From Fluviicola sp. (GTDB taxonomy: Bacteria; Bacteroidota; Bacteroidia; Flavobacteriales_D; Crocinitomicaceae), in assembly GCA_002734065.2 (NCBI GenBank), contig NVXU02000058.1:57877-121876 (forward strand): DNA of 64,000 nt, given 5' to 3'. The position numbers were made by a program, and so were the translations under genes. This document shows, one piece after another, positions 1 through 64,000 of this stretch; position 1 is the first letter of the stretch; the number at the start of each line of letters is the position of its first letter. The notes under the pieces were generated by a model. It saw only the letters and a list, made by a program, of their open reading frames with translations, did not search any database and was not told the origin of the DNA.

Positions 1-431
1 GAAACACCGATGCAAGTAATGAAGAAGTTCAAACGGCCGCAGAAAAAGCAAATGCACTGGAATTCATTAACTCTTTCCCCGACGGCATGGAAACTGAAGT
101 TGGCGACAGAGGAATTCAACTTTCTGGAGGTCAAAAACAACGTGTCGCGATTGCAAGAGCCATTTTAAAGGACCCTAAAATTTTAATTTTAGACGAGGCT
201 ACTTCTGCATTGGATTCTGAATCAGAAAGATTGGTGCAAGAAGCTTTGAATACCTTGATGCAAGGAAGAACGTCCTTTGTCATTGCTCACCGACTTTCTA
301 CCATTAAAAATGCAGATAGAATCTTTGTTTTGGAGAAAGGAGAAATCATTGAGACAGGTAAACACGATGAATTGATTGCGAAAAAAGGCGTTTATTCTAA
401 CCTCGTTAGTTTGCAAGGAGTTGAAGCCTAA
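1..431 (+). CDS. ABC transporter ATP-binding/permease protein, C-terminal part (gene starts before the window)
   Basis: This is the end of an ABC exporter of the MsbA/lipid-exporter type. The open frame runs from base 3, upstream of the ATG in the ORF track, and encodes the second half of the nucleotide-binding domain. Visible motifs are the signature LSGGQKQR, Walker [13 protein letters not shown], and the H-loop histidine in [15 protein letters not shown]. The sequence [11 protein letters not shown] is typical of exporters with a fused membrane domain (ABC_membrane plus ABC_tran, about 580-610 aa), so about three quarters of the gene lies outside the window. Substrate cannot be told from this part. 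The downstream helicase starts 32 bases later on the same strand. Confidence 0.9.
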
Positions 432-463
432 TTCTTCTGTAATTATTAAAAATAGTGTGAATC

Positions 464-1639
464 ATGAGCTTTGAATCTTTAAAATTATTTCCGCAACTTC
501 TTCAAAATATAGAAGAGCAAGGTTATGAAAAGCCTTATCCTATTCAATTAGAAGTCATTCCAAAAATTTTAGCTAAGGAGGATGTGCTCGGAATTGCCAA
601 GACAGGTTCTGGAAAAACAGCAAGTTATGTGCTTCCTATTCTTACGCTATTAGAGAATGTAAAGACTAAAAATCGTTTTACAAATGTCTTGGTCGTCGTT
701 CCAACGCGTGAATTAGCGGTGCAAGTGCAAGAAGTTTTCTATGAATTTAGCAAAGGTTTACCCTTTCCTGCGAAATCACTCGCAGTGTTTGGAGGTGTTG
801 CTATCAATCCACAAATGAAGCGAATGAGAAATGTGAACGTGCTGGTTGCAACTCCGGGTCGTTTGTTGGAATTGACACGTTCTAATGCTGTAAATCTTTC
901 TAAAGTTTCGACATTTGTGATGGATGAGGCAGATAAATTATTGAACCTCGGTTTTCGCAAAGAATTGGATGAAATTCTTCGACTTCTGCCTAAAAAACGT
1001 CAAAATTTACTGTTTTCAGCTACTTTAAATTCTGATGTTAAAGATTTAGAAAGAATAATGCAAGACGTTCCTTCGATTCTTGAAACGGAGAAGATTGTTA
1101 TTGAAGAAAAGGAAGAGGATACTTCGACCCCTCTCAATACAAGTGTTTCCCTGATTACTCAGACAGGGTATTTTGTGAGCAAAGAGAAAAAAGGACCTCT
1201 CTTGCGTCATTTGATTAAAGAAAATAAGATGGAGCAAGTTCTCGTGTTTACATCCTCTATTTATCAAGCAGACCAATTGACGATTAAATTGAGAAAAAAC
1301 GGAATCAATTCACGCGCTATTCACAGCAAAAAAAGTCAAGGTTCTCGTCAAGAATCACTGACGCTTTTTAAGAACAATAAACTCACTGTTCTTGTTACTA
1401 CTGACCTGTTAGCAAGAGGAATTGACATTGAATTCTTGCCTTTTGTGGTCAATTATGAGTTACCTCGTTCTCCAAAAGATTTCATTCACAGAATTGGAAG
1501 AACAGGTCGTGCAGAGAATCCAGGTGAAGCAATCACTTTTGTTACAGAAGAAGATAAGCATCATTTTAGAGTGATTCAGAAGAAGATGAAGCAGTGGGTG
1601 ACGATGATTGATAGTGAATCTGGAGCTTTCGAGTTTTAG
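464..1639 (+). CDS. DEAD/DEAH-box ATP-dependent RNA helicase
   Basis: A 391-residue superfamily 2 RNA helicase that would unwind RNA duplexes, for example in ribosome assembly, mRNA decay or cold adaptation. All core motifs are present in order: Walker A AKTGSGKT (about residue 45), PTRELAVQ, TPGR, DEAD (about 150), SAT, LVFTSS, TTDLLARGID and HRIGRTGR near the end. It has only the two RecA-like domains and no long basic C-terminal tail, so it is a minimal DEAD protein like the short RhlE/DbpA-type enzymes. Its last codons and stop run into repeat-like intergenic text (TTTTAGAG and similar). The exact RNA target is unknown. Confidence 0.93.
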   Translation: MSFESLKLFPQLLQNIEEQGYEKPYPIQLEVIPKILAKEDVLGIAKTGSGKTASYVLPILTLLENVKTKNRFTNVLVVVPTRELAVQVQEVFYEFSKGLPFPAKSLAVFGGVAINPQMKRMRNVNVLVATPGRLLELTRSNAVNLSKVSTFVMDEADKLLNLGFRKELDEILRLLPKKRQNLLFSATLNSDVKDLERIMQDVPSILETEKIVIEEKEEDTSTPLNTSVSLITQTGYFVSKEKKGPLLRHLIKENKMEQVLVFTSSIYQADQLTIKLRKNGINSRAIHSKKSQGSRQESLTLFKNNKLTVLVTTDLLARGIDIEFLPFVVNYELPRSPKDFIHRIGRTGRAENPGEAITFVTEEDKHHFRVIQKKMKQWVTMIDSESGAFEF

Positions 1640-1812
1640 AGTGTTGGAGTTTTAGAGCTTTGGATTCGCTGGCGTTGTTGGATTATTAACTATTCGACTA
1701 TTTGACCGCTTCGCTGTTCGACTGCTCGACAAATTTCGAAAGAAAAACGTCCTCCTCGAAGCGAGACCCAATTCTTCATTTCTCGCATTGAGTTTATCGA
1801 AATGTTCATTCT
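1640..1812. repeat. Intergenic low-complexity repeat text
   Basis: This 173-base gap holds degenerate short units rather than a gene: TTGGAG and TTAGAG units, ATTCGACTATTTGACCG and GTTCGACTGCTCGAC, then CATTGAGTTTATCGAAATG. Related units recur in other gaps of this window, on either strand. It lies between two convergent genes (the helicase and rlmF). No terminator hairpin or RNA gene could be recognised. Confidence 0.55.
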
Positions 1813-2766
1813 TCACTTATCACCCCACTTCTCACGCCACTCATCCTCTTCCGCGCGATTCAAAAACGACCAAGCAATTATACGGGTGCTTTTATTCCCA
1901 GTACCCATTGGTATAATTTTAACTTCGGTTGCTCCGGCTTTGTCCAATGTGGTGCAAATGGTTTTCACGTTTGATTGCTTCGAGACTAATGTTGTGAACC
2001 AAAGGCAATTTTTAGCAAATGTTTCACTTTCTCCAATCATATTCTGAATAAATTGAAGTTCACCTCCTTCACAAACGAGTTCTTTGTGTTTACCTGAAAA
2101 ATTTGAAACAGAACTTTTAGTTGACAAATTCTTTCTCTTTCTGTGAGAACTTTGTTTTGCATCTTCTGAAGAAGCATGAAACGGAGGATTGCAAATCGTC
2201 ACATCAATCTTATCTTTCTTGGTAAGAATACCTTTGAAAGTGTTATTGCTGTGCTGTTGAAGTCTGCAACCTACCTTATTTGTGAGAATTTCATTCGATT
2301 GGATGATATTCTTCGCTGAATCAATTGATTTTTGGTCAATATCCGTTGCAATGAACCGCCAATCGTATTCTACAACTCCAATTATCGGATAGATGCAATT
2401 TGCACCCATTCCGATATCTAAGCACGTAACCTTATCTCCTGTTGGAATTTTACCGAAATTATTCTCCGCTAATAAATCTGCGATGTAATGCAAATAATCT
2501 GCCCTTCCTGGAATTGGAGGACATAAATTCTCATCGGGAAAATCCCAATTTTCAATTCCGAAATAATGATGCAACAAAGCCTGATTTAACAATTTTACCA
2601 CTTTTGGATTGGAAAAATCGACCGTTTCAACTCCGTGGATGTTTTTCTCAACGAATTGTTTTAATTCTGGCTTGCAGGTTGTTAACGCCTCTAAATCATA
2701 GCGTTCTCGGTTCCTATTTCGATGGTGCAGTCTTGATTTAATATTTTTGGTTTCTTCGTTGGACAT
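1813..2766 (-). CDS. rlmF: 23S rRNA (adenine(1618)-N(6))-methyltransferase RlmF
   Basis: A 317-residue SAM-dependent methyltransferase expected to methylate N6 of A1618 in 23S rRNA. It has the class I methyltransferase fold: the SAM-binding stretch LDIGMGANCIYPIIG (about residues 115-130) and the catalytic motif CNPPFHAS (about 190-197), which is the NPPF type of N6-adenine enzymes. The N-terminal HHRNRNRERYDLEAL and the NFSGKHKELVCEGGE stretch are typical of RlmF (YbiN). Length matches the family, about 310 aa. It starts 12 bases after the upstream DUF819 gene, so the two may be co-transcribed. Confidence 0.92.
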   Translation of the reverse strand: MSNEETKNIKSRLHHRNRNRERYDLEALTTCKPELKQFVEKNIHGVETVDFSNPKVVKLLNQALLHHYFGIENWDFPDENLCPPIPGRADYLHYIADLLAENNFGKIPTGDKVTCLDIGMGANCIYPIIGVVEYDWRFIATDIDQKSIDSAKNIIQSNEILTNKVGCRLQQHSNNTFKGILTKKDKIDVTICNPPFHASSEDAKQSSHRKRKNLSTKSSVSNFSGKHKELVCEGGELQFIQNMIGESETFAKNCLWFTTLVSKQSNVKTICTTLDKAGATEVKIIPMGTGNKSTRIIAWSFLNRAEEDEWREKWGDK

Positions 2767-2778
2767 GTTTTCTGAATA

Positions 2779-4413
2779 TTAAATTGGCGCAACCCAAGCC
2801 ATCATTTCTGCTGCTGCAATTGCTCCGTAGGTTCCGAGGGCATAACCAAGAACGGCTAAAATTGCTCCAACACTTGCTAGCGAAGGATGAAAAGCTGCCG
2901 CAACAATTGGCGCTGAAGCTGCTCCTCCAATGTTTGCCTTTGAACCAACTGCCACAAAGAAAAAGGGTGCTTTTATTAATTTTGCGACAATGAAAAGAAT
3001 AGTAACGTGAATAAGCATCCAAATAATTCCAACTAAAATTAACTGGGGTTCTTCTACCGCTTTTTCCAATTCCATTTTCATGCCAATTGTAGCGACTAAA
3101 ATGTAGATAAAAACAGAGCCAATTTTGGATGCTCCAACTCCTTCGTATTTTCGTATTTTGGTTGCAGAGAGAATCAATCCACCCGTTGTAGCCAAGACTA
3201 CGAGCCAGAAGAAGGAGTTTGCAAAGGGAGACTCATCACCTAACCAACTGGACATTACACCTGCCATTCCTTTTCCTGCATAGTGAGAAAACGCAACCAA
3301 TCCAAAGGTAATTCCAGCTAAAACGAGGTAGTCTGTTAAGGTCGGAACTTTCGCAATTGAATCTTGGTATTCTCCCATTCTCACTTTCAATCGCTCAATG
3401 GAAGAAGTATCTGCTTTTAGCCATTTATCGAATTTTTCTGCTCGTGCTGCTCCCCATAGTAAGAATGCCATCCAAAGATTGGCTACAACGATATCAACTG
3501 TTACCATTTTCCCGTAGAATTCTTGGTTGTACCCGTAAGTTTCGAGCATTGCTGCTTGATTTGCTCCACCACCAATCCAACTGCCTGCCAATGTAGCGAA
3601 ACCTCTCCACGCTGCTTGGTCGCCGATTCCACCAACCACGGATGGGTCGATGTAAGAATATATTAAGATTGCCAATGGTCCACCGATGATGATTCCGACA
3701 GTTGCTGTCCCAAACATTATCAATGCTTTTGGTCCAAGGTTCAGAATTCCTTTAAAGTCAATACCAATGGTCATTAAAATTAGTGCCCCGGGAAGCAAGT
3801 AATTCTTTGCCATTGTGTAAAGTGATGAATATTCTTTGGAAATCAACCCTAAAGAATCTAAAATTGCTGGAATTAAATAGCAAAGTAACAAGGCAGGAAC
3901 GAAGATGTAAAACTTCTTCCAGCGAGCAGATTTTAGGTTGGATGTATAGAATATCAATGCCAAAACTACTGCTAGAATACCAAAAACAATGGTGTCAGAG
4001 ACAAAAGTTGGTCGTTCTCTTCTATCGACTTTAAAAGTTGCGATTTGCTCACTACTCGATTTGAATTTCAAGGTGTCTCCTTCTGCAAACATCATCATCG
4101 AAACTGTTACCGAAGAGTCTATATCCTCCAACAAGAATGGTTTTGCTTCTAAAAGAAGAAAAGAATGTTTGTTGTTTTCTTTTGTTAAGGTAACTTGAAT
4201 AGAATCAAATTTTGTCGGCACATCGAGCAAACTCATATCAACAAGCACTGTAGCTTTTTTTTCGAGAATCAACTCGTCTTCAACACTAATGTTGATGTAT
4301 TCGATATCATCAGGATTGAGTTGTTGGATGGCATTGCTATCGAGGACGGTGATGCTTTGGGAGAATGCCGATGCTGTGATCAGAGTTAGAATGAATAAGA
4401 AGATTGATTTCAT
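2779..4413 (-). CDS. DUF819 family integral membrane protein with an extra N-terminal exported domain
   Basis: A 544-residue membrane protein. Residues 1-18 form a signal peptide ending in SAFSQS. About 120 polar, beta-rich residues follow, then roughly ten or eleven hydrophobic helices with glycine-rich stretches such as GSWIGGGANQAAM and AVGSKANIGGAASAP. The latter are characteristic of the DUF819 (YjcL-like) family, which resembles sodium-coupled carboxylate transporters in fold. DUF819 proteins are normally about 380-420 aa, so the exported N-terminal domain is an addition. Substrate is unknown. A hairpin terminator of the upstream POT gene lies between the two, so this gene probably has its own promoter. 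Confidence 0.8.
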   Translation of the reverse strand: MKSIFLFILTLITASAFSQSITVLDSNAIQQLNPDDIEYINISVEDELILEKKATVLVDMSLLDVPTKFDSIQVTLTKENNKHSFLLLEAKPFLLEDIDSSVTVSMMMFAEGDTLKFKSSSEQIATFKVDRRERPTFVSDTIVFGILAVVLALIFYTSNLKSARWKKFYIFVPALLLCYLIPAILDSLGLISKEYSSLYTMAKNYLLPGALILMTIGIDFKGILNLGPKALIMFGTATVGIIIGGPLAILIYSYIDPSVVGGIGDQAAWRGFATLAGSWIGGGANQAAMLETYGYNQEFYGKMVTVDIVVANLWMAFLLWGAARAEKFDKWLKADTSSIERLKVRMGEYQDSIAKVPTLTDYLVLAGITFGLVAFSHYAGKGMAGVMSSWLGDESPFANSFFWLVVLATTGGLILSATKIRKYEGVGASKIGSVFIYILVATIGMKMELEKAVEEPQLILVGIIWMLIHVTILFIVAKLIKAPFFFVAVGSKANIGGAASAPIVAAAFHPSLASVGAILAVLGYALGTYGAIAAAEMMAWVAPI

Positions 4414-4430
4414 GTTCTTGAGTTTAAATA

Positions 4431-4460
4431 AAAAAACATCCGATAGAACGGATGTTTTTT
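4431..4460 (-). terminator. Rho-independent-like terminator after the POT transporter gene
   Basis: A perfect 12-bp stem (AAAAAACATCCG paired with CGGATGTTTTTT) around the loop ATAGAA. The A and T tracts on its two sides let it work in either direction. It lies 21 bases after the stop of the minus-strand peptide transporter gene and before the DUF819 gene, so its main role should be to end POT transcription. Confidence 0.8.
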
Positions 4461-4481
4461 ATAATGATAATGCATAACAGT

Positions 4482-6266
4482 TTATTTAACGCCGTGCATT
4501 AATTTCTTAATTAGTGGAGTCATTAGAACAGAGAATACTCCTAAACCAACTGCTACAAATGTTAATATCCAAAAGAAATAGCTAATTCCATCTTCTTTAG
4601 CTATTGCTTCTGATGATTCTCCGAAAATACCTGCTGTTTTCATCCCAATGGCTACGGCCAAATACCAAATTCCGAACATAAAAGCAATCATCTTACCTGG
4701 TACTAACTTACTTACATATGAAAGTCCCACTGGTGAAATACATAGCTCTCCCAAGGTATGAAAAAGATAAACCATTACTAACCAAAACATGCTAACGGAA
4801 GCGGTTTGAGCTCCAGGAGCAATTCCACCGGCACCGAAAGCGACAAAAGCCATTCCTATCCCTAATAATACCATTCCAATTCCATACTTCATATTTGCCG
4901 AGGGGTTGTACTTACTTTCCCACCATTTAGAGAATAATGGAGCAAAGGCAATTATAAACAGAGAATTTAAAACTCCGAACCACGATGCTGGAACTTCAAC
5001 TGCATCACTTTGAAACTCTACGACCAGCATCCAAATTGCTATTGCCCATATAATGACAAAACTAAAACCAAGAACTAAGTTCGCCATAGCATATTTTTTA
5101 AACGTCTGCTTAAACAGCAAACCTAGTACCCATGTTATTATAGCCAATGGTATAATTGTCATAAAGGTATTAATTACTTTATATATCATTGCTGAACTAC
5201 CTTCTAATGATCTATCCGTAAAATCACGAGCAAATGTTGTCAAAGAGGATGGAGCTTGTTCAAAAATTGCCCAAAAGAAAATTGTCAGGAATGCAAAAAA
5301 TGTAACGGCAATCATTTTGTCTCTTGTAATGCTTCCATAATTTGCTAATCGATAAACCAATAAGAAAATAAACATTCCTAAGGCTAATAAAATTGTAACT
5401 AAGGTCCCATCTAAACCAAACAGTTCAAAATTAAGAACATTATAACCGTAAATTTTGGAAGCAGGGTCATTTAGTATCCACACCAACCCCATCACAACCA
5501 TAAAGCCGATCAAAACTTTCTGCCACATTGAAAACGGCAAGCTATCTTTCTCTTCAGATTCATTACTCTTAGAGTCAGCGACTGGAGTATCAATAATTTC
5601 AGAAGACACAGGAATTCTATCCAATCCTTTCTCAGGCTTTAAACCAATATCACCAAAAATATTTTGAGATAACCAAAATTGAATCATTCCAAAAAGCATG
5701 AAGATACCTGCAAGACCAAAACCTATTGACCATCCAACTTTCTCTCCAAGATAACCACATAGTAAAATCCCTAAAAAAGCACCAGCGTTCACACCCATAT
5801 AAAAAATAGTGTATGCACCATCTTTCTTCTCTTGATGGTCTTTGTACATGTGAGAAATAATAGATGTCATATTTGGCTTAAAGAAACCACTGCCAAAAAC
5901 AAGTAGTGTCAATCCTAAATAGATAGACCATGTTGTTTCTAAAGCCATTGCTGCATGTCCTAAAGTCATCAATAAAGCACCAACAACGACAGCTTTTCGA
6001 TATCCCCAAACGTTATCGGCGAAGTAACCTCCAAGCATAGTGGATAAGTAAACTAACGCTGTATATGTTCCAAACAATACATAGGCCTGATCTTTCGGCC
6101 AACCCCATCCAGAGTCAGTTAAAGAGGCTGTTAAAAACATTACTAACAACGCTCTCATTCCGTAATAAGAGAATCTTTCCCACATTTCTGTGAAGAACAG
6201 TACGAACAATCCTGATGGATGCCCTAATACTTTTGAATTAAACATATCTGAATTCTGGTTTGACAT
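4482..6266 (-). CDS. POT/PTR family proton-dependent oligopeptide transporter
   Basis: A 594-residue major facilitator protein that imports di- and tripeptides with protons. The start MSNQNSDMFNSKVLGHPSGLF leads into the POT signature FFTEMWERFSYYGMRALL (helix 1, including the ExxER-type motif). FYMGVNAGAFLG and the GELCISPVGLSYVSKLVP stretch in helix 10 are also diagnostic. About 14 hydrophobic segments are visible, with a charged cytoplasmic loop at residues 205-240. It follows a second POT gene by 31 bases and is probably transcribed with it. The exact peptide preference is not predictable. Confidence 0.93.
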   Translation of the reverse strand: MSNQNSDMFNSKVLGHPSGLFVLFFTEMWERFSYYGMRALLVMFLTASLTDSGWGWPKDQAYVLFGTYTALVYLSTMLGGYFADNVWGYRKAVVVGALLMTLGHAAMALETTWSIYLGLTLLVFGSGFFKPNMTSIISHMYKDHQEKKDGAYTIFYMGVNAGAFLGILLCGYLGEKVGWSIGFGLAGIFMLFGMIQFWLSQNIFGDIGLKPEKGLDRIPVSSEIIDTPVADSKSNESEEKDSLPFSMWQKVLIGFMVVMGLVWILNDPASKIYGYNVLNFELFGLDGTLVTILLALGMFIFLLVYRLANYGSITRDKMIAVTFFAFLTIFFWAIFEQAPSSLTTFARDFTDRSLEGSSAMIYKVINTFMTIIPLAIITWVLGLLFKQTFKKYAMANLVLGFSFVIIWAIAIWMLVVEFQSDAVEVPASWFGVLNSLFIIAFAPLFSKWWESKYNPSANMKYGIGMVLLGIGMAFVAFGAGGIAPGAQTASVSMFWLVMVYLFHTLGELCISPVGLSYVSKLVPGKMIAFMFGIWYLAVAIGMKTAGIFGESSEAIAKEDGISYFFWILTFVAVGLGVFSVLMTPLIKKLMHGVK

Positions 6267-6297
6267 ATTTGTTTTATTTTCTGGTTTAAAGTTTTAT

Positions 6298-7869
6298 TTA
6301 GTCTAGTTGGTCAATTATTTCAAAACCTTCTGCTTCGTGAAATTCATCATCAATTTCACCTTCATCTTCAGCACCATGAGTTAAGCGCTTAAGGGGTTTT
6401 AACAATGTAATTACAAGTATTCCGAAAATGACTGTGAAGATTGTGATTCCCGAAAATATAGCATACTCGCCAAATTCGGAAGATTTCTCTCCTAATATTC
6501 CGGCAACTTTTCCTCCTAGTCCTGTTGCTGCAAAATAAACCCCCATCATAAGTGAAGCATATTTTACCGGAGCCAATTTAGTAATAAATGACAACGAAAC
6601 AGGTGAAGAACTCAACTCACCAATGGTATGAAACAAGTAAGCCAAAATAAGCCAAATCATAGAAGATTTTCCATAAGTATCATAATCTCTAACTGCAAAA
6701 ATCATAAAGACAAATCCCATCCCCATGATGATTGTTCCTACAGCCATTTTAAAAAGAGCAGAAGCTTCTTTCCCTTTTAACTTCCTTTTTGCCCAGATAT
6801 TAGCAACCCATACAGCCAATAATAAAATAAAACCAGCATTCAAACCTTGAAACATTGGTGTCGGTATCTCATACCCAAAGAGTATTCTATCTGTCTTAAC
6901 CTCTGTATAAATACTCATTAGGCCACCTGCTTGTTCAAATGCTCCCCAGAACACAATCACTATTAAAAAAGATAGCAATAAAACTAAAAATCTATCCTTT
7001 GAAATCGTGCTCTCTAATGTTTTATATATCATCATCATCAATCCTGTCACAAGAGAAATAAAAATAAACAAAGCTCCATAGCCCCAATGATCTATTCCAT
7101 CGAATGTGAAACCTGCATAAATCGATAATGCTAACATGACTAAAACAATTCCTAGTTGTAATGGGGACCTAAATAACTCTCTATATAAACCTACCAAAGA
7201 CGCGTCATTATTACCCTCTTCTTTCTTTGGTTTATTACCTACCTCTGTCAAATATTTCTGTCCACCAATGTAAACAATAAGACCCAAAAGCATTGCGATA
7301 CCAGCCATACCAAAGCCAGCATGCCAACCCCATTTTGCAACGACCAATCCAATAAATGTTGTAGCCAAAAGAGAACCTAAGTTAATACCAATATAAAAAA
7401 TACTAAATCCCTTATCTCTTCGAATATCACCTTGCTTGTAGAGGCCACCCACCATTGTAGAAATGTTTGGCTTCAAACAACCAACACCCAAAATAATAAG
7501 GCCTAATCCTGTAAAAAACGCCCATGTTTCTTCAATTGCAAGTGTACCATGTCCAAGAACAAGAATACTTGCTCCCAACATTACTGTTTTCTTTTGTCCT
7601 AATAGTTTATCCGCTAAAATTCCGCCAGGTATTGAAATGACATATACAAGCATAACGTACCAACCATACAACTGAAGAGATTCTTTTTCAGTCCAGCCTA
7701 AGCCCGGACCATTCTCATTCGTAAAAGTTGCCATCATATATATTACTAAGATGGCGCGCATGCCATAATATGAAAATCGCTCCCACATTTCAGTCAAAAA
7801 CAACACGTACAATCCTTTTGGATGACCAAATAAGGTATCTTCTGATTTAGCAATTACTTCCTCACTCAT
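6298..7869 (-). CDS. POT/PTR family proton-dependent oligopeptide transporter (second copy)
   Basis: A 523-residue paralogue of the neighbouring transporter. It has the same signature LFLTEMWERFSYYGMRAIL, FYIGINLGSLL in helix 4, and GELSSSPVSLSFITKLAP in helix 10. It ends in an acidic cytoplasmic tail (EDEGEIDDEFHEAEGFE) that the other copy lacks. The two proteins are clearly divergent, so the duplication is old and the substrate ranges may differ. As the first gene of the pair it should carry the promoter, but no clear TAnnTTTG box was seen upstream. Confidence 0.93.
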   Translation of the reverse strand: MSEEVIAKSEDTLFGHPKGLYVLFLTEMWERFSYYGMRAILVIYMMATFTNENGPGLGWTEKESLQLYGWYVMLVYVISIPGGILADKLLGQKKTVMLGASILVLGHGTLAIEETWAFFTGLGLIILGVGCLKPNISTMVGGLYKQGDIRRDKGFSIFYIGINLGSLLATTFIGLVVAKWGWHAGFGMAGIAMLLGLIVYIGGQKYLTEVGNKPKKEEGNNDASLVGLYRELFRSPLQLGIVLVMLALSIYAGFTFDGIDHWGYGALFIFISLVTGLMMMIYKTLESTISKDRFLVLLLSFLIVIVFWGAFEQAGGLMSIYTEVKTDRILFGYEIPTPMFQGLNAGFILLLAVWVANIWAKRKLKGKEASALFKMAVGTIIMGMGFVFMIFAVRDYDTYGKSSMIWLILAYLFHTIGELSSSPVSLSFITKLAPVKYASLMMGVYFAATGLGGKVAGILGEKSSEFGEYAIFSGITIFTVIFGILVITLLKPLKRLTHGAEDEGEIDDEFHEAEGFEIIDQLD

Positions 7870-8009
7870 ATCTTACTTTTTTAAGTCCGTGAATGTAAGA
7901 ATAAATTCGCTAATTGAGCAAAAAACAACTCCTCTCTTTGCGGAGAAAATCTTAATCGACTGAAAACCACCATTTATCTATGCAACCACACCACTTGTAT
8001 AATCGTTTT

Positions 8010-8038
8010 TTGGCATCCTTTTAGTTTGATTATATTTG
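8010..8038 (+). promoter_or_regulatory. Bacteroidota-type promoter of the M1 peptidase gene
   Basis: TTG at the -33 position and TATATTTG at -7, separated by 18 bases, which fully matches TTG-N17-23-TAnnTTTG. The ATG at 8057 follows 18 bases after the -7 box, giving a short leader. Confidence 0.75.
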
Positions 8039-8056
8039 CACAACTAAAAATACCAA

Positions 8057-9952
8057 ATGAACTATTTCTCAACTCTCCTTTTAAGCATTGCCTTAATATT
8101 TGCATCTTGTAATCAAGAAAGTCAAGATGCATTGCCTTCTGAAGTAGATCCTCAAGTAACAACGGTCGATGCTCATTCATACTCTAATACGAATGAAATC
8201 AGAACCGAGCACTTGCACCTTGAATTAGATGTCAATTTTGATGAAAAAATTATTAGCGGAGTTGCAAGGCACCAAATGAGCTCACACACCACAAATCAAG
8301 CCATTTTTGACGTCAAAAACATAGCCATTTCAAAAATTACAACAGGAAAAGAGGATGAAAAAGAAGCAAAATTTACTTTCGGTGAGCATTCTCCCTTACT
8401 TGGTCAATCATTGACTGTTGAAATTGAACCCGAAACAGAATTCATCAATATCTATTATCAAACAACAGACAAAGCTGAAGCATTGGACTGGCTTTCTCCA
8501 GAGTTAACTGAGGGGAAAGTGCATCCTTATTTATATACACAAGGTCAAGCCATTTTAACACGCTCATGGATTCCGTTGCAAGATTCTCCAATGAACAGGA
8601 TTACCTATTCTGCTGATATTACGGTACCAAGTGAACTTTTAGCAGTAATGAGCGCTGATAATCCTACTAAAAAAAATAAAGAAGGTAAATACCACTTCGA
8701 AATGAAGCAAAAAATTCCTTCTTATTTAATAGCTTTGGCCGTTGGAGATCTTACTTACATAGCTTTGGGAGAAAATTGCGGCATCTATTCTGAAAAAGAA
8801 TTGGCAGATGCTTGCGCTTATGAATTTGAAGACTTGCCAAAAATGATTGCGGCTGCCGAAGAATTATACGGGCCCTATTTATGGGATCAATACGATATCG
8901 TGATGCTTCCCTACTCCTTTCCTTTTGGCGGAATGGAGAATCCTCGTCTTACTTTTGCTAACCCAACAATTCTTGCAGGAGATAGAAGTTCAACTTCAGT
9001 CATCGCACATGAGTTAGCACACTCTTGGTCGGGTAATTTAGTAACCAATGCTACGTGGGATGATTTTTGGCTCAACGAAGGTTTCACTGTCTATTTTGAG
9101 AATAGAATTATGGAGAAAATTTACGGAAAAGAGACCGCAGACATTTTAGCCACCATAGAGCATCAAGATTTAATGGCTTCTTTAAGTGACATTGAAAAAA
9201 GTGACTTTCCAGAGGATTCTCACTTAAAACTGCAACTAAAAGAAAGAAATCCAGATGAAGGCATGACGGACATTGCTTATGTAAAAGGTGCTTTCTTTTT
9301 AAGAAATGTAGAACATGCTGTTGGCAGAGAAAAAATGGATGCTTTTTTAAGTCAATATTTTATAGATCACGCTTTTGAGTCAATTACGACTGAAGTTTTC
9401 ATAAAAGACTTAAAAGAGAAACTTTTGACGCCAAACGACATCGATTTTGACATTGACGGTTGGATTTACAGTCCTGGAATGCCAGAAAAGCATATCTCAG
9501 TTGAGTCTGCTCGCTTAGACAGAATGATTGATTTGGCAAAACGAGCAAATGCAAGCGAAGACATTATTGCATCCGATTTTAAGGATGCTCAACGCAATGA
9601 TTTCATTACGCAAGAATGGTTGGCATTTATCAGAACACTAGATGCAAATATTTCGACTGATTTTATGACAAAACTGGACGAACAATTTCAATTTTCCGCC
9701 AATGCCAATGCAATCGTTAAATCTGATTGGTTTAAATTGTCTGCAAAAACGAAATACAGAGCCAAACAAGATGAAATGGAAAAATTTCTCATAAAAATTG
9801 GTCGCCGTTGGTTAATTGAAGGAGTTTACCAATTATTGATGGACTCTTCAGATAAGCAAGACCATGACTTCGCAGAGCAAGCCTTTGAGAAAGCAAAAAA
9901 TGGGTATCATTTTGTTTCTAGAAGTACGATTGAAGGTATTATTAATAAATAA
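8057..9952 (+). CDS. M1 family zinc metallopeptidase (leukotriene A4 hydrolase-like aminopeptidase), lipoprotein
   Basis: A 631-residue exported aminopeptidase. The signal peptide ends in a lipobox (IFASC, Cys about residue 18), so the enzyme should be membrane-anchored and act on peptides outside the cytoplasm. The exopeptidase motif GGMENPRLTF (about 292-301), the zinc site HELAH (318-322) and the third ligand in NEGF (Glu about 341, 18 residues after the second His) are intact. The C-terminal 130 residues look like the helical domain of leukotriene A4 hydrolase. The gene stands alone with its own promoter. Peptides it releases could feed the two nearby POT importers, though they are divergently transcribed. 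Confidence 0.93.
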   Translation: MNYFSTLLLSIALIFASCNQESQDALPSEVDPQVTTVDAHSYSNTNEIRTEHLHLELDVNFDEKIISGVARHQMSSHTTNQAIFDVKNIAISKITTGKEDEKEAKFTFGEHSPLLGQSLTVEIEPETEFINIYYQTTDKAEALDWLSPELTEGKVHPYLYTQGQAILTRSWIPLQDSPMNRITYSADITVPSELLAVMSADNPTKKNKEGKYHFEMKQKIPSYLIALAVGDLTYIALGENCGIYSEKELADACAYEFEDLPKMIAAAEELYGPYLWDQYDIVMLPYSFPFGGMENPRLTFANPTILAGDRSSTSVIAHELAHSWSGNLVTNATWDDFWLNEGFTVYFENRIMEKIYGKETADILATIEHQDLMASLSDIEKSDFPEDSHLKLQLKERNPDEGMTDIAYVKGAFFLRNVEHAVGREKMDAFLSQYFIDHAFESITTEVFIKDLKEKLLTPNDIDFDIDGWIYSPGMPEKHISVESARLDRMIDLAKRANASEDIIASDFKDAQRNDFITQEWLAFIRTLDANISTDFMTKLDEQFQFSANANAIVKSDWFKLSAKTKYRAKQDEMEKFLIKIGRRWLIEGVYQLLMDSSDKQDHDFAEQAFEKAKNGYHFVSRSTIEGIINK

Positions 9953-10011
9953 ACCTCTTTCAAACTCCAGCTATATGGAGTAAATCTAAAAAAGTAATCA
10001 TAATCTTGTTT

Positions 10012-10033
10012 AAATATGATATGTATCATATTT
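10012..10033. promoter_or_regulatory. FNR/CRP-family-like operator upstream of the nos operon
   Basis: Perfect 10-bp inverted arms (AAATATGATA and TATCATATTT) around a 2-base centre. The core reads TGAT-N4-ATCA, like the TTGAT-N4-ATCAA sites of FNR, DNR and NNR regulators. Its centre is about 30 bases upstream of the -7 box, hence near -42 relative to the expected start, which is the usual place of a class II activator site. The regulator is not in this window. Confidence 0.65.
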
Positions 10034-10051
10034 TTAACTGACCGACTGGTA

Positions 10052-10059
10052 TAACTTTG
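10052..10059 (+). promoter_or_regulatory. -7 box of the nos operon promoter
   Basis: TAACTTTG matches TAnnTTTG exactly, 21 bases before the ATG at 10081. No TTG is seen at the proper -33 distance, which fits a promoter that needs an activator bound at the palindrome just upstream. The longer ORF-track start at 10057 would begin inside this box and is therefore unlikely. Confidence 0.6.
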
Positions 10060-10080
10060 TACCAAACAAAAACAAGTATT

Positions 10081-10665
10081 ATGAAAGTAAAACATTTATT
10101 TCTAGGAGCAATACTGACAATTGGAGCAGTATCGTGTAGTGAAAACGAAACCAATAATGATGAAAGTACAAGCTCGAGTGTAAAAACTGAAACACGCGAA
10201 CAACATGGTCAGTCAGGTGTTGCTGCAGTTGAGGGAGAAGAGGCAAATGTTCTTCAAGTAGCGATGTCTATGGATGATTTTGCAACATTAGTAGTAGCGG
10301 TTAAAGCGGCAGGTGTGGAAGATGCATTGGTCAATACTGGACCATTAACTGTTTTTGCACCATTGAATACAGCATTCGATAAGTTACCAGAAGGAACAGT
10401 TGATGATTTATTAAAGCCTGAGAATAAATCAACATTGGCTTTAATTTTAGTAAACCACGTAGCACCGTCAAATTACCCAATAAAACAATTAAAAAAAGAA
10501 GCTAAAAAGGGGCGTAAATTGTACATGGCATCTGGAGAATACTTGGAAGTTGAAAACAAGGACGGTAAAATCTTTGTGGGAGGTACAGAAATACTTCAAT
10601 CAGTAAAAGTAAGTAACGGTTGGATCCATGTCATCGACGACGTTTTGGTCCCAGCAGAGAAATAG
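10081..10665 (+). CDS. Fasciclin (FAS1) domain lipoprotein, first gene of the nos operon
   Basis: A 194-residue exported protein. The start MKVKHLFLGA is chosen because it begins a signal peptide with lipobox (GAVSC) and lies after the -7 box. A short linker leads to one FAS1 domain (about residues 55-192) with the typical NTGPLTVFAPLNTAFDKLP and ILVNHVAPSNYP stretches and the final GWIHVIDDVLVP. FAS1 domains usually serve in adhesion or protein contacts. Only 24 bases separate it from the cytochrome gene, so it is transcribed ahead of nosZ. Its role in N2O reduction is unknown; docking of the cytochrome or NosZ at the membrane is one possibility. Confidence 0.88.
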   Translation: MKVKHLFLGAILTIGAVSCSENETNNDESTSSSVKTETREQHGQSGVAAVEGEEANVLQVAMSMDDFATLVVAVKAAGVEDALVNTGPLTVFAPLNTAFDKLPEGTVDDLLKPENKSTLALILVNHVAPSNYPIKQLKKEAKKGRKLYMASGEYLEVENKDGKIFVGGTEILQSVKVSNGWIHVIDDVLVPAEK

Positions 10666-10689
10666 TCAGCTAATTTAAAAATAAACAAC

Positions 10690-11175
10690 ATGAAAATTAT
10701 TATTCTATCATTAGTAACAATCACCGCACTGTTTTTTACGAGTTGTGGTGGAGAAAAAAGTATTGAAAGCCAACAGGCAGAAGATACAATAAAAGAGAAT
10801 GTAGATGAGGTTATACCAGAAAAGACTTCTGAGACTTCTGACGAAATGACCAATAAAGGAATCGGACCAATATCAAGTATAGAACTTGGTGAAATTGATG
10901 ACGCCCTTGCAATGACTGGAAGAGAATTATTTAAAATAAATTGTACTGCATGCCATAAATTTGGGAAAAGGTATATTGGCCCCGCTTTAGCAGGACTTAC
11001 AGATAGACGTTCTCCTGAATGGATAATGAACATGATTCTAAATCCTGACGTTATGGTTGTTGAGGACCCAATTGCAAAAGCACTATTAGAGGAGTATAGC
11101 TCTCCAATGGCTAATCAACAATTGACAGAAGATGAAGCAAGAGCAATCTTCGAATTTATTAGAACAAGAAATTAA
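10690..11175 (+). CDS. c-type cytochrome lipoprotein of the nos operon
   Basis: A 161-residue mono-haem cytochrome c. The signal peptide has a lipobox (FFTSC, Cys about 19). The haem site CTACHK lies near residue 80, and the probable distal methionine is in SSPMANQQLTEDEA near residue 140. The C-terminal EDEARAIFEFIRTRN is the usual last helix of small class I cytochromes. Its place directly before nosZ, 22 bases upstream, suggests that it delivers electrons to the CuA site of NosZ. This matches small cytochromes found in clade II nos clusters, though here it is separate from NosZ rather than fused to it. Confidence 0.9.
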   Translation: MKIIILSLVTITALFFTSCGGEKSIESQQAEDTIKENVDEVIPEKTSETSDEMTNKGIGPISSIELGEIDDALAMTGRELFKINCTACHKFGKRYIGPALAGLTDRRSPEWIMNMILNPDVMVVEDPIAKALLEEYSSPMANQQLTEDEARAIFEFIRTRN

Positions 11176-11197
11176 TACACAGTTAAATATATATATC

Positions 11198-13180
11198 ATG
11201 AAAAAAGTATTCAAATCAATATTCGCAACTTCTGCTATAATTGCTCTATTTGCATCTTGCGGTGGACCAAGCGGATCAAATAAAGGAGCACTCTCAGGAA
11301 ATGCTGCTGAAAAAGTCTACGTTGCTCCAGGAGAGCATGACTCTCACTACGCATTTATTTCTGGCGGTTTTAGCGGACAGTTATCCGTTTATGGACTTCC
11401 ATCAGGTCGTCTTTTTAGAGTGATTCCTGTTTTTTCTCAAGATCCTGAGAAAGGATACGGCTACAATGAAGAGACTAAACCAATGTTAATGACTTCTCAT
11501 GGTTTTATTCCTTGGGGAGACTCACATCATCCGGACATCTCCCAAACGGAAGGGACATTAGACGGGCGTTGGGTCTTTATCAATGAAAACAACACGCCGC
11601 GTATTGCAAGAATTAGTCTAAAAACGTTCGAAACGGAAGAGATTATTGAAATCCCTAATTCTGCAGGTAATCACAGTTCTTCTTATGTTACTGAAAATTC
11701 AGAATATGTTGTAGCTGGTACACGTTTTGCAATTCCATTCCCTCAACGAGATATGCCCATCAATGAAATGAAAGGAAATTTTAAGGGAGCTCTTTCGTTT
11801 TTAAGTATCGATCAGGAAACTGGCCATATGGATATTGCTTGGCAAATTAAAATGCCTGGTTTTGATTATGATAAATGCCACCCAGGAAGAGGTGCATCGA
11901 GCGATTGGTTTTTCTTTACTACATATAATACAGAAGAGTCCCACACATTAATGGAAGTCAATGCTTCTCAAAATGACAAAGATTTTATTGCAGCAATAAA
12001 CTGGAAAAAAATTGAGGAGTACGTTGCAAATGGTGGAGGAACAAAAACACCTGCGAAATATGCTCACAACAACTGGGATGACGATACGCATACGGCAACT
12101 ACAACTTGGGAGAACGAAGTATTAGTTGTTGACCCAACTGAAATCCCTGGAGCATTTTACTTTTTACCAACTGCAAAATCACCACATGGATGTGATGTTG
12201 ATCCTACTGGTGAATATATTGTTGGAAGCGGAAAATTAGCTGCAGCAATGACTATACATTCATTTTCTAAAATGATTAAAGCCATTGAAAACAAGTCCTT
12301 TGATGGAGATGCATATGGCATTCCAATTATCCAATTCGAAGCTGTAAACTATGGAATGTTAACACAACCAGGACTAGGACCTCTCCATACAGAGTTTGAT
12401 TCTAGAGGAAATGCATATACTACTTTCTTTATTTCATCAGAAGTTGTTAAGTGGAACATTAAAGACTTGAAAATTATCGACAGACATCCTGTTTATTATT
12501 CTGTTGGTCACTTAATGATTCCAGGAGGTAACTCAAGAACACCAGATGATAAATACATGGTAGCAATGAATAAAATAACGAAAGATAGATACTTGCCTAC
12601 AGGTCCAGAAGTATGTCAATCAGCACAGTTGTTTGATATTTCTGGAGAAAAGATGGAACTTCTTCTTGATTTCCCAACCATTGGTGAACCTCATTATGCA
12701 GCTGGAATAGCAGCAGATAAAATTGAAGCCAACACAACAAAAATTTACAGACTAGCTGATAACAAACATCCATATGCTGTTAAAAGTGAAGCAGAAACAA
12801 AAGTTGTTCGAAAAGGAAATGAAGTCCACATTTATATGTCTATGATTCGTTCTCATTTTTCACCTGACAATATTGAAGGAGTCAAAGTTGGTGACAAGGT
12901 GTTTTTCCATGTGACTAACCTAGAACAAGATTACGATGTGCCTCACGGAATTTCAATGATTGGTGCTAATACTTCTGAACTGTTAATCATGCCAGGTAGA
13001 ACATCAACTTTTACTTGGAACCCAAAACAAGTTGGTGTTTGGCCATTCTATTGTACAGATTTCTGTTCTGCACTTCACCAAGAGATGCAAGGATATGTTC
13101 GTGTCTCTCCAAAAGGATCTAGCGTCCCAATTACTTATACATTGGATGATGAAGTACCTGGAACCGAAGAGGAATTTTAA
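11198..13180 (+). CDS. nosZ: Nitrous oxide reductase, clade II (Sec-exported), probable lipoprotein
   Basis: A 660-residue enzyme reducing N2O to N2. The start MKKVFKSIFATSA is chosen over the longer track start because it begins a Sec signal peptide ending in LFASC. Sec export, as opposed to Tat, marks clade II. CuZ histidine motifs are present along the beta-propeller: DSHHPD, DKCHPGRG, HNNWDDDTHT, SPHGCDVDP, GPLHTEFD, VGHLMIPGG and GEPHYA. The C-terminal cupredoxin domain carries the CuA site CTDFCSALHQEM (about 618-629) with a further ligand in DVPHGISM. A very strong hairpin follows the stop. The enzyme appears complete and active. Confidence 0.97.
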   Translation: MKKVFKSIFATSAIIALFASCGGPSGSNKGALSGNAAEKVYVAPGEHDSHYAFISGGFSGQLSVYGLPSGRLFRVIPVFSQDPEKGYGYNEETKPMLMTSHGFIPWGDSHHPDISQTEGTLDGRWVFINENNTPRIARISLKTFETEEIIEIPNSAGNHSSSYVTENSEYVVAGTRFAIPFPQRDMPINEMKGNFKGALSFLSIDQETGHMDIAWQIKMPGFDYDKCHPGRGASSDWFFFTTYNTEESHTLMEVNASQNDKDFIAAINWKKIEEYVANGGGTKTPAKYAHNNWDDDTHTATTTWENEVLVVDPTEIPGAFYFLPTAKSPHGCDVDPTGEYIVGSGKLAAAMTIHSFSKMIKAIENKSFDGDAYGIPIIQFEAVNYGMLTQPGLGPLHTEFDSRGNAYTTFFISSEVVKWNIKDLKIIDRHPVYYSVGHLMIPGGNSRTPDDKYMVAMNKITKDRYLPTGPEVCQSAQLFDISGEKMELLLDFPTIGEPHYAAGIAADKIEANTTKIYRLADNKHPYAVKSEAETKVVRKGNEVHIYMSMIRSHFSPDNIEGVKVGDKVFFHVTNLEQDYDVPHGISMIGANTSELLIMPGRTSTFTWNPKQVGVWPFYCTDFCSALHQEMQGYVRVSPKGSSVPITYTLDDEVPGTEEEF

Positions 13181-13196
13181 TAAGTAAATAATCCCT

Positions 13197-13234
13197 AAAA
13201 AGCGAGTAACTGTGTAATAGTTACTCGCTTTTTT
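13197..13234 (+). terminator. Strong hairpin terminator or attenuator just after nosZ
   Basis: A perfect 15-bp stem (arm AAAAAGCGAGTAACT) with a 7-base loop GTGTAAT, ending in a T run. It looks like an efficient intrinsic terminator, yet it lies inside the nos gene set. Partial readthrough would give more NosZ than maturation factors. A second promoter downstream is not obvious. Confidence 0.85.
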
Positions 13235-13250
13235 CTATAATTTAAACAGC

Positions 13251-13847
13251 ATGAGAAAATCAAAAATTTTGATGATTATTGGGTCTCTATTGCTATTAGG
13301 CCTATTTGTTTTTCCTTTATGGAACATAACCCTAGAAGCGCCTCAGTACCCTATTCCATTAGGAATGAATATACATATCAATAAATTTACAGATATGCAT
13401 GAATTTGATATTAAAAACATCAACTTAATGAATCATTATGTTGGTATGAAATTTATTCCAGAGACAATTCCAGAATTTAAAGTTTTTCCTTTAGTAATAG
13501 GTATTATGATAGGCCTTGGAGTTTTATTTGGATTTATTGGTAAGTACAAATTATACATGGTTTGGTTTGTATTAATTTGTGTTTTAGGAGCCGCAGGGAT
13601 TTATGATTTCTATCTTTGGGAGTACGACTATGGACACAATCTAGATCCTAATGCAATTATGAAATTTACGAATCCAGATGGTTCTATTATGGGGTTTCAA
13701 CCTCCGTTAATTGGGTCTAAAGACATTTTAAATTTCACTGCACATTCTTACCCAAGGCAAGGAGCATGGTTCATGTTTTCTGGTTGTATGTTAATTTTTA
13801 TTGCGTTCTTTGTTGGCAAACGAGAAGCGAAGAAATTAAAATCGTAA
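13251..13847 (+). CDS. Nos-operon membrane protein of unknown function (NosB-like by position)
   Basis: A 198-residue protein with four likely membrane helices: about residues 7-27 (LLLLGLFVFPLW), 82-102, 105-126 and 168-190. A loop of about 55 residues between the first two is rich in His and Met (MNIHINKFTDMHEF and MNHYVGMKF) and probably faces the periplasm. No catalytic or haem motif is seen. It sits between nosZ and nosL in the place where clade II clusters often carry an uncharacterised membrane protein called NosB in epsilonproteobacteria. Homology to NosB is not established here. The His/Met-rich loop would suit copper or quinol-related work, but this is inference. Confidence 0.75.
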   Translation: MRKSKILMIIGSLLLLGLFVFPLWNITLEAPQYPIPLGMNIHINKFTDMHEFDIKNINLMNHYVGMKFIPETIPEFKVFPLVIGIMIGLGVLFGFIGKYKLYMVWFVLICVLGAAGIYDFYLWEYDYGHNLDPNAIMKFTNPDGSIMGFQPPLIGSKDILNFTAHSYPRQGAWFMFSGCMLIFIAFFVGKREAKKLKS

Positions 13848-13881
13848 CTTTATTCTCACTTATTTTTCAATTTTAAACAGA

Positions 13882-14322
13882 ATGAAAATAATAAAGATTT
13901 TGACTAGTTTATTCCTAGTTGTAGTTATGCAGTCGTGTTCTGTTGAGCCTCAAGTTATAAATTTCGGAAAGGTTCATTGTCATCATTGCGATATGACGGT
14001 AGTTGATAAAAGCCATGCGGCTGAATATGTGACGAAAAAAGGAAAAGCATATTTTTTTGATGCCGCTGAATGCTTAGTCATGAAAATTAATGACGAAGAC
14101 AACGAAAACGACTTAGCATTCATTCTAGTTTCTGATTTTACGAATCCTGGAAACTTAATTGACGCCATAAAAGCAAACTTTGTTGTAAGTGAAGCAATCA
14201 AAAGTCCAATGGGAGCAAATTTATCATCATTTAGTTCAACTGAGGATGCTCAAAAAATAATTGATGATAATGACGGAGAAATGTTCACTTGGAACGAAAT
14301 AAAAAGCAAACTGAAAGAATAA
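13882..14322 (+). CDS. nosL: NosL copper chaperone lipoprotein
   Basis: A 146-residue exported protein thought to hand Cu(I) to apo-NosZ. The signal peptide ends in a lipobox (MQSC, Cys about 19). The metal motif HCHHCDMTVVD (about residues 33-43) provides the Cys and Met ligands, followed by the family signature KKGKAYFFDAAECLV. In most NosL proteins the motif reads CGM; here it is CDM with added histidines. Its stop codon overlaps the nosD start by one base (TAATG), so the two are translationally coupled. Confidence 0.9.
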   Translation: MKIIKILTSLFLVVVMQSCSVEPQVINFGKVHCHHCDMTVVDKSHAAEYVTKKGKAYFFDAAECLVMKINDEDNENDLAFILVSDFTNPGNLIDAIKANFVVSEAIKSPMGANLSSFSSTEDAQKIIDDNDGEMFTWNEIKSKLKE

Positions 14323-15554
14323 TGAAATATTTATTTTTAGTGTTCCTTACTATCCAATTTTCTGCGAATGCAAGAACAATTGTCGTTTGCAAGTCTTGTT
14401 CAATAAAAACGATAAAAAAAGCAGTTTCTTTAGCTTCTGATGGAGATAAAATTTTAGTAAAGAAAGGGTACTACAAAGAAACGAACATTCAAGTATCTAA
14501 AATGATTCAAATCATCGGTGAAAGTTCTCCAACAATAGATGGAATGAACAAAACCGAAAGTATTTTTGCTGTTAAGGCAACTAATTTTCTTATATCAGGA
14601 TTTCTGTTTAAAAATGTAGGGGTAAGTTACACCAAAGAAATTGCTGCAATATTCATCTCAAAAAGTAGAAATTTCACAGTTAAATCCAACTCGTTTTCTA
14701 ACGTGTTTTTTGCCATTATTTTGCAGGACTGTAAATTTGGAGTTCTACTAAGCAACAAAATAAAAGGAACTGCGAAAAGTGAATCTAGTTCAGGGAATGG
14801 TTTCCATCTTTGGAAATGCGCGAACATAAGGATTGAAAAAAACACTGTTTCAGGCATGCGTGATGGAATCTACTTAGAGTTTGTGAATAAGAGTCATATC
14901 TCTAATAATACCAGTTTAAACAACATTCGATACGGTTTACATTTTATGTTTTCAAACAATAACGAATACCATCATAATGAATTCAAACAAAATGGTGCTG
15001 GTGTTGCTGTTATGTTCTCCAAATTTATAAAAATGCATCATAATACATTTCATTTCAATTGGGGAGCGGCCTCTTACGGTCTGCTTCTAAAAGAAATTAA
15101 TGATGCGGAAATAACCGATAATTATTTTGAGCAAAACACAATAGGAATTAACATTGATGGCTGCAATAGAATCACCTACTCTAACAATCATTTCATCAGA
15201 AACGGATGGGCGATAAAATTTACAGGAGGTTGCTATGCAAACCTATTTGAATACAATAATTTTCAACACAATGCTTTTGATTTATCATACAACAGTCGTC
15301 TCAATGATAATAAATTTGAGGCGAATTATTGGAGTGAATATTCAGGATATGATATAGACAAAGATGGTATAGGTGATGTTCCGCATCGACCTGTTAAACT
15401 ATTCTCTTACATTGTAAATCAAACTCCTGAAACTTTGGTGCTGCTGAGAAGTTTATTCGTAGATATCATAAATTTTTCAGAAAAAGTGTCTCCAGTGTTT
15501 ACACCTGATAATTTGATAGATGCAAGACCAATAATGAAACCAATTAATCAATAA
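14322..15554 (+). CDS. nosD: NosD, periplasmic beta-helix protein for NosZ maturation
   Basis: A 410-residue exported protein. The start MKYLFLVFLTIQFSANA is used because it gives a signal peptide and a one-base overlap with nosL; the longer track start runs into nosL. The body is a right-handed beta-helix of the CASH/PbH1 type, seen as repeated Asn-rich rungs (SKSRNFTVKSNSF, NEYHHNEFKQNGAGV, NRITYSNNHFIRNGWA). It ends with the NosD-typical NYWSEYSGYDIDKDGIGD stretch. NosD works with the NosFY ABC transporter in assembling the CuZ sulfur-copper centre. NosF starts 15 bases downstream. Confidence 0.94.
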   Translation: MKYLFLVFLTIQFSANARTIVVCKSCSIKTIKKAVSLASDGDKILVKKGYYKETNIQVSKMIQIIGESSPTIDGMNKTESIFAVKATNFLISGFLFKNVGVSYTKEIAAIFISKSRNFTVKSNSFSNVFFAIILQDCKFGVLLSNKIKGTAKSESSSGNGFHLWKCANIRIEKNTVSGMRDGIYLEFVNKSHISNNTSLNNIRYGLHFMFSNNNEYHHNEFKQNGAGVAVMFSKFIKMHHNTFHFNWGAASYGLLLKEINDAEITDNYFEQNTIGINIDGCNRITYSNNHFIRNGWAIKFTGGCYANLFEYNNFQHNAFDLSYNSRLNDNKFEANYWSEYSGYDIDKDGIGDVPHRPVKLFSYIVNQTPETLVLLRSLFVDIINFSEKVSPVFTPDNLIDARPIMKPINQ

Positions 15555-15569
15555 AATTAGTTTTCAAGA

Positions 15570-16292
15570 ATGATAGAAATAAAAAATCTCTACAAAAAAT
15601 TCGGGAAACTGACTGTTTTAGAAGAGCTAAACTTAACCATTAGTAAAGGCGGTATTTTCGCTATCCTTGGTCCGAACGGTTCTGGAAAAACAACCTTGAT
15701 TAAATCTATTCTTGGTATGATCATTCCAAACAAGGGAGAGATTGCTATTGACGGCGAAAATATTCTCAGGAAATGGAAATACAGAAACAATCTTAATTAT
15801 TTACCTCAAGTTGCTAACTTCCCTTCCAACTTATCCGTGAAAGAACTCATTGAAATGGTAAAAAACTTGAGACCTAAAAAGGCTAATTCACAAGAATTGA
15901 TAGATCTATTCGGATTGCCTCCATTTATGAATAAAAAACTGGGTAACCTTTCGGGAGGGACAAAACAGAAAGTTAATCTCGTATTAACATTCATGTTTGA
16001 TAGTGATTTAATCATTCTCGATGAACCAACAACAGGACTTGACCCCATTGCATTAATCCATTTGAAAGAGTTAATCTCAAAAGAGAAAGCAAAAGGAAAA
16101 ACGATACTTGTCACAACACACATCATGAGTTTTGTTGATGAAATGGCCGATGAGATTGTTTTCTTATTGGATGGTAAGATTTACTTTAAAGGAAGTGTCG
16201 ATGCGCTAAAAAAGCAAACAGACCAAGAGAATTTAGAACATGCCATTGCCAATCTTATTGAAAAGCAATACCAAACAGCAACTTCAAAATAA
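15570..16292 (+). CDS. nosF: NosF, ABC transporter ATPase for NosZ maturation
   Basis: A 240-residue ATP-binding subunit. It has Walker A GPNGSGKTTLIKS (about 34-46), the signature LSGGTKQKVNL (about 127) and Walker B LIILDEPTTGLDP (about 148), followed by the H-loop TTHIMSF. The long form LSGGTKQK, with Thr in place of the common Gln, is usual for ABC-2-type and NosF ATPases. It pairs with the NosY permease encoded 7 bases downstream. The complex is believed to supply sulfur or another component for the CuZ centre through NosD. Confidence 0.93.
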   Translation: MIEIKNLYKKFGKLTVLEELNLTISKGGIFAILGPNGSGKTTLIKSILGMIIPNKGEIAIDGENILRKWKYRNNLNYLPQVANFPSNLSVKELIEMVKNLRPKKANSQELIDLFGLPPFMNKKLGNLSGGTKQKVNLVLTFMFDSDLIILDEPTTGLDPIALIHLKELISKEKAKGKTILVTTHIMSFVDEMADEIVFLLDGKIYFKGSVDALKKQTDQENLEHAIANLIEKQYQTATSK

Positions 16293-16299
16293 CTCGACT

Positions 16300-17082
16300 A
16301 TGTTAAAGATTTTAAAATACAGCATCTACGATTTATTGAGAAGTAGATGGAGCTACGTTTATTTCATCTTCTATTTGATGCTTTCATTTTCACTCTTCTT
16401 TTTGAACAGCGACATTGACAAAGCAATCATTACCTTGATGAATGTCATCGTTGTTCTAACACCATTAATTGGGACGATATTTGGCGTTATGTATTATTAC
16501 AGTTCTAAAGAATTCACAGAGCTTCTTCTTGCACAACCTATTAAACGTAGCAAGATATTCATGGGACAATACATTGGGATTTCTTTGTCCCTCACCTTGA
16601 GCCTGGTTTTAGGGGTTGGAATTCCATTTGTGATTTATGGATTATTTAAGTCTGCAGCCGTTTTTGATTTCACATTATTGCTTGTGGTTGGTGCATTTTT
16701 AAATTTCATTTTCGTTGCACTTGCCTACAATATTGCGCTTTCTATCAATAATAAAATCAAAGGATTTGGTTATGCTATTTTGATGTGGTTAACCTTTGCT
16801 GTCATCTACGACGCAGTATTCATGGGGCTTCTCATACACTACAATGATTATCCATTAGACAAATTCACTTTGATTGCAACCATGCTTAACCCGATTGATT
16901 TATCGAGGATATTGATTCTATTAAAACTTGATGCCTCTGCTCTTTTAGGATACACAGGTGCATTCTTGCAAAGTTTCTACGGAACAAACATGGGATTAAT
17001 CGTTTCTCTTTCTGCATTAAGCATGTGGATTGTTTTGCCCATCCTGAGAATGAGTAGCAAACTGAAAAAGAAGGATTTTTAA
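16300..17082 (+). CDS. nosY: NosY, ABC-2 type permease for NosZ maturation
   Basis: A 260-residue membrane protein with six likely helices. The start MLKILKYSIYDLLRSRW is typical of ABC-2 permeases; the longer track start overlaps nosF out of frame and is rejected. Recognisable parts are the cytoplasmic coupling stretch YYSSKEFTELLLAQPIKRSKIFMGQY (helix 2-3 region) and the TLIATMLNPIDLSRI loop typical of NosY. It is the last gene of the operon and overlaps the end of the convergent gene by four bases. No transcription terminator is seen between them. Confidence 0.93.
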   Translation: MLKILKYSIYDLLRSRWSYVYFIFYLMLSFSLFFLNSDIDKAIITLMNVIVVLTPLIGTIFGVMYYYSSKEFTELLLAQPIKRSKIFMGQYIGISLSLTLSLVLGVGIPFVIYGLFKSAAVFDFTLLLVVGAFLNFIFVALAYNIALSINNKIKGFGYAILMWLTFAVIYDAVFMGLLIHYNDYPLDKFTLIATMLNPIDLSRILILLKLDASALLGYTGAFLQSFYGTNMGLIVSLSALSMWIVLPILRMSSKLKKKDF

Positions 17083-17672
17083 AAATGTTTTTTCAGTTCA
17101 TCAATACTGATTTTTAGTCCTTCGTACATTTCTTCCAACTCAGTAAAAACATGTACTGAATCGACTTTTTGAATTCTGGCCTTCTCTCCTATTTCATTGA
17201 GTACAAACAATTCTCCAGCAGATAAACGTGTCTCATCATCAAGGTGTAGAATATTGTCCGCTTCAATGATTAACTGAACCTGATTTCCTTTTTTTGGTAG
17301 CGCAACAAACTTCCAATTAGATGCAATCACCGAATGCTCATTCATCAACTCATCATATATTTCGAATGTTCTGTTCCAATCCTTTGCTTGTTTGCAATAA
17401 TGAAACTCCCAATTCGATAGTCGAGGTGCATTGTTCATTATTTCTCGACTGATTTTCAATAAATCTGCGTCTCCATTTGGTGAAATTGTCAAACTCCAAG
17501 GTTTTAATTTTCCGGGAGCAATTTCCCAAGAGAATAATCCAAAATCCAAGATTCGATTGTCCAAGCTTTCTACAATGTAGTCTGCAGCCAGCTCATTATC
17601 AATAATATCTATGATTTCATCTTCATTATTGACAAACCAGTTCCAAAGATTCTCTATTTTTAATTTACTCAT
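17079..17672 (-). CDS. Protein of unknown function, last gene of the MntA-HepT-helicase operon
   Basis: A 197-residue soluble protein without signal peptide or membrane segment. It starts MSKLKIENLWNWFVNNEDEI and has a mixed alpha/beta look with a rather acidic first half. Noticeable stretches are GLFSWEIAPGKLKPWSLTISPNG and LSNWEFHYCKQAKDW, both rich in Trp. I do not recognise the family. It starts 16 bases after the SF1 helicase stop on the same strand, so it is probably co-transcribed with it. The C-terminal end overlaps convergent nosY by four bases. Confidence 0.75.
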   Translation of the reverse strand: MSKLKIENLWNWFVNNEDEIIDIIDNELAADYIVESLDNRILDFGLFSWEIAPGKLKPWSLTISPNGDADLLKISREIMNNAPRLSNWEFHYCKQAKDWNRTFEIYDELMNEHSVIASNWKFVALPKKGNQVQLIIEADNILHLDDETRLSAGELFVLNEIGEKARIQKVDSVHVFTELEEMYEGLKISIDELKKHF

Positions 17673-17688
17673 TTTTTTTCAGTCTTTT

Positions 17689-19530
17689 TTATCCTAACAA
17701 TTCCCACGCACTTTTATACCCACCAATTCTTTCAACGTAAGTTAAAAATTCTGCGTAGAATTTATCCTGTCCAATGGTTACACTATCTCCAATCACAAAT
17801 AACTGCTCTTTGGCACGTGTCATTGCAACATTCATTCTCCGATAATCTTTTAGAAAACCAATTATCGCATCCTCATTTGAACGAACCAATGAGAGAATTA
17901 TGACCTCTTTTTCTTGTCCTTGAAAACTATCAATGGTACTAATTCTAATGTCCTTTAACAATGCATCTTTTGCAAGTTGAACCTGGCCCGAATACGGTGA
18001 AATAAAGGCTATATCCTTTGCTTTCAACTTAAATTCTTCAATGATTTTCTGCACCAAATCCAATTCGCCTTGATTCGTTAAACTTGAACCATTTTCTCCA
18101 GTTGCCTCATCGAAACCAGTTCCTGCAGTATCAAAGAAGAACAAATGACTATCGGTATCATCTTGATTATCAGGTGTTTTTAGCTTTCCTTTGTAAAAAT
18201 AATTACTCGAGAAATCAGCCAATGATTTCCGCATCCTGTATTGTGTGTCTAAAAAATAAAGGTTTTCACAATTCTCAAATGCCTTTTCTAGAATAGAAAT
18301 ATTGAATCCATTTTTGGTTGCTTCATCAGAAAGAACAGTCGGTGGTAATTGATACGGATCTCCCGCTAAAACCCACGATTTCGCAGAAGGAAATAACATC
18401 CATGCTAAGGGTTCGATGCACTGTCCTGCTTCGTCCATGATTAATGCATCAAACTCTGCATCCTCTGTTAAGAAATTTTTCAAGCCGATAGGAGTTCCTA
18501 ATATCACATCGGCTTCTGCAAGAAGTTTTTCTTCAAAATAGGCTTGAATGGCGCGAATTTCTTTGCGAATTTTTTTCATTTCTCGAAACAATAATGAACG
18601 TTGTTCTCTTTCTGCCTTTCCAAAGCTACGCTTGTATTGCAATGCCATTCTTCGAAATTCTTCCGCTTGAATTTTTAACCGTTTAATTTCTTTTTGTTCT
18701 TTGGCATTTTGCATTCTGCCTTCACTCGTATGTTGAAAAATGAGGTCATCTACTTTCAATGAATTTCCAACACGAAGAATTTTAACCTTCGCATCGATCA
18801 ACCCTTTTGCAAAATTATCAACCGCAGCATTGCTTGGAGCAGTTGCCACCACTTTCTTGCCTTGCTTGATGAGCTGAATGACTCCTTCAATCAAGGTTGT
18901 CGTTTTTCCTGTCCCCGGAGGACCATGAGCTATGAGCAATGACTCATTTTCAATTATTCCTTTGACACAGTTAATCTGACTAGTGTTTAATTGACTGTTT
19001 GACAGCTCGATAGCTTGACTTTTAGATTCTTCAATTGATGAAGTTCTCAAATCACCAAACTTAGATTCTCCGTGAATATTTTCAAAGAGTTTTTGAATTG
19101 TTAGGGAGGCATCAATGTTCTTCACAGCGTCAATCATACATTGATTGGTGTATTGATCTGGAGCCAGTTTAATTCCGACACCTTTGTCCTCAATCCAATC
19201 TGGAAATTCAGGAGCAAACAATCGAAACGAACCTCGTTTACCTTCCATTCCGATAAAAACACCTTTGATTGGGTCCTCTCCAGCGATAAAACATTCTATG
19301 GCACTGTTGCTCTTGAAGTTGTTAGTGTCTGTATAGAAAGGCAAATTAAATGTAATCTCGGGATAATCAGCATAGCCAAAAGTCTTGCGCGTGACGTTGA
19401 TTGGATGCAACGCCAGACCTTCATGTTTTAACTGCTTCAACCCAACACCCGCGTCCAATTGATAACGTTTATTCTGCTCTTTGATTTCGAGATTGATGGA
19501 TGTTAGAAGGGATTTTTGGTGAGGGTGCAT
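17689..19530 (-). CDS. Superfamily 1 helicase of the Upf1/SMUBP-2 (IGHMBP2) type
   Basis: A 613-residue AAA_11/AAA_12-type helicase that should unwind DNA or RNA. Motifs in order: Walker A HGPPGTGKTTT (about residue 205), motif Ia ATAPSNAAVD, Walker B DEAGQ (about 370), motif III GDPYQLPPTVLS, motif IV TQYRM, motif V STIDSFQGQEKEV and motif VI RRMNVAMTRAKEQL (about 570). A coiled region of about 70 residues is inserted between motifs Ia and II (KEQKEIKRLKIQAEEFRRM). An N-terminal beta-barrel part is present. It is 11 bases downstream of the hepT stop. Related helicases are common single genes in Bacteroidota, so the link to the toxin pair may be incidental. Confidence 0.9.
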   Translation of the reverse strand: MHPHQKSLLTSINLEIKEQNKRYQLDAGVGLKQLKHEGLALHPINVTRKTFGYADYPEITFNLPFYTDTNNFKSNSAIECFIAGEDPIKGVFIGMEGKRGSFRLFAPEFPDWIEDKGVGIKLAPDQYTNQCMIDAVKNIDASLTIQKLFENIHGESKFGDLRTSSIEESKSQAIELSNSQLNTSQINCVKGIIENESLLIAHGPPGTGKTTTLIEGVIQLIKQGKKVVATAPSNAAVDNFAKGLIDAKVKILRVGNSLKVDDLIFQHTSEGRMQNAKEQKEIKRLKIQAEEFRRMALQYKRSFGKAEREQRSLLFREMKKIRKEIRAIQAYFEEKLLAEADVILGTPIGLKNFLTEDAEFDALIMDEAGQCIEPLAWMLFPSAKSWVLAGDPYQLPPTVLSDEATKNGFNISILEKAFENCENLYFLDTQYRMRKSLADFSSNYFYKGKLKTPDNQDDTDSHLFFFDTAGTGFDEATGENGSSLTNQGELDLVQKIIEEFKLKAKDIAFISPYSGQVQLAKDALLKDIRISTIDSFQGQEKEVIILSLVRSNEDAIIGFLKDYRRMNVAMTRAKEQLFVIGDSVTIGQDKFYAEFLTYVERIGGYKSAWELLG

Positions 19531-19541
19531 TTATAACAGAA

Positions 19542-19874
19542 TTAGTTAATTAACTTTTCTACTTGCTTTCTCAAAAGAGGTAAATCTTTATTGATTATCC
19601 CCCAAATTATTACATTATCAACATTATCATAAGAATGAATCACCCAATTTCTTAAGCTTACAATCCTTTTGGCATCATCAATAGCAATGGATTCATCTAT
19701 CTTCAATATTCGATTAACTGCTTCTCCTATTATTTCGAATTCTCTTTCTACAGCTCTTCGAACCAATTTATTTGATTGATAGAATTCAAAATTTAATTCA
19801 TAGTTCAGAAATTCATCAATTGAATTAATGGAAGAAAGAATATCATAGAGGTATTTATTAATGTTATGCTGCAT
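19542..19874 (-). CDS. hepT: HepT-like toxin (DUF86, HEPN domain) of an MntA-HepT pair
   Basis: A 110-residue all-helical HEPN protein. The RNase motif R-X4-H-X-Y is intact in RNWVIHSYDNVD (about residues 72-83). In characterised pairs HepT cuts RNA and is silenced when the partner MntA adds AMP units to the Tyr of this motif. The upstream half (FEIIGEAVNRILKIDE) is also typical. Its start overlaps the end of the nucleotidyltransferase gene by 11 bases, the usual coupling for this pair. Confidence 0.9.
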   Translation of the reverse strand: MQHNINKYLYDILSSINSIDEFLNYELNFEFYQSNKLVRRAVEREFEIIGEAVNRILKIDESIAIDDAKRIVSLRNWVIHSYDNVDNVIIWGIINKDLPLLRKQVEKLIN

Positions 19875-20178
19875 ACAACAACTTCTTTGTCTTTTCTATC
19901 TCGCTAATGAAAAATGGGTTAGAAAGAGACTTATCTGTAATTAAATCTACTTTTCTTCCCAAAAGACTTTCTAGCGCAAGATGCAAATCAAAGTAATTAT
20001 CGGTGTATTTTTCAAATGAAATATCCTTGAATGAAATCAACACATCAACATCACTAGAAGCATTAAAACTATCTGTAGTAACAGAACCAAAGACATGCAA
20101 AGTTGCTACGTCATATTTTTGACACAGTTGCATTATTTCTTCGATATGTTGCTGTACTAGTTCTTGCATTACACTCAA
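19864..20178 (-). CDS. mntA: MntA-like minimal nucleotidyltransferase (antitoxin)
   Basis: A 104-residue protein of the polymerase-beta-like minimal nucleotidyltransferase family. The catalytic motif GS-X10-D-X-D is exact in GSVTTDSFNASSDVDV (about residues 31-46), and the third acidic strand is in GRKVDLITDKS. In known systems this enzyme AMPylates the HepT tyrosine and so neutralises the toxin. It is the first gene of a compact minus-strand set (mntA, hepT, helicase, unknown). An internal start at MQELVQQ is possible. Confidence 0.9.
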   Translation of the reverse strand: MSVMQELVQQHIEEIMQLCQKYDVATLHVFGSVTTDSFNASSDVDVLISFKDISFEKYTDNYFDLHLALESLLGRKVDLITDKSLSNPFFISEIEKTKKLLYAA

Positions 20179-20238
20179 AGATAAGGAATTAATTTGATTT
20201 CAATTGAGTGAGAGAAAATTAATTCTTGAGGAAACTCA

Positions 20239-20955
20239 TCATTCTTTAAGGATCCTATAATATTCTTCAACCCCAAGATCAATCATGATTCCTTGAGGAT
20301 GCGTCCTAAATCTTACACTTATTAACTCCCCTTTTCGATTATACACTTTCACCCATCTTCTTATAGGATCTTTCCATTCTTCATCAAAATAAGTTTCTGT
20401 GCGCACCTTTTTTGTTCCTTCAAAATAAGTTCTCCATAATCCAACTCTTAAACCGTCTTTATTTCCTTGATTTATTGGTTTTGATTTATCAAATACATAT
20501 TCATCTGGTAATTTAATGCGTGACTTATCTTGATGAACGAATTCAAATCCGTTAACAAGTAACACAAAATTAGTATCCTTAATTCCAATTAGTGATAATT
20601 CTAATTCAAAACAACAGTCACACATTGTAATTATTACATCTTCATAAACCTCATTCCCGAGAGAATCAAAAACAGCTGGTCTCGGCTGACTTAATTCTAA
20701 TGACAGCGTATCATTTTTAGAAGAAGCTCCAGGATTCAAATCAAAACCACAATTCTCTCTAAAACCAATTGCAAGAAACAACGTGTCACCCTTTAAATAT
20801 CTCGTAACAATTCTAGGTTGAATTAACTGAACCCTTGAATTGATATCACATGGAGACAACGCATAATCTACTATCTCTTGCGAAAAAAGGGAATTGCTAA
20901 CAAAGAAGAATACTATGAATGATAATCTCATTGAAATATACTTATCAATAATCAT
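20239..20955 (-). CDS. Exported protein of unknown function with MORN-like end
   Basis: Up to 238 residues. A start at the ninth codon (MRLSFIVFFFVSNSLFSQE, base 20931) would give a clean signal peptide and may be the real one. The mature part has several cysteines (SPCD, ENCG, MCDCCFE), so disulfides or metal binding are possible. Near the end NQGNKDGLRVGLWRTYFEG and YFDEEWKDPIRRWVKVYNRKGELISV resemble the MORN/YwqK-type repeat found in exported Bacteroidota proteins. Function is unknown. It stands alone between mntA and valS. Confidence 0.75.
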   Translation of the reverse strand: MIIDKYISMRLSFIVFFFVSNSLFSQEIVDYALSPCDINSRVQLIQPRIVTRYLKGDTLFLAIGFRENCGFDLNPGASSKNDTLSLELSQPRPAVFDSLGNEVYEDVIITMCDCCFELELSLIGIKDTNFVLLVNGFEFVHQDKSRIKLPDEYVFDKSKPINQGNKDGLRVGLWRTYFEGTKKVRTETYFDEEWKDPIRRWVKVYNRKGELISVRFRTHPQGIMIDLGVEEYYRILKE

Positions 20956-21061
20956 GCAAATTTGTTTTATTCTTGCCGCAGGATTACAAATCCAGCGGAG
21001 CAGATAGCCGAAGCGTCGAAAACTCTAACGCTCTAACGCTCCAATTCTCCAATACTCCAAT
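20956..21061. repeat. REP-like hairpin and degenerate CTCCAAT repeats
   Basis: The 106-base gap has a small hairpin GGATTACAAATCC (5-bp arms, 20981-20993) in GC-richer text (GCAGGATTACAAATCCAGCG). A run of AACTCTAACGCTC, CTCCAATTCTC and CTCCAATACTC units follows, directly before the valS stop. The hairpin resembles short REP-type repeats common between Bacteroidota genes. The CTCCAAT run is the reverse of the TTGGAG text found in other gaps of this window. Confidence 0.5.
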
Positions 21062-23683
21062 CTACATCTCCGCTATCTTCTCTTCCAAAATCGCAATCTT
21101 ACCCAAAGCATCTGCTTCTTTCTTTTTCTCTACCGCAACAACCTGCTCTGGCGCTCCAGCAACAAAGCGTTCGTTAGATAACTTCTTTTGAACGCTTTTT
21201 AAGAATTTTTTGGTGTATTCCAATTCTTCTTTCATTTTTGCTTTCTCCGCTTCAACGTCAATTGCATCACCAAAAGGAACAAAATATTCATTCTGATTCA
21301 CGATGAAAGAATTTGCGTTACTCACCTTCTCCGTTGTGTATTCTAAAACAGAAAGATTTCCCATTTTCTTAATCACAGCATCGAAGTCTTGGTTCAAGTC
21401 CGTATTTTTCTTGATGAACAACTCCAACTTAATCTTATTGGCAATGTTGTTCTTCTTTCTGATGTTGCGAATATTGGTAATCACCTCGTTTGCTAAATCA
21501 AATTTAGTCAAAACTGACTCATCATAAGAGGCAACTGTTGGCCATTCTGCAACAATGATGTCTTCTTCTCTTTCTCTGATTAAATGCCACAATTCTTCCG
21601 CAATGAAAGGTGTAAATGGTTGCAATACTTTCAACAATTGCTCGAAGAATGTTTTCGTTGCCTCCAAGGTTTTCGCATCAATTGGGTGTTGATAACCCGG
21701 CTTAATCATTTCTAAGTACCAAGAACAAAAATCGTCCCAAACTAATTTGTAAGAGGTCATTAAAGCTTCAGAAATCTTAAATTGGTCGTATTGCTCGTTG
21801 ATTTTTGCTAATTCTTTGTTGAATTTTGCTCCAAACCATTCAATCGCTTTGATAGACGATTCTGGTTGCTCTAAATCTTCTTGAACCGTCCATGTGTCAA
21901 CCAAACGGTAAGCGTTCCAAATCTTATTGGTGAAGTTTCGACCTTGCTCACATTGCGAACTATCGAAAGGTAAATCATTCCCTGCTGGAGAAGAAATAAG
22001 CACTCCAACACGCACGCCGTCAGCACCGTATTTATTAATCAACTCGATAGGATCAGGTGAATTTCCCAAAGATTTCGACATCTTTCTGCCGAGCTTATCC
22101 CTCACAATACCAGTATAATACACGTTTTTAAAAGGGATTTCTCCCATGTATTCATTTCCCGCAATAATCATTCTTGCTACCCAGAAAAACATAATTTCTG
22201 GAGCAGTCACCAAGTCATTAGTCGGGTAGTAATACTTAATTTCATCGTTCTCAGGTTGCGTCAGTCCGTTAAAAACAGAGATAGGCCACAACCAACTAGA
22301 AAACCACGTATCCATTACGTCTTCGTCTTGATGCAAGTCGGATTCAGTGATCGTTTTTTCTGCTTTTTCAGTTGCTAAAGTAATTGCTTCTGCCAAAGTT
22401 TTGGCAACTACGAAATCATTCTCCCCTTTTCCAAAATACCAAGCAGGAATGCGATGCCCCCACCACAATTGACGAGAAATACACCAATCTTTGATGTTTT
22501 CCATCCAGTGGCGGTAGGTGTTTTTAAATTTCTCAGGATGAAATTTAATATCTCCATTCATGACATTCTCCAATGCTTTTCCAGACAAATCTTTCATATC
22601 TACGAACCATTGCAAAGAAAGACGAGGTTCAATAACAGCAGAAGTTCTTTCAGAATAGCCTACTTTATTGATGTAATCTTCTGTTTTTGTCAAGTATCCT
22701 TTCTCATCCAATTCCTTCTCGATGGCTTTTCTGGCATCAAAGCGATCTAGTCCTTCGTAGTGAAGCGCATTCGCATTCATGGTTCCGTTCTCATTGAGAA
22801 TATCAATGGTTTCTAAATTATGTTTCTTTCCTAAATCGTAATCATTGGTATCGTGAGCAGGTGTTACTTTTAAGCAACCTGTCCCGAAGTCCATATCGAC
22901 ATAATCATCAAAAATGATTGGAATTTCTCGGTTGCAAATAGGAACAATTGCTTTTTTTCCTTTCAAGTTGGCATATCGAGCATCGTTTGGATTTACACAA
23001 ATCGCAGAATCTCCTAAAATAGTTTCAGGACGAGTTGTCGCAATTGTCAACCAATCGTCATCTGTTCCTGCAATCTTATAGCGAACGTGAAAAAGCTTGG
23101 AATTCACCTCTTTATGCAGCACTTCTTCATCAGAAAGTGCCGTTAAAGCTTCCGGATCCCAATTGACCATTCTTAATCCTCGGTAAATTTTTCCTTTGTT
23201 GAATAAATCAATAAAAACGTCGATTACAGATTCAGAATATTCTTCGTCCATCGTGAAACTTGTTCTTTCCCAATCGCAAGATGCTCCCAATTTCTTTAGT
23301 TGCTCGAGAATGATTCCTCCGTGCTTATCTTTCCATTCAAATGCGTGTGCAAGAAATTCATCTCTTGTCAAATCTGACTTTTTGATTCCTTCTTTACGTA
23401 ATTTCTGAACCACCTTTGCTTCTGTTGCGATAGATGCATGATCCGTTCCAGGAACCCAGCAAGCATTCTTGCCTAACATTCTCGCACGTCTAACCAAGAC
23501 ATCTTGAATCGTATTGTTCAACATATGCCCCATGTGCAAAACACCCGTCACATTTGGTGGTGGAATAACGATGGTATATGCCTCTCTTTCATCTGGTTCA
23601 GAATGAAAATATCCTTTTTTCATCCAATTTGCGTACCATTTCTCTTCTGCTTTCTGTGGCTCGTATGTTTTTGGGGTCTCCAT
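21062..23683 (-). CDS. valS: Valyl-tRNA synthetase
   Basis: An 873-residue class Ia aminoacyl-tRNA synthetase that charges tRNA-Val. The HIGH-type motif is in PPPNVTGVLHMGHMLN (about 38-53) and the KMSKS motif in GRKMSKSLGNSPDPI (about 531-545). The editing domain lies between them (TTRPETILGDSAI, about residues 213-225). The anticodon-binding domain follows, and the C-terminal coiled-coil arm typical of ValRS (AEKAKMKEELEYTKKFL to the end) is present. Length fits the family. On the minus strand a TAATTTTG box (23703-23710) lies about 20 bases upstream of the ATG, but without a clear -33 TTG. Confidence 0.97.
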   Translation of the reverse strand: METPKTYEPQKAEEKWYANWMKKGYFHSEPDEREAYTIVIPPPNVTGVLHMGHMLNNTIQDVLVRRARMLGKNACWVPGTDHASIATEAKVVQKLRKEGIKKSDLTRDEFLAHAFEWKDKHGGIILEQLKKLGASCDWERTSFTMDEEYSESVIDVFIDLFNKGKIYRGLRMVNWDPEALTALSDEEVLHKEVNSKLFHVRYKIAGTDDDWLTIATTRPETILGDSAICVNPNDARYANLKGKKAIVPICNREIPIIFDDYVDMDFGTGCLKVTPAHDTNDYDLGKKHNLETIDILNENGTMNANALHYEGLDRFDARKAIEKELDEKGYLTKTEDYINKVGYSERTSAVIEPRLSLQWFVDMKDLSGKALENVMNGDIKFHPEKFKNTYRHWMENIKDWCISRQLWWGHRIPAWYFGKGENDFVVAKTLAEAITLATEKAEKTITESDLHQDEDVMDTWFSSWLWPISVFNGLTQPENDEIKYYYPTNDLVTAPEIMFFWVARMIIAGNEYMGEIPFKNVYYTGIVRDKLGRKMSKSLGNSPDPIELINKYGADGVRVGVLISSPAGNDLPFDSSQCEQGRNFTNKIWNAYRLVDTWTVQEDLEQPESSIKAIEWFGAKFNKELAKINEQYDQFKISEALMTSYKLVWDDFCSWYLEMIKPGYQHPIDAKTLEATKTFFEQLLKVLQPFTPFIAEELWHLIREREEDIIVAEWPTVASYDESVLTKFDLANEVITNIRNIRKKNNIANKIKLELFIKKNTDLNQDFDAVIKKMGNLSVLEYTTEKVSNANSFIVNQNEYFVPFGDAIDVEAEKAKMKEELEYTKKFLKSVQKKLSNERFVAGAPEQVVAVEKKKEADALGKIAILEEKIAEM

Positions 23684-24007
23684 AGTCTAAAATTATAAGT
23701 TGCAAAATTAATGAAAAGTAGCTTAGGAATTAATGATTTTAGGAATTAATGTTCTTTGCGCAAGTGTATTTTGCCTTTGGCTTTTGGCAATTCTCTTTTG
23801 GCTTAATTTCGCTTCAAAATATTACTTTTCCCTTTCAAAAAAGTCTTTTTTGACAAAAACGGAGTGAATAACGTCGAAGAATTGATTTTTCTCCTGAATC
23901 CCAAACCAAAAGCTACCAACTATTTACACTAACGTTTTCCACAAGTAAGCTTCCATTAAATCATTGAATAATTAAATCATTCATTACCTTTGTGAAAAAA
24001 AGTAACT
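23684..24007. other. Divergent intergenic region between valS and the MscS gene
   Basis: These 324 bases contain no gene. They hold the two promoters (minus-strand TAATTTTG near 23703-23710, plus-strand box near 23985), two copies of TTAGGAATTAATG about 18 bases apart (23722-23752), and low-complexity TTTGGCTTTTGGC text (about 23775-23800) that also occurs before the symporter near 52515. No RNA gene was recognised. Confidence 0.5.
23964..23992 (+). promoter_or_regulatory. Bacteroidota-type promoter of the MscS channel gene
   Basis: TTG and TACCTTTG separated by 18 bases, a full match to TTG-N17-23-TAnnTTTG. The ATG at 24008 follows 15 bases later. Confidence 0.75.
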
Positions 24008-25060
24008 ATGAACGATTTTCTATCAAAGAAATTTTACGGTAATACAATTCAAGATTGGGCAATATCATTTGGAATTATTATTGGTGCAATTATTATTGCT
24101 AAAATTGTCTATTGGGTAATCGGCAAATTTGTAAAGAAGATTACGAAAAAGACAAAAACCAGTTTAGATGACATTCTTGTTGACCAATTAGAAGAACCAA
24201 TTGTTTATGGACTAGGACTCATTGGTTTTTACTGGGGAATACATCGGTTAGAGTTTGGAGAATCTATGGATTCCTTCTTTAGTCATTTATTTATTGTTTT
24301 ACTTGTTTTGAATATTACATGGCTGTTTGCGAGAGTGATTGACTCTCTCATTCAAGAATACGTCGTACCTATGGTTGAAAAATCCGACAGCGATTTAGAT
24401 GACCAATTGTTACCTATCATACGAAAGGCTATAAAGTCTGGAATTTGGATACTTGGAATTGTGGTAGGTCTTAATAATGCAGGGTTTGACGTTGCAGCAT
24501 TAATCGCAGGATTGGGGATTGGAGGATTAGCTATGGCTTTTGCAGCGCAAGACACCATTAAGAATATTTTTGGAGGTATCATGGTCTTTCTTGACAAACC
24601 TTTCAAAATGAAAGACAGAATTAAGGTCAACGGATGGGATGGAGAAGTCGAAGAAATTGGCGTAAGAAGCACCCGATTAAGAACCTTAGAAGGGCGATTG
24701 GTAACCATTCCAAATGGTCAATTCAGTGATAATGCCGTTGAGAATGTGACAATGGAACCGAACAGAAAGGTTAAAATTAGTCTTGGTTTAACCTACGAAA
24801 CGTCACCTGACAAAATGGAACTTGCCATGAAAATTTTGAAAGAAATTGCAGAAACAAATGAAAGTGTTGAGAATAAAAATATTTTAATATCATTCAATTC
24901 TTGGGGTGATTTCTCTATGGGAATTCTCTATATTTATTTTATCAAAAAAGAAGCTGACATTTTTACTACGCAATCTGAAATGAATATGGAAATTCTAAAA
25001 CGTTTCAATGAAGAAGGATTAGAATTTGCGTATCCGACGAGTGTGGTTTATAAGAAATAA
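24008..25060 (+). CDS. Small-conductance mechanosensitive channel (MscS family)
   Basis: A 350-residue inner-membrane channel that opens under membrane tension to release solutes on hypo-osmotic shock. Three or more hydrophobic helices precede the pore helix GLGIGGLAMAFAAQDTIKNIFGG (about 165-190), whose Gly/Ala pattern is the MscS signature. The beta domain follows, with DKPFKMKDRIKVNGWDGEVEEIGVRSTRLRT and IPNGQFSDNAVENVT, and a C-terminal alpha/beta domain closes the protein. The N-terminus has one helix more than E. coli MscS. It is monocistronic by appearance. Confidence 0.93.
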   Translation: MNDFLSKKFYGNTIQDWAISFGIIIGAIIIAKIVYWVIGKFVKKITKKTKTSLDDILVDQLEEPIVYGLGLIGFYWGIHRLEFGESMDSFFSHLFIVLLVLNITWLFARVIDSLIQEYVVPMVEKSDSDLDDQLLPIIRKAIKSGIWILGIVVGLNNAGFDVAALIAGLGIGGLAMAFAAQDTIKNIFGGIMVFLDKPFKMKDRIKVNGWDGEVEEIGVRSTRLRTLEGRLVTIPNGQFSDNAVENVTMEPNRKVKISLGLTYETSPDKMELAMKILKEIAETNESVENKNILISFNSWGDFSMGILYIYFIKKEADIFTTQSEMNMEILKRFNEEGLEFAYPTSVVYKK

Positions 25061-25070
25061 TTCAATTAAA

Positions 25071-25098
25071 AATTAAGAATTAAGAATTAAGAATTAAA
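25071..25098. repeat. Short tandem repeat AATTAAG, about four copies
   Basis: Four consecutive 7-base units (AATTAAG three times, then AATTAAA) in the 69-base gap before alaS. The longer alaS start of the ORF track begins just after it and would leave little room for a promoter; copy number could vary by slippage. Confidence 0.75.
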
Positions 25099-25129
25099 TT
25101 TGTTCTTAATAAACAAGAGCAACTACAGA

Positions 25130-27739
25130 ATGACAGTTTCTGAAATTAGACAAGCATTTTTCGATTACTTTGAATCCAAAGGACATAAAATTGTTTCAAG
25201 CGCACCTATGGTTGTGAAAGATGATCCTACTTTGATGTTTATCAACGCTGGAATGAATCAATTTAAAGATTACTTTCTTGGTAACACCGTACCAAAAGAT
25301 AGACGTGTCGCTAATTCGCAAAAATGCTTGCGCGTTTCAGGAAAACACAACGATTTAGAAGAAGTAGGTGTTGACACTTATCATCACACGATGTTTGAAA
25401 TGCTTGGTAATTGGTCGTTTGGCGATTATTTTAAGGAAGAAGCTGTTGAATGGGCTTGGGATTTACTGACCAACGTCTACAAAATAGACAAAAATCGACT
25501 TTACGTTACTGTTTTTGAAGGCGATGAAAAAGACGGTGTTCCGCAAGATGACGAAAGTATCACCATTTGGAAGAAATACATTGCAGAAGATAGAATAATT
25601 CTCGCCTCTAAAAAAGACAATTTTTGGGAAATGGGCGAAATCGGTCCTTGTGGACCTTGTACAGAAATTCACGTTGATTTGCGTTCTGACGAAGATAGAA
25701 ACAAGGTAGATGGCAGGTCTCTGGTCAATCAAGATCATCCGCACGTCATTGAGATTTGGAACAACGTTTTCATGCAATTCAATCGGAAAGCAGACAGAAG
25801 TTTAGAGCCACTGCCAGAAACACACGTGGACACAGGAATGGGGCTAGAACGGCTCGCCATGACTTTGCAAGGAAAAAAATCGAACTATGACACTGACCTT
25901 TTTCAGACATTAATTCAGCACATGGAGAAGGTTTCAGGTGCAGAATACGGCAAGTCGGAAGAGGTTGATATTGCCCTTCGCGTTATTGCCGATCACGTTC
26001 GAGCGATTGCATTCTCCATTGCCGATGGACAACTTCCATCCAATACAGGTGCAGGTTATGTCATCCGAAGAATCTTGCGTAGAGCGGTTCGTTACGGATA
26101 CCAAACATTGAACTTAAAAGAACCTTTTCTTGCTGATTTATCGACGGTTTTGGTCGAAATTATGGGCAATCCATTCACTGAATTAGAACAGCAAAAAGAA
26201 CTGATTCATAAGGTTATCATCGAAGAAGAAAATTCTTTCTTAAAAACACTCGGAAACGGTATTCAGCGCTTTGAAAAGCACTTAAATTCTTTACAAGGAG
26301 AGCAAAAAACCGTCGATGGTAAATTTGCCTTCGAATTGTTAGATACTTTCGGATTTCCTATCGATTTAACCGACTTGATGGCGAGAGAACGTGGATTCTC
26401 CGTTGATATGGAAGGTTTTACCGAGAATATGAAGGAGCAAAAAGATCGTTCACGTTCTGCAACGGCAATTGAAACGGGTGATTGGGTAGAATTAATCGAC
26501 GACAATGTGGAAGAATTCGTCGGTTACGACAACCTCACAGCCAATGTTAAAATTGTCAAGTACAGAAAGGTTTCGCAGAAGAAAAAAGAATTTTACCAAG
26601 TCGTTTTTAACCTCACTCCTTTCTATGCAGAAGGCGGTGGACAAGTTGGAGATACTGGTTACATTGAGAATAATGAGGTCAAAACTTCGGTCTTTGATAC
26701 GAAGAAAGAGAACAACCTCATCGTTCATTTAATGAAGGAATTACCGCCTAATGTCAATGCAAATTTCAAAGCGGTTGTTAGTTCTGCAAAAAGAATGGCA
26801 TCGGCGAATAATCACTCAGCAACTCACCTCTTGCACCATGCTTTGAGAACAGTTCTCGGCGAGCATGTAGAACAAAAAGGGTCTTTGGTCAATGCAGATT
26901 ACTTGCGTTTTGATTTTTCTCACTTTTCTAAGGTTAGCGATGAAGAATTAACGCAAATTTCTGCACAAATTTCTGCAAATATTCGAGCAAACATTCCTTT
27001 GGAAGAAAAAAGAAACACACCAATAGAAGTTGCCAAAGAAATGGGTGCAATGGCTCTTTTCGGAGAGAAATACGGCGATACCGTTCGTGTCATTAAGTTT
27101 GGAGAATCGGTAGAACTCTGCGGAGGAACACACGTGCAAGCATCCGGAGAAATTGGACTCTTCATCATTACACAAGAAACAGCAGTTGCATCAGGCGTGA
27201 GAAGAATCGAGGCAATCACTGGAGAAAAAGCAGAAGCTTACTACAAAAAGAAAGCGGAGACATTGGATACGATTGCTCTTTCATTGAAGAATCCAAAAGA
27301 CATTGTAAAAGCAGTGAACGATTTGCAAACGAAAAATACGCAATTTCAAAAAGAGCTGGAGCAACTTCAAAAAGAGAAGGCGAAGAACATTAAAAGTGAG
27401 TTAAAAACTGCCATTAAGGAAGAAAATGGCATTCACATTCTATCGAGTATTGTTGAATTGGACGGAGCTTCTATCAAAGACATTCTTTTTCAATTAAAAG
27501 GAGAATACGACAACTTTTTTGGTGTTTTGGGTGGCAAAACAGGCGATAAATGCTCATTAAGCATCATAGCATCTGATAATTTGGTCAAAGAAAAGAATAT
27601 CAACGCTGGAAACATCATTCGAGAGGTTTCTAAACACATCCAAGGAGGTGGCGGAGGTCAAGCATTCTTTGCTACGGCAGGTGGAAAAAACTCGAGTGGT
27701 TTGGAAAAAGCAATTGAAGAGGTTTTGGGGAAGGTGTAA
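25130..27739 (+). CDS. alaS: Alanyl-tRNA synthetase
   Basis: An 869-residue class II synthetase charging tRNA-Ala. MTVSEIRQAFFDYFESKGH is taken as the start, as in other AlaRS; the track ORF adds ten residues upstream. Motif 2 lies near FEMLGNWSFGDYFKEEA. The editing-domain zinc site is HSATHLLHH (about 562-570) and CGGTHV (about 663-668). The C-terminal domain has the coiled segment and the glycine-rich GGGGGQAFFATAGGK. The last nine codons and stop belong to an exact 34-bp sequence that recurs 5.4 kb downstream, so this 3' end may have been restored by an inserted segment. The protein is intact. Confidence 0.97.
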   Translation: MTVSEIRQAFFDYFESKGHKIVSSAPMVVKDDPTLMFINAGMNQFKDYFLGNTVPKDRRVANSQKCLRVSGKHNDLEEVGVDTYHHTMFEMLGNWSFGDYFKEEAVEWAWDLLTNVYKIDKNRLYVTVFEGDEKDGVPQDDESITIWKKYIAEDRIILASKKDNFWEMGEIGPCGPCTEIHVDLRSDEDRNKVDGRSLVNQDHPHVIEIWNNVFMQFNRKADRSLEPLPETHVDTGMGLERLAMTLQGKKSNYDTDLFQTLIQHMEKVSGAEYGKSEEVDIALRVIADHVRAIAFSIADGQLPSNTGAGYVIRRILRRAVRYGYQTLNLKEPFLADLSTVLVEIMGNPFTELEQQKELIHKVIIEEENSFLKTLGNGIQRFEKHLNSLQGEQKTVDGKFAFELLDTFGFPIDLTDLMARERGFSVDMEGFTENMKEQKDRSRSATAIETGDWVELIDDNVEEFVGYDNLTANVKIVKYRKVSQKKKEFYQVVFNLTPFYAEGGGQVGDTGYIENNEVKTSVFDTKKENNLIVHLMKELPPNVNANFKAVVSSAKRMASANNHSATHLLHHALRTVLGEHVEQKGSLVNADYLRFDFSHFSKVSDEELTQISAQISANIRANIPLEEKRNTPIEVAKEMGAMALFGEKYGDTVRVIKFGESVELCGGTHVQASGEIGLFIITQETAVASGVRRIEAITGEKAEAYYKKKAETLDTIALSLKNPKDIVKAVNDLQTKNTQFQKELEQLQKEKAKNIKSELKTAIKEENGIHILSSIVELDGASIKDILFQLKGEYDNFFGVLGGKTGDKCSLSIIASDNLVKEKNINAGNIIREVSKHIQGGGGGQAFFATAGGKNSSGLEKAIEEVLGKV

Positions 27740-27745
27740 TAAATT
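27712..27745 (+). repeat. 34-bp direct repeat, left copy (alaS 3' end)
   Basis: The last 28 bases of alaS plus six bases after it (begins AATTGAAGAGGTTTTGGGGA) are identical to 33153-33186. Bases on both sides of the two copies differ completely. The two copies bound a segment of four secreted-protein genes, as attachment-site duplicates bound an integrated element. Confidence 0.9.
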
Positions 27746-27816
27746 AAGGCTTAATTAATTTGGCACATCAAATTATTTTGACTAGCTTAGGAGTCTAAAT
27801 TATAAACTAATACATT

Positions 27817-29364
27817 ATGAGAAAAACAATTTTATTTGCCTGCGCAATGGCAGTCAGCAACCTCTACATCGCCCAAAATTGGGGGGGGGGAGTAACATCT
27901 AACCAACCGTTAACTTCGGTTTTAAAACCTTATGAATCGAGAGGTTATATCCTCTGGAGCAAAGTTCCAAGTGCCAAATATGTCGTCAACATGTACACCA
28001 AAGATTCCGCAGGTAATCTAAGCTGTGTTGCAGTTAAAAGTACAGACAAAAATTATGTCAAGCTCGACAAATCAGTTTACAATGGTCAGAATGGCTATTA
28101 CTCAATATCTGCTTTCAATAACGGAAATGGTTCCTTAATAACTACGGGACCAGTAGTCTTATATGCACCTGAGGGAACAGAAGCAGCTCCTTTAATATGT
28201 GAAAAAAAATGCAATGGCTCAACTTATGCATGGAAGCTAGGAATTTACGAAAGCGCACCTGGTAATACACAAATGAGATTGAATTCTACTTTAGATTATT
28301 ATGATAATGTTGCAGACATAGCTGTACCTTTTTATCAAGCTATAGGAGATGCTCAATACAATGCTTTAGATTTAATAAATCACCCTTGGACTGAAGGGAC
28401 TGCAGATGGCATTTCTGGAACAGGAATACTTTATAATTACAAGCACATCCTACTGACCCCCAACACCCCAGGAGGACCTTTTAGAGATTCTCAAAACAAT
28501 GTGATAAATTCAGGTTGGCTCGTTGAAAAAAAGATGGATCAATTTGCATACATGGCAACAAGTGTTGCCGTTGGAAACCCAAGTACTTCAACTAATTGCG
28601 ATCCCAATTTAGTTGTCCAGTCAGGCGGCACATGGATGTCGTACTATAATACCAATGTTGACCAGTCGTCTTGGTTGCAAGTTCCAGCCTCTGTAGAGCC
28701 TTTTGCAGCTGATATACCCACACAGTTGGAATGTGACGTCATAGGAGATGTGGGAGGAGGAGATGAAATATTTGAAGAAATCGCTGTATCTCCTTGCCTT
28801 TCAGGAAGCTCTTCTATTTGTGATTATCTTACATGTTTGGGGATTCCAGACGAAACTTCTGGGTGCAGTACTGCCGGGACTGGGGATCCTTATGGAGGAG
28901 TAATTGTGGGATATGAAATAAAATACCTAACGGCTAATAAAAAATCGATAATTGGTTATACTGGAGAAGAAACACCAAAAAAAGTAGGCCAATTAAAAGA
29001 TGGACTTTATGAGATAATCTTTTTCTCAGCAGGTAAGGCATTCCCAATTATCTTTGAACAAAATTCAAATCTCATTATAAAAGAAGATAGAGAACTTGTT
29101 CAACTTACTTTAACACCAACAGTTGTGGAAAATAATTTATTGAAATTTAAAATCAATTCAGAAAAAAACATGAATGTGAACATAAAAGTAAGGAGTCTTG
29201 ATGGACAAACTTTTCATGATGAAAACACAACATTATCCTGCTCTATAGACAAAGATAGAGAAGTTGTAATTAATGCTTCTAATTTGCCTCAAAATCAATT
29301 GAGAATTACTTTGACTTTCGATGACGGTTCTATTTTGCAAGAGACTGCATTGAAAATGAATTAA
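27817..29364 (+). CDS. Secreted protein of unknown function with a poly-G tract, probable T9SS cargo
   Basis: A 515-residue exported protein. The signal peptide is about residues 1-19 (ending LYIAQ). Straight after it the reading frame contains ten consecutive G bases. Residues 25-120 look like a fibronectin-like beta domain (RGYILWSKVPSAKYVVNMY). The middle is rich in Cys and Gly, including CLSGSSSICDYLTCLGIPDE. The last 85 residues (VENNLLKFKINSEKNMNVNIKVRSLDGQTF) have the strand pattern of a diverged T9SS type A sorting domain without the YPNP start. First gene of the repeat-bounded cassette. Function unknown. Confidence 0.8.
   Translation: MRKTILFACAMAVSNLYIAQNWGGGVTSNQPLTSVLKPYESRGYILWSKVPSAKYVVNMYTKDSAGNLSCVAVKSTDKNYVKLDKSVYNGQNGYYSISAFNNGNGSLITTGPVVLYAPEGTEAAPLICEKKCNGSTYAWKLGIYESAPGNTQMRLNSTLDYYDNVADIAVPFYQAIGDAQYNALDLINHPWTEGTADGISGTGILYNYKHILLTPNTPGGPFRDSQNNVINSGWLVEKKMDQFAYMATSVAVGNPSTSTNCDPNLVVQSGGTWMSYYNTNVDQSSWLQVPASVEPFAADIPTQLECDVIGDVGGGDEIFEEIAVSPCLSGSSSICDYLTCLGIPDETSGCSTAGTGDPYGGVIVGYEIKYLTANKKSIIGYTGEETPKKVGQLKDGLYEIIFFSAGKAFPIIFEQNSNLIIKEDRELVQLTLTPTVVENNLLKFKINSEKNMNVNIKVRSLDGQTFHDENTTLSCSIDKDREVVINASNLPQNQLRITLTFDDGSILQETALKMN
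27881..27890 (+). repeat. G10 homopolymer inside a coding sequence (possible phase-variation tract)
   Basis: Ten G bases encode the WGGG stretch at codons 22-25, just after the signal peptide. With eleven G the frame reads SNI and stops; with nine it reads E and stops. So one base gained or lost shuts the gene off at once. G runs of this length are rare in this AT-rich sequence. Confidence 0.85.
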
Positions 29365-29388
29365 TTATAAAATTTAAATCCATATATC

Positions 29389-31008
29389 ATGAAATTTCTT
29401 GTTTTACTATTTAGTTTTTTTCTTGCCAATATTTCACTATCTCAAAACCCACCCATTCTGTGGCAACAAAACATTGGTGGCTCTGGCAGTGATTGGTTAA
29501 GTAAATTAGATATACCTGGTAGCACTGATTATTTTTTAATTGGTAACTCTGACTCGAATATATCCGGAGATAAAACGGAAAACTCAAGAGGTTTCAGTGA
29601 TATATGGATTGTTAAAATGGACATAAATCATACCATCTTATGGGATAGAACCATTGGAGGGGACCAAAATGACTTCTTTCGTACCGCTTTTATTCAAAAT
29701 GATTCTTTGTACTTATTAGCAGCTTCAGCATCAAGTATTTCTGGTGAAAAAACAATCGCAGCAATTAATAACTCTGTAGACGCATGGCTGCTTTGCTTAG
29801 ACTTATCCGGAAACATATTATGGCAAGAAGTGTATGGTGGTGATAGTGGTGAAAATAATTTAGCGCAAATAATAGCCTTACCCAATGGTAATCTACTGTT
29901 TGGTATCAACTCATCTTCGGGTATCTCTGGAAACAAAACAGAAGTAAATATTGGATTGGCTGATTTTTGGATAGTAGAAATTTCCTCCGTAGATGGTAGT
30001 ATAATTAATCAAAAAACTATTGGCTCTACACAAAATGAAAATTTTAGACAAATACTGTACCGCCCTAACAATACGATTTTAGTAACAGGAATGGCCCAAC
30101 AAGGAGTTAGTGCTGACAAAACAGACAACGGTTTTGGCTATGCTGATGTATGGGTCGTTGAGTTAGACATGAATCTCAATGTATTAAGCGATAAATGTTT
30201 TGGAGGAACAGGATCTGAATCAAATTTTGGAGGAAATATATTTGAAATTAACGGTTTTTACTACCTCATGACATCTTCTAGTTCTCCCATTTCGGGCAAC
30301 AAAACAGCGCCTTATTTTGGAAGCTTCGATGCCTTTGATCGTCCTGACTATTGGCTTGTGAAAATGGACTCCAACCTTAACATTATTTGGGACAGGACTT
30401 ACGGTGGTAATGTTGATGATAATGGCGGTGGAGTTTATCAACTATCTAACAATCGCTTATTAATAACTGGGAACTCTGAGACCAATATCAATGGCAATAA
30501 GACATCGCCCAAATATGGAGGAGTAGACACTTGGTTTTTAATTATTGACACGGCAGGTGTAATCATTGCACAAGAAACTTATGGAGGGTCATTAAATGAC
30601 AACATCGGTGCATTGCCGACACTGACCAATGGTGTTTTTTACCTTTCAGGAGCATCCGACAGCCCCATATCAGGTGTAAAGTCAGTTCCCACCAACGGTG
30701 GCTTTGATGCTTGGCTCATGGAGATTGATGCTTCAGGTTTTTTAAACACAGAAAAGATAGAAGGTGTCAATACCACTATTTCTGTTTATCCAAACCCAAG
30801 TAGTGGAGAAGTTAATTTTAAATTTGCAGACCTAGAAGAAGATGTTGAAGTTACTTTCTATTCTGTAGATGGCAAAACACTTTTCTCTGATAAAATTCAG
30901 TCTAATTCTGTGCTAAAAAGCTACGATTTAAAAGTTGGCAATCAAATGATTCTTTACTCCGTAGAGGGTGAACGAATTAATTATTCAGGTAAAATTTTAA
31001 TACGTTAA
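29389..31008 (+). CDS. T9SS type A sorting-domain protein with seven propeller-like repeats (paralogue 1)
   Basis: A 539-residue exported protein. The signal peptide (residues 1-18, ending ISLSQ) is followed by seven repeats of about 60 residues, each with a variant of SNISGDKT, a DIWIVKMD strand and ILWDRTIGG. Seven such units suggest a seven-bladed beta-propeller. The final 80 residues start ISVYPNPSSGEVNFKF and end GKILIR, a standard T9SS type A sorting domain that directs the protein to the cell surface or outside. The next gene, only two bases on, is a close paralogue sharing long near-identical DNA blocks. No catalytic motif was seen. Confidence 0.9.
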   Translation: MKFLVLLFSFFLANISLSQNPPILWQQNIGGSGSDWLSKLDIPGSTDYFLIGNSDSNISGDKTENSRGFSDIWIVKMDINHTILWDRTIGGDQNDFFRTAFIQNDSLYLLAASASSISGEKTIAAINNSVDAWLLCLDLSGNILWQEVYGGDSGENNLAQIIALPNGNLLFGINSSSGISGNKTEVNIGLADFWIVEISSVDGSIINQKTIGSTQNENFRQILYRPNNTILVTGMAQQGVSADKTDNGFGYADVWVVELDMNLNVLSDKCFGGTGSESNFGGNIFEINGFYYLMTSSSSPISGNKTAPYFGSFDAFDRPDYWLVKMDSNLNIIWDRTYGGNVDDNGGGVYQLSNNRLLITGNSETNINGNKTSPKYGGVDTWFLIIDTAGVIIAQETYGGSLNDNIGALPTLTNGVFYLSGASDSPISGVKSVPTNGGFDAWLMEIDASGFLNTEKIEGVNTTISVYPNPSSGEVNFKFADLEEDVEVTFYSVDGKTLFSDKIQSNSVLKSYDLKVGNQMILYSVEGERINYSGKILIR

Positions 31009-31010
31009 AT

Positions 31011-32633
31011 ATGAAAGCACTTATTTTCACATACGCCCTAATTGTTTCCTTTTTTTCACTATCTCAAAACCCTCCCATATTGTGGCAACAAAATATAGGA
31101 GGATCTGGTGATGATTTACTTGTGAAAATTAACATCCCTGGTAGCACTGATTATTTTTTAATTGGTAACTCTGACTCGAATATATCCGGAGATAAAACGG
31201 AAAACTCAAGAGGTTTCAATGATATATGGATTGTTAAAATGGACATAAATCATACCATCTTATGGGATAAAACTATTGGAGGAGATAATTCCGATGTATA
31301 TAGAGCTTCAGTTGTTGCAAATAATGAGTTATTTATAGTTTCAAGCTCTAATTCTACCATCTCAGGAGAAAAAACAATTGCCCCATTTAACAGTTCAAAT
31401 GATATTTGGCTTTTATGTCTTGATTTGAACGGCAATATTCAATGGCAAAGTTTATATGGTGGGGATGGGAATGAAGGTGGTTTATCTAGTATAATTGAGT
31501 TACCTAATTCTAACTTATTAATTGGTACACAGTCTTCGTCCGGTATTACTGGTAACAAAACAGAAGCCAATATCGGCCTATCTGATTTCTGGCTTATTGA
31601 GGTTAATACTATCGATGGGACAATAATTAATCAAAATACGATTGGTAGTTCTCAAACAGATAACATTAGACAACTAATGCTAACGCCAAATAATACTATT
31701 TTAATTGTAGGAGAAGCAAACCAAGGTGTTAGTGGGGACAAAACTGATAACGGATATGGATTAACAGATGTTTGGCTCGTAGAAACTGACTTGAATTTAT
31801 CAGTCATAAATAATATTTGTATAGGTGGAACAGCACTCGATTTTTATAATTGGGGAAATGTTGCTTACATCGATGGCTATTATTACCTTATGACATCTTC
31901 TAGTTCTCCCATTTCGGGCAACAAAACGGCGCCTTATTTTGGCAGTTTTGATGCCTTTGAGCGTCCAGACTATTGGCTAATAAAAATGGACACTAATTTC
32001 AATATAATCTGGGACAGAACCTATGGTGGTAATGTAGATGATAATGGTGGTAATGTATATCGATTATCCAATAATCGTTTACTAATCACAGGTACGTCGG
32101 AGACAAATATCAATGGTAATAAAACTTCACCTAAATATGGCAATCGAGATTTTTGGGTTCTTATTATAGATACGTCGGGAGTTATTATTGCGCAAGAAAC
32201 ATACGGAGGGTCATTAGATGATTTGTTATCTGTATCCTCTTCTACCATCACAAACGGCGTTTTTTACTTGTCGGGGGGGTCAGAAAGCCCTGTTTCAGGT
32301 GTTAAGACAGTACCAACTAACGGAGGTTACGATGCGTGGATATTAGAGATTGATGCTTCAGGTTTTTTAAACACAGAAAAGATAGAAGGTGTTAATACCA
32401 CTATTTCTGTTTATCCAAATCCAAGTAGTGGAGAAGTTAATTTTAAATTTGCAGACCTAGAAGAAGATGTTGAAGTTACTTTCTATTCTGTAGATGGCAA
32501 AATTCTTTTCTCTGATAAAATTCAGTCTAATTCTGTGCTGAAAAGCTACGATTTAAAAGTTGGCAATCAAATGATTCTTTACTCCGTAGAGGGTGAACGA
32601 ATTAATTATTCAGGTAAAATTTTAATACGATAA
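31011..32633 (+). CDS. T9SS type A sorting-domain protein with seven propeller-like repeats (paralogue 2)
   Basis: A 540-residue tandem duplicate of the preceding gene. Same plan: signal peptide ending SFFSLSQ, seven repeats with ISG-KT motifs, and the C-terminal sorting domain. The sorting domains differ by only about one residue (KTLF against KILF). Blocks near the 5' end and over the last 280 bases are almost identical in DNA, while the middle has drifted to perhaps 60-70 percent by eye. This suggests recent gene conversion, or selection on the ends only. A G7 run lies near base 32273. Function unknown; adhesion or surface binding is likely. Confidence 0.9.
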   Translation: MKALIFTYALIVSFFSLSQNPPILWQQNIGGSGDDLLVKINIPGSTDYFLIGNSDSNISGDKTENSRGFNDIWIVKMDINHTILWDKTIGGDNSDVYRASVVANNELFIVSSSNSTISGEKTIAPFNSSNDIWLLCLDLNGNIQWQSLYGGDGNEGGLSSIIELPNSNLLIGTQSSSGITGNKTEANIGLSDFWLIEVNTIDGTIINQNTIGSSQTDNIRQLMLTPNNTILIVGEANQGVSGDKTDNGYGLTDVWLVETDLNLSVINNICIGGTALDFYNWGNVAYIDGYYYLMTSSSSPISGNKTAPYFGSFDAFERPDYWLIKMDTNFNIIWDRTYGGNVDDNGGNVYRLSNNRLLITGTSETNINGNKTSPKYGNRDFWVLIIDTSGVIIAQETYGGSLDDLLSVSSSTITNGVFYLSGGSESPVSGVKTVPTNGGYDAWILEIDASGFLNTEKIEGVNTTISVYPNPSSGEVNFKFADLEEDVEVTFYSVDGKILFSDKIQSNSVLKSYDLKVGNQMILYSVEGERINYSGKILIR

Positions 32634-32635
32634 TT

Positions 32636-33154
32636 ATGAAAGCAATTCTTTTTGCTTCACTATTTCTTTTGGTAAATGTATCTTTCTCTCAAACTGAGTC
32701 TAACATTAACTATTCTCTTACAATCGAAAAATATCACGCATTGTATATACTGGATTCAGCGTACTATCCGAGAGAAAAAATTCCTTGGATAACTTCTAAG
32801 CGGAGACACATCCAATTTTTAAATATCGACAAAGAAGATGTTTTACTTTTAGCATCCTTCAGTAGAAGTCATTCTCACTATGGAGAAATGGGTGGTTTAA
32901 AAGTATATCAAAATGAATCTGGCAAGAAGGTTATCAGCTTCTTTACAAGAGGAAAAGGCTATAATATTGGGCAAGTCATGAGTTTTGATGTTGAACAACT
33001 ATCTGGAACTAACTACATCATCAAATATTATAATAAATTCGGTAATGTCAATGATGTTTTCTTTTATGCTCACAAGGCTACAGAGGCAGAAATCAGTGAG
33101 GTTTTGACACAAGTAACAAAAAAAGACGATACCAAGGATGAACCTGTCAAGTAA
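32636..33154 (+). CDS. Exported protein of unknown function, last gene of the cassette
   Basis: A 172-residue protein with signal peptide MKAILFASLFLLVNVSFSQ. The mature part is beta-rich and basic, then ends in a charged tail (VTKKDDTKDEPVK). Its start lies two bases after the paralogue 2 stop, so it belongs to the same operon. Its stop codon sits exactly at the border of the right 34-bp repeat: the last two bases of TAA are the first two of the repeat. The C-terminus may therefore have been set by the recombination event. No family recognised. Confidence 0.78.
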   Translation: MKAILFASLFLLVNVSFSQTESNINYSLTIEKYHALYILDSAYYPREKIPWITSKRRHIQFLNIDKEDVLLLASFSRSHSHYGEMGGLKVYQNESGKKVISFFTRGKGYNIGQVMSFDVEQLSGTNYIIKYYNKFGNVNDVFFYAHKATEAEISEVLTQVTKKDDTKDEPVK

Positions 33155-33186
33155 TTGAAGAGGTTTTGGGGAAGGTGTAATAAATT
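33153..33186 (+). repeat. 34-bp direct repeat, right copy (duplicate of the alaS 3' end)
   Basis: Identical to 27712-27745, including the alaS stop TAA, but here not read as part of a gene. Removing the segment between the copies would place alaS about 40 bases upstream of the next gene (33212), a natural ancestral arrangement. Confidence 0.9.
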
Positions 33187-33211
33187 CCATACATTTTTCG
33201 TTTCACTAAGT

Positions 33212-33892
33212 ATGACTATTGCGAAAATCAGTAATTACATTATAACCGTAATTTTAATTTCAACCTTAACAAGTTGCTATTGTTTTCACAAAGTCGCCGG
33301 AAAATCAAGTGTTCGGGATTTAACCGTTGCTAAAAGTTTTGATCTTTGCAAAATATGTCCAGGAAGAGGAAAAGTAGTGAGTTTAACTCCCTACTATGGC
33401 TATCCGAGTACAGATTTATATCAATTAAAGAGGGAATCAACCTCTACTTCTTCATACACATTAAATTCTTTGGGAACTTTTGGTCTTCGCGGAGAATATT
33501 GGGTAGCGCCCGGTCAATTTTTCCCTTTCAGGATTATTGGATTGGGCATTGATTATTCATACAGCAAAAGTAGCATCAGTTATAATTACACTGACGTTTA
33601 TGAGTTGCGCAGCACTGAACGTAGAAGCCATCGGATTTTGGGAAGCATTAACGTAATGACGTTGGTCAAAAAACAATGGATAGGGTATATTACTTCTCAA
33701 ATAGGAGTCAATTTGCAGAGAACTGACCAAATTGCCTTTGATTATTTTGCAACTGAGAAAAATAAACTAGTCGATTATCGATTTGGCTACGGACTTCAAT
33801 TCTACCCCAAAATACCTGTGGGTATATCGATAGAAGCTGGTTACGGAGGAGGTGCATATCTAAAAGCTGGACTCACTTTTTGGCTTTTCTGA
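33212..33892 (+). CDS. Probable outer-membrane lipoprotein of unknown function
   Basis: A 226-residue protein. The start MTIAKISNYIITVIL is preferred because it gives a signal peptide with lipobox (LTSC); the track start at 33155 lies inside the copied alaS tail. The body has alternating aromatic strands with frequent Tyr and Gly (GYGLQFYPKIPVGISIEAGYGGGAYLKAGLTFWLF), ending in Phe as small outer-membrane beta-barrels do. A CKICPGRGK stretch near residue 45 is notable. Family not recognised. It would have been the direct neighbour of alaS before the cassette arrived. Confidence 0.75.
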   Translation: MTIAKISNYIITVILISTLTSCYCFHKVAGKSSVRDLTVAKSFDLCKICPGRGKVVSLTPYYGYPSTDLYQLKRESTSTSSYTLNSLGTFGLRGEYWVAPGQFFPFRIIGLGIDYSYSKSSISYNYTDVYELRSTERRSHRILGSINVMTLVKKQWIGYITSQIGVNLQRTDQIAFDYFATEKNKLVDYRFGYGLQFYPKIPVGISIEAGYGGGAYLKAGLTFWLF

Positions 33893-33981
33893 TTAGAACA
33901 TTCTTTTCTTGTAAGAATTTTGTCACTTTTACTTCTTAAAGAAAAGTTTTCATTAACTTTCTACTCGTAAAATTTGAATCT

Positions 33982-35514
33982 ATGAATGTACGTCAGTCTT
34001 TTATCCTAATCAGCATTATTATCTTAGCAAGCATTGGAGCAGTTGCTTACTTATGGTGGCAACCAATTGTGTGGAGTTTACTCTTTTTCGGTCCAGTGAT
34101 TCTTATTGGTGTCCGTGATATATTCTCCCAAAAACACACTTTAAAGTCTAATTTTCCAGTTGTGGGTAATTTTAGATACATTCTGGAGAAGTTACGACCT
34201 GGCATTATGCAATATTTCGTTGAAACCGATACACAAGGGCGCCCAATTAGCAGGATTTTCAGAACGTTGATTTATCAGCGGGCAAAAAATGTTACTGACA
34301 CAGTACCTTTCGGAACACAAATGAAAGTTTACAGTACAGGTTACGAATGGATGGATCATTCTATGTATGCTTGTTCGGACACTGAGGTTGACCACGCACC
34401 GCGAGTAACTATCGGTGGAAAAGATTGCAAACAACCTTATTCAGCAAGCATTTTGAACATTTCGGCAATGAGTTTTGGATCTTTGAGCAATAGAGCCGTT
34501 TTAGCCATGAATAAAGGAGCAAAAATAGGTGGATTTGCTCAAAACACAGGTGAAGGAGGGGTTAGTCCTTATCATTTAGAGAATGGTGGTGATTTAATCT
34601 GGCAAGTAGGTACCGGTTATTTTGGTTGTCGAGCAAAAGATGGAGGATTTGATGTAGAAGGCTACAAAAAAACGGTCAGTCATGAATCTATAAAAATGGT
34701 TGAGCTAAAACTTTCACAAGGTGCAAAACCAGGTCACGGCGGAATTCTTCCTGCTAAAAAAAACACTCAAGAAATTGCCAATATTCGTCACGTTGAACCT
34801 TTCACAGACGTCCACTCTCCCCCATCGCATTCTGCCTTTAATTCTGCTGAAGGGTTGATGGAATTTATCAAAGTTTTACGCGATAATAGCAACGGGAAAC
34901 CTATTGGATTTAAATTATGTGTTGGTAAACAGGAAGAATTCATCGGTTTGTGTAAGGCCATGATTTCTACCGGAATTAAACCTGATTTTATCACTGTTGA
35001 TGGTGGTGAAGGAGGAACAGGAGCTGCACCCGTCGAATTTTCCAATTCTATAGGTATGCCACTTAGAGATGGCTTGGCATTTGTTTCCAATGCATTGATT
35101 GGCTATGATTTAAAGAAAGACATTAAAGTGATTGCTTCCGGTAAAATTATCTCTTCGTTTCACATTGCAAGAACAATTGCATTGGGTGCCGACCTAGTCA
35201 ACAGTGCCCGAGCAATGATGATGGCAACAGGATGCATTCAAGCTTTGCAGTGCAACACAAACACTTGTCCAGTTGGCGTTGCTACACAAGACAAAGGTTT
35301 AATTAGAGGTTTAAATGTGGAAGACAAGGCAAAAAGAGTCGCGAATTTTCACTACGAAACCTTGAAGAATTTTGCAGAGTTGATTGCCGCAACAGGCATT
35401 TTGAATCCTTCTGACCTGACAAAAAAGCACATCAACCGACGCGTAAGTTACAGCGATGTGTTGAATTACGAAGAAATTTTCCCGACAACAGAGGTTGGGA
35501 GCTTTTTGAAGTAG
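33982..35514 (+). CDS. FMN-binding glutamate synthase family protein
   Basis: A 510-residue protein with an N-terminal hydrophobic segment (two short helices, residues 7-45). A complete FMN-binding glutamate synthase domain follows (about 110-490). Signature parts are ISAMSFGSLSNRAVLAMNKGA, the glutamate/FMN region HDVHSPPSHSAF-like stretch near 275, GEGGTGAAPVEFSNSIG, and the iron-sulfur cysteines in CIQALQCNTNTCPVG. It lacks the amidotransferase domain, so it is not a true GltB. This stand-alone membrane-linked form is common in bacteria, but its substrate is not settled. It is monocistronic. Confidence 0.9.
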   Translation: MNVRQSFILISIIILASIGAVAYLWWQPIVWSLLFFGPVILIGVRDIFSQKHTLKSNFPVVGNFRYILEKLRPGIMQYFVETDTQGRPISRIFRTLIYQRAKNVTDTVPFGTQMKVYSTGYEWMDHSMYACSDTEVDHAPRVTIGGKDCKQPYSASILNISAMSFGSLSNRAVLAMNKGAKIGGFAQNTGEGGVSPYHLENGGDLIWQVGTGYFGCRAKDGGFDVEGYKKTVSHESIKMVELKLSQGAKPGHGGILPAKKNTQEIANIRHVEPFTDVHSPPSHSAFNSAEGLMEFIKVLRDNSNGKPIGFKLCVGKQEEFIGLCKAMISTGIKPDFITVDGGEGGTGAAPVEFSNSIGMPLRDGLAFVSNALIGYDLKKDIKVIASGKIISSFHIARTIALGADLVNSARAMMMATGCIQALQCNTNTCPVGVATQDKGLIRGLNVEDKAKRVANFHYETLKNFAELIAATGILNPSDLTKKHINRRVSYSDVLNYEEIFPTTEVGSFLK

Positions 35515-35524
35515 ACTCTTGTTA

Positions 35525-35592
35525 GAGTGATGAGTGCGGAGTGATGAGTGCGGAGTGTGGAGTGTGGAGTGTGGAGTGTGGAGTGTGGAGTG
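35525..35592. repeat. Minisatellite: 14-mer GAGTGATGAGTGCG then 7-mer GAGTGTG
   Basis: Two copies of the 14-base unit are followed by about five of the 7-base unit. The same text, in a degenerate form, appears after the desaturase gene (53803-53861). It sits 10 bases after the stop of the glutamate-synthase-like gene and has no coding potential. Unit number should vary between strains. Confidence 0.85.
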
Positions 35593-35678
35593 ATAAATTC
35601 GAAGCAGGACTAAATCCAACAATCGAAAGCTCTAAAACTCTAAAAATCCAATATTTAACACTTTTTAGAACTCTCAAT

Positions 35679-35709
35679 TTGCAAGCAACCCACAAATAGC
35701 GTAGTTTTG
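35679..35709 (+). promoter_or_regulatory. Bacteroidota-type promoter of the M23/LysM peptidase gene
   Basis: TTG and TAGTTTTG separated by 20 bases, full match to the consensus. The ATG at 35738 follows 28 bases later. Confidence 0.75.
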
Positions 35710-35737
35710 CACTTTATTAGAACAACTAAAGAGTAAA

Positions 35738-36583
35738 ATGAAAGTAATTATCTCCCTAATTTGTGTTTCATTCTTCGCTTCTGCGCAATTCAGTTTTGCA
35801 AGCAATGGAGAAGACACACTCGTTAAAAGTGAAAAAGAAGCAAGCGTTTCTTTCTACGATACTTCGGCTATTTTTACGAATAACTGGCTAGAGAACATCA
35901 CATTTGCTTATTCTGACCAATCTTATGCGGCAGCAGAAGTAGTCAACCTAGTTGATTCTACAAGAGGTTACGCCTACCCTATCGAAAGCAAAGTTACTTC
36001 TCCGTTTGGAAAAAGAGGTCATTCTTTTCACAAGGGAATTGATATTCCTGTGCCAAGTGGCAACAAAATTTACGCGGCTTTTGATGGAAAAGTAAGATAC
36101 GCTATCTACAACAAAGGTGGTTTTGGCAACTTGGTCATTATTCGTCATGCCAACGGTTTGGAAACCTACTACGCGCATCTTTCTAAGCGAAAAGTAAAGG
36201 TAAACCAGATTGTTAAAGCAGGAGAATTAATTGGCTTATCAGGAAGTACTGGTCGTTCTTACGCTCCACATTTACACTTTGAAATAAGATATCACGACAA
36301 ACCCATCAACCCAGAAAACGTTTTTGACACCAAGAGTTTTTGCTTGCGCAATGATTCTGCCATGTTGGGAGAGTTAATTCTGAAGAACAATAAAAAACAC
36401 AGAACAACACCTCACGTCAGCGAAGAATTTCTGGCAAAAGGAACTGTTTACTCCATTAAATCTGGTGATACACTCTCAAAGATTGCTCAAAGAAGCGGAA
36501 CTTCCGTTGCTGAATTGTGCGCACTGAACAACCTCGACAAAGATGGTGTTCTAAGAATTGGGCAAAGAATTCGTGTGAATTAA
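35738..36583 (+). CDS. M23 family peptidase with C-terminal LysM domain
   Basis: A 281-residue exported cell-wall enzyme or regulator. The signal peptide ends near FSFAS (residue 22). The LytM/M23 zinc motifs are intact: HKGIDIP (about 98-104) supplies His and Asp, and HLHFEIRY (about 179) the HxH pair. So it is probably an active endopeptidase on peptidoglycan cross-links. A LysM module near the end (VYSIKSGDTLSKIAQRSGTSVAELCALNN) binds glycan. A longer paralogue with the same plan is at 60562-61473. It converges with the rhodanese gene and overlaps it by four bases. Confidence 0.92.
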   Translation: MKVIISLICVSFFASAQFSFASNGEDTLVKSEKEASVSFYDTSAIFTNNWLENITFAYSDQSYAAAEVVNLVDSTRGYAYPIESKVTSPFGKRGHSFHKGIDIPVPSGNKIYAAFDGKVRYAIYNKGGFGNLVIIRHANGLETYYAHLSKRKVKVNQIVKAGELIGLSGSTGRSYAPHLHFEIRYHDKPINPENVFDTKSFCLRNDSAMLGELILKNNKKHRTTPHVSEEFLAKGTVYSIKSGDTLSKIAQRSGTSVAELCALNNLDKDGVLRIGQRIRVN

Positions 36584-36831
36584 GCCATTTTAGCATTCAC
36601 TTCCATCCAGCCACCGCCGTTTTCGCAATCCAAGCCTTTTGATTTAAAGTATTGAGTCGCTTGACCACTGCGTCCTCCACTTGCGCAACAAAATAGTACG
36701 GGTTGTTTCAATTCCATTACTTCCACTTCTCTATCAACGACTTCTTGCAAAGGAATATTTATTGATCCGGAAACGTTTCCGCCCATAAATTCTGCCTGTG
36801 TTCTTACATCAACAATTGTATAATCTTTCAT
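36580..36831 (-). CDS. Small rhodanese-like domain protein
   Basis: An 83-residue single rhodanese domain. The active-site loop CCASGGRSGQ (about 49-58) contains the catalytic cysteine (second Cys), and TIVDVRTQAEF at the start is the first conserved motif. It can carry sulfane sulfur on that cysteine. The protein is short, as in PspE/GlpE-like single domains, and has no signal peptide, so it is cytoplasmic. Exact role unknown. Confidence 0.88.
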   Translation of the reverse strand: MKDYTIVDVRTQAEFMGGNVSGSINIPLQEVVDREVEVMELKQPVLFCCASGGRSGQATQYFKSKGLDCENGGGWMEVNAKMA

Positions 36832-36985
36832 CTTTTTAATTAATTCGTTATTCTAATGCAAAGATACGAAGAAGGTTTGAAGTGTTTTGTAGCTTAGGTT
36901 ACATTGGAGGTTATAGTATTGAGTTTTGAGCAAGAGTCTGGAGTCTGAGTTCTAGCTCACCCCTCTTACTCACTACTCAACTCTC

Positions 36986-37015
36986 TTGCTCAATCCTCAT
37001 TTTTGTTTACCTTTA
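36986..37015 (+). promoter_or_regulatory. Promoter of the sigma-factor gene
   Basis: TTG and TACCTTTA separated by 19 bases, seven of eight matches in the -7 box. The ATG at 37049 follows 33 bases later. The gap upstream (36832-36985) contains degenerate GGAGTCTGAG and CTCAATCCTC repeat text and nothing else recognisable. Confidence 0.6.
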
Positions 37016-37048
37016 ATCAATCAACACATCTAGTAGTAAACACACAGA

Positions 37049-37594
37049 ATGCAAAAAGAAAAAGAACAGAAAGTCACTTCGCAAGAGTTGAAAAAGCTCT
37101 ACAAGAATTGGCCGGATATCCGAAAGTTTTTGAAATCGAAAGGTTGTGGTGCTACGGAGGCAGAAGATATCTTTCAAGAGGCATTGCTTATTTATGTCAG
37201 AAAGATGGAGGATGCAGAATTTGAATTAACAACAGAACCATTTCACTATGTAAAAAACACGTGCAAATTTTTATGGTACAACCAGGCAAGAAAGAAAGGG
37301 AGAAGTTCTTCCGAAGAATTGCCAGAAATCGAGAGTTTTGAAAACGACGATTGGTTGCAAAAAGAATTAAAATTTCAACTCATTGAGAAAGCGATGACTA
37401 AGATTGGCAAGCAATGCCAACAAATTCTCCAATTATTCTACGGAAAAGGTTGGAACATGACAGCAATCGCCAAAAAAGTAGGATTGAGAAATGACAAGGT
37501 AGCCAAAGCGCAAAAATACCGATGCATCAACAAAGTCAAGGAGCAAGTTCTTGAATTGCAATCCGAAAAATTAGTAATGAACTCAAAATTTTAA
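37049..37594 (+). CDS. Sigma-70 family (ECF-like) RNA polymerase sigma factor
   Basis: A 181-residue sigma factor with region 2 (AEDIFQEALLIYVRKMED, about 38-58) and region 4 (CQQILQLFYGKGWNMTAIAKKVGLRNDKVAKAQKYRCINKVKE, about 125-170). The FLWYNQARKKGR stretch between them matches the region 2.4 helix. It lies four bases before a very large membrane protein that begins like an anti-sigma factor, so the two should be a regulatory pair. Genes under its control are not known. Confidence 0.9.
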   Translation: MQKEKEQKVTSQELKKLYKNWPDIRKFLKSKGCGATEAEDIFQEALLIYVRKMEDAEFELTTEPFHYVKNTCKFLWYNQARKKGRSSSEELPEIESFENDDWLQKELKFQLIEKAMTKIGKQCQQILQLFYGKGWNMTAIAKKVGLRNDKVAKAQKYRCINKVKEQVLELQSEKLVMNSKF

Positions 37595-37598
37595 GACC

Positions 37599-40109
37599 AT
37601 GAATCCAAATATAACACGTATCATAGAACAGTATCTGCAGGGAGAATTAAATGCAGAAGATCAACAGGCTTTTGAAGCAAAATTAGCCACTAACGAAAAC
37701 TTGCAAGCGGAAGTTTCCTTGCAAAAAAACATTCATCAAGGAGCAAAACGAGCTTCGCAAAGAGCTGACATTAAGAATGTTGCAAAGAAATACCACTATA
37801 GCAAATTACTGAAGTGGGGAGGTGCATCCTTGGGTGCAGTGATTTTGATTGTTGGGGGGATGCTCTTACTTTCTCCAGCTAAAAACAGTGAAAATTCTGC
37901 CAAAGACACCACCGTTTCTGAAGCCGTTCAAGCTAAAATCCCAACAGAAAAACTCATAGACGATTTAGCCACACAATTATTCACCATTCCGCAAGAAGGA
38001 GCGATTGTTCTTTCCAAAGAAGGCATTCTTATCTCTGCGCCCAAAGGTGCTTTTATGGAGAATGGCAAAATCTACAACGGCGATGCGATTATCAAATTGC
38101 AAGAAGCTTTGGATGCCACTTCCATTGTGAAAAGTGGGTTAAGCACGATGTCTGGTGATCGCCTATTGGAGACGCAAGGCATGTTTTCTTTTGAAGCTTT
38201 TACACCCAACGGAGAACGTTTGGACATTAACCCCGAAGTGGGCGTTTACATGCAAGTTCCCGTTGATGAATACAAGGCAAATATGCAACTATTTGACGGA
38301 GTAAAACTCGCCGACGGAAGCATCGATTGGCAAAACCCAGAACCACTTGCCAAGTTGCCCGTTTCTGCAAAAATGAACGAATTGGATTTTTATCCTGTGG
38401 GTTATGAAAAACATTTGGATGAGATTAAATGGAAGAAAAGCAAGAAGAGAAGAGATAGTTTGTATTTGAGTTTTGAGGAGGGGATTGAAGAAGTAATAGC
38501 AGATACCATTAAGGAAATAAAAACAATGTTAGTAAGTAAAAACATAGCTTATACTCTTTTTCCAGATATTTCGGCAGAATTTCCGGGAGGAACCAAACAA
38601 TTAACCCAGTTCATTCAAAAAAACACAATTTATCCGCAAGATGCAATAGATAAAAACATCGCAGGCAGAGTTTACCTATCTATGATTGTTACTAATGATG
38701 GTACCATTACAGATGTTGGAATAGAAAAAAGTGTATCAACTAGCATAGACCTAGAAGCAATGAGAATAGTCAGAAGTATGCCAAAATGGATCCCCGCAAT
38801 TTCAAATGGAACACCAGTAGCTTCAAAAGTAAGACTTCCTATGACCTTCTCTTTAGGTGTGGATGGTGAAGAAAAAAGTGAAACAACATTCAAACCTATA
38901 ATAGAAGAAGACACAACATGTGTTGATGAAGCCTCAGAAGCTACTCAAGCAAAGGAGGTAGCTAAACAAGCACCCAGCTACATCCTACCCTCTTCTGTCC
39001 TTGCTTTTTGGAAGTCAAAATTTAACAACACCAACTTAGCAACAAGAGACTTTGAAAAACGTATGCGTGCCATTCATTCTACATGCAACAATGCAGTTCT
39101 CAGAAAATACACGAAGCAACTCGACAAACCTATTTCTCAAATAGACAAAGAGGTTGTGGCAATGGGTTATTCTGCATTTGAGCAATTTGCATTGGAGAAT
39201 GTCGGAGCTGTGAACCCAAATAACCCGCACATCAAAGCTTTGGAAGAATTCTACCAAAAAGGAATTGCCGCATTGAAAGACAAAGCAAAAAGAAACGCTG
39301 AAAAAGATCAAAAACGAAGAAATAAATGGGATAAGAAGGTCAACAAGGCAAGAACGGATGAGACTATGAGTGAAATAAGCAGAGAAAGTATAGCATTTAT
39401 AGAAGAATTTCAATTTAATTTAAAAAATGTACGTAAGCAAATTAGTAAAGCGGTTGGGTTTAAATTGAGAAGAGGTAATCGTTTTGTGAAAAATATAGAC
39501 CGATACGTGCCTCTTCAAAACCCAATCAAGAACATCAATGCCTATGTTTGGGAAGCAACTGTTAACAGAACCTCGCTAGACATGAAAGACCCACTTACTG
39601 GTAAACGAGTAAAAATTACCTACAATGATTTCTCTATAGAAGTTCCAAATTCTGAGAAATACATCAAGTTGTATGCTTATTTATTTCCGCATCAATTGAA
39701 CAGTTACCAAAGAATTAGCGGTATTGCTGGTAAATTTGATTACCCACTCAATGATGATATCATTTACGACATTGGTATTGTTGGCGTGACAGAAGACGGT
39801 TATGAATACTTCCAAAAGCAAACTTTTAACGGCGGAGAATTGGGCGCTGTCTCTATGCGAAAAGTAACGGAGAAGCAATTGGATGGGAGCATCAAGCAAC
39901 TGAACAAAAAACGCATCAGAAAACCAATGAGAATAAAAGACGAAATGAATTGGTTGTTTTTAGAACGAAAAGATTATCTGGAGCAAAAGCAACGCAAGAA
40001 AATGCGCATTTTTAGAAGAGAGGTCGTCGCTGTGATATTTCCTTGTTATTCTCCTGTTGAGGTTATAAATAATACGAATGAGTCCTATGTAGATGTCCCA
40101 CCCAATTAA
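37599..40109 (+). CDS. Large anti-sigma-like membrane protein with a TonB C-terminal domain
   Basis: An 836-residue protein. Residues 1-60 (ITRIIEQYLQGELNAEDQQAFEAKL) resemble the cytoplasmic start of Bacteroidota anti-sigma factors, and one membrane helix follows (about 70-92). The exterior has a beta-rich part, then a TonB C-terminal domain at about 320-415 (EFPGGTKQLTQFIQ, GRVYLSMIVTNDGTITDV, MPKWIPAISNGTPV). A long basic helical part and a last domain of unknown kind end the protein. Its position right after the sigma factor supports signal transfer from the periplasm or outer membrane. Usual anti-sigmas are 150-400 aa, so the size and TonB domain are odd. Confidence 0.82.
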   Translation: MNPNITRIIEQYLQGELNAEDQQAFEAKLATNENLQAEVSLQKNIHQGAKRASQRADIKNVAKKYHYSKLLKWGGASLGAVILIVGGMLLLSPAKNSENSAKDTTVSEAVQAKIPTEKLIDDLATQLFTIPQEGAIVLSKEGILISAPKGAFMENGKIYNGDAIIKLQEALDATSIVKSGLSTMSGDRLLETQGMFSFEAFTPNGERLDINPEVGVYMQVPVDEYKANMQLFDGVKLADGSIDWQNPEPLAKLPVSAKMNELDFYPVGYEKHLDEIKWKKSKKRRDSLYLSFEEGIEEVIADTIKEIKTMLVSKNIAYTLFPDISAEFPGGTKQLTQFIQKNTIYPQDAIDKNIAGRVYLSMIVTNDGTITDVGIEKSVSTSIDLEAMRIVRSMPKWIPAISNGTPVASKVRLPMTFSLGVDGEEKSETTFKPIIEEDTTCVDEASEATQAKEVAKQAPSYILPSSVLAFWKSKFNNTNLATRDFEKRMRAIHSTCNNAVLRKYTKQLDKPISQIDKEVVAMGYSAFEQFALENVGAVNPNNPHIKALEEFYQKGIAALKDKAKRNAEKDQKRRNKWDKKVNKARTDETMSEISRESIAFIEEFQFNLKNVRKQISKAVGFKLRRGNRFVKNIDRYVPLQNPIKNINAYVWEATVNRTSLDMKDPLTGKRVKITYNDFSIEVPNSEKYIKLYAYLFPHQLNSYQRISGIAGKFDYPLNDDIIYDIGIVGVTEDGYEYFQKQTFNGGELGAVSMRKVTEKQLDGSIKQLNKKRIRKPMRIKDEMNWLFLERKDYLEQKQRKKMRIFRREVVAVIFPCYSPVEVINNTNESYVDVPPN

Positions 40110-40111
40110 GT

Positions 40112-40792
40112 TTAACCCTCAAAAAACTCCCACAACGGTTCCTTTGGCACAGGAGCCGTTACTTTTACCTCTTCCTTTGTTGTAGGATGAATAAACGACA
40201 ACTTTCGCGCATGCAAATGTATCGATGCATCTTTGTTAGAACGTCTTGCTCCGTATTTCACATCGCCTTTAATGATGCAACCAATCGTTCCTAACTGGCA
40301 ACGGATTTGATGATGCCGTCCAGTTTCTAATTCTATTTCGAGGAGATGGTATTTGTCCGAAGAGGCAATTAATTGATACGATAGAATGGCTTTTTTAGAA
40401 CCTGGTGTTTCCTTTTCAGAAGCATAAGATTTGTTTTGCTTTTCGTTTTTCTTTAAAAAATGCACCAAACGACCTTGTTTTTTTGGAGGCTTACTTTCTA
40501 CCACTGCCCAATAGATTTTCTTGGTAGTTTTTTCTCTAAATTGTTCGTTTAATCGTGATAAAGCCTTACTTGTTCTTGCAAAAACAATAGCTCCACTTGT
40601 TGGTCGATCTAAGCGATGCACCACTCCGCAAAAAACATTACCGGGCTTGTTAAATTCTTCCTTTAAGAAGGTCTTTACTTTGTCAACGAGCGGTTCGTCA
40701 CCGGTCTTGTCGCCTTGCACAATGTCGGATGAGCGTTTATTGATGACGATAGTGTGGTTGTCGAGATGTAAAATATGGAGCTTATTTTTCAT
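40112..40792 (-). CDS. RluA family pseudouridine synthase
   Basis: A 226-residue RNA pseudouridine synthase of the RluA/RluC/RluD family. The catalytic aspartate is in GVVHRLDRPTSGAIVFA (about 70-86), and the RHHQIRCQL motif (about 180) is conserved. There is no N-terminal S4 domain. The start MKNKLHILHLDNHTIVI is used; the track start 23 codons upstream would be translated from an inverted repeat. Target uridine in rRNA or tRNA cannot be told. Convergent with the anti-sigma-like gene, two bases apart. Confidence 0.92.
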   Translation of the reverse strand: MKNKLHILHLDNHTIVINKRSSDIVQGDKTGDEPLVDKVKTFLKEEFNKPGNVFCGVVHRLDRPTSGAIVFARTSKALSRLNEQFREKTTKKIYWAVVESKPPKKQGRLVHFLKKNEKQNKSYASEKETPGSKKAILSYQLIASSDKYHLLEIELETGRHHQIRCQLGTIGCIIKGDVKYGARRSNKDASIHLHARKLSFIHPTTKEEVKVTAPVPKEPLWEFFEG

Positions 40793-40816
40793 TATTCGAT
40801 GTGCTAAAGTTGTAAC

Positions 40817-40926
40817 ATCCTCCCCCTTAATCCCCCTCCAAAGGGGGAAAGAAGTAGGCACTTTTTATTCACGTTCATTATACGATGTTAAATTTCCCCC
40901 TTTGGAGGGGGATTAAGGGGGAGGAT
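40817..40926. repeat. Perfect 34-bp inverted repeat with 42-bp centre
   Basis: The left arm 40817-40850 (contains CCTCCCCCTTAATCCCCCTC) and the right arm 40893-40926 are exact reverse complements, separated by 42 bases without gene. The arms are far richer in G and C runs than the surroundings. The element sits between a RluA-type gene and panB. It resembles mobile short repeats (MITE- or REP-like) often met in Bacteroidota; no transposase is near. Confidence 0.85.
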
Positions 40927-40947
40927 ACCCAATTTCTTTCTAATATT

Positions 40948-41763
40948 TTAATATTGCTCCTCCTCATTCGGAAAATCTCCCGACTTCACATCCTCTATAT
41001 ATTGCTCGAACGAATTGTGCATTTCTTTGTATAAATTATGGTACTTTCTTAAAAAACGAGGATTGAATTCATTGTTGATTCCGAGCATATCGTGAACCAC
41101 CAAAACTTGTCCATCAACTCCGCCACCTGCACCTATACCAATGATTGGAATTCTGACTTCTTTCGCCACTTTCTCTGCCAAAGCTGCTGGAATTTTCTCC
41201 AAAACAATCGCAAAGCAACCAGCTTCTTCTAAAAGCTTTGCATCAGCAATTAGACGATCTGCTTCATCCTCTTCTTTGGCACGAACAACGTAAGTTCCGA
41301 ACTTATAGATTGATTGCGGCGTTAATCCAAGATGTCCCATCACTGGAATTCCAGCAGTGAGAATACGATTGATAGACTCAATAATTTCTTCGCCACCTTC
41401 CATTTTCACGGCATGACCTCCTGATTCTTTCATAATACGAATCGCACTTGACAGAGCCTCTTTAGAATTTCCTTGGTAAGAACCAAAAGGCAAATCAACT
41501 ACCACCAATGCTCTTTCTACCGCTCTCACAACAGAAGATGCATGGTAAATCATTTGATCCAAAGTAATAGGCAATGTTGTTTCGTGTCCTGCCATCACAT
41601 TTGACGCTGAATCACCGACGAGAATTACATCAATTCCAGCAGCATCAATAATTTTCGCCATTGAGAAATCATAACCTGTCAGCATGCTGATTTTCTCCCC
41701 TTCGTCTTTCATGTTTTGCAAGACATGCGTTGTTACTTTCTTTACTTCTTTGTGAATCGACAT
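40948..41763 (-). CDS. panB: 3-methyl-2-oxobutanoate hydroxymethyltransferase
   Basis: A 271-residue enzyme for the first committed step of pantothenate synthesis: it adds a hydroxymethyl group from methylene-tetrahydrofolate to 2-oxoisovalerate. Recognisable parts are [37 protein letters not shown] (substrate and magnesium site), MGHLGLTPQ and [23 protein letters not shown]. The start [10 protein letters not shown] is preferred to the longer track start because a good promoter lies between them. A later step of CoA synthesis, coaBC, is found at 58138. Confidence 0.96.
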
Positions 41764-41783
41764 TGTAATTCGTGTTTTTTTTT

Positions 41784-41814
41784 CAAAAGTAGTAAAATTA
41801 GAGGATTGGAGCAA
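41784..41814 (-). promoter_or_regulatory. Bacteroidota-type promoter of panB
   Basis: Read on the minus strand: TTG, 20 bases, TACTTTTG, a full consensus match, 20 bases before the ATG. The -33 element lies inside TTGGAG-type repeat text. Confidence 0.7.
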
Positions 41815-41966
41815 TTGGGGCATTAGAGCTTTGGAGTATTCGAGCTTTGGAGCATTGGATTGTTAGACCGTTTATGAACAGAAGCACTTTAATCAGGTAA
41901 TCTGCGTTCTATTCTCAAAATAATTGAAAATTTATCACAGAATAACAAGCATCAAAAAAAATAGTG

Positions 41967-42005
41967 TAATTTTGTCAAAAAAAGATATGAATAGGCGGTC
42001 ATATC
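41967..42005 (+). promoter_or_regulatory. rplS: Probable rplS promoter box and leader inverted repeat
   Basis: TAATTTTG at 41967-41974 matches the -7 consensus, without a good -33 TTG. Just downstream, GATATGA and TCATATC (41984-42005) form a 7-bp inverted repeat with an 8-base loop at what would be the start of the mRNA leader. About 90 bases of leader precede rplS. A ribosomal-protein leader is possible but unproven. Confidence 0.4.
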
Positions 42006-42063
42006 AGAAAATATTCGTAATATTGCACCCCGATTTAAGCGGAGAATTTAGAAATTAAGCGAC

Positions 42064-42414
42064 ATGGATTATATTAAAGAGATTGAAAACGAGTTAATTG
42101 AGAAAAATAATCTTCCATCTTTCAAAGCTGGAGATACAATTACCGTTTCGTACAAAATTAAAGAAGGAAATAAAGAACGTATTCAGCAATTTCAAGGAGT
42201 TGTTTTACAATGCAAAGGTCAGGCAACTGGAACCTTTACAGTTCGTAAAATGTCTGGAAATGTTGGTGTAGAGCGTATCTTCCCTATTTCTTCTCCTTTT
42301 ATTGATGATATTAAAGTAAACAAAGTTGGTCAAGTTCGTAGAGCTCGTATCTTTTACTTTAGAGAAAGAACAGGGAAATCTGCTCGTATCAAGGAAAAAA
42401 GAATGGCGAGGTAA
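42064..42414 (+). CDS. rplS: 50S ribosomal protein L19
   Basis: A 116-residue large-subunit ribosomal protein located at the interface with the 30S subunit. The family stretches [54 protein letters not shown] and [22 protein letters not shown] are clear. Length is standard. It stands alone with a leader upstream and a terminator downstream, so its expression is probably set independently, unlike E. coli where it follows trmD. Confidence 0.98.
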
Positions 42415-42433
42415 ACTTCGTTAAAAAAAAATT

Positions 42434-42466
42434 AAAGCCTTTTCACTTTTGGAAAGGCTTTTTTTG
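42434..42466 (+). terminator. rplS: Intrinsic terminator of rplS
   Basis: An 11-bp stem (AAAGCCTTTTC with GGAAAGGCTTT, one G-U pair), 6-base loop and a run of seven T. The end of its T run also supplies the -33 TTG of the next promoter. Confidence 0.88.
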
Positions 42467-42493
42467 TACCTTCATTCTGCTAAACTAATTTTG
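42464..42493 (+). promoter_or_regulatory. Bacteroidota-type promoter overlapping the GH25 lysozyme start
   Basis: TTG, 19 bases, TAATTTTG: a perfect match, but its -7 box ends on the G of the GTG start of the lysozyme gene. The transcript would begin a few bases after that GTG, so either the gene starts further in or this box is not the one used. Confidence 0.5.
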
Positions 42494-43215
42494 TGGCAAA
42501 AAAGAGAAAACAACGAACCTATTTTAAATCTCTATTTACAATCATCCTATTGCTTGCAATTGCTGTTGGTGGGGTTTATGTTTGGAGAAAGCTGAATAGG
42601 AAACCTGCTCCCACGCATTTTGTCGCATTGCCTGATGGTTTTAATACTTACGGAATTGATGTTTCTCATCATCAACAAAAAATCGATTGGGACACTGTTC
42701 TTGAAAGCTCGGACTCACTTATTTCTTTCGTTTATTGCAAAGCAACGGAAGGAATTGACCATATCGATTCTCAATGGGAGAGAAACAGAAAGATTTTACT
42801 TGAAAAAGAGATTGCTCATGGAGCTTATCACTTTTTTCTACCAAAAAAATCGGCAAAAGCACAGGCAGTACATTTTCTATCCCAGTATAAAGTCAATGTA
42901 AATGACCTCCCCCCTGTTCTCGATGCAGAAATAGAAGGGAATAGCAATCAGCAACTTGTTTCTCAAATGAGAATTTGGCTCGAATATGTAGAAAAGAAAA
43001 CGGGAAGGCGACCTGTGATTTACACTTCTTACAACATGTACAAAGAAGTCCTAAAGGCGTCTTTTAAAGGTTATAAATTTTGGGTAGCCAACTACAACAC
43101 CATAGAGTCTCGCTTTCAAGACGATGAAATAATTCATTGGCAATACAGCGACAACGGTAAAATAGCTGGAATTAAAGGCCCGGTTGATTTAAACTTCTCC
43201 AAAACGGAATTTTAA
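42493..43215 (+). CDS. GH25 family lysozyme (1,4-beta-N-acetylmuramidase), membrane-anchored
   Basis: A 240-residue protein that should cut peptidoglycan glycan strands. A basic start (AKKRKQRTYFKSL) precedes one membrane helix (about 13-32), then a GH25 domain: YGIDVSHHQQKIDWDTV (about 53-69) with the first active-site Asp, VLDAEIEG (about 141) with the catalytic acids, and RRPVIYTSYNMY. The end, WQYSDNGKIAGIKGPVDLNF, is typical. The GTG start is the only one that keeps the charged end before the helix, but it conflicts with a promoter box. It converges with the kinase gene, overlapping by four bases. Confidence 0.9.
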   Translation: MAKKRKQRTYFKSLFTIILLLAIAVGGVYVWRKLNRKPAPTHFVALPDGFNTYGIDVSHHQQKIDWDTVLESSDSLISFVYCKATEGIDHIDSQWERNRKILLEKEIAHGAYHFFLPKKSAKAQAVHFLSQYKVNVNDLPPVLDAEIEGNSNQQLVSQMRIWLEYVEKKTGRRPVIYTSYNMYKEVLKASFKGYKFWVANYNTIESRFQDDEIIHWQYSDNGKIAGIKGPVDLNFSKTEF

Positions 43216-44822
43216 TTGTCAATTTTCTCAAACTCTATGGTATAGGTATTCGATTCGGAATTTGAATAACGAACCTCTCCATTGAGTTGCTCCGTTAACA
43301 TATGAATTAGCTCAATTCCCAAAGAATCGCTTTCCAAATGATTAATATGTTCTGGAACTCCAGGTCCACTATCACTGTACTTCAAAACGAAGTTGGTTTC
43401 ATTTTGATAAATCTCAATGGACAGCCATTCATCTGCTTTTTTGCCAAATGCGTGTTTGTAAGAATTTGTAACCAACTCGTTGACAATTAATCCAAGCGGA
43501 ATCATAGTGTTAGTATTGAGAAAGAGTTCCGAACTCACATTTATTCTTTTATCAGGACTCGCATCCTCTTCATCAAAGGCAGTTTCAATGAAAGAAACCA
43601 ACTCTTGCAAATAAGTTCTCACCTTAATCGTTGCCAAACTCTCATTGCTATACAACTTTTCATGCACCAATGCCATGGACTGAATTCTCCCTTTGCAAAC
43701 ATCTAAAACGGCAGCGATTTTTTCATCTGACGAGTCATTGCTTTGCAAATTCATTAAACTCGTCATGATTTGCATGTTGTTTTTTACACGGTGATGCACT
43801 TCTTTGATTAGTACTTGCGTATTCTCTAAATTCTGCTCTAGCTGAGAATTCTGCTCCGCAATTTCATCATAAGCAATCGTTACTTCTTTGCTCAACTTAT
43901 TATTTCTGTAATTCTGAAATAAGAAAACAGCAACAAAAAGACACAGAAATAAATACCAAGAATAAGTCATGATAGCAAAGCGATTCTTTGGAGGGGAATT
44001 ACTCCTGTAGGCTGTTCCAACTCTCAATTTCAATCCATAAAAATCAACATCACTGTAAATAAAATTTTCCTCAGGAACATTGAAATTTTTATAATAGAAT
44101 GGATCTCTTTCAGTATTATATATTTCTGTGCCATCATAGACGACTTCCCGAGAAAAATCAACACCTCGCGCATCCGAGAAACGGTGAACAAACAAGCTGT
44201 CGTTTTCTGCTTTGTAAGGATAGCTCAACAATGATTTTACACTTAAAACGGGTGCAATATATCCTAAAATTTCTCCTTGAGAATCTTTTGCCGTAAAATC
44301 AAACGGGAATGCTGCCCAGCCTTCTCTGATGTTAATGGGGGGATATAGCAGAATCTCATCCCCTTTCATTAAATCATCCAGTGCTTTAATTTCTTCGTCC
44401 GAACGGAAGCTTTTTACATCACTCCCTTTTAAATTGGCAGGATCTAATTCATAAGGTGTGATTACATATTGAAAATAATGTGCAGTATCCACATAAGAAA
44501 TAATAATAGAATCATTAAAGTCAATTTTCTCGACTAAATCTCTCAAATAAGATTGAAGTTGTAGTTCTGACGGGAATTCAGCAGAATTCTTCATAAAAGA
44601 ACGAATGGACGACACCAAAGTTGCGTAAACATTAATTCCTGTTTCAATTCTTAATACAACTTCTTTGTGAGATTTTCTGAGTTCCGTACGCAGCCGATTT
44701 TGTTCAGATTCTTGTTGACTATTCAATAGCAATTGAATAAAAATTCCGCCAATTAGTAGCAGAACAAACAACAAGATTTGATATTTGAATTTTCTCAGCA
44801 TAAATTTCACTCGAAGGGGCAA
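43212..44822 (-). CDS. Sensor histidine kinase with extracytoplasmic CHASE-like domain (HisKA_2 type)
   Basis: A 536-residue membrane kinase. A first helix (about 12-32) and a second (about 285-305) enclose an exported sensor domain of about 250 residues resembling CHASE (RIETGINVYATLVSSIRSFM, SIIISYVDTAHYFQY). A coiled linker leads to the phosphoacceptor helix IKEVHHRVKNNMQIMTSLMNL (about 340-360), of the HisKA_2/HWE group. The ATPase domain follows with MIPLGLIVNELVTNSYKHAF and YSDSGPGVP. A start at MLRKFKYQ (44801) is also possible. No response regulator lies next to it. Confidence 0.9.
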   Translation of the reverse strand: MPLRVKFMLRKFKYQILLFVLLLIGGIFIQLLLNSQQESEQNRLRTELRKSHKEVVLRIETGINVYATLVSSIRSFMKNSAEFPSELQLQSYLRDLVEKIDFNDSIIISYVDTAHYFQYVITPYELDPANLKGSDVKSFRSDEEIKALDDLMKGDEILLYPPINIREGWAAFPFDFTAKDSQGEILGYIAPVLSVKSLLSYPYKAENDSLFVHRFSDARGVDFSREVVYDGTEIYNTERDPFYYKNFNVPEENFIYSDVDFYGLKLRVGTAYRSNSPPKNRFAIMTYSWYLFLCLFVAVFLFQNYRNNKLSKEVTIAYDEIAEQNSQLEQNLENTQVLIKEVHHRVKNNMQIMTSLMNLQSNDSSDEKIAAVLDVCKGRIQSMALVHEKLYSNESLATIKVRTYLQELVSFIETAFDEEDASPDKRINVSSELFLNTNTMIPLGLIVNELVTNSYKHAFGKKADEWLSIEIYQNETNFVLKYSDSGPGVPEHINHLESDSLGIELIHMLTEQLNGEVRYSNSESNTYTIEFEKIDN

Positions 44823-44852
44823 AGATATTCTTATTATTTGAATTCCAAATAA

Positions 44853-46928
44853 TTACATCCCTTCTATCACGAAATCTGTTCTTCTGTTTTTTGCTCTATT
44901 GATTGAAGACGAGTTGGGCAATTTAGGTTGCGTTTCTCCATAACCTTTCGCAGAAAGTCGTTTTGCATCTATTTTTTGCGTTGCTAAATACTTCTTTACC
45001 TCTTGTGCTCGTTGCTCGGATAGCTCCATGTTTCTGGTATCATCACCCACATCATCTGTGTGACCTTGAATGGCAACGGTTATCGTTTCATTCTCTAGTA
45101 AGAATCGTGCGAAACCTCTAAGAATGAACTTTGAATTCTTATTCAACTCATAAGAATTGGTAGCAAAAAGAATGTCATTGATAGTGTATGCTTCGCCCAT
45201 CTTTAATTTTTTCACTGCTAAATCTCTTCCAGTAATTTCTACTGATTTTTGCTTGTGTTCTTCGACGGGTTTCTTTTCGATTACCTTTGCTATCTCTTCT
45301 TTGGTAATCAGTTTAGAATCAAAGGCATGACCTTCTTTTTTGACGGTTACCATCACGTCTTGCTTCACTTTCGTTTTGATAATTGCTGCATATTTCCCGT
45401 CATCACCATTGACTTTCACTTCCGTTACCTCATCAGAACCTTCATACGTAATTTCAATGGTTGCATCTTGTACCGCTTCGCCATTTTCGTCTTTCAATTC
45501 CCCCTTCAGAATAGCAACGGATTGAGGACGCGCTTCTTCGTACAATTCAAAAGAGTAAATATTCCACTTGCCTCCTACGCGAGAAGAGAAATATGCAACT
45601 TCCCCGTCAATGGAAACGTAAAGTCCCAATTCATCTTCAGGGGAATTAATAGGATAACCAATGTTTTTCGGTTTTGTCCATTTGCCATTCTCTTTTCTGA
45701 TGTAGAAAATGTCCAAGCCTCCTACGCCTGGTCTATCCTTCGTTGATTCAGAAACAAAATACAAAGTCTCACTGTCTTGGTGCAAGAATGGACTTTTATC
45801 CTTTCCGGCGGTGTTAATTTCATCAAAGGGACGAGAAATCCACGATCCGTCTTCTTGACGCTCTGCAACATAGATGTCATTATTCTGAGAACTTGGACGA
45901 TTTACGGTATAATACAAAGTTTTTCCATCTGCAGAAAGAGAAGGTTGCGCTTCCCAACCATCGGGCGTATTGATTTTATCGCCCATATTTTCCAAAGGCG
46001 TCCATGAGAAATCGTTGCCGCCTGCTCCACTTCTTTCGTAGGTTGTGATGTATAAATCACAGTTCATGTAAGGTTGCTCGTAAATTTTTTCTTTCTTGCA
46101 CGCACAAACAATCATTTCTTTGTTATCCACAGAAAGTGTTGCGGCTCCGTAGCTCTGAAAAGTTCCATCATTAAAGGGAGCTTTTAAAGGTTCACCACTA
46201 TCAAAATTAATCAAAACAGAACTACGTTTAGAAAAGGTGATTTCTTCCACAACATTAGACATCATATCACCCATTCCTTTTCTATCCAGTTTTCTTGTAT
46301 AGAAAATCAATTCATTATCAGGCGAAAGCATTGGGAAATACTCGTTATTCGCCGTGCTCACATTCCGCACAAGCTTGGGTTTAAAGGGAACGACTTTCTC
46401 TTTTACTTTTCTATCTCTCTCCAAATCTGCAAGAACTTCAGTAACATCTGCTAATTTCTTTGTAAAATCATCGGGGTATCGATCTGTGTCAGAATGCTGG
46501 TATTTTTTAAACGCTTTGAACCATTTTATTGCTTCAGGCATGTCTTGCTGCGTATAATTAATGACACCCAAATAATAAGAACAATTGGCATGATAATCAG
46601 AGCAATTATCCAACGTTATTCTAAACATTTCTTCCGCTTTGATAAAACTTCTGTCACCTCTCGCGGGATTTGGATAGGTTTCGTAGTTTTTTAGTCCTTC
46701 GTTATAGGCATACATTCCGTATTCGTAATAGACTGTTGCATTTTCATCATCTAACTTAATGGCAGCGTTAAAATTTTCAATGGTAGTGCGAACGTCTTTT
46801 GCCTCCAAGGCAGCTTTGATTAATTTCACAACCTTTTTAGAAGGCGGTAAACAGTTTTCTGATTCTTCTTGAGCAAAGGAAAATAACGATGCAAAAGTAA
46901 TGATGAGAGAGATGTAAATTTTTTCCAT
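44853..46928 (-). CDS. OmpA-family protein with TPR, WD40-like and CRD domains (PorE-like)
   Basis: A 691-residue exported protein with signal peptide (ending SLFSFAQ). Domains in order: TPR-like helices (about 30-170), a PD40 beta-propeller (about 190-455, repeats such as LSPDNELIFYTRK and LSADGKTLYYTVN), a carboxypeptidase-regulatory-like beta domain (about 468-545), and an OmpA peptidoglycan-binding domain (about 577-690, ILFATNSYEL and IQGHTDDVGDDTRNMELSEQRA). This order is that of PorE of the type IX secretion system in Porphyromonas. The same architecture also occurs in other Bacteroidota OmpA proteins, and no lipobox is seen. It may link an outer-membrane complex to peptidoglycan. Confidence 0.85.
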   Translation of the reverse strand: MEKIYISLIITFASLFSFAQEESENCLPPSKKVVKLIKAALEAKDVRTTIENFNAAIKLDDENATVYYEYGMYAYNEGLKNYETYPNPARGDRSFIKAEEMFRITLDNCSDYHANCSYYLGVINYTQQDMPEAIKWFKAFKKYQHSDTDRYPDDFTKKLADVTEVLADLERDRKVKEKVVPFKPKLVRNVSTANNEYFPMLSPDNELIFYTRKLDRKGMGDMMSNVVEEITFSKRSSVLINFDSGEPLKAPFNDGTFQSYGAATLSVDNKEMIVCACKKEKIYEQPYMNCDLYITTYERSGAGGNDFSWTPLENMGDKINTPDGWEAQPSLSADGKTLYYTVNRPSSQNNDIYVAERQEDGSWISRPFDEINTAGKDKSPFLHQDSETLYFVSESTKDRPGVGGLDIFYIRKENGKWTKPKNIGYPINSPEDELGLYVSIDGEVAYFSSRVGGKWNIYSFELYEEARPQSVAILKGELKDENGEAVQDATIEITYEGSDEVTEVKVNGDDGKYAAIIKTKVKQDVMVTVKKEGHAFDSKLITKEEIAKVIEKKPVEEHKQKSVEITGRDLAVKKLKMGEAYTINDILFATNSYELNKNSKFILRGFARFLLENETITVAIQGHTDDVGDDTRNMELSEQRAQEVKKYLATQKIDAKRLSAKGYGETQPKLPNSSSINRAKNRRTDFVIEGM

Positions 46929-47035
46929 TCAAATAGTTTATTCTATTAATGGTTTGAAATCAAATTCCGTACCTAACTATTTATATCGAAAAATAGCGTA
47001 AAAAGTTACAAAGTAATCGAGCTTTTTTAAATGTT

Positions 47036-49480
47036 TTATCCAACATCTATCGAATTCTCCACTTTCTCCTCCATCAACGCAATTTCCAGCACTTCATTCA
47101 TCTTCTTCACGTAATGAAATTTCAATCCTTTCAAATAAGCGGGTTTAATTTCATCAATGTCCTTCTTATTCTTGTCGCAAAGAATGATTTCTGTGATTTT
47201 TGCTCTTTTGGCAGCGAGAATTTTCTCTTTGATGCCACCAACGGGCAAAACGTCTCCTCTCAATGTGATTTCTCCTGTCATGGCGAGGTTTTTCTTTACT
47301 TTTCTTTGAGAATAAACAGATGCTAACGAGGTTAACATCGTAATTCCTGCACTTGGTCCATCTTTTGGAGTTGCTCCTTCAGGAACGTGAACGTGAATAT
47401 TATGCTTGTCAAAAACTTCTTGCTCCAAACCAATTAAATCACTGTGAGATTTCAAGTATTCCAAAGCGATAATTGCCGATTCTTTCATAACGTCTCCGAG
47501 GTTCCCCGTCAATGTTAACTTGCCTTTACCTTTTGTGATGGAAGACTCAATAAACAGAATATCTCCACCGACACTTGTCCAAGCAAGTCCCGTAACGACA
47601 CCTGCAACATCATTATTATCGTATTTCGTTTTTCCTCGTCCTGCGCCAAGAATGGTGAACAAATCATCAGCTGTTACTTTCACCTCAAACGATTCTTCCA
47701 TGGCAATTTGTCGTGCACGATTACGCACAATTTTCGCAACCATTTTGTCCATTCCACGAACGCCAGACTCACTGGTGTATTCTTCCACCAATTTTTCTAA
47801 GACTTTATCAGCAATGCTAATGTCTTTCTTTTTAATGCCGTGCTCTTTTATTTGCTTTGGCATAAGGTGACGCTTTGCAATTTCAACTTTTTCTTCAACA
47901 GTATAACCATTGACTTCAATCAGTTCCATTCTATCTCGCAACGGTCCTTGAATAGTTGAAAGATTATTTGCTGTAGCAATAAATAGCACACGAGACAAGT
48001 CATAATCAGCCTCAATGTAATTGTCATGAAACTCACTGTTTTGCTCTGGGTCAAGAACCTCAAGTAATGCTGAAGAAGGATCTCCATGATTGCTGCGACC
48101 TAGTTTATCCACTTCATCAAGAACAAAAACGGGGTTACTTTTACCTGCTTTTTTAATGTTTTGGATAACACGACCTGGCATTGCTCCAATGTAGGTTTTT
48201 CTATGACCTCTAATTTCGGATTCATCGTGCAAACCTCCCAAAGACATGCGAATGTATTTTCTGCCCAAAGCTTCTGCAATGGATTTCCCTAAAGATGTTT
48301 TACCAACTCCAGGAGGTCCATAAAAGCAAAGAATGGGAGATTTCATGTTGCCTTTTAGCTTGAGAACAGCCAAATATTCGAGAATTCTCTCTTTTACCTT
48401 CTCTAAACCGTAATGGTCTCGTTCCAGTATTTTTTTTGCTCTATTCAAGTCCAAATTATCCTTAGAATACTCGCCCCAAGGTAATTCTAACATCATTTCT
48501 AGGTAATTCATTTGAACAGAATATTCAGCACCCTGCGGATTCATTCTTCCTAGTTTATCCAGTTCTTTATTAAACAATTCCTTAACAGTAGCATTCCATT
48601 TTTTTTTTGCTCCTCGGCCTTTCATATCAATAACGTCTTGCTCTTGAGGATTTCCACCCAACTCATCCTGAATGGTTCTCATTTGCTGATGCAAGAAATA
48701 CTCTCTTTGTTGCTGATCGATGTCTTTTCTGACCTTGGATTGAATTTCATTGGTCATTTCTAACATCTGAACCTCTAAATTAAGGTGTTCTAAGGCCAGT
48801 ATCACTCTTTTTTTGATGTCCAATTCTTCCAGCATTTCTTGCTTCTTAGCAACATCTGCATTCATGTTTGAAGAAATGAAATTGACCAAAAATGTAGGAC
48901 TGTCAATATTTCCAATGGCAAAAGATGCCTCTGAAGGAATGTTTGGACTTTCTTGAATGATTTGCAAGGCTAAGTCTTTCACAGACTTAAACATTAGCTT
49001 TAATTCTTTGTCTTTTTCATCCACTTTGGTCTCTTCCAACATCTTCACCTTCGACTTCATGTAAGGTTCCGTCTGGATTGGTTGTGTAATTTCAAATCTA
49101 CGTTTCCCTTGAATAATGACTGTTGAACTTCCATCAGGCATTTTTAGCAAACGTATAATTTGTGCAACTGTTCCAATGTTATTCAAATCTGAAAATTCTG
49201 GAGCTTCAACCTCTTGATTTTTTTGGGAAACAACTCCAATAATTTTTGCACCTTTGTTCGCGTCTTGAATTAGCTTAATAGACTTGTCACGCCCAACAGT
49301 AATAGGAATTACAACCCCTGGAAAGAGAACATTATTTCTCAGCGGCAATATTGCCAATTCATCAGGATACTCAGCCTTGTTCATCTTATCCTCTTCATCG
49401 GCCGTAATTAACGGAATAAATTCCGCATCGGCTTCAAGGTTAGAAAAGTCAATAAATTTATTATCTAAAAAATCAGTCAT
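47036..49480 (-). CDS. lon: ATP-dependent protease Lon
   Basis: An 814-residue cytoplasmic AAA+ serine protease that degrades misfolded and regulatory proteins. The N-terminal LON domain begins at [19 protein letters not shown] (about 43). The AAA part has Walker [14 protein letters not shown] (about 390) and Walker [12 protein letters not shown]. The protease part holds the catalytic serine in [10 protein letters not shown] (about 707) and lysine in [13 protein letters not shown] (about 750). Length is normal for Bacteroidota. No heat-shock operator was recognised in the 264-base gap upstream. Confidence 0.97.
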
Positions 49481-49744
49481 ATTTAATATTTAAGTCCGTC
49501 AAACTGTCAGCAATTCTTTGTGATTTTTTCATAAAGAGTGCACAATTGCGGTGATATATACAGTTCAAAGGATGTGCCAAGAGTTTGGAACTGCTATATT
49601 GGCAGAAAATGTAACCCTGCTATAGATAGATGCATAAATTTTCACAGAGAACCGCAGAGAAGGCGCAGAGGTTCACAGAGTTGAGTAGGTTTTACTCGTA
49701 AGTTGTCCAATGCTCGAAAGCTCCAATGCTCCAATGCTCATTTT
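49481..49744. repeat. Intergenic region with CGCAGAG-type and CTCCAATGCTC repeats
   Basis: The 264-base gap upstream of lon contains no gene. Around 49640-49680 it has AACCGCAGAGAAGGCGCAGAGG followed by TTCACAGAGTTGAG, a short-unit text seen in many Bacteroidota intergenic regions. At 49705-49740 there are CTCGAAAGCTCCAATGCTCC units of the same family as elsewhere in this window. Confidence 0.5.
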
Positions 49745-50866
49745 TCACAGAGATATATGCTTCAAAATAGCTATTTCTTCTTTCGATAATTCCAATCCTC
49801 TGCGTACCATCATATTGTTAGAACTGACGACTGCCTTGGAAAAATCATAAGCATCTCCGTGCACTCCCCAAGAGAATGACGGAATGTATTTGCTGGGGAA
49901 TTCTGCACCAAAAACATTGCTCGACACACCTACAACGGTTGCCGTATTGAACATGGTATTGATGCCACATTTAGAATGATCTCCCATCACAAGTCCCATA
50001 AATTGTACGTCTGTTTGCTCGATGTGTTTAGTTCTGAAAGAATAAGTCTTCACAAAGCCGTAGTTGTTTTTCAAGTTGGAAGTATTGGTGTCTGCTCCGA
50101 TGTTGCACCATTCTCCAATGAGAGAATTCCCGACAAAACCATCGTGACCTTTGTTAGAATAAGCATAGAAAATGACGTTATTCACCTCGCCTCCGACCTT
50201 GCAAAAAGGACCGATGGTAGTTGCTCCGTAAACCTTTGCTCCGAGCTTTAAGACACTGCTATCAAGCATTGCGAGACCACCTCTGATTATTGAACCTTCC
50301 ATTATTTCGGCATTCTTACCGATGTAAATAGGTCCCTCATTGGTGTTTAGAATGGCTGCTTCTACTTTGGCTCCTTCTTCGAGAAAAATTTTGGAAGAAT
50401 CACCAATAATCGTATTTGTAGGAGACAATTGAACTGACATTCTGCCGTCGGTGATCAAATCGAAATCTTGCGCTAAAACTTCTGCGTTTTTTTGATACAA
50501 CTCCCAGCGATGATTAATAACAGTAGGTTGCTTTCCAGAATAATCTTTCAAAATTTCTCCCGTGCCAGAACGTGCCAACCAAAGTCCATTGATGATTAAT
50601 TCTTCGTTGCCTTTTAATTTAACGACCTCTTTTGCCAATTCTTCGTTGGGAATAACGCAGGCATTGACAACAATCGCTTGACTACTTTGCTGGAATTTAT
50701 CGGACAAATAATCCTCCGTTTCAAAGAAAATTTCTGCATTCGGAACCAACATTTTCCAACGTTCATCATTGGTCAGAATTCCCATTCTTAAGTTACCAAC
50801 AGGACGTGTTAAAGTCAATGGTGCGAAATCAAGATGCTTTTTGTTATCGTGGAGTTGGATTTTCAT
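49745..50866 (-). CDS. GlmU-related sugar nucleotidyltransferase/acyltransferase
   Basis: A 373-residue protein. Its N-terminal half is an unusual nucleotidyltransferase-like domain (APLTLTRPVGNLRMGILTNDERW) and its C-terminal half a left-handed beta-helix of hexapeptide repeats (IYIGKNAEIMEGSIIRGGLAMLDSSVLKLGAKVYGATTIG). This arrangement matches the alternative GlmU family of Bacteroidota, proposed to make UDP-N-acetylglucosamine. The classic LxxGxGTRM nucleotide motif is absent in the first half, as usual for this group. It appears to be alone on its transcript. Confidence 0.85.
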   Translation of the reverse strand: MKIQLHDNKKHLDFAPLTLTRPVGNLRMGILTNDERWKMLVPNAEIFFETEDYLSDKFQQSSQAIVVNACVIPNEELAKEVVKLKGNEELIINGLWLARSGTGEILKDYSGKQPTVINHRWELYQKNAEVLAQDFDLITDGRMSVQLSPTNTIIGDSSKIFLEEGAKVEAAILNTNEGPIYIGKNAEIMEGSIIRGGLAMLDSSVLKLGAKVYGATTIGPFCKVGGEVNNVIFYAYSNKGHDGFVGNSLIGEWCNIGADTNTSNLKNNYGFVKTYSFRTKHIEQTDVQFMGLVMGDHSKCGINTMFNTATVVGVSSNVFGAEFPSKYIPSFSWGVHGDAYDFSKAVVSSNNMMVRRGLELSKEEIAILKHISL

Positions 50867-50976
50867 GAAGCTAAGTTACTGAAGAATTCTGAATTATGGA
50901 TTATGAATTATGAATTATTGTGTACCTCCACTAACTCTCTAAAGAACGATAGTCCGTATCTAAAAGCATAGCGTTT

Positions 50977-52482
50977 CTACCCATCTATTTTTCTCTTAGA
51001 AAACATCATCAATCCAAAGAAGGTAATCAATGCATTAACCAGAATTATTTCAAATCCAAATTTGTAAGCGCCTAAAATTCCTAAGGCGATTTCATTTTCT
51101 TCGTAACCTCCGGGAGCACCTGCTGAAAAATACCAAAGCAAAACGGTGGTTAGAATAGAAAACAGGCTCACGAAAGGTATCAATTGGTCTTTGATGTATC
51201 TTTTCGAGATAATTCCGAAGAAAAACAGACCTATTAATGGTCCGTAAGTGAAGCCAGCAAATTTCATCAACAATCCGATTGCTGATTCGTCTGTGTTTCT
51301 GTTCAAAATAATGACCGTTATTATTATCACTGCTGACATGGCAACATGCACTATTTTCCGTGTCGATTCTTTCTTATTCTTATCGAAACCTTCCTCTTCT
51401 ACGCCTAAAAAATCTACAGAGAAAGAGGTTGTTAAGGAGGTCAACGCAGAATCGGCACTGGAATAAGCCGCTGCAATCAACCCCAAAAGAAAGAGAATGC
51501 CAATCACTGGACCTGCAGCATCACTCATCGCCACGGATGAAAATAACAAATCAGATTTCTCATAAGAAATGCCATTCTCCGCCGCATAAATGTACAGAAG
51601 AGCGCCCAAACCTAAAAACACCAAATTGACAGCGACCAAAACGAAAGCCATTGAAATCATGTTCTTTTGCGCATCTTTGATATTCTTACAACTTAAATTC
51701 TTCTGCATCATGTCCTGATCAAGACCTGTCATACCAATTGTGATGAAAATTCCTCCCAAAAAGTGTTTTAAGAAATGATTGCTACTATTAATGTCATCAA
51801 AAAAGAAGATTTTAGAGTAAGAACTGTCTGCAATCGTTGAAACAACTCCAACATTCTCTGATAAATTGAGTGCGTCACTGATAAACCAGACGGTTAGCAA
51901 AACGGAGCCGAGCATGAATGCAGTTTGCAAAGTGTCAGTCCAAACGATGGTTTTAATTCCACCACGATTGGTGTATAACCAGATCAGAATCACTGAAATA
52001 ACGACTGTGAATTCAAAACGAATTCCCCAATCATTGAAAAGAATATCTTGTAAGACATTTGCAACGAGTAATAAGCGCACAGATGCCCCAATAATTCTTG
52101 AAAGCAAGAAAAAAGAAGCTCCCGTTTTATAGGACCAAAATCCAAAGCGTTGTTTGAGGTACTCATAAATGGACGTTAAATTTAAACGGTAATAAATGGG
52201 TAAAAGCACATACGCAACGATAAAATAACCGACTAAATAACCCAGAACGGCTTGCATGTAGCTGAATTGATTGGATTCGTTGCCAACCCATCCCGGAATA
52301 GAAATGAAAGTCACTCCGCTCAAAGACGCGCCAATCATCCCAAAAGATACAATGTACCAAGGAGACTTTCTTTCACCTAAGAAAAAGGAAGAATTGTCTG
52401 CTTTTCGAGAGGTAATGAATGAGATTCCGATAAGTACCAAAAAGTAGAGTATCAGTACGGTAACAATTAATTCTTTGCTCAT
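50977..52482 (-). CDS. Sodium:solute symporter (SSS family)
   Basis: A 501-residue membrane protein with about 13 helices that moves a solute with sodium ions. The start MSKELIVTVLILYFLVLIGI is preferred; the track ORF adds 38 residues of non-typical sequence upstream. Conserved stretches are SSFFLGERKSPWYIVSFGMIGASLSGVTF (helix 2 region), GGIKTIVWTDTLQTAFMLG, and GLIAAAYSSADSALTSLTTSFSVD, the family signature with Ser residues at the Na2 site. It resembles the SLC5/sialic acid and pantothenate-like carriers of Bacteroidota, but the solute is not known. Confidence 0.92.
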   Translation of the reverse strand: MSKELIVTVLILYFLVLIGISFITSRKADNSSFFLGERKSPWYIVSFGMIGASLSGVTFISIPGWVGNESNQFSYMQAVLGYLVGYFIVAYVLLPIYYRLNLTSIYEYLKQRFGFWSYKTGASFFLLSRIIGASVRLLLVANVLQDILFNDWGIRFEFTVVISVILIWLYTNRGGIKTIVWTDTLQTAFMLGSVLLTVWFISDALNLSENVGVVSTIADSSYSKIFFFDDINSSNHFLKHFLGGIFITIGMTGLDQDMMQKNLSCKNIKDAQKNMISMAFVLVAVNLVFLGLGALLYIYAAENGISYEKSDLLFSSVAMSDAAGPVIGILFLLGLIAAAYSSADSALTSLTTSFSVDFLGVEEEGFDKNKKESTRKIVHVAMSAVIIITVIILNRNTDESAIGLLMKFAGFTYGPLIGLFFFGIISKRYIKDQLIPFVSLFSILTTVLLWYFSAGAPGGYEENEIALGILGAYKFGFEIILVNALITFFGLMMFSKRKIDG

Positions 52483-52694
52483 AGGGTGGTAAAGATAGTA
52501 ATTATATGGTTTGATTTCTAGCCATTGGCTTTTGGCTTGGTCCTGCTTCGAGATACTACTTTCTCTTACAACCAAGTAAAAGACAAAAACACACAATCAT
52601 CTTTTGTTAAACACTGTCACACTAACATTAATTACCTTATCTTTGCAGAAATGTTTTATTCTAAAAAGAACCGAACATAATAAAACCAGATAAT
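52483..52694. other. Divergent gap between symporter and desaturase with promoter box
   Basis: No gene. TATCTTTG at 52638-52645 matches the -7 consensus and would serve the desaturase (ATG at 52695), though no TTG lies at the right distance. Text at 52517-52540 (CCATTGGCTTTTGGCTTGG) is of the same kind as in the valS-mscS gap. Confidence 0.45.
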
Positions 52695-53813
52695 ATGAGC
52701 GTGCCTTACGTTAAGTTTGACAATAAAAAAGACCCTGAATTCTATAAAGAATTGAGAAAACGTGTAAATAGCTATTTTACAGATAATAACATCTCTAAAT
52801 ATGCTAATTTGAACATGAAATTGAAGTCTGCTTTCATGCTTTCTCTTTATTTTGTGCCTTTTGTATTGATGCTGACGGGAGTCGTTGATTCTAATTGGGG
52901 AATCATTGGAATGTGGGCAATAATGGGATTTGGCATTTCTGGAATCGGCTTGTCGATAATGCATGACGCGAATCACGGTTCTTATTCTACCAACCAATTT
53001 GTCAATAAGTTAATGGGAGGAACCTTAAATTTCGCAGGAGGATATCCACTCAACTGGATTATTCAGCACAACGTTTTACACCATACGTTTACTAACATTG
53101 AGCATTTCGACGAGGATATTGAAAAGAAAGGTGTGATGCGCTTCACGCCAAATCAAGAGCATAAGTCTATTTTCAAGTTTCAAATTTTTTATGCGCCAAT
53201 TCTTTATGCTGTTTTAACTATTTACTGGGTGCTTTCTAAAGATTTTGAGCAGCTAAACCGTTACGAAAAGCTTGGATTACTGAAAGCCCAAGAGATGAAC
53301 TACAAAAAGGCCTTATTTCAAATAATAATCATGAAAATAGCTTATTTAGCGCTGTTTTTAGTTCTTCCATTGTTCGTTGTCAATGTTCATTGGGGAATTA
53401 TTATCGGTGGTTTTCTAGTGATGCATGCAATCGCTGGATTGGTGTTAGCATTGATTTTTCAATCGGCACATGTTATTGAAGAAACAGAATTCTTTGAAGC
53501 TGACGAGAACAATTCAGTAGAAGAAAATTGGGCAATTTTACAAATGAGAACGACCGCTAATTTCGCGAATGGAAGCACCCTTTTTTCGTGGTACATCGGA
53601 GGATTGAATTACCAAATTGAGCATCACCTCTTCCCTACTGTTTGTCACGTACATTACAGACATATTTCAAAAATTGTGAAAGCAACTGCTGAAGAGTATG
53701 GTGTTCCTTACCATCACCACAAGACCTTTTTAGGTGCTTTGAAAAGCCATTTTACTTTGTTGAATGATCTAGGGACGGGGAAGTATGATAAGAGAGTGAG
53801 AAGTGTGGAGTGA
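52695..53813 (+). CDS. Membrane fatty-acid desaturase (acyl-CoA/acyl-lipid type)
   Basis: A 372-residue di-iron membrane enzyme that introduces a double bond into a fatty acyl chain. The three histidine boxes are intact: HDANHGS (about 95), HNVLHHTF (about 119) and QIEHHLFP (about 312). The last, with Gln in first place, is typical of front-end (delta-6-like) desaturases. No cytochrome b5 domain is present. Four to six membrane helices lie between. Such enzymes help keep membranes fluid in the cold. The stop codon lies in GTGGAGTGA repeat text. Confidence 0.92.
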   Translation: MSVPYVKFDNKKDPEFYKELRKRVNSYFTDNNISKYANLNMKLKSAFMLSLYFVPFVLMLTGVVDSNWGIIGMWAIMGFGISGIGLSIMHDANHGSYSTNQFVNKLMGGTLNFAGGYPLNWIIQHNVLHHTFTNIEHFDEDIEKKGVMRFTPNQEHKSIFKFQIFYAPILYAVLTIYWVLSKDFEQLNRYEKLGLLKAQEMNYKKALFQIIIMKIAYLALFLVLPLFVVNVHWGIIIGGFLVMHAIAGLVLALIFQSAHVIEETEFFEADENNSVEENWAILQMRTTANFANGSTLFSWYIGGLNYQIEHHLFPTVCHVHYRHISKIVKATAEEYGVPYHHHKTFLGALKSHFTLLNDLGTGKYDKRVRSVE

Positions 53814-53861
53814 TGAGTGTGGAGTGTACCTCGACAGGCTCGGCAACCAGTGTGGAGTGAA
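53803..53861. repeat. Degenerate GTGTGGAGTGA repeats split by a CTCGACAGGCTCGGC element
   Basis: Three units of GTGTGGAGTG(A), also found as a minisatellite at 35525, are interrupted by TACCTCGACAGGCTCGGCAA. The first unit supplies the last codons and stop of the desaturase gene. The rest of the gap to 53935 has nothing recognisable. Confidence 0.7.
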
Positions 53862-53935
53862 ATATAGCACGAATCAGCCTCGTTATACATTATACGCTAT
53901 CCATTAATCCATTAAAACATTATCCGCTAAACAAC

Positions 53936-54640
53936 CTAGCTTATCAACTTCATCAATCCTTCAAATTCTTCTTTGCTAAACGGGCGCATTTGCCCTTTTC
54001 GGAGTCGATTTAACTCAACATTCATTATTCGAACACGTTTTAAGCTTCTTACTTCGTAATTGAGATGCTCACACATCCTTCTAATTTGGCGATTTAAACC
54101 TTGCGTGAGAATGATTTTGAAAGAATAATCATCAACTTTTTCAACAACGCACTTTTTCGTTACGGTTTCTAAAATTGGGATCCCATTGCTCATTTTAGTG
54201 ATGAACCAATCCGTTATTTTCTTATTTACCCCTACGATGTATTCTTTTTCGTGATTATTGCGAGAACGAAGAATTTTGTTGACAATATCACCATCATTGG
54301 TCAGAAAAATCAGTCCTTCGCTTGGCTTATCAAGTCGTCCGATTGGGAAAATTCGCTCTGGGTAATTAATAAAACTAATGATATTCCCTTTGATGGATTG
54401 ATCCGTTGTACAAGTGATTCCGGTAGGTTTATTGAATACGAAATAAAGATTTTCCACCTCTTTGGAAATCACTTTATCGTTGACAGAAATCACATCATTT
54501 TCGGTAACTTTAATACCAAGACCTGCTAATTCTCCATTCACTTTTACGCGACCTTCTTCTATTAATTTGTCAGCGCCTCTTCGAGAACAATGACCTGTCT
54601 CTGCAATCGCTTTATTCAAGCGTTTTGTCTCTAAAGTCAT
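53936..54640 (-). CDS. rluF: 23S rRNA pseudouridine synthase, RsuA/RluB/RluF family (RluF-like)
   Basis: A 234-residue RNA-modifying enzyme. An N-terminal S4 RNA-binding domain (LNKAIAETGHCSRRGADKLIEEGRVKVNG) precedes the catalytic domain with the active aspartate in FPIGRLDKPSEGLIFLTNDGD (about 105-125). NHEKEYIVGVNKKI and GLNRQIRRMCEHLNYEV are as in RluF, which acts on U2604 of 23S rRNA. The start at MTLETKRLNK gives an ATGA overlap with the GSCFA gene, showing tight coupling. It is the last gene of the long operon. Confidence 0.9.
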   Translation of the reverse strand: MTLETKRLNKAIAETGHCSRRGADKLIEEGRVKVNGELAGLGIKVTENDVISVNDKVISKEVENLYFVFNKPTGITCTTDQSIKGNIISFINYPERIFPIGRLDKPSEGLIFLTNDGDIVNKILRSRNNHEKEYIVGVNKKITDWFITKMSNGIPILETVTKKCVVEKVDDYSFKIILTQGLNRQIRRMCEHLNYEVRSLKRVRIMNVELNRLRKGQMRPFSKEEFEGLMKLIS

Positions 54641-55587
54641 GCGTCCAACCAATTTAACGAAGGATTATCTTGTAGCAATCGATCTCTTGAAGCCCTTGCT
54701 TTATCTATCCTCTGTGAGTTTGCAACAGAATTAGGATGCAAGCTTTTGTGTTGTAAAGTTGCTTTAATTTGCAGAATTCTATTGGTCAATTCTTGCGTAT
54801 CTGCATCAAAATAGCTCTTTTTAAAAGCCTCCCAGATGTAATTTATCGCCAAAGAATTTGGATGCACCAAGTCTTCGGCATAAAAACGGTAGTCTCTTAG
54901 TTCGTCAATCACAATTTCATAGGCTGGAAAATAGTGACAGTGATTATTCTGTTTAACCAAAGAATGCACCAGTTCAATTAAGCGCGCTTTGCTCTGATTG
55001 TTCTCAATGAGTCCATCTTTCTTATGTCTGACTGGACTAACCGAAAATAAAACTTGAAGATTCGGAAATTGAATCTTCAAATCTTGCAAAAGAGAAGTCC
55101 AAGAATTCTGCATTGATTCGATACTTGCTAATTCTTTCGTGAAGTTGCTTACTTGCTCCTTGTGGCAATTCCCAACCGTTCTATTCAGTTGCTTGTGCGC
55201 GTATTTCCATGCCGTTCCGAAGGTTACAATTAGTAATTTTGCATCGGACAATGATTTTTTAGTCTCTTTTCTTCTCTGGAGAATAATTGTTCTCAATTCT
55301 TGCTCGGATTTTGCGTAAATTTTACTTGAAGAATCCCAACTGAAGAATAAATCGTCTCTTTGCACACTATCCACATTCTCACTGTCGAAAATAGAGGCTT
55401 CTAAAACATTGAGCAAAGCATCTGGATGAAATAAAGTGCCAAAAGGGTTCTCAAAAACACGAAAGCAGACTCCTGCCAACTTGTTCGACATTTCTTCAGA
55501 AAAGCAACTACCAATTGAAACAATAGAGTCGCTATGCACTAATTTTAGTGCACTTGGAGCAGGTTCGAAATTTAATTTGAAATCCAT
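54637..55587 (-). CDS. GSCFA domain protein
   Basis: A 316-residue protein with the name-giving motif VSIGSCFSEEMSNKL (about 24-38). This family is related to SGNH/GDSL-type esterases: the Ser lies in GSCF, and DLVHPNSLAINYIW near residue 245 supplies the Asp-x-x-His pair. A middle motif LLIVTFGTAWKY matches the Gly/Asn block. Substrate is unknown, though an O-acyl ester of a glycan or lipid is possible. There is no signal peptide. It overlaps recN by one base and rluF by four. Confidence 0.87.
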   Translation of the reverse strand: MDFKLNFEPAPSALKLVHSDSIVSIGSCFSEEMSNKLAGVCFRVFENPFGTLFHPDALLNVLEASIFDSENVDSVQRDDLFFSWDSSSKIYAKSEQELRTIILQRRKETKKSLSDAKLLIVTFGTAWKYAHKQLNRTVGNCHKEQVSNFTKELASIESMQNSWTSLLQDLKIQFPNLQVLFSVSPVRHKKDGLIENNQSKARLIELVHSLVKQNNHCHYFPAYEIVIDELRDYRFYAEDLVHPNSLAINYIWEAFKKSYFDADTQELTNRILQIKATLQHKSLHPNSVANSQRIDKARASRDRLLQDNPSLNWLDA

Positions 55588-57236
55588 TAGTCCATCAAGG
55601 CTTTTGCGTTATCCAAGGCGGCTTGATTAATTTGGTCACCACTCATCAAGCGTGCTGTTTCTTCAATTTTCTCTTGAGAATTGAGCTCTATAACTTGCGA
55701 CATTGCCTTGCCGTTACTAATTTCTTTCACGACTTTTAAATGCTGTCCACCTTTTGCAGCAACTTGCGGAAGATGGGTGATGGCAATAACCTGCATTCCT
55801 GCACCCATTTTCTTCAACGTCTGTCCCATTTTTTGAGCAACATCTCCTGAAACGCCTGTATCAATCTCATCGAAGAGCATTGTTCTTAATTTCACTTTAG
55901 AAGACATTAGACTTTGCAACGCAAGCATCACTCGAGAAAGCTCTCCACCACTCGCAGCCTTATGAACCGGAACTGGCTCCATACCCATATTTGGACTAAA
56001 AAGTATCTCTAAATTGGTATTCCCCGTCGCAGATAATTCATCAGATTGAGAAAGAGAGAAAAGCAAGGTTGTATTCTCTAATTTTAGACCTGCTAACTCT
56101 TTCTTTAGGTCAGTTTCAATCTTTGCTACGGCATTCAAACGCTTGCTGTGTATATTGTTCGCAATTCCCAGTGATTTTGCTTCTTGCTCTTTAACGGATG
56201 CCTTTAATTCTTCAATTTCTATTTTTAACTCCTCAAAACTCGCTGAAGAATTTTTAAGATTTTCTTGCAATTGAACCAATTCTTGCTGAGAATTAATTCT
56301 GTGTTTTTGCAAAATTCTATTGTAAGAATCCATTTGCGCAATCATCTCGTCTAATTTTCTGGGGTCAAATGCTACGGCATTTGCATTTGATTCAGCATCC
56401 TCAATGATATCATTAATTTCGATGGAAATTGCATTGATTCTATCGCTTATGGTTTTCAAACCATGGTCAAAAGAAATACTTTTGGAAAGGCTCGTTTTTA
56501 GTTCGCCCAAACGGTCAACAACACCATTATCTGTTTTCAAAACAGTAATTATTTTTTGAAAAGCTTGTGCAATTTCATCTGCATTCTCCCCTTTCTTTAA
56601 TTCTTGCTGAATGCTTTCATAATCGATTCTTTCTAAGTGTAAAGATGTTAATTCTTGCAATTGAAAAGCGTTGTAATCTGCTTGAGAAATCGATTTTCCC
56701 AATTCATTCTCTTTCGTTTCTAGGAGTTTAACATTCTCTTTGAATTTTAAAAACTGGATTTTGTATGCTTCTGTTTCTTTCGTTAGTTCTGCAAGAATAT
56801 CTAGGACTTTCAACTGAAAAGAGGTCTCTTTTAATTCCAATGTATTGTATTGAGAATGAATGTGAATCAATTGGCTCGAAAACTCTTTCAGTACGTGCAA
56901 TTGTACAGGAGTATCGTTAATAAAAGCCCTTGAACGTCCTTGTTTGTGAATTTCTCTACGAACAATTGCTGTGTCAAAATAATCGAGCTCATTCTCACTA
57001 AAAAATGACTCTAAGCCAAAGCCTTTTATTTTTATTTCCGCTTCTACGGTTGATTTTTCGCTCTTATTTCCAATGACAGAAAAGTTGGCTCTTTCTCCAA
57101 GAATAAGATTCAATGCGTTGAGAAGAATTGATTTTCCAGAGCCTGTTTCTCCAGTTATCACCGTAAAACCAGCTTTAAATTGAATATTAACAGCATCAAT
57201 TAAGACAAAATTCTCTATCCTTAAAGAGGCAATCAT
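55587..57236 (-). CDS. recN: DNA repair protein RecN
   Basis: A 549-residue SMC-like ATPase for double-strand break repair. Walker A is in TGETGSGKSILLNALNLILG (about 29-48), the signature in ASGGELSRVMLALQS (about 435), and Walker B in MLFDEIDTGVSGDVAQKMG (about 465). Long coiled coils fill the centre (about 150-380), as in other RecN. It overlaps the DUF4835 gene by four bases at its start and the GSCFA gene by one at its end. Confidence 0.96.
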   Translation of the reverse strand: MIASLRIENFVLIDAVNIQFKAGFTVITGETGSGKSILLNALNLILGERANFSVIGNKSEKSTVEAEIKIKGFGLESFFSENELDYFDTAIVRREIHKQGRSRAFINDTPVQLHVLKEFSSQLIHIHSQYNTLELKETSFQLKVLDILAELTKETEAYKIQFLKFKENVKLLETKENELGKSISQADYNAFQLQELTSLHLERIDYESIQQELKKGENADEIAQAFQKIITVLKTDNGVVDRLGELKTSLSKSISFDHGLKTISDRINAISIEINDIIEDAESNANAVAFDPRKLDEMIAQMDSYNRILQKHRINSQQELVQLQENLKNSSASFEELKIEIEELKASVKEQEAKSLGIANNIHSKRLNAVAKIETDLKKELAGLKLENTTLLFSLSQSDELSATGNTNLEILFSPNMGMEPVPVHKAASGGELSRVMLALQSLMSSKVKLRTMLFDEIDTGVSGDVAQKMGQTLKKMGAGMQVIAITHLPQVAAKGGQHLKVVKEISNGKAMSQVIELNSQEKIEETARLMSGDQINQAALDNAKALMD

Positions 57237-58141
57237 TGCGTGAGAATCTCTTGATACCTAGAAGAATTTGCAGGGTCTATTCTTTTAAGCAAATTAACAA
57301 TGTCATTTTTTTCTCTTGCTTCAGAATCTGCAAATAAATTCTTAATTTCATTTGTTTTCGCTTGAACAAAATTTAATAGATTCACAGAACCAGGTCTTGT
57401 GGAGGTGATTTTAATCAACTTACTTAAAGCGTTAAAGATTCCAGTTTTTCCAGATTTCTTACTATCATATAACAAGTCAATTCCTTTTCTGTGATAAATG
57501 TAGTTGCATTCTCGAAGTGGTGAAAACAACTCGTGCAAGATGTTATCAACCAACCAAAATCTATTTTTACGACCTCTTTCATTCGATTTCCAACCTGGAG
57601 CGCCAGAAGCTTGTGCGTCGGAAACCACTTGCTGTGCCATGGAAAAGTATTTTGTCCCTCCTTTATTAGAGAAAGAATCATAATCCATTCCGAGGATAAA
57701 ATATGCGTAAAACGCAAGCATAGAAGTCAAATTATCCGTGTATTGATTGGGCACATAGATTAAGATTGCGTTTCTAGAATAGGAAAACGCTACATCCTTG
57801 TCTTGGAAGTTAAACATCGTTGTATTGTAGCTAGAATTTAACGCTGGGCGCGAAGATTGCACTTGCATTGAGCCACTAAACGACCCAGCAGAAGTAACTT
57901 TGTCAATTTGAAATTGGATAGTACAATTGATTCTTTCTTCGACCGTGAACTTATCTTTGGTCCATTGCGTATTGTTCATTAGCTCGTAAATGGTATTCTC
58001 CATTTGTTCTAGAACCTCTTTTTCAACGCTTGTCAATTCTAAACGAGCGTCAATAATAACACTCACTTGACAATTTAACTCTTGTGAATTTGACACAAAA
58101 ACTAAATTGAAAATAAACAATAAACTCACTAAAAATTTCAT
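57233..58141 (-). CDS. DUF4835 family exported protein (PorD-like)
   Basis: A 302-residue protein with signal peptide (ending NLVFVSNSQ). It starts ELNCQVSVIIDARLELTSVEKEVLEQME and has the family stretches CTIQFQIDKV, MLAFYAYFILGMDYDSFS and GWKSNERGRKNRFWLVDNIL. DUF4835 genes are typically next to coaBC and recN in Bacteroidota, as here. In my recollection the family is now named after T9SS protein PorD, but its job is not well known. It overlaps both neighbours by four bases, so the operon is translationally coupled. Confidence 0.85.
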   Translation of the reverse strand: MKFLVSLLFIFNLVFVSNSQELNCQVSVIIDARLELTSVEKEVLEQMENTIYELMNNTQWTKDKFTVEERINCTIQFQIDKVTSAGSFSGSMQVQSSRPALNSSYNTTMFNFQDKDVAFSYSRNAILIYVPNQYTDNLTSMLAFYAYFILGMDYDSFSNKGGTKYFSMAQQVVSDAQASGAPGWKSNERGRKNRFWLVDNILHELFSPLRECNYIYHRKGIDLLYDSKKSGKTGIFNALSKLIKITSTRPGSVNLLNFVQAKTNEIKNLFADSEAREKNDIVNLLKRIDPANSSRYQEILTQ

Positions 58142-59337
58142 CCTATATAGGTTTTCAAATAATCTATAATATCTTTCGCAACTGCCTCTTTAGACTTTAA
58201 CTCAAAAGATTGCAAATTATTGCGATTATCTAAGATAGTAATTTTATTTGTGTCCACACCAAAACCTGCGCCATTATCTTTCAAAGAATTCATAACGATG
58301 AAATTTAGGTTCTTTGCTTCTAGTTTTTTGGCTCCATTCTCAAGAAGGTTTTGTGTTTCTAAAGCAAAACCAACAAGGCATTGATTTTCTGTCTTTACAC
58401 TTCCTGCCCAATTTAGAATATCTGGATTTTTAACCAATTCAATGGTCAATTCATCCGTTTTCTTTTTAATTTTTTCTATGGCTTGATTTTTTGGTCTGTA
58501 ATCAGCAACAGCTGCCGCAAAAATACCGAAATCACAGTTTTTCCAACAATTTTGCACTTCCGAAAGCATATCCTCGGCTGATTTGATCTTGATAAGTGAC
58601 AAATTATCATCTTCTAGCGACAAATTAGTTGGGCCAGTTACCAAAATTACCTTCGCACCCCTGTTTAGAAAGTCCTGCGCAATTTTGAATCCCATTTTAC
58701 CACTAGAATGATTTCCAATAAAACGAACAGGGTCAAGTGCTTCATAAGTTGGACCTGCAGTAATTACCACTTTCTTACCTAAAAAATCGTTATTGGAAGC
58801 ACCAACGATTGCTTCAATGGCACTAAAAATCGTTTCTGGTTCTGCCATTCTTCCTTCTCCCGTCAACCCGCTTGCTAATTCTCCAATTTCTGCAGGAATA
58901 ATTTCCACGCCATCTTTTTCGATTTGCGCTAAATTTCTTTTGGTAGAAGGGTGTATATACATGTCCAAATCCATCGCAGGAGCAACAATCGTTTTGGTTT
59001 TCATGGAAAGGTAGGTAGCCAATAAGAGGCTATCACAACTTCCCTGCACCATTTTACTCAATGTATTTGCCGTGAGTGGGGCAATGATGAATAAATCTGC
59101 CCACAATCCATATTCTACATGGTTATTCCAAGTTCCGTCTTTTTTGTTCCAAAATTCTATTCCAACAGGGTTGTTAGAAAGTGTTGATACAACAAGTGGG
59201 CTAATAAATTCTGTAGATGCGGGAGTCATGATGCATTTTACATCAGCTCCATTTTTTTTTAATAAACGAATGAGAAATGCGATTTTGTATGCCGCTATTC
59301 CTCCAGTTATTCCAAGAAGAATGCGTTTTCCTCGCAT
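58138..59337 (-). CDS. coaBC: Phosphopantothenoylcysteine decarboxylase/phosphopantothenate-cysteine ligase
   Basis: A 399-residue two-domain enzyme for two steps of coenzyme A synthesis. The N-terminal CoaC flavoprotein (1-180) has GITGGIAAYK, IAPLTANTLSKMVQG with the active-site Asn, and PAMDLDMY. The C-terminal CoaB ligase (185-399) has GPTYEALDPVRFIGNHSSGKMG and FAAAVADYRP. In the flexible CoaC loop the sequence is ELASGLTGEGRMAEP, where E. coli Dfp and plant HAL3 have the catalytic Cys of the ACGD motif; here it is Ser. Start 43 bases after the rpoZ stop. Confidence 0.96.
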   Translation of the reverse strand: MRGKRILLGITGGIAAYKIAFLIRLLKKNGADVKCIMTPASTEFISPLVVSTLSNNPVGIEFWNKKDGTWNNHVEYGLWADLFIIAPLTANTLSKMVQGSCDSLLLATYLSMKTKTIVAPAMDLDMYIHPSTKRNLAQIEKDGVEIIPAEIGELASGLTGEGRMAEPETIFSAIEAIVGASNNDFLGKKVVITAGPTYEALDPVRFIGNHSSGKMGFKIAQDFLNRGAKVILVTGPTNLSLEDDNLSLIKIKSAEDMLSEVQNCWKNCDFGIFAAAVADYRPKNQAIEKIKKKTDELTIELVKNPDILNWAGSVKTENQCLVGFALETQNLLENGAKKLEAKNLNFIVMNSLKDNGAGFGVDTNKITILDNRNNLQSFELKSKEAVAKDIIDYLKTYIG

Positions 59338-59380
59338 AGTATTATTTTCGTTAAGTTATTTTTAATCCAATTAGGATGAC

Positions 59381-59710
59381 TTATGCTTCAGACGAATCTT
59401 CTGGCATTCTTGCATAGATGTTATCGTTCAATAATTCTTGAATAGCAATTGCAACAGGTTTTGGAAGTCTTTCATAGAAACGAGAGATTTCAATTTGCTC
59501 TCTATTTTCAAAAATTTCTTCTAAGTTATCCGTTGTAGATGCAAACTCAGCCAATTTAGCAGTCAACTCCTCTTTCAATTCAATACTCAATTGATTTGAT
59601 CTTTTAGACATCATTACAATAGACTCGTAAATATTCTCTGTCTTCGCTTCCATTTCATCAGTATTGCGAGTTATTGTAGTCTTCTCTGCTGTGCTGTTCT
59701 TAAAATCCAT
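59381..59710 (-). CDS. rpoZ: DNA-directed RNA polymerase omega subunit (Bacteroidota type)
   Basis: A 109-residue protein that helps assemble and stabilise RNA polymerase. The stretch ENIYESIVMMSKRSNQLSIELKEELTAKLAEF (about 26-57) is the Bacteroidota omega motif, corresponding to the VxxxAxRARQL block of other omegas. Its place between bamD and coaBC is the usual one in Flavobacteriales. It begins two bases after the bamD stop. Confidence 0.92.
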   Translation of the reverse strand: MDFKNSTAEKTTITRNTDEMEAKTENIYESIVMMSKRSNQLSIELKEELTAKLAEFASTTDNLEEIFENREQIEISRFYERLPKPVAIAIQELLNDNIYARMPEDSSEA

Positions 59711-59712
59711 AT

Positions 59713-60525
59713 CTATTTTTTTATTTCTTCAATAAAAATTTCCTTATCTTTCTGAGTTTCTTCAAAATATCGCTTTGCTAAATTTTGATACCTAGAATCC
59801 GGAAATTCAACAACAAAAGTACGATATCTTTCAATAGTATTGTCCATTCTTTCGATTTTTTTGCTGTTTATACTGTTTTTTGATAAGTAATAAGAATTCT
59901 CCACAAGAACAAAGAAAATTTCTTCCCTGTAATTCGTTCTCGGGAAATCATCCATAAATGTTAATGCTGAACTAACCGCTGCTCTATAATTTTCCGTTTT
60001 GGCATATAACTTAACAGCATCGTATTGTTTAAGCTCTAATTTAAAACGCAATCGATCTATAATTTGATTACTGGAATCGACCAAAGTAGAATTTGGAAAT
60101 CGGTCTATGAATTGTTGCAAATCACCAATGGCTAATTCTGTGGCATCTTGATCCAAAGAGGATGCTGGTGATTCTGCCACACCACAAAGAGCACTCAAAA
60201 ACAATGCTTCTTCCGCTTTTGGACTAGATGGAAAACGTTTTGCAAACATCCCTAAATAATAACCAGCCATGTAGGTATCTTCTCCTATGTAATAACCTTT
60301 GCCAATTCTGAAGTAAGAAACTTCACCTTCCGCAGTTTTAGGCATTCTTTGGTAAACTTGCTCGTACAAGGCAACAGATTTAATTTCATCATCGTTGTCA
60401 TACAGTTCGTTGGCAAGGTCAAATTTTGCTCCATAATCGTCTGATTTCAACACACGGTTATAGCTTGAGCAACTTATCAAAAAGAGTCCAACCAGAAAAA
60501 TAAAAATTATTGAATATTTTTTCAT
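59713..60525 (-). CDS. bamD: Outer membrane protein assembly factor BamD, lipoprotein
   Basis: A 270-residue lipoprotein of the Bam complex, which folds beta-barrels into the outer membrane. The signal peptide ends in LISCSS (Cys about 19). The rest is a chain of TPR-like helices, with RVLKSDDYGAKFDLANELYDNDDEIKSVALYEQVYQRMP (about 24-62), YYLGMFAKRFPSSPKAEEALF and LQQFIDRFPNSTLVDSSNQII. A minus-strand TATTTTTG box 5-12 bases upstream of the ATG suggests an internal promoter, without a good -33 element. Confidence 0.93.
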   Translation of the reverse strand: MKKYSIIFIFLVGLFLISCSSYNRVLKSDDYGAKFDLANELYDNDDEIKSVALYEQVYQRMPKTAEGEVSYFRIGKGYYIGEDTYMAGYYLGMFAKRFPSSPKAEEALFLSALCGVAESPASSLDQDATELAIGDLQQFIDRFPNSTLVDSSNQIIDRLRFKLELKQYDAVKLYAKTENYRAAVSSALTFMDDFPRTNYREEIFFVLVENSYYLSKNSINSKKIERMDNTIERYRTFVVEFPDSRYQNLAKRYFEETQKDKEIFIEEIKK

Positions 60526-60561
60526 CCGTGCAAAAATAAGAGAATAAAGTTGATATGAATG

Positions 60562-61473
60562 TTAACGAACCCTAATATTACGACCAATCTGCAAGACTGT
60601 TGTCGCGCGAATACCATTTAACTGACAAAGGCGAGAAACAGAGGTTTTATTTCTGCTAGCAATCCCTCCTAATGTATCTCCAGACCTCACTCGGTGGTAT
60701 TTCTTGGTGCCAGAATAAGTTACATTTGACGAAGATGAACCAGCACGGAAAGCACCTCGATGCACCAATAAATTTTCATCTTTTACTTTTTTAGTTTTAA
60801 AATCAATAATTCTCTCTGGATTCATTGGAATGTCATAAAATCGCACTTCAAAATGCAAGTGCGAACCGCTAGAATGACCTGTATTACCACCTAAACCAAT
60901 AGGGTCACCTGCTTCTACCGTCTGATTGGGTACAACAAGGTGTTTGTCTAAGTGAGCATAAAAGGTTTCTAGACCATTATGGTGTCGGATAACTACTAAA
61001 TTTCCAAAACCACTGGTGTTGTATTTTGCATATCGAATTTTCCCTGACCAAGCAGCGCGAACGGTATCTCCCGTCACTAAATCAATGTCTGTACCGTTGT
61101 GATTCCGACCTCTTCTCCATCCAAAACGAGAGGTTATTCTGCCATCAAAAGGCATTACAAATTCTGAATTGGCACTGTCCTGAACGCATAACCAAATTGT
61201 ATCCTTTAACTTATTGACGTCATTTTTTAGTTGAGACGTATAGCATATATCATTGTCCCACGATTGAAAATAGTTCAAAGTACTATCTCCAGAAACTTCA
61301 TTGTGTAATTCTTGGTTCATTACTCCATCAAAGTTGATGTCCTCTTCAAAAATCCATGTTCTATTAGAATAGATAAGCATTGTTCCTTGCGGAGTGACGA
61401 GAGTGTCGATGATTTTTTGCCCAAAAGAATTCATGGCAAAAAGAAGGAAGAAAATAAAGGAGAGTATTCGCAT
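60562..61473 (-). CDS. M23 family peptidase with LysM domain (second copy)
   Basis: A 303-residue exported protein. The start MRILSFIFFLLFAMNSFGQ is used for its signal peptide; the track start adds 15 residues. The zinc motifs HNGTDIDL (about 147) and HLHFEVRF (about 228) are both intact, so cross-link cutting activity is likely. A final LysM module (YHRVRSGDTLGGIASRNKTSVSRLCQLNGI) closes it. It shares its plan, and the same residue pattern in both domains, with the gene at 35738, but has a longer N-terminal segment. Position just upstream of bamD suggests envelope assembly. Confidence 0.92.
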   Translation of the reverse strand: MRILSFIFFLLFAMNSFGQKIIDTLVTPQGTMLIYSNRTWIFEEDINFDGVMNQELHNEVSGDSTLNYFQSWDNDICYTSQLKNDVNKLKDTIWLCVQDSANSEFVMPFDGRITSRFGWRRGRNHNGTDIDLVTGDTVRAAWSGKIRYAKYNTSGFGNLVVIRHHNGLETFYAHLDKHLVVPNQTVEAGDPIGLGGNTGHSSGSHLHFEVRFYDIPMNPERIIDFKTKKVKDENLLVHRGAFRAGSSSSNVTYSGTKKYHRVRSGDTLGGIASRNKTSVSRLCQLNGIRATTVLQIGRNIRVR

Positions 61474-61521
61474 TGTTTTTAATCTAGTTTGTTGAGTTTT
61501 CAAAGGTACTAATTTCATTGC

Positions 61522-62376
61522 TTATATTTTAACGACATCCATCACAAAAATGTTATAAAAAAGGTCTTCATTTGGCTTTACAAGCTTCTGATACCCTCTG
61601 TTTCCGTAGCCTTCCGTGGACGGTATGAGAATAAACATTCTATCTGCTTTTTTAGCATTAATTAACGCTTTTTTTAATCCTGGCACTGTTCCGCTATCAT
61701 TTAGGCGTAATTTAAACGGCGCTCCTCCTCGATACGTATTTACGTACAAAGGGTTACTTGGTGTCGAAACCATGCTGTGAAATTCAATTTCGGTTTTTTC
61801 TCCAAACAACAATTTATTGCTTGCATTTTCTTCAAAAACCCAGACTTTGTTGCCATCCACTTCTCTAGTTGGTTTTACTTTTTCAATGATTCTTATTTTG
61901 AGAATGTTGTCTGCATTGGGAGGTATCACATCTTTAATCCCTTTCTCTCCTCGTGCCAATTCACTTGGTATAAAAACCTCTGCATAATCGCCCACTTTTA
62001 ATTTCTGCAAGGCAATGTCCCAACCTTTTGTTTGCATCTGAAAACCAACCATAAACGGGATGCTTTCTTTGCCAATAAGATGGTTACCATCCACAACATC
62101 GTTGTCCTCTAAAAAGACTTTATAATCAATTTGTACCATGTCTCCCTTTTTGACAAGCTCTCCTTTCCCATGTTCTATCCATTTGATAATGACACCATTA
62201 CCGAGCTCTTCTTTGTCGATTACTACCGCTGGTTGGTCTAAAACATTTGCTTTTACTTCTTCTTTTACAAGAGAAGCATCATCCTTTGAGGGATTGTCAG
62301 CTGTGTTTTTTTTCACTCCTGTCGTATCGCAGCTTAAAAGAGTGAATATCAATAAAATGGTTGTAATTAATTTCAT
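61522..62376 (-). CDS. Lipoprotein with two FKBP-type peptidyl-prolyl isomerase domains
   Basis: A 284-residue exported lipoprotein (lipobox LLSC, Cys about 16) that should speed proline isomerisation in folding envelope proteins. The first FKBP domain (about 60-165) has KKGDMVQIDYKVFLED and GWDIALQKLKVGDYAEVFIPSELARGEKG. The second (about 175-284) has GTVPGLKKALINAKKADRMFILIPSTEGYGNRG but is more diverged. It follows the gldI-like gene by six bases. Double-domain FKBPs of this kind often lie next to gldI in Flavobacteriales. Confidence 0.9.
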   Translation of the reverse strand: MKLITTILLIFTLLSCDTTGVKKNTADNPSKDDASLVKEEVKANVLDQPAVVIDKEELGNGVIIKWIEHGKGELVKKGDMVQIDYKVFLEDNDVVDGNHLIGKESIPFMVGFQMQTKGWDIALQKLKVGDYAEVFIPSELARGEKGIKDVIPPNADNILKIRIIEKVKPTREVDGNKVWVFEENASNKLLFGEKTEIEFHSMVSTPSNPLYVNTYRGGAPFKLRLNDSGTVPGLKKALINAKKADRMFILIPSTEGYGNRGYQKLVKPNEDLFYNIFVMDVVKI

Positions 62377-62382
62377 ACTGGT

Positions 62383-62904
62383 TTATTTAATGCCTATTAA
62401 TCGAATATCAATAACTAATGTCGTTAAGGGCGGTATTTTTTCACTATTTCCCATCAGACCGTGCCCTAAATGACTCGGTATTATCAATTTTGCTTTGTCG
62501 CCAATGGTCAACAATTTAATTGCTTCTTGCACTCCTGATTCGATTTCACTTCTGTCCACACGAAAATCGACATACTCATCGTCTTCTGTCTTGTCGCAAA
62601 GCGTGCCGTCGAGCAACTTTATTTCGTATTCTATTTCAGCAATATTCCCTGGTTTTGGAGAATAAGAGGTGTCAATTTCGCCATTCTCATAGATGTAAAT
62701 TTGCAAACCTGAACCTGTCTCAGTCATTTGCCAATTTTTGTGCATTTCCAAGAATAATTTGATATCAATACCTTCTTGAATGGCTAAATTCTTATTCAAA
62801 TCGGTAGAATTTTGCTTTGTCCAGTTAACATCTGGTTTCACTTTCTCAACCTCTTCTGTGCAAGAAGAAAAAAAGATCAATAGGGCAATTGCAAACAGTC
62901 TCAT
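62383..62904 (-). CDS. FKBP-type peptidyl-prolyl isomerase lipoprotein (GldI-like)
   Basis: A 173-residue lipoprotein (signal peptide with FFSSC, Cys about 15) with one FKBP domain in its second half: IAEIEYEIKLLDGTLCDKTED, then VQEAIKLLTIGDKAKLIIPSHLGHGLMG. Small FKBP lipoproteins coded next to a DHH phosphoesterase are, in gliding flavobacteria, the gliding protein GldI. The same neighbours are seen here, so this is a good candidate. Gliding itself is not shown. Its start overlaps the nrnA stop by one base. Confidence 0.85.
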   Translation of the reverse strand: MRLFAIALLIFFSSCTEEVEKVKPDVNWTKQNSTDLNKNLAIQEGIDIKLFLEMHKNWQMTETGSGLQIYIYENGEIDTSYSPKPGNIAEIEYEIKLLDGTLCDKTEDDEYVDFRVDRSEIESGVQEAIKLLTIGDKAKLIIPSHLGHGLMGNSEKIPPLTTLVIDIRLIGIK

Positions 62905-63899
62905 TAAAAATATTTTGGGGCAACTTCTTTAAAATTCTTTATCGTTTCTTCCAAGCTCACAAAGGATGCTCCGCCCGATGCGTTCTTATGTCCACCGCCC
63001 TGGAAGTGGTCTCCAGCGAGTCCATTGACTGCGACATCTCCTTTAGAACGGAAAGAAATTTTAATCATATCTCCACTTTCTCTGAAGAAAACCGCAACAT
63101 TGACTCCCTCCATAGAAAGTGCAACATTGACCAATCCTTCTGTGTCTCCTTTGATATGATTGAAACGTTCCAACTCCTCTTCGGTTACAGAAATAATGGC
63201 AACATGCAAGTCTTCCAACAATTCTAAACGCTCTGCAATGATGTGCGCACGCAACTTCAACTTGTCTATTCTATTGTTGTCAAAAGTGGCTTCGTGAATT
63301 TCAGAATGCTTCACTCCATGCTTCAAAAGTGAGGCAAGAATTTCATGCGTACGAGAAGTTAATGAAGAATATCGAAAAGAACCTGTATCTGTCATTATTC
63401 CCAAATACAGAGGCGTTCCGATTGCTTGGTTTAAAAGATTCAAATTACCAGAAGCTTCAATCAATTCATAAACCAACTGCGAGGTTGAACAAACATCTGA
63501 TTGCGAAACGGCAATATCAACAAAATCATCGGGGTCTAAATGGTGGTCTATCATTACTTTCGTTCCCGTAGCACTTTCTAAAAAAGGCGCCATTTCTTTC
63601 CCCAAACGATTTGCTCCGTTGTAATCCAAGCAGAAAATTAAGTCTGCATTCTGCAAAGCGTCTTTCACTTCTTGCTCATTGTCTTCAAAAGTGGCAATTC
63701 TGACACCTCCTTTTGCCCATTCAATAAAATCGGGACATTTATCTGGGTGACAGATTTTTGCATTCTTGCCCAAAGCTTTGATGAAGTGATACATACCCAT
63801 AGAACTACCGATGGAATCTCCGTCAGGAGAGCGGTGACTGGTGATTACTATATTTTTTGCCGTTTTAATTGCAGTTATTATTTCTTGGGTGTTTTTCAT
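62904..63899 (-). CDS. nrnA: DHH family phosphoesterase, NrnA-like (oligoribonuclease/pAp phosphatase)
   Basis: A 331-residue DHH/DHHA1 enzyme that breaks down very short RNAs and pAp. Metal-binding motifs are intact: TSHRSPDGDSIGSS (about 21-34), FCLDYN (about 92), the DHH triad in VMIDHHLDPDD (about 115-125), and GSFRYSSLTSRTHEI. The C-terminal DHHA1 domain has GGGHKNASGGASF (about 300). It is the first gene of the minus-strand set in this window; the transcription start is likely near the right edge. Confidence 0.93.
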   Translation of the reverse strand: MKNTQEIITAIKTAKNIVITSHRSPDGDSIGSSMGMYHFIKALGKNAKICHPDKCPDFIEWAKGGVRIATFEDNEQEVKDALQNADLIFCLDYNGANRLGKEMAPFLESATGTKVMIDHHLDPDDFVDIAVSQSDVCSTSQLVYELIEASGNLNLLNQAIGTPLYLGIMTDTGSFRYSSLTSRTHEILASLLKHGVKHSEIHEATFDNNRIDKLKLRAHIIAERLELLEDLHVAIISVTEEELERFNHIKGDTEGLVNVALSMEGVNVAVFFRESGDMIKISFRSKGDVAVNGLAGDHFQGGGHKNASGGASFVSLEETIKNFKEVAPKYF

Positions 63900-63960
63900 T
63901 CAATTTTTTCTTTAAATATTACTTTCATTTTTTTCTTGAGCACGATAGTAAGGGCAAGAT

Positions 63961-64000
63961 TGGATAGTACGGGCGAGTCGCGACTCGCCCGTACTATCCA
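63961..64000. repeat. Perfect 40-bp palindrome at the window edge (REP-like)
   Basis: Two 20-base arms, TGGATAGTACGGGCGAGTCG and its reverse complement, meet without a loop. It may extend beyond base 64000. It is GC-rich compared with its surroundings. Shape and GC content resemble REP elements used by RAYT-type (Y1) transposases; none is visible in the window. Confidence 0.8.

Follow-up and report, generated by a model that had tools for sequence, protein, structure and literature searches.

The window, a stretch of 64,000 nt of DNA, contains a run of ten G residues just behind the signal peptide of an exported-protein gene. We consider it likely that this tract is a contingency locus, in which slipped-strand mispairing at a homopolymer would act as a phase-variable switch. 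The original prediction of such a switch is supported by long G/C tracts found at the same site in homologues from two other genomes, where they lie out of frame ahead of intact domain frames.

The G10 tract and the gene that carries it

The ten G residues were read directly from the sequence and are flanked by T at 27880 and A at 27891 (Table 1). The tract begins at nucleotide 65 of the coding sequence, in codon 22 of the 515-residue gene, and the N-terminus of the protein reads MRKTILFACAMAVSNLYIAQ-NWGGGV..., with a clear signal peptide whose cleavage point was inferred by eye. The sequence and the open reading frame agree with the placement of the tract first proposed, in codons 22-25 past the signal peptide. 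It had also been claimed that one base more or less leads to a stop within four codons, and the frame check bears this out: a change of one base puts the remainder of the gene out of frame, and in the two other frames a TAA codon follows the tract at a distance of 2 or 9 nt. The further claim that a G10 is improbable by chance is consistent with the composition of the window, where 0.18 matches to G8 are expected and the G10 is the only G/C run of at least 8 nt, and with a genome-wide excess of long runs.

Table 1. Features of the tract gene and its neighbors, in positions of the window.
Feature	Position	Strand	Basis or remark
G10 homopolymer, proposed slippage switch	27881..27890	+	codons 22-25; same-site G9 in L261 (G355) and C17 in L262 (G210)
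Exported-protein CDS, 515 aa, in frame (ON) in this assembly	27817..29364	+	ORF; family members by profile
Signal peptide MRKTILFACAMAVSNLYIAQ	27817..27876	+	sequence; aligned with homologues
TAA codons in the two other frames (would end translation in OFF states)	27893-27895, 27900-27902	+	2 and 9 nt past the tract
C-terminal region remotely like T9SS type A sorting domains	29077..29349	+	hhalign 92% probability, E 6e-7
orfB, cassette partner, repeat protein with weak T9SS type A tail	29389..31008	+	also follows the tract gene directly in several further genomes
orfC, tandem duplicate of orfB (75% identity)	31011..32633	+	likely same operon

The window protein has no match in Pfam or NCBIfam, and profile searches show that its family occurs in the Crocinitomicaceae and neighboring families. 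The last 90 residues of the protein resemble T9SS tails in a remote profile match, and the protein gave no match above the cut-offs of TIGR04183 or PF18962 for T9SS type A membership; on the basis of the remote hhalign match we describe the protein as T9SS cargo-like, without formal membership. Through its C-terminal part, the profile of the family also matches the tails of many other proteins. Single-sequence structure prediction of the protein gave a pLDDT of 35, and a search of solved structures returned a weak Fn3-like match (E 0.11). Single-protein scans of genome and viral contigs with the window protein found no match, nor did a comparison with phage records.

From its gene order, the tract gene appears to head a conserved cassette with orfB, as an orfB homologue (32-48% identity) lies directly after the family gene in G355, G210, G112, G178 and G061. 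In the window, the tract gene, orfB and orfC probably form one operon, because the gaps between them are only 2-24 bp. The orfC gene also has a weak T9SS tail and holds a G7 run. Inspection of the listed window ORFs nearby revealed no evident recombinase of the kind involved in inversion-type phase variation. Elsewhere in the family, G121 holds multiple copies (L202, L211, L214 and L215) that are cut at contig ends, each near a helix-turn-helix regulator gene, and a copy in G061 (L208) is likewise neighbored by such a gene; recombination-based variation is possible. Members in G040 (L209/L276) and G069 (L240/L264) contain internal stops and are perhaps decayed copies.

Tracts at the same site in homologues

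Family loci were collected by a profile search, and the sequence upstream of the domain was then read in each member (including L239 and L237). The family does not carry the tract throughout, as the majority of its members have a short variable linker without one. Where homologues do bear a tract it is out of frame, so that the called ORFs begin downstream of it. The nearest homologue, G355, comes from another genus and is 36% identical to the window protein; it has a signal peptide, the N-W pair and a G9 at the identical nucleotide 65 of the coding sequence. Its signal-peptide frame stops after 35 residues, and a different frame keeps the domain open over 489 codons. In G210 a C17 begins at nucleotide 62 of the coding sequence, the signal-peptide frame stops after 56 residues, and the domain is again open in another frame, for 525 codons. 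G112, a sister of G210 with 92% identity in the domain, carries only a C5, in frame; the window gene combines the signal peptide and the N-W pair with its G10, also in frame.

This comparison, which is between species and not strains, therefore includes both ON alleles (the window and G112) and OFF alleles (G355 and G210), the latter with open domains. Judged by their reading frames, the G355 and G210 genes appear to be undecayed and in an OFF state. A reversible switch predicts out-of-frame alleles with undecayed domains, and so the pattern in these two genomes fits a switch; both are draft assemblies, in which frames could in principle be mis-called. Among relatives, the same-site G9 and C17 and the in-frame C5 of G112 speak for the switch, and the lack of a tract in most homologues speaks against it.

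The tracts of G210 and G355 are, as sampled, specific to the site behind the signal peptide, since a search of 334 kb from G210 and 282 kb from G355 showed no other G/C run of at least 7 nt. Run statistics put the chance of a tract of at least 9 nt in one such linker at 1e-6 to 3e-6 in these two genomes, and the chance that at least two additional members carry one at 1e-7 to 2e-6. The domain tree requires at least two changes of tract label.

Long G/C runs in the genome and the genus

The genome of the window (G000) comprises 3.49 Mb in 62 contigs, and its long runs were counted by pattern searches together with a 330-kb sample. It is Crocinitomicaceae-like: the named alaS matches closest to it, at 73%, belong to Flavobacteriales and Crocinitomicaceae MAGs. 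The number of G/C runs drops geometrically with a ratio of 0.197 up to a length of 7, and beyond this length observed runs exceed expectation. There are 39 runs of at least 7 nt (48 expected), 20 of at least 8 (9.4 expected), 11 of at least 9 (1.9 expected, P 4e-6) and 4 of at least 10 (0.37 expected, P 6e-4). An excess tail was also looked for at long lengths among the A/T runs of G000, and none was seen. Tracts of at least 9 nt occur at 3.15 per Mb in G000, against a mean of 0.73 in the 33 other genomes of the genus (34 genomes including G000). The GC-rich contigs L127-L129 (contigs C8, C9 and C11 of G001) and L157 (contig C4 of G030) were excluded from the tract counts; they have 66-69% GC within AT-rich genomes and are probably contaminant contigs.

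Six of the 11 tracts of at least 9 nt in G000 are genic, and all six of these genes encode exported proteins, where a signal peptide or lipoprotein status was assigned with a simple rule and visual inspection; exported proteins account for 35% of the window's coding length. A general link between tract genes and export across the genus was rejected, as the rule assigned export to 14 of the 39 tracts that lie in genes. The length of a tract is little proof by itself, because relatives in the genus hold in-frame G9-G10 tracts within housekeeping genes (ftsZ-, hemL-, menD- and mnmG-like). We also rejected the other G000 tracts as long-conserved loci: their orthologues encode the same glycines and prolines by mixed codons, and several of these tracts are thus private and young. 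A lack of mismatch repair was rejected, as both MutS and MutL are present in G000.

Another tract gene of G000 is a second candidate switch. This gene (L010:3625-6224, contig C15) encodes an exported repeat protein with a T9SS type A tail, and its frame is broken exactly at a run of nine C residues, where the signal-peptide frame stops and a 723-codon frame with the T9SS tail starts. Its orthologues in G031 and G014 (~80% identity) have intact single frames of 872-880 codons without such a tract. T9SS sorting domains are carried by both tract genes of L016 in G000, and likewise by the downstream part of L010.

Several further tracts were observed in the course of this survey. Near position 3001 of L161 (contig C191 of G016), the frame of an exported protein that resembles SpoIID/LytB, a family named by eye, breaks at a G10. 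Tandem lipoprotein paralogues in G000 (L009:4493-4978 and 5095-5583, contig C3) have a G10 in one copy and a G7 at approximately the same place in the other. Intergenic G10 tracts lie ~217 and 85 bp upstream of kinase-like and PhoH-like genes (L011:5030 and L017:5005, contigs C22 and C62 of G000) and adjoin similar GGAGCTTTGGAG-type sequence; variation in a promoter region is possible at these two sites.

A proposed slippage switch, its alternatives and known systems

The flexible linker behind the signal peptide may tolerate Gly or Pro runs, and the tract would then be a hot spot of slippage that arises and mutates neutrally and brings no advantage through switching. The linker does vary in sequence and length across the family, G9-G10 tracts occur in housekeeping genes of relatives, and several G000 tracts are private, with orthologues that encode the same residues by mixed codons. 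We nonetheless find this account unlikely. The sampled DNA of G210 and G355 is essentially without long G/C runs, yet each genome carries such a run here; the out-of-frame tracts are followed by domain frames that show no decay across 489-525 codons; and poly-G and poly-C were gained separately at the same point.

The undecayed state of the out-of-frame G355 and G210 genes would also be expected if transcriptional slippage or ribosomal frameshifting at the tract yielded a fixed in-frame share of product whatever the DNA length, with the DNA itself stable. Bypass of homopolymer frameshifts at the RNA level is possible, as for poly-A in Buchnera (PMC2831843). However, recoding is unnecessary for the in-frame window gene, and the length and even the base of the tract vary between relatives, so that change at the DNA level between species is clear; we regard recoding as very improbable. 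Sequencing or assembly error could in principle account for the tract lengths seen or for the shifted frames, given that the assemblies are drafts and that long runs of G or C pose difficulties in sequencing, a known problem of Illumina data (PMC9187656). We give this hardly any weight, since long tracts are implausible as errors in samples without other runs of at least 7 nt, and the window gene is in frame in a region that is intact over long ORFs.

If the tract is a slipped-strand switch, it would gain or lose bases by mispairing during replication. In frame, as in this assembly, a protein with a signal peptide would be made, probably exported by the T9SS and either displayed at the surface or secreted. 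Out of frame, translation would end 1-4 codons past the tract and leave only a peptide of about 25-28 residues, and polarity might also affect orfB and orfC downstream. We infer that switching would be reversible within one population, that the product would be located at the cell surface and that polarity would operate; switching may be under selection, for example by phages or grazers. The MutS and MutL of G000 count against a switch, as they should slow slippage. More tentatively, and with rather less than even confidence, we suggest that environmental Crocinitomicaceae switch a T9SS-type surface cassette by poly-G/poly-C slippage at a repeatedly re-evolved site behind the signal peptide, and that the window species has extended this to a genome-wide slippage phasome of about six exported-protein genes.

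Most known cases of phase variation by repeat slippage come from host-adapted bacteria outside this phylum, and the well-described route to phase variation in the Bacteroidota is DNA inversion. A position-conserved and separately regained G/C tract, together with the OFF alleles of related genomes, suggests that environmental bacteria also make use of slippage switches, perhaps against phages or grazers. The tract also provides a defined locus where existing metagenome reads could probe switching.

The closest parallels lie outside the phylum. Campylobacter jejuni has intragenic poly-G/C phase-variable genes, such as cj1139 and cj1426 (PMC8437040), and resembles the present case in its coding poly-G tracts of at least 7 nt, its AT-rich genome, the early stop that follows a one-base shift and, probably, its surface-related products. 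It has 12-29 tracts per genome (PMC8437040), compared with the 39 runs of at least 7 nt in G000. In C. jejuni, switching has been measured (about 2e-2 for cj1426) and affects mostly glycan-modifying enzymes, whereas the gene described here encodes an exported protein and its switching is a prediction; the mismatch repair genes present here are a further difference. In Bifidobacterium breve UCC2003, a G-tract likewise separates the secretion signal from the rest of a protein encoded at the head of an operon, there a surface protein, and this sortase-pilus gene is out of frame in the reference assembly and gives a product in one frame only (PMC9187656). That system is an actinobacterial sortase pilus with a G11/G12 mixture found by deep sequencing, while ours is a Bacteroidota protein with a T9SS-like tail, seen in an assembly.

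Within the Bacteroidota, Bacteroides fragilis also shows heritable on/off switching of surface components, but does so through invertible promoters and DNA inversion by recombinases (PMC11868660), in contrast to the homopolymer slippage proposed here; inversion is the mode of phase variation that a 2025 review sets out for Bacteroides (PMC11868660). Across 99 prokaryote genomes surveyed, poly-G/C tracts were generally under-represented (PMC2831843). We found no report of a homopolymer-slippage switch in the Bacteroidota in the open-access literature searched, where absence is no proof. The slippage mechanism itself is already well known; what is probably new is an example from the Bacteroidota, with tracts at the same site in three genomes.
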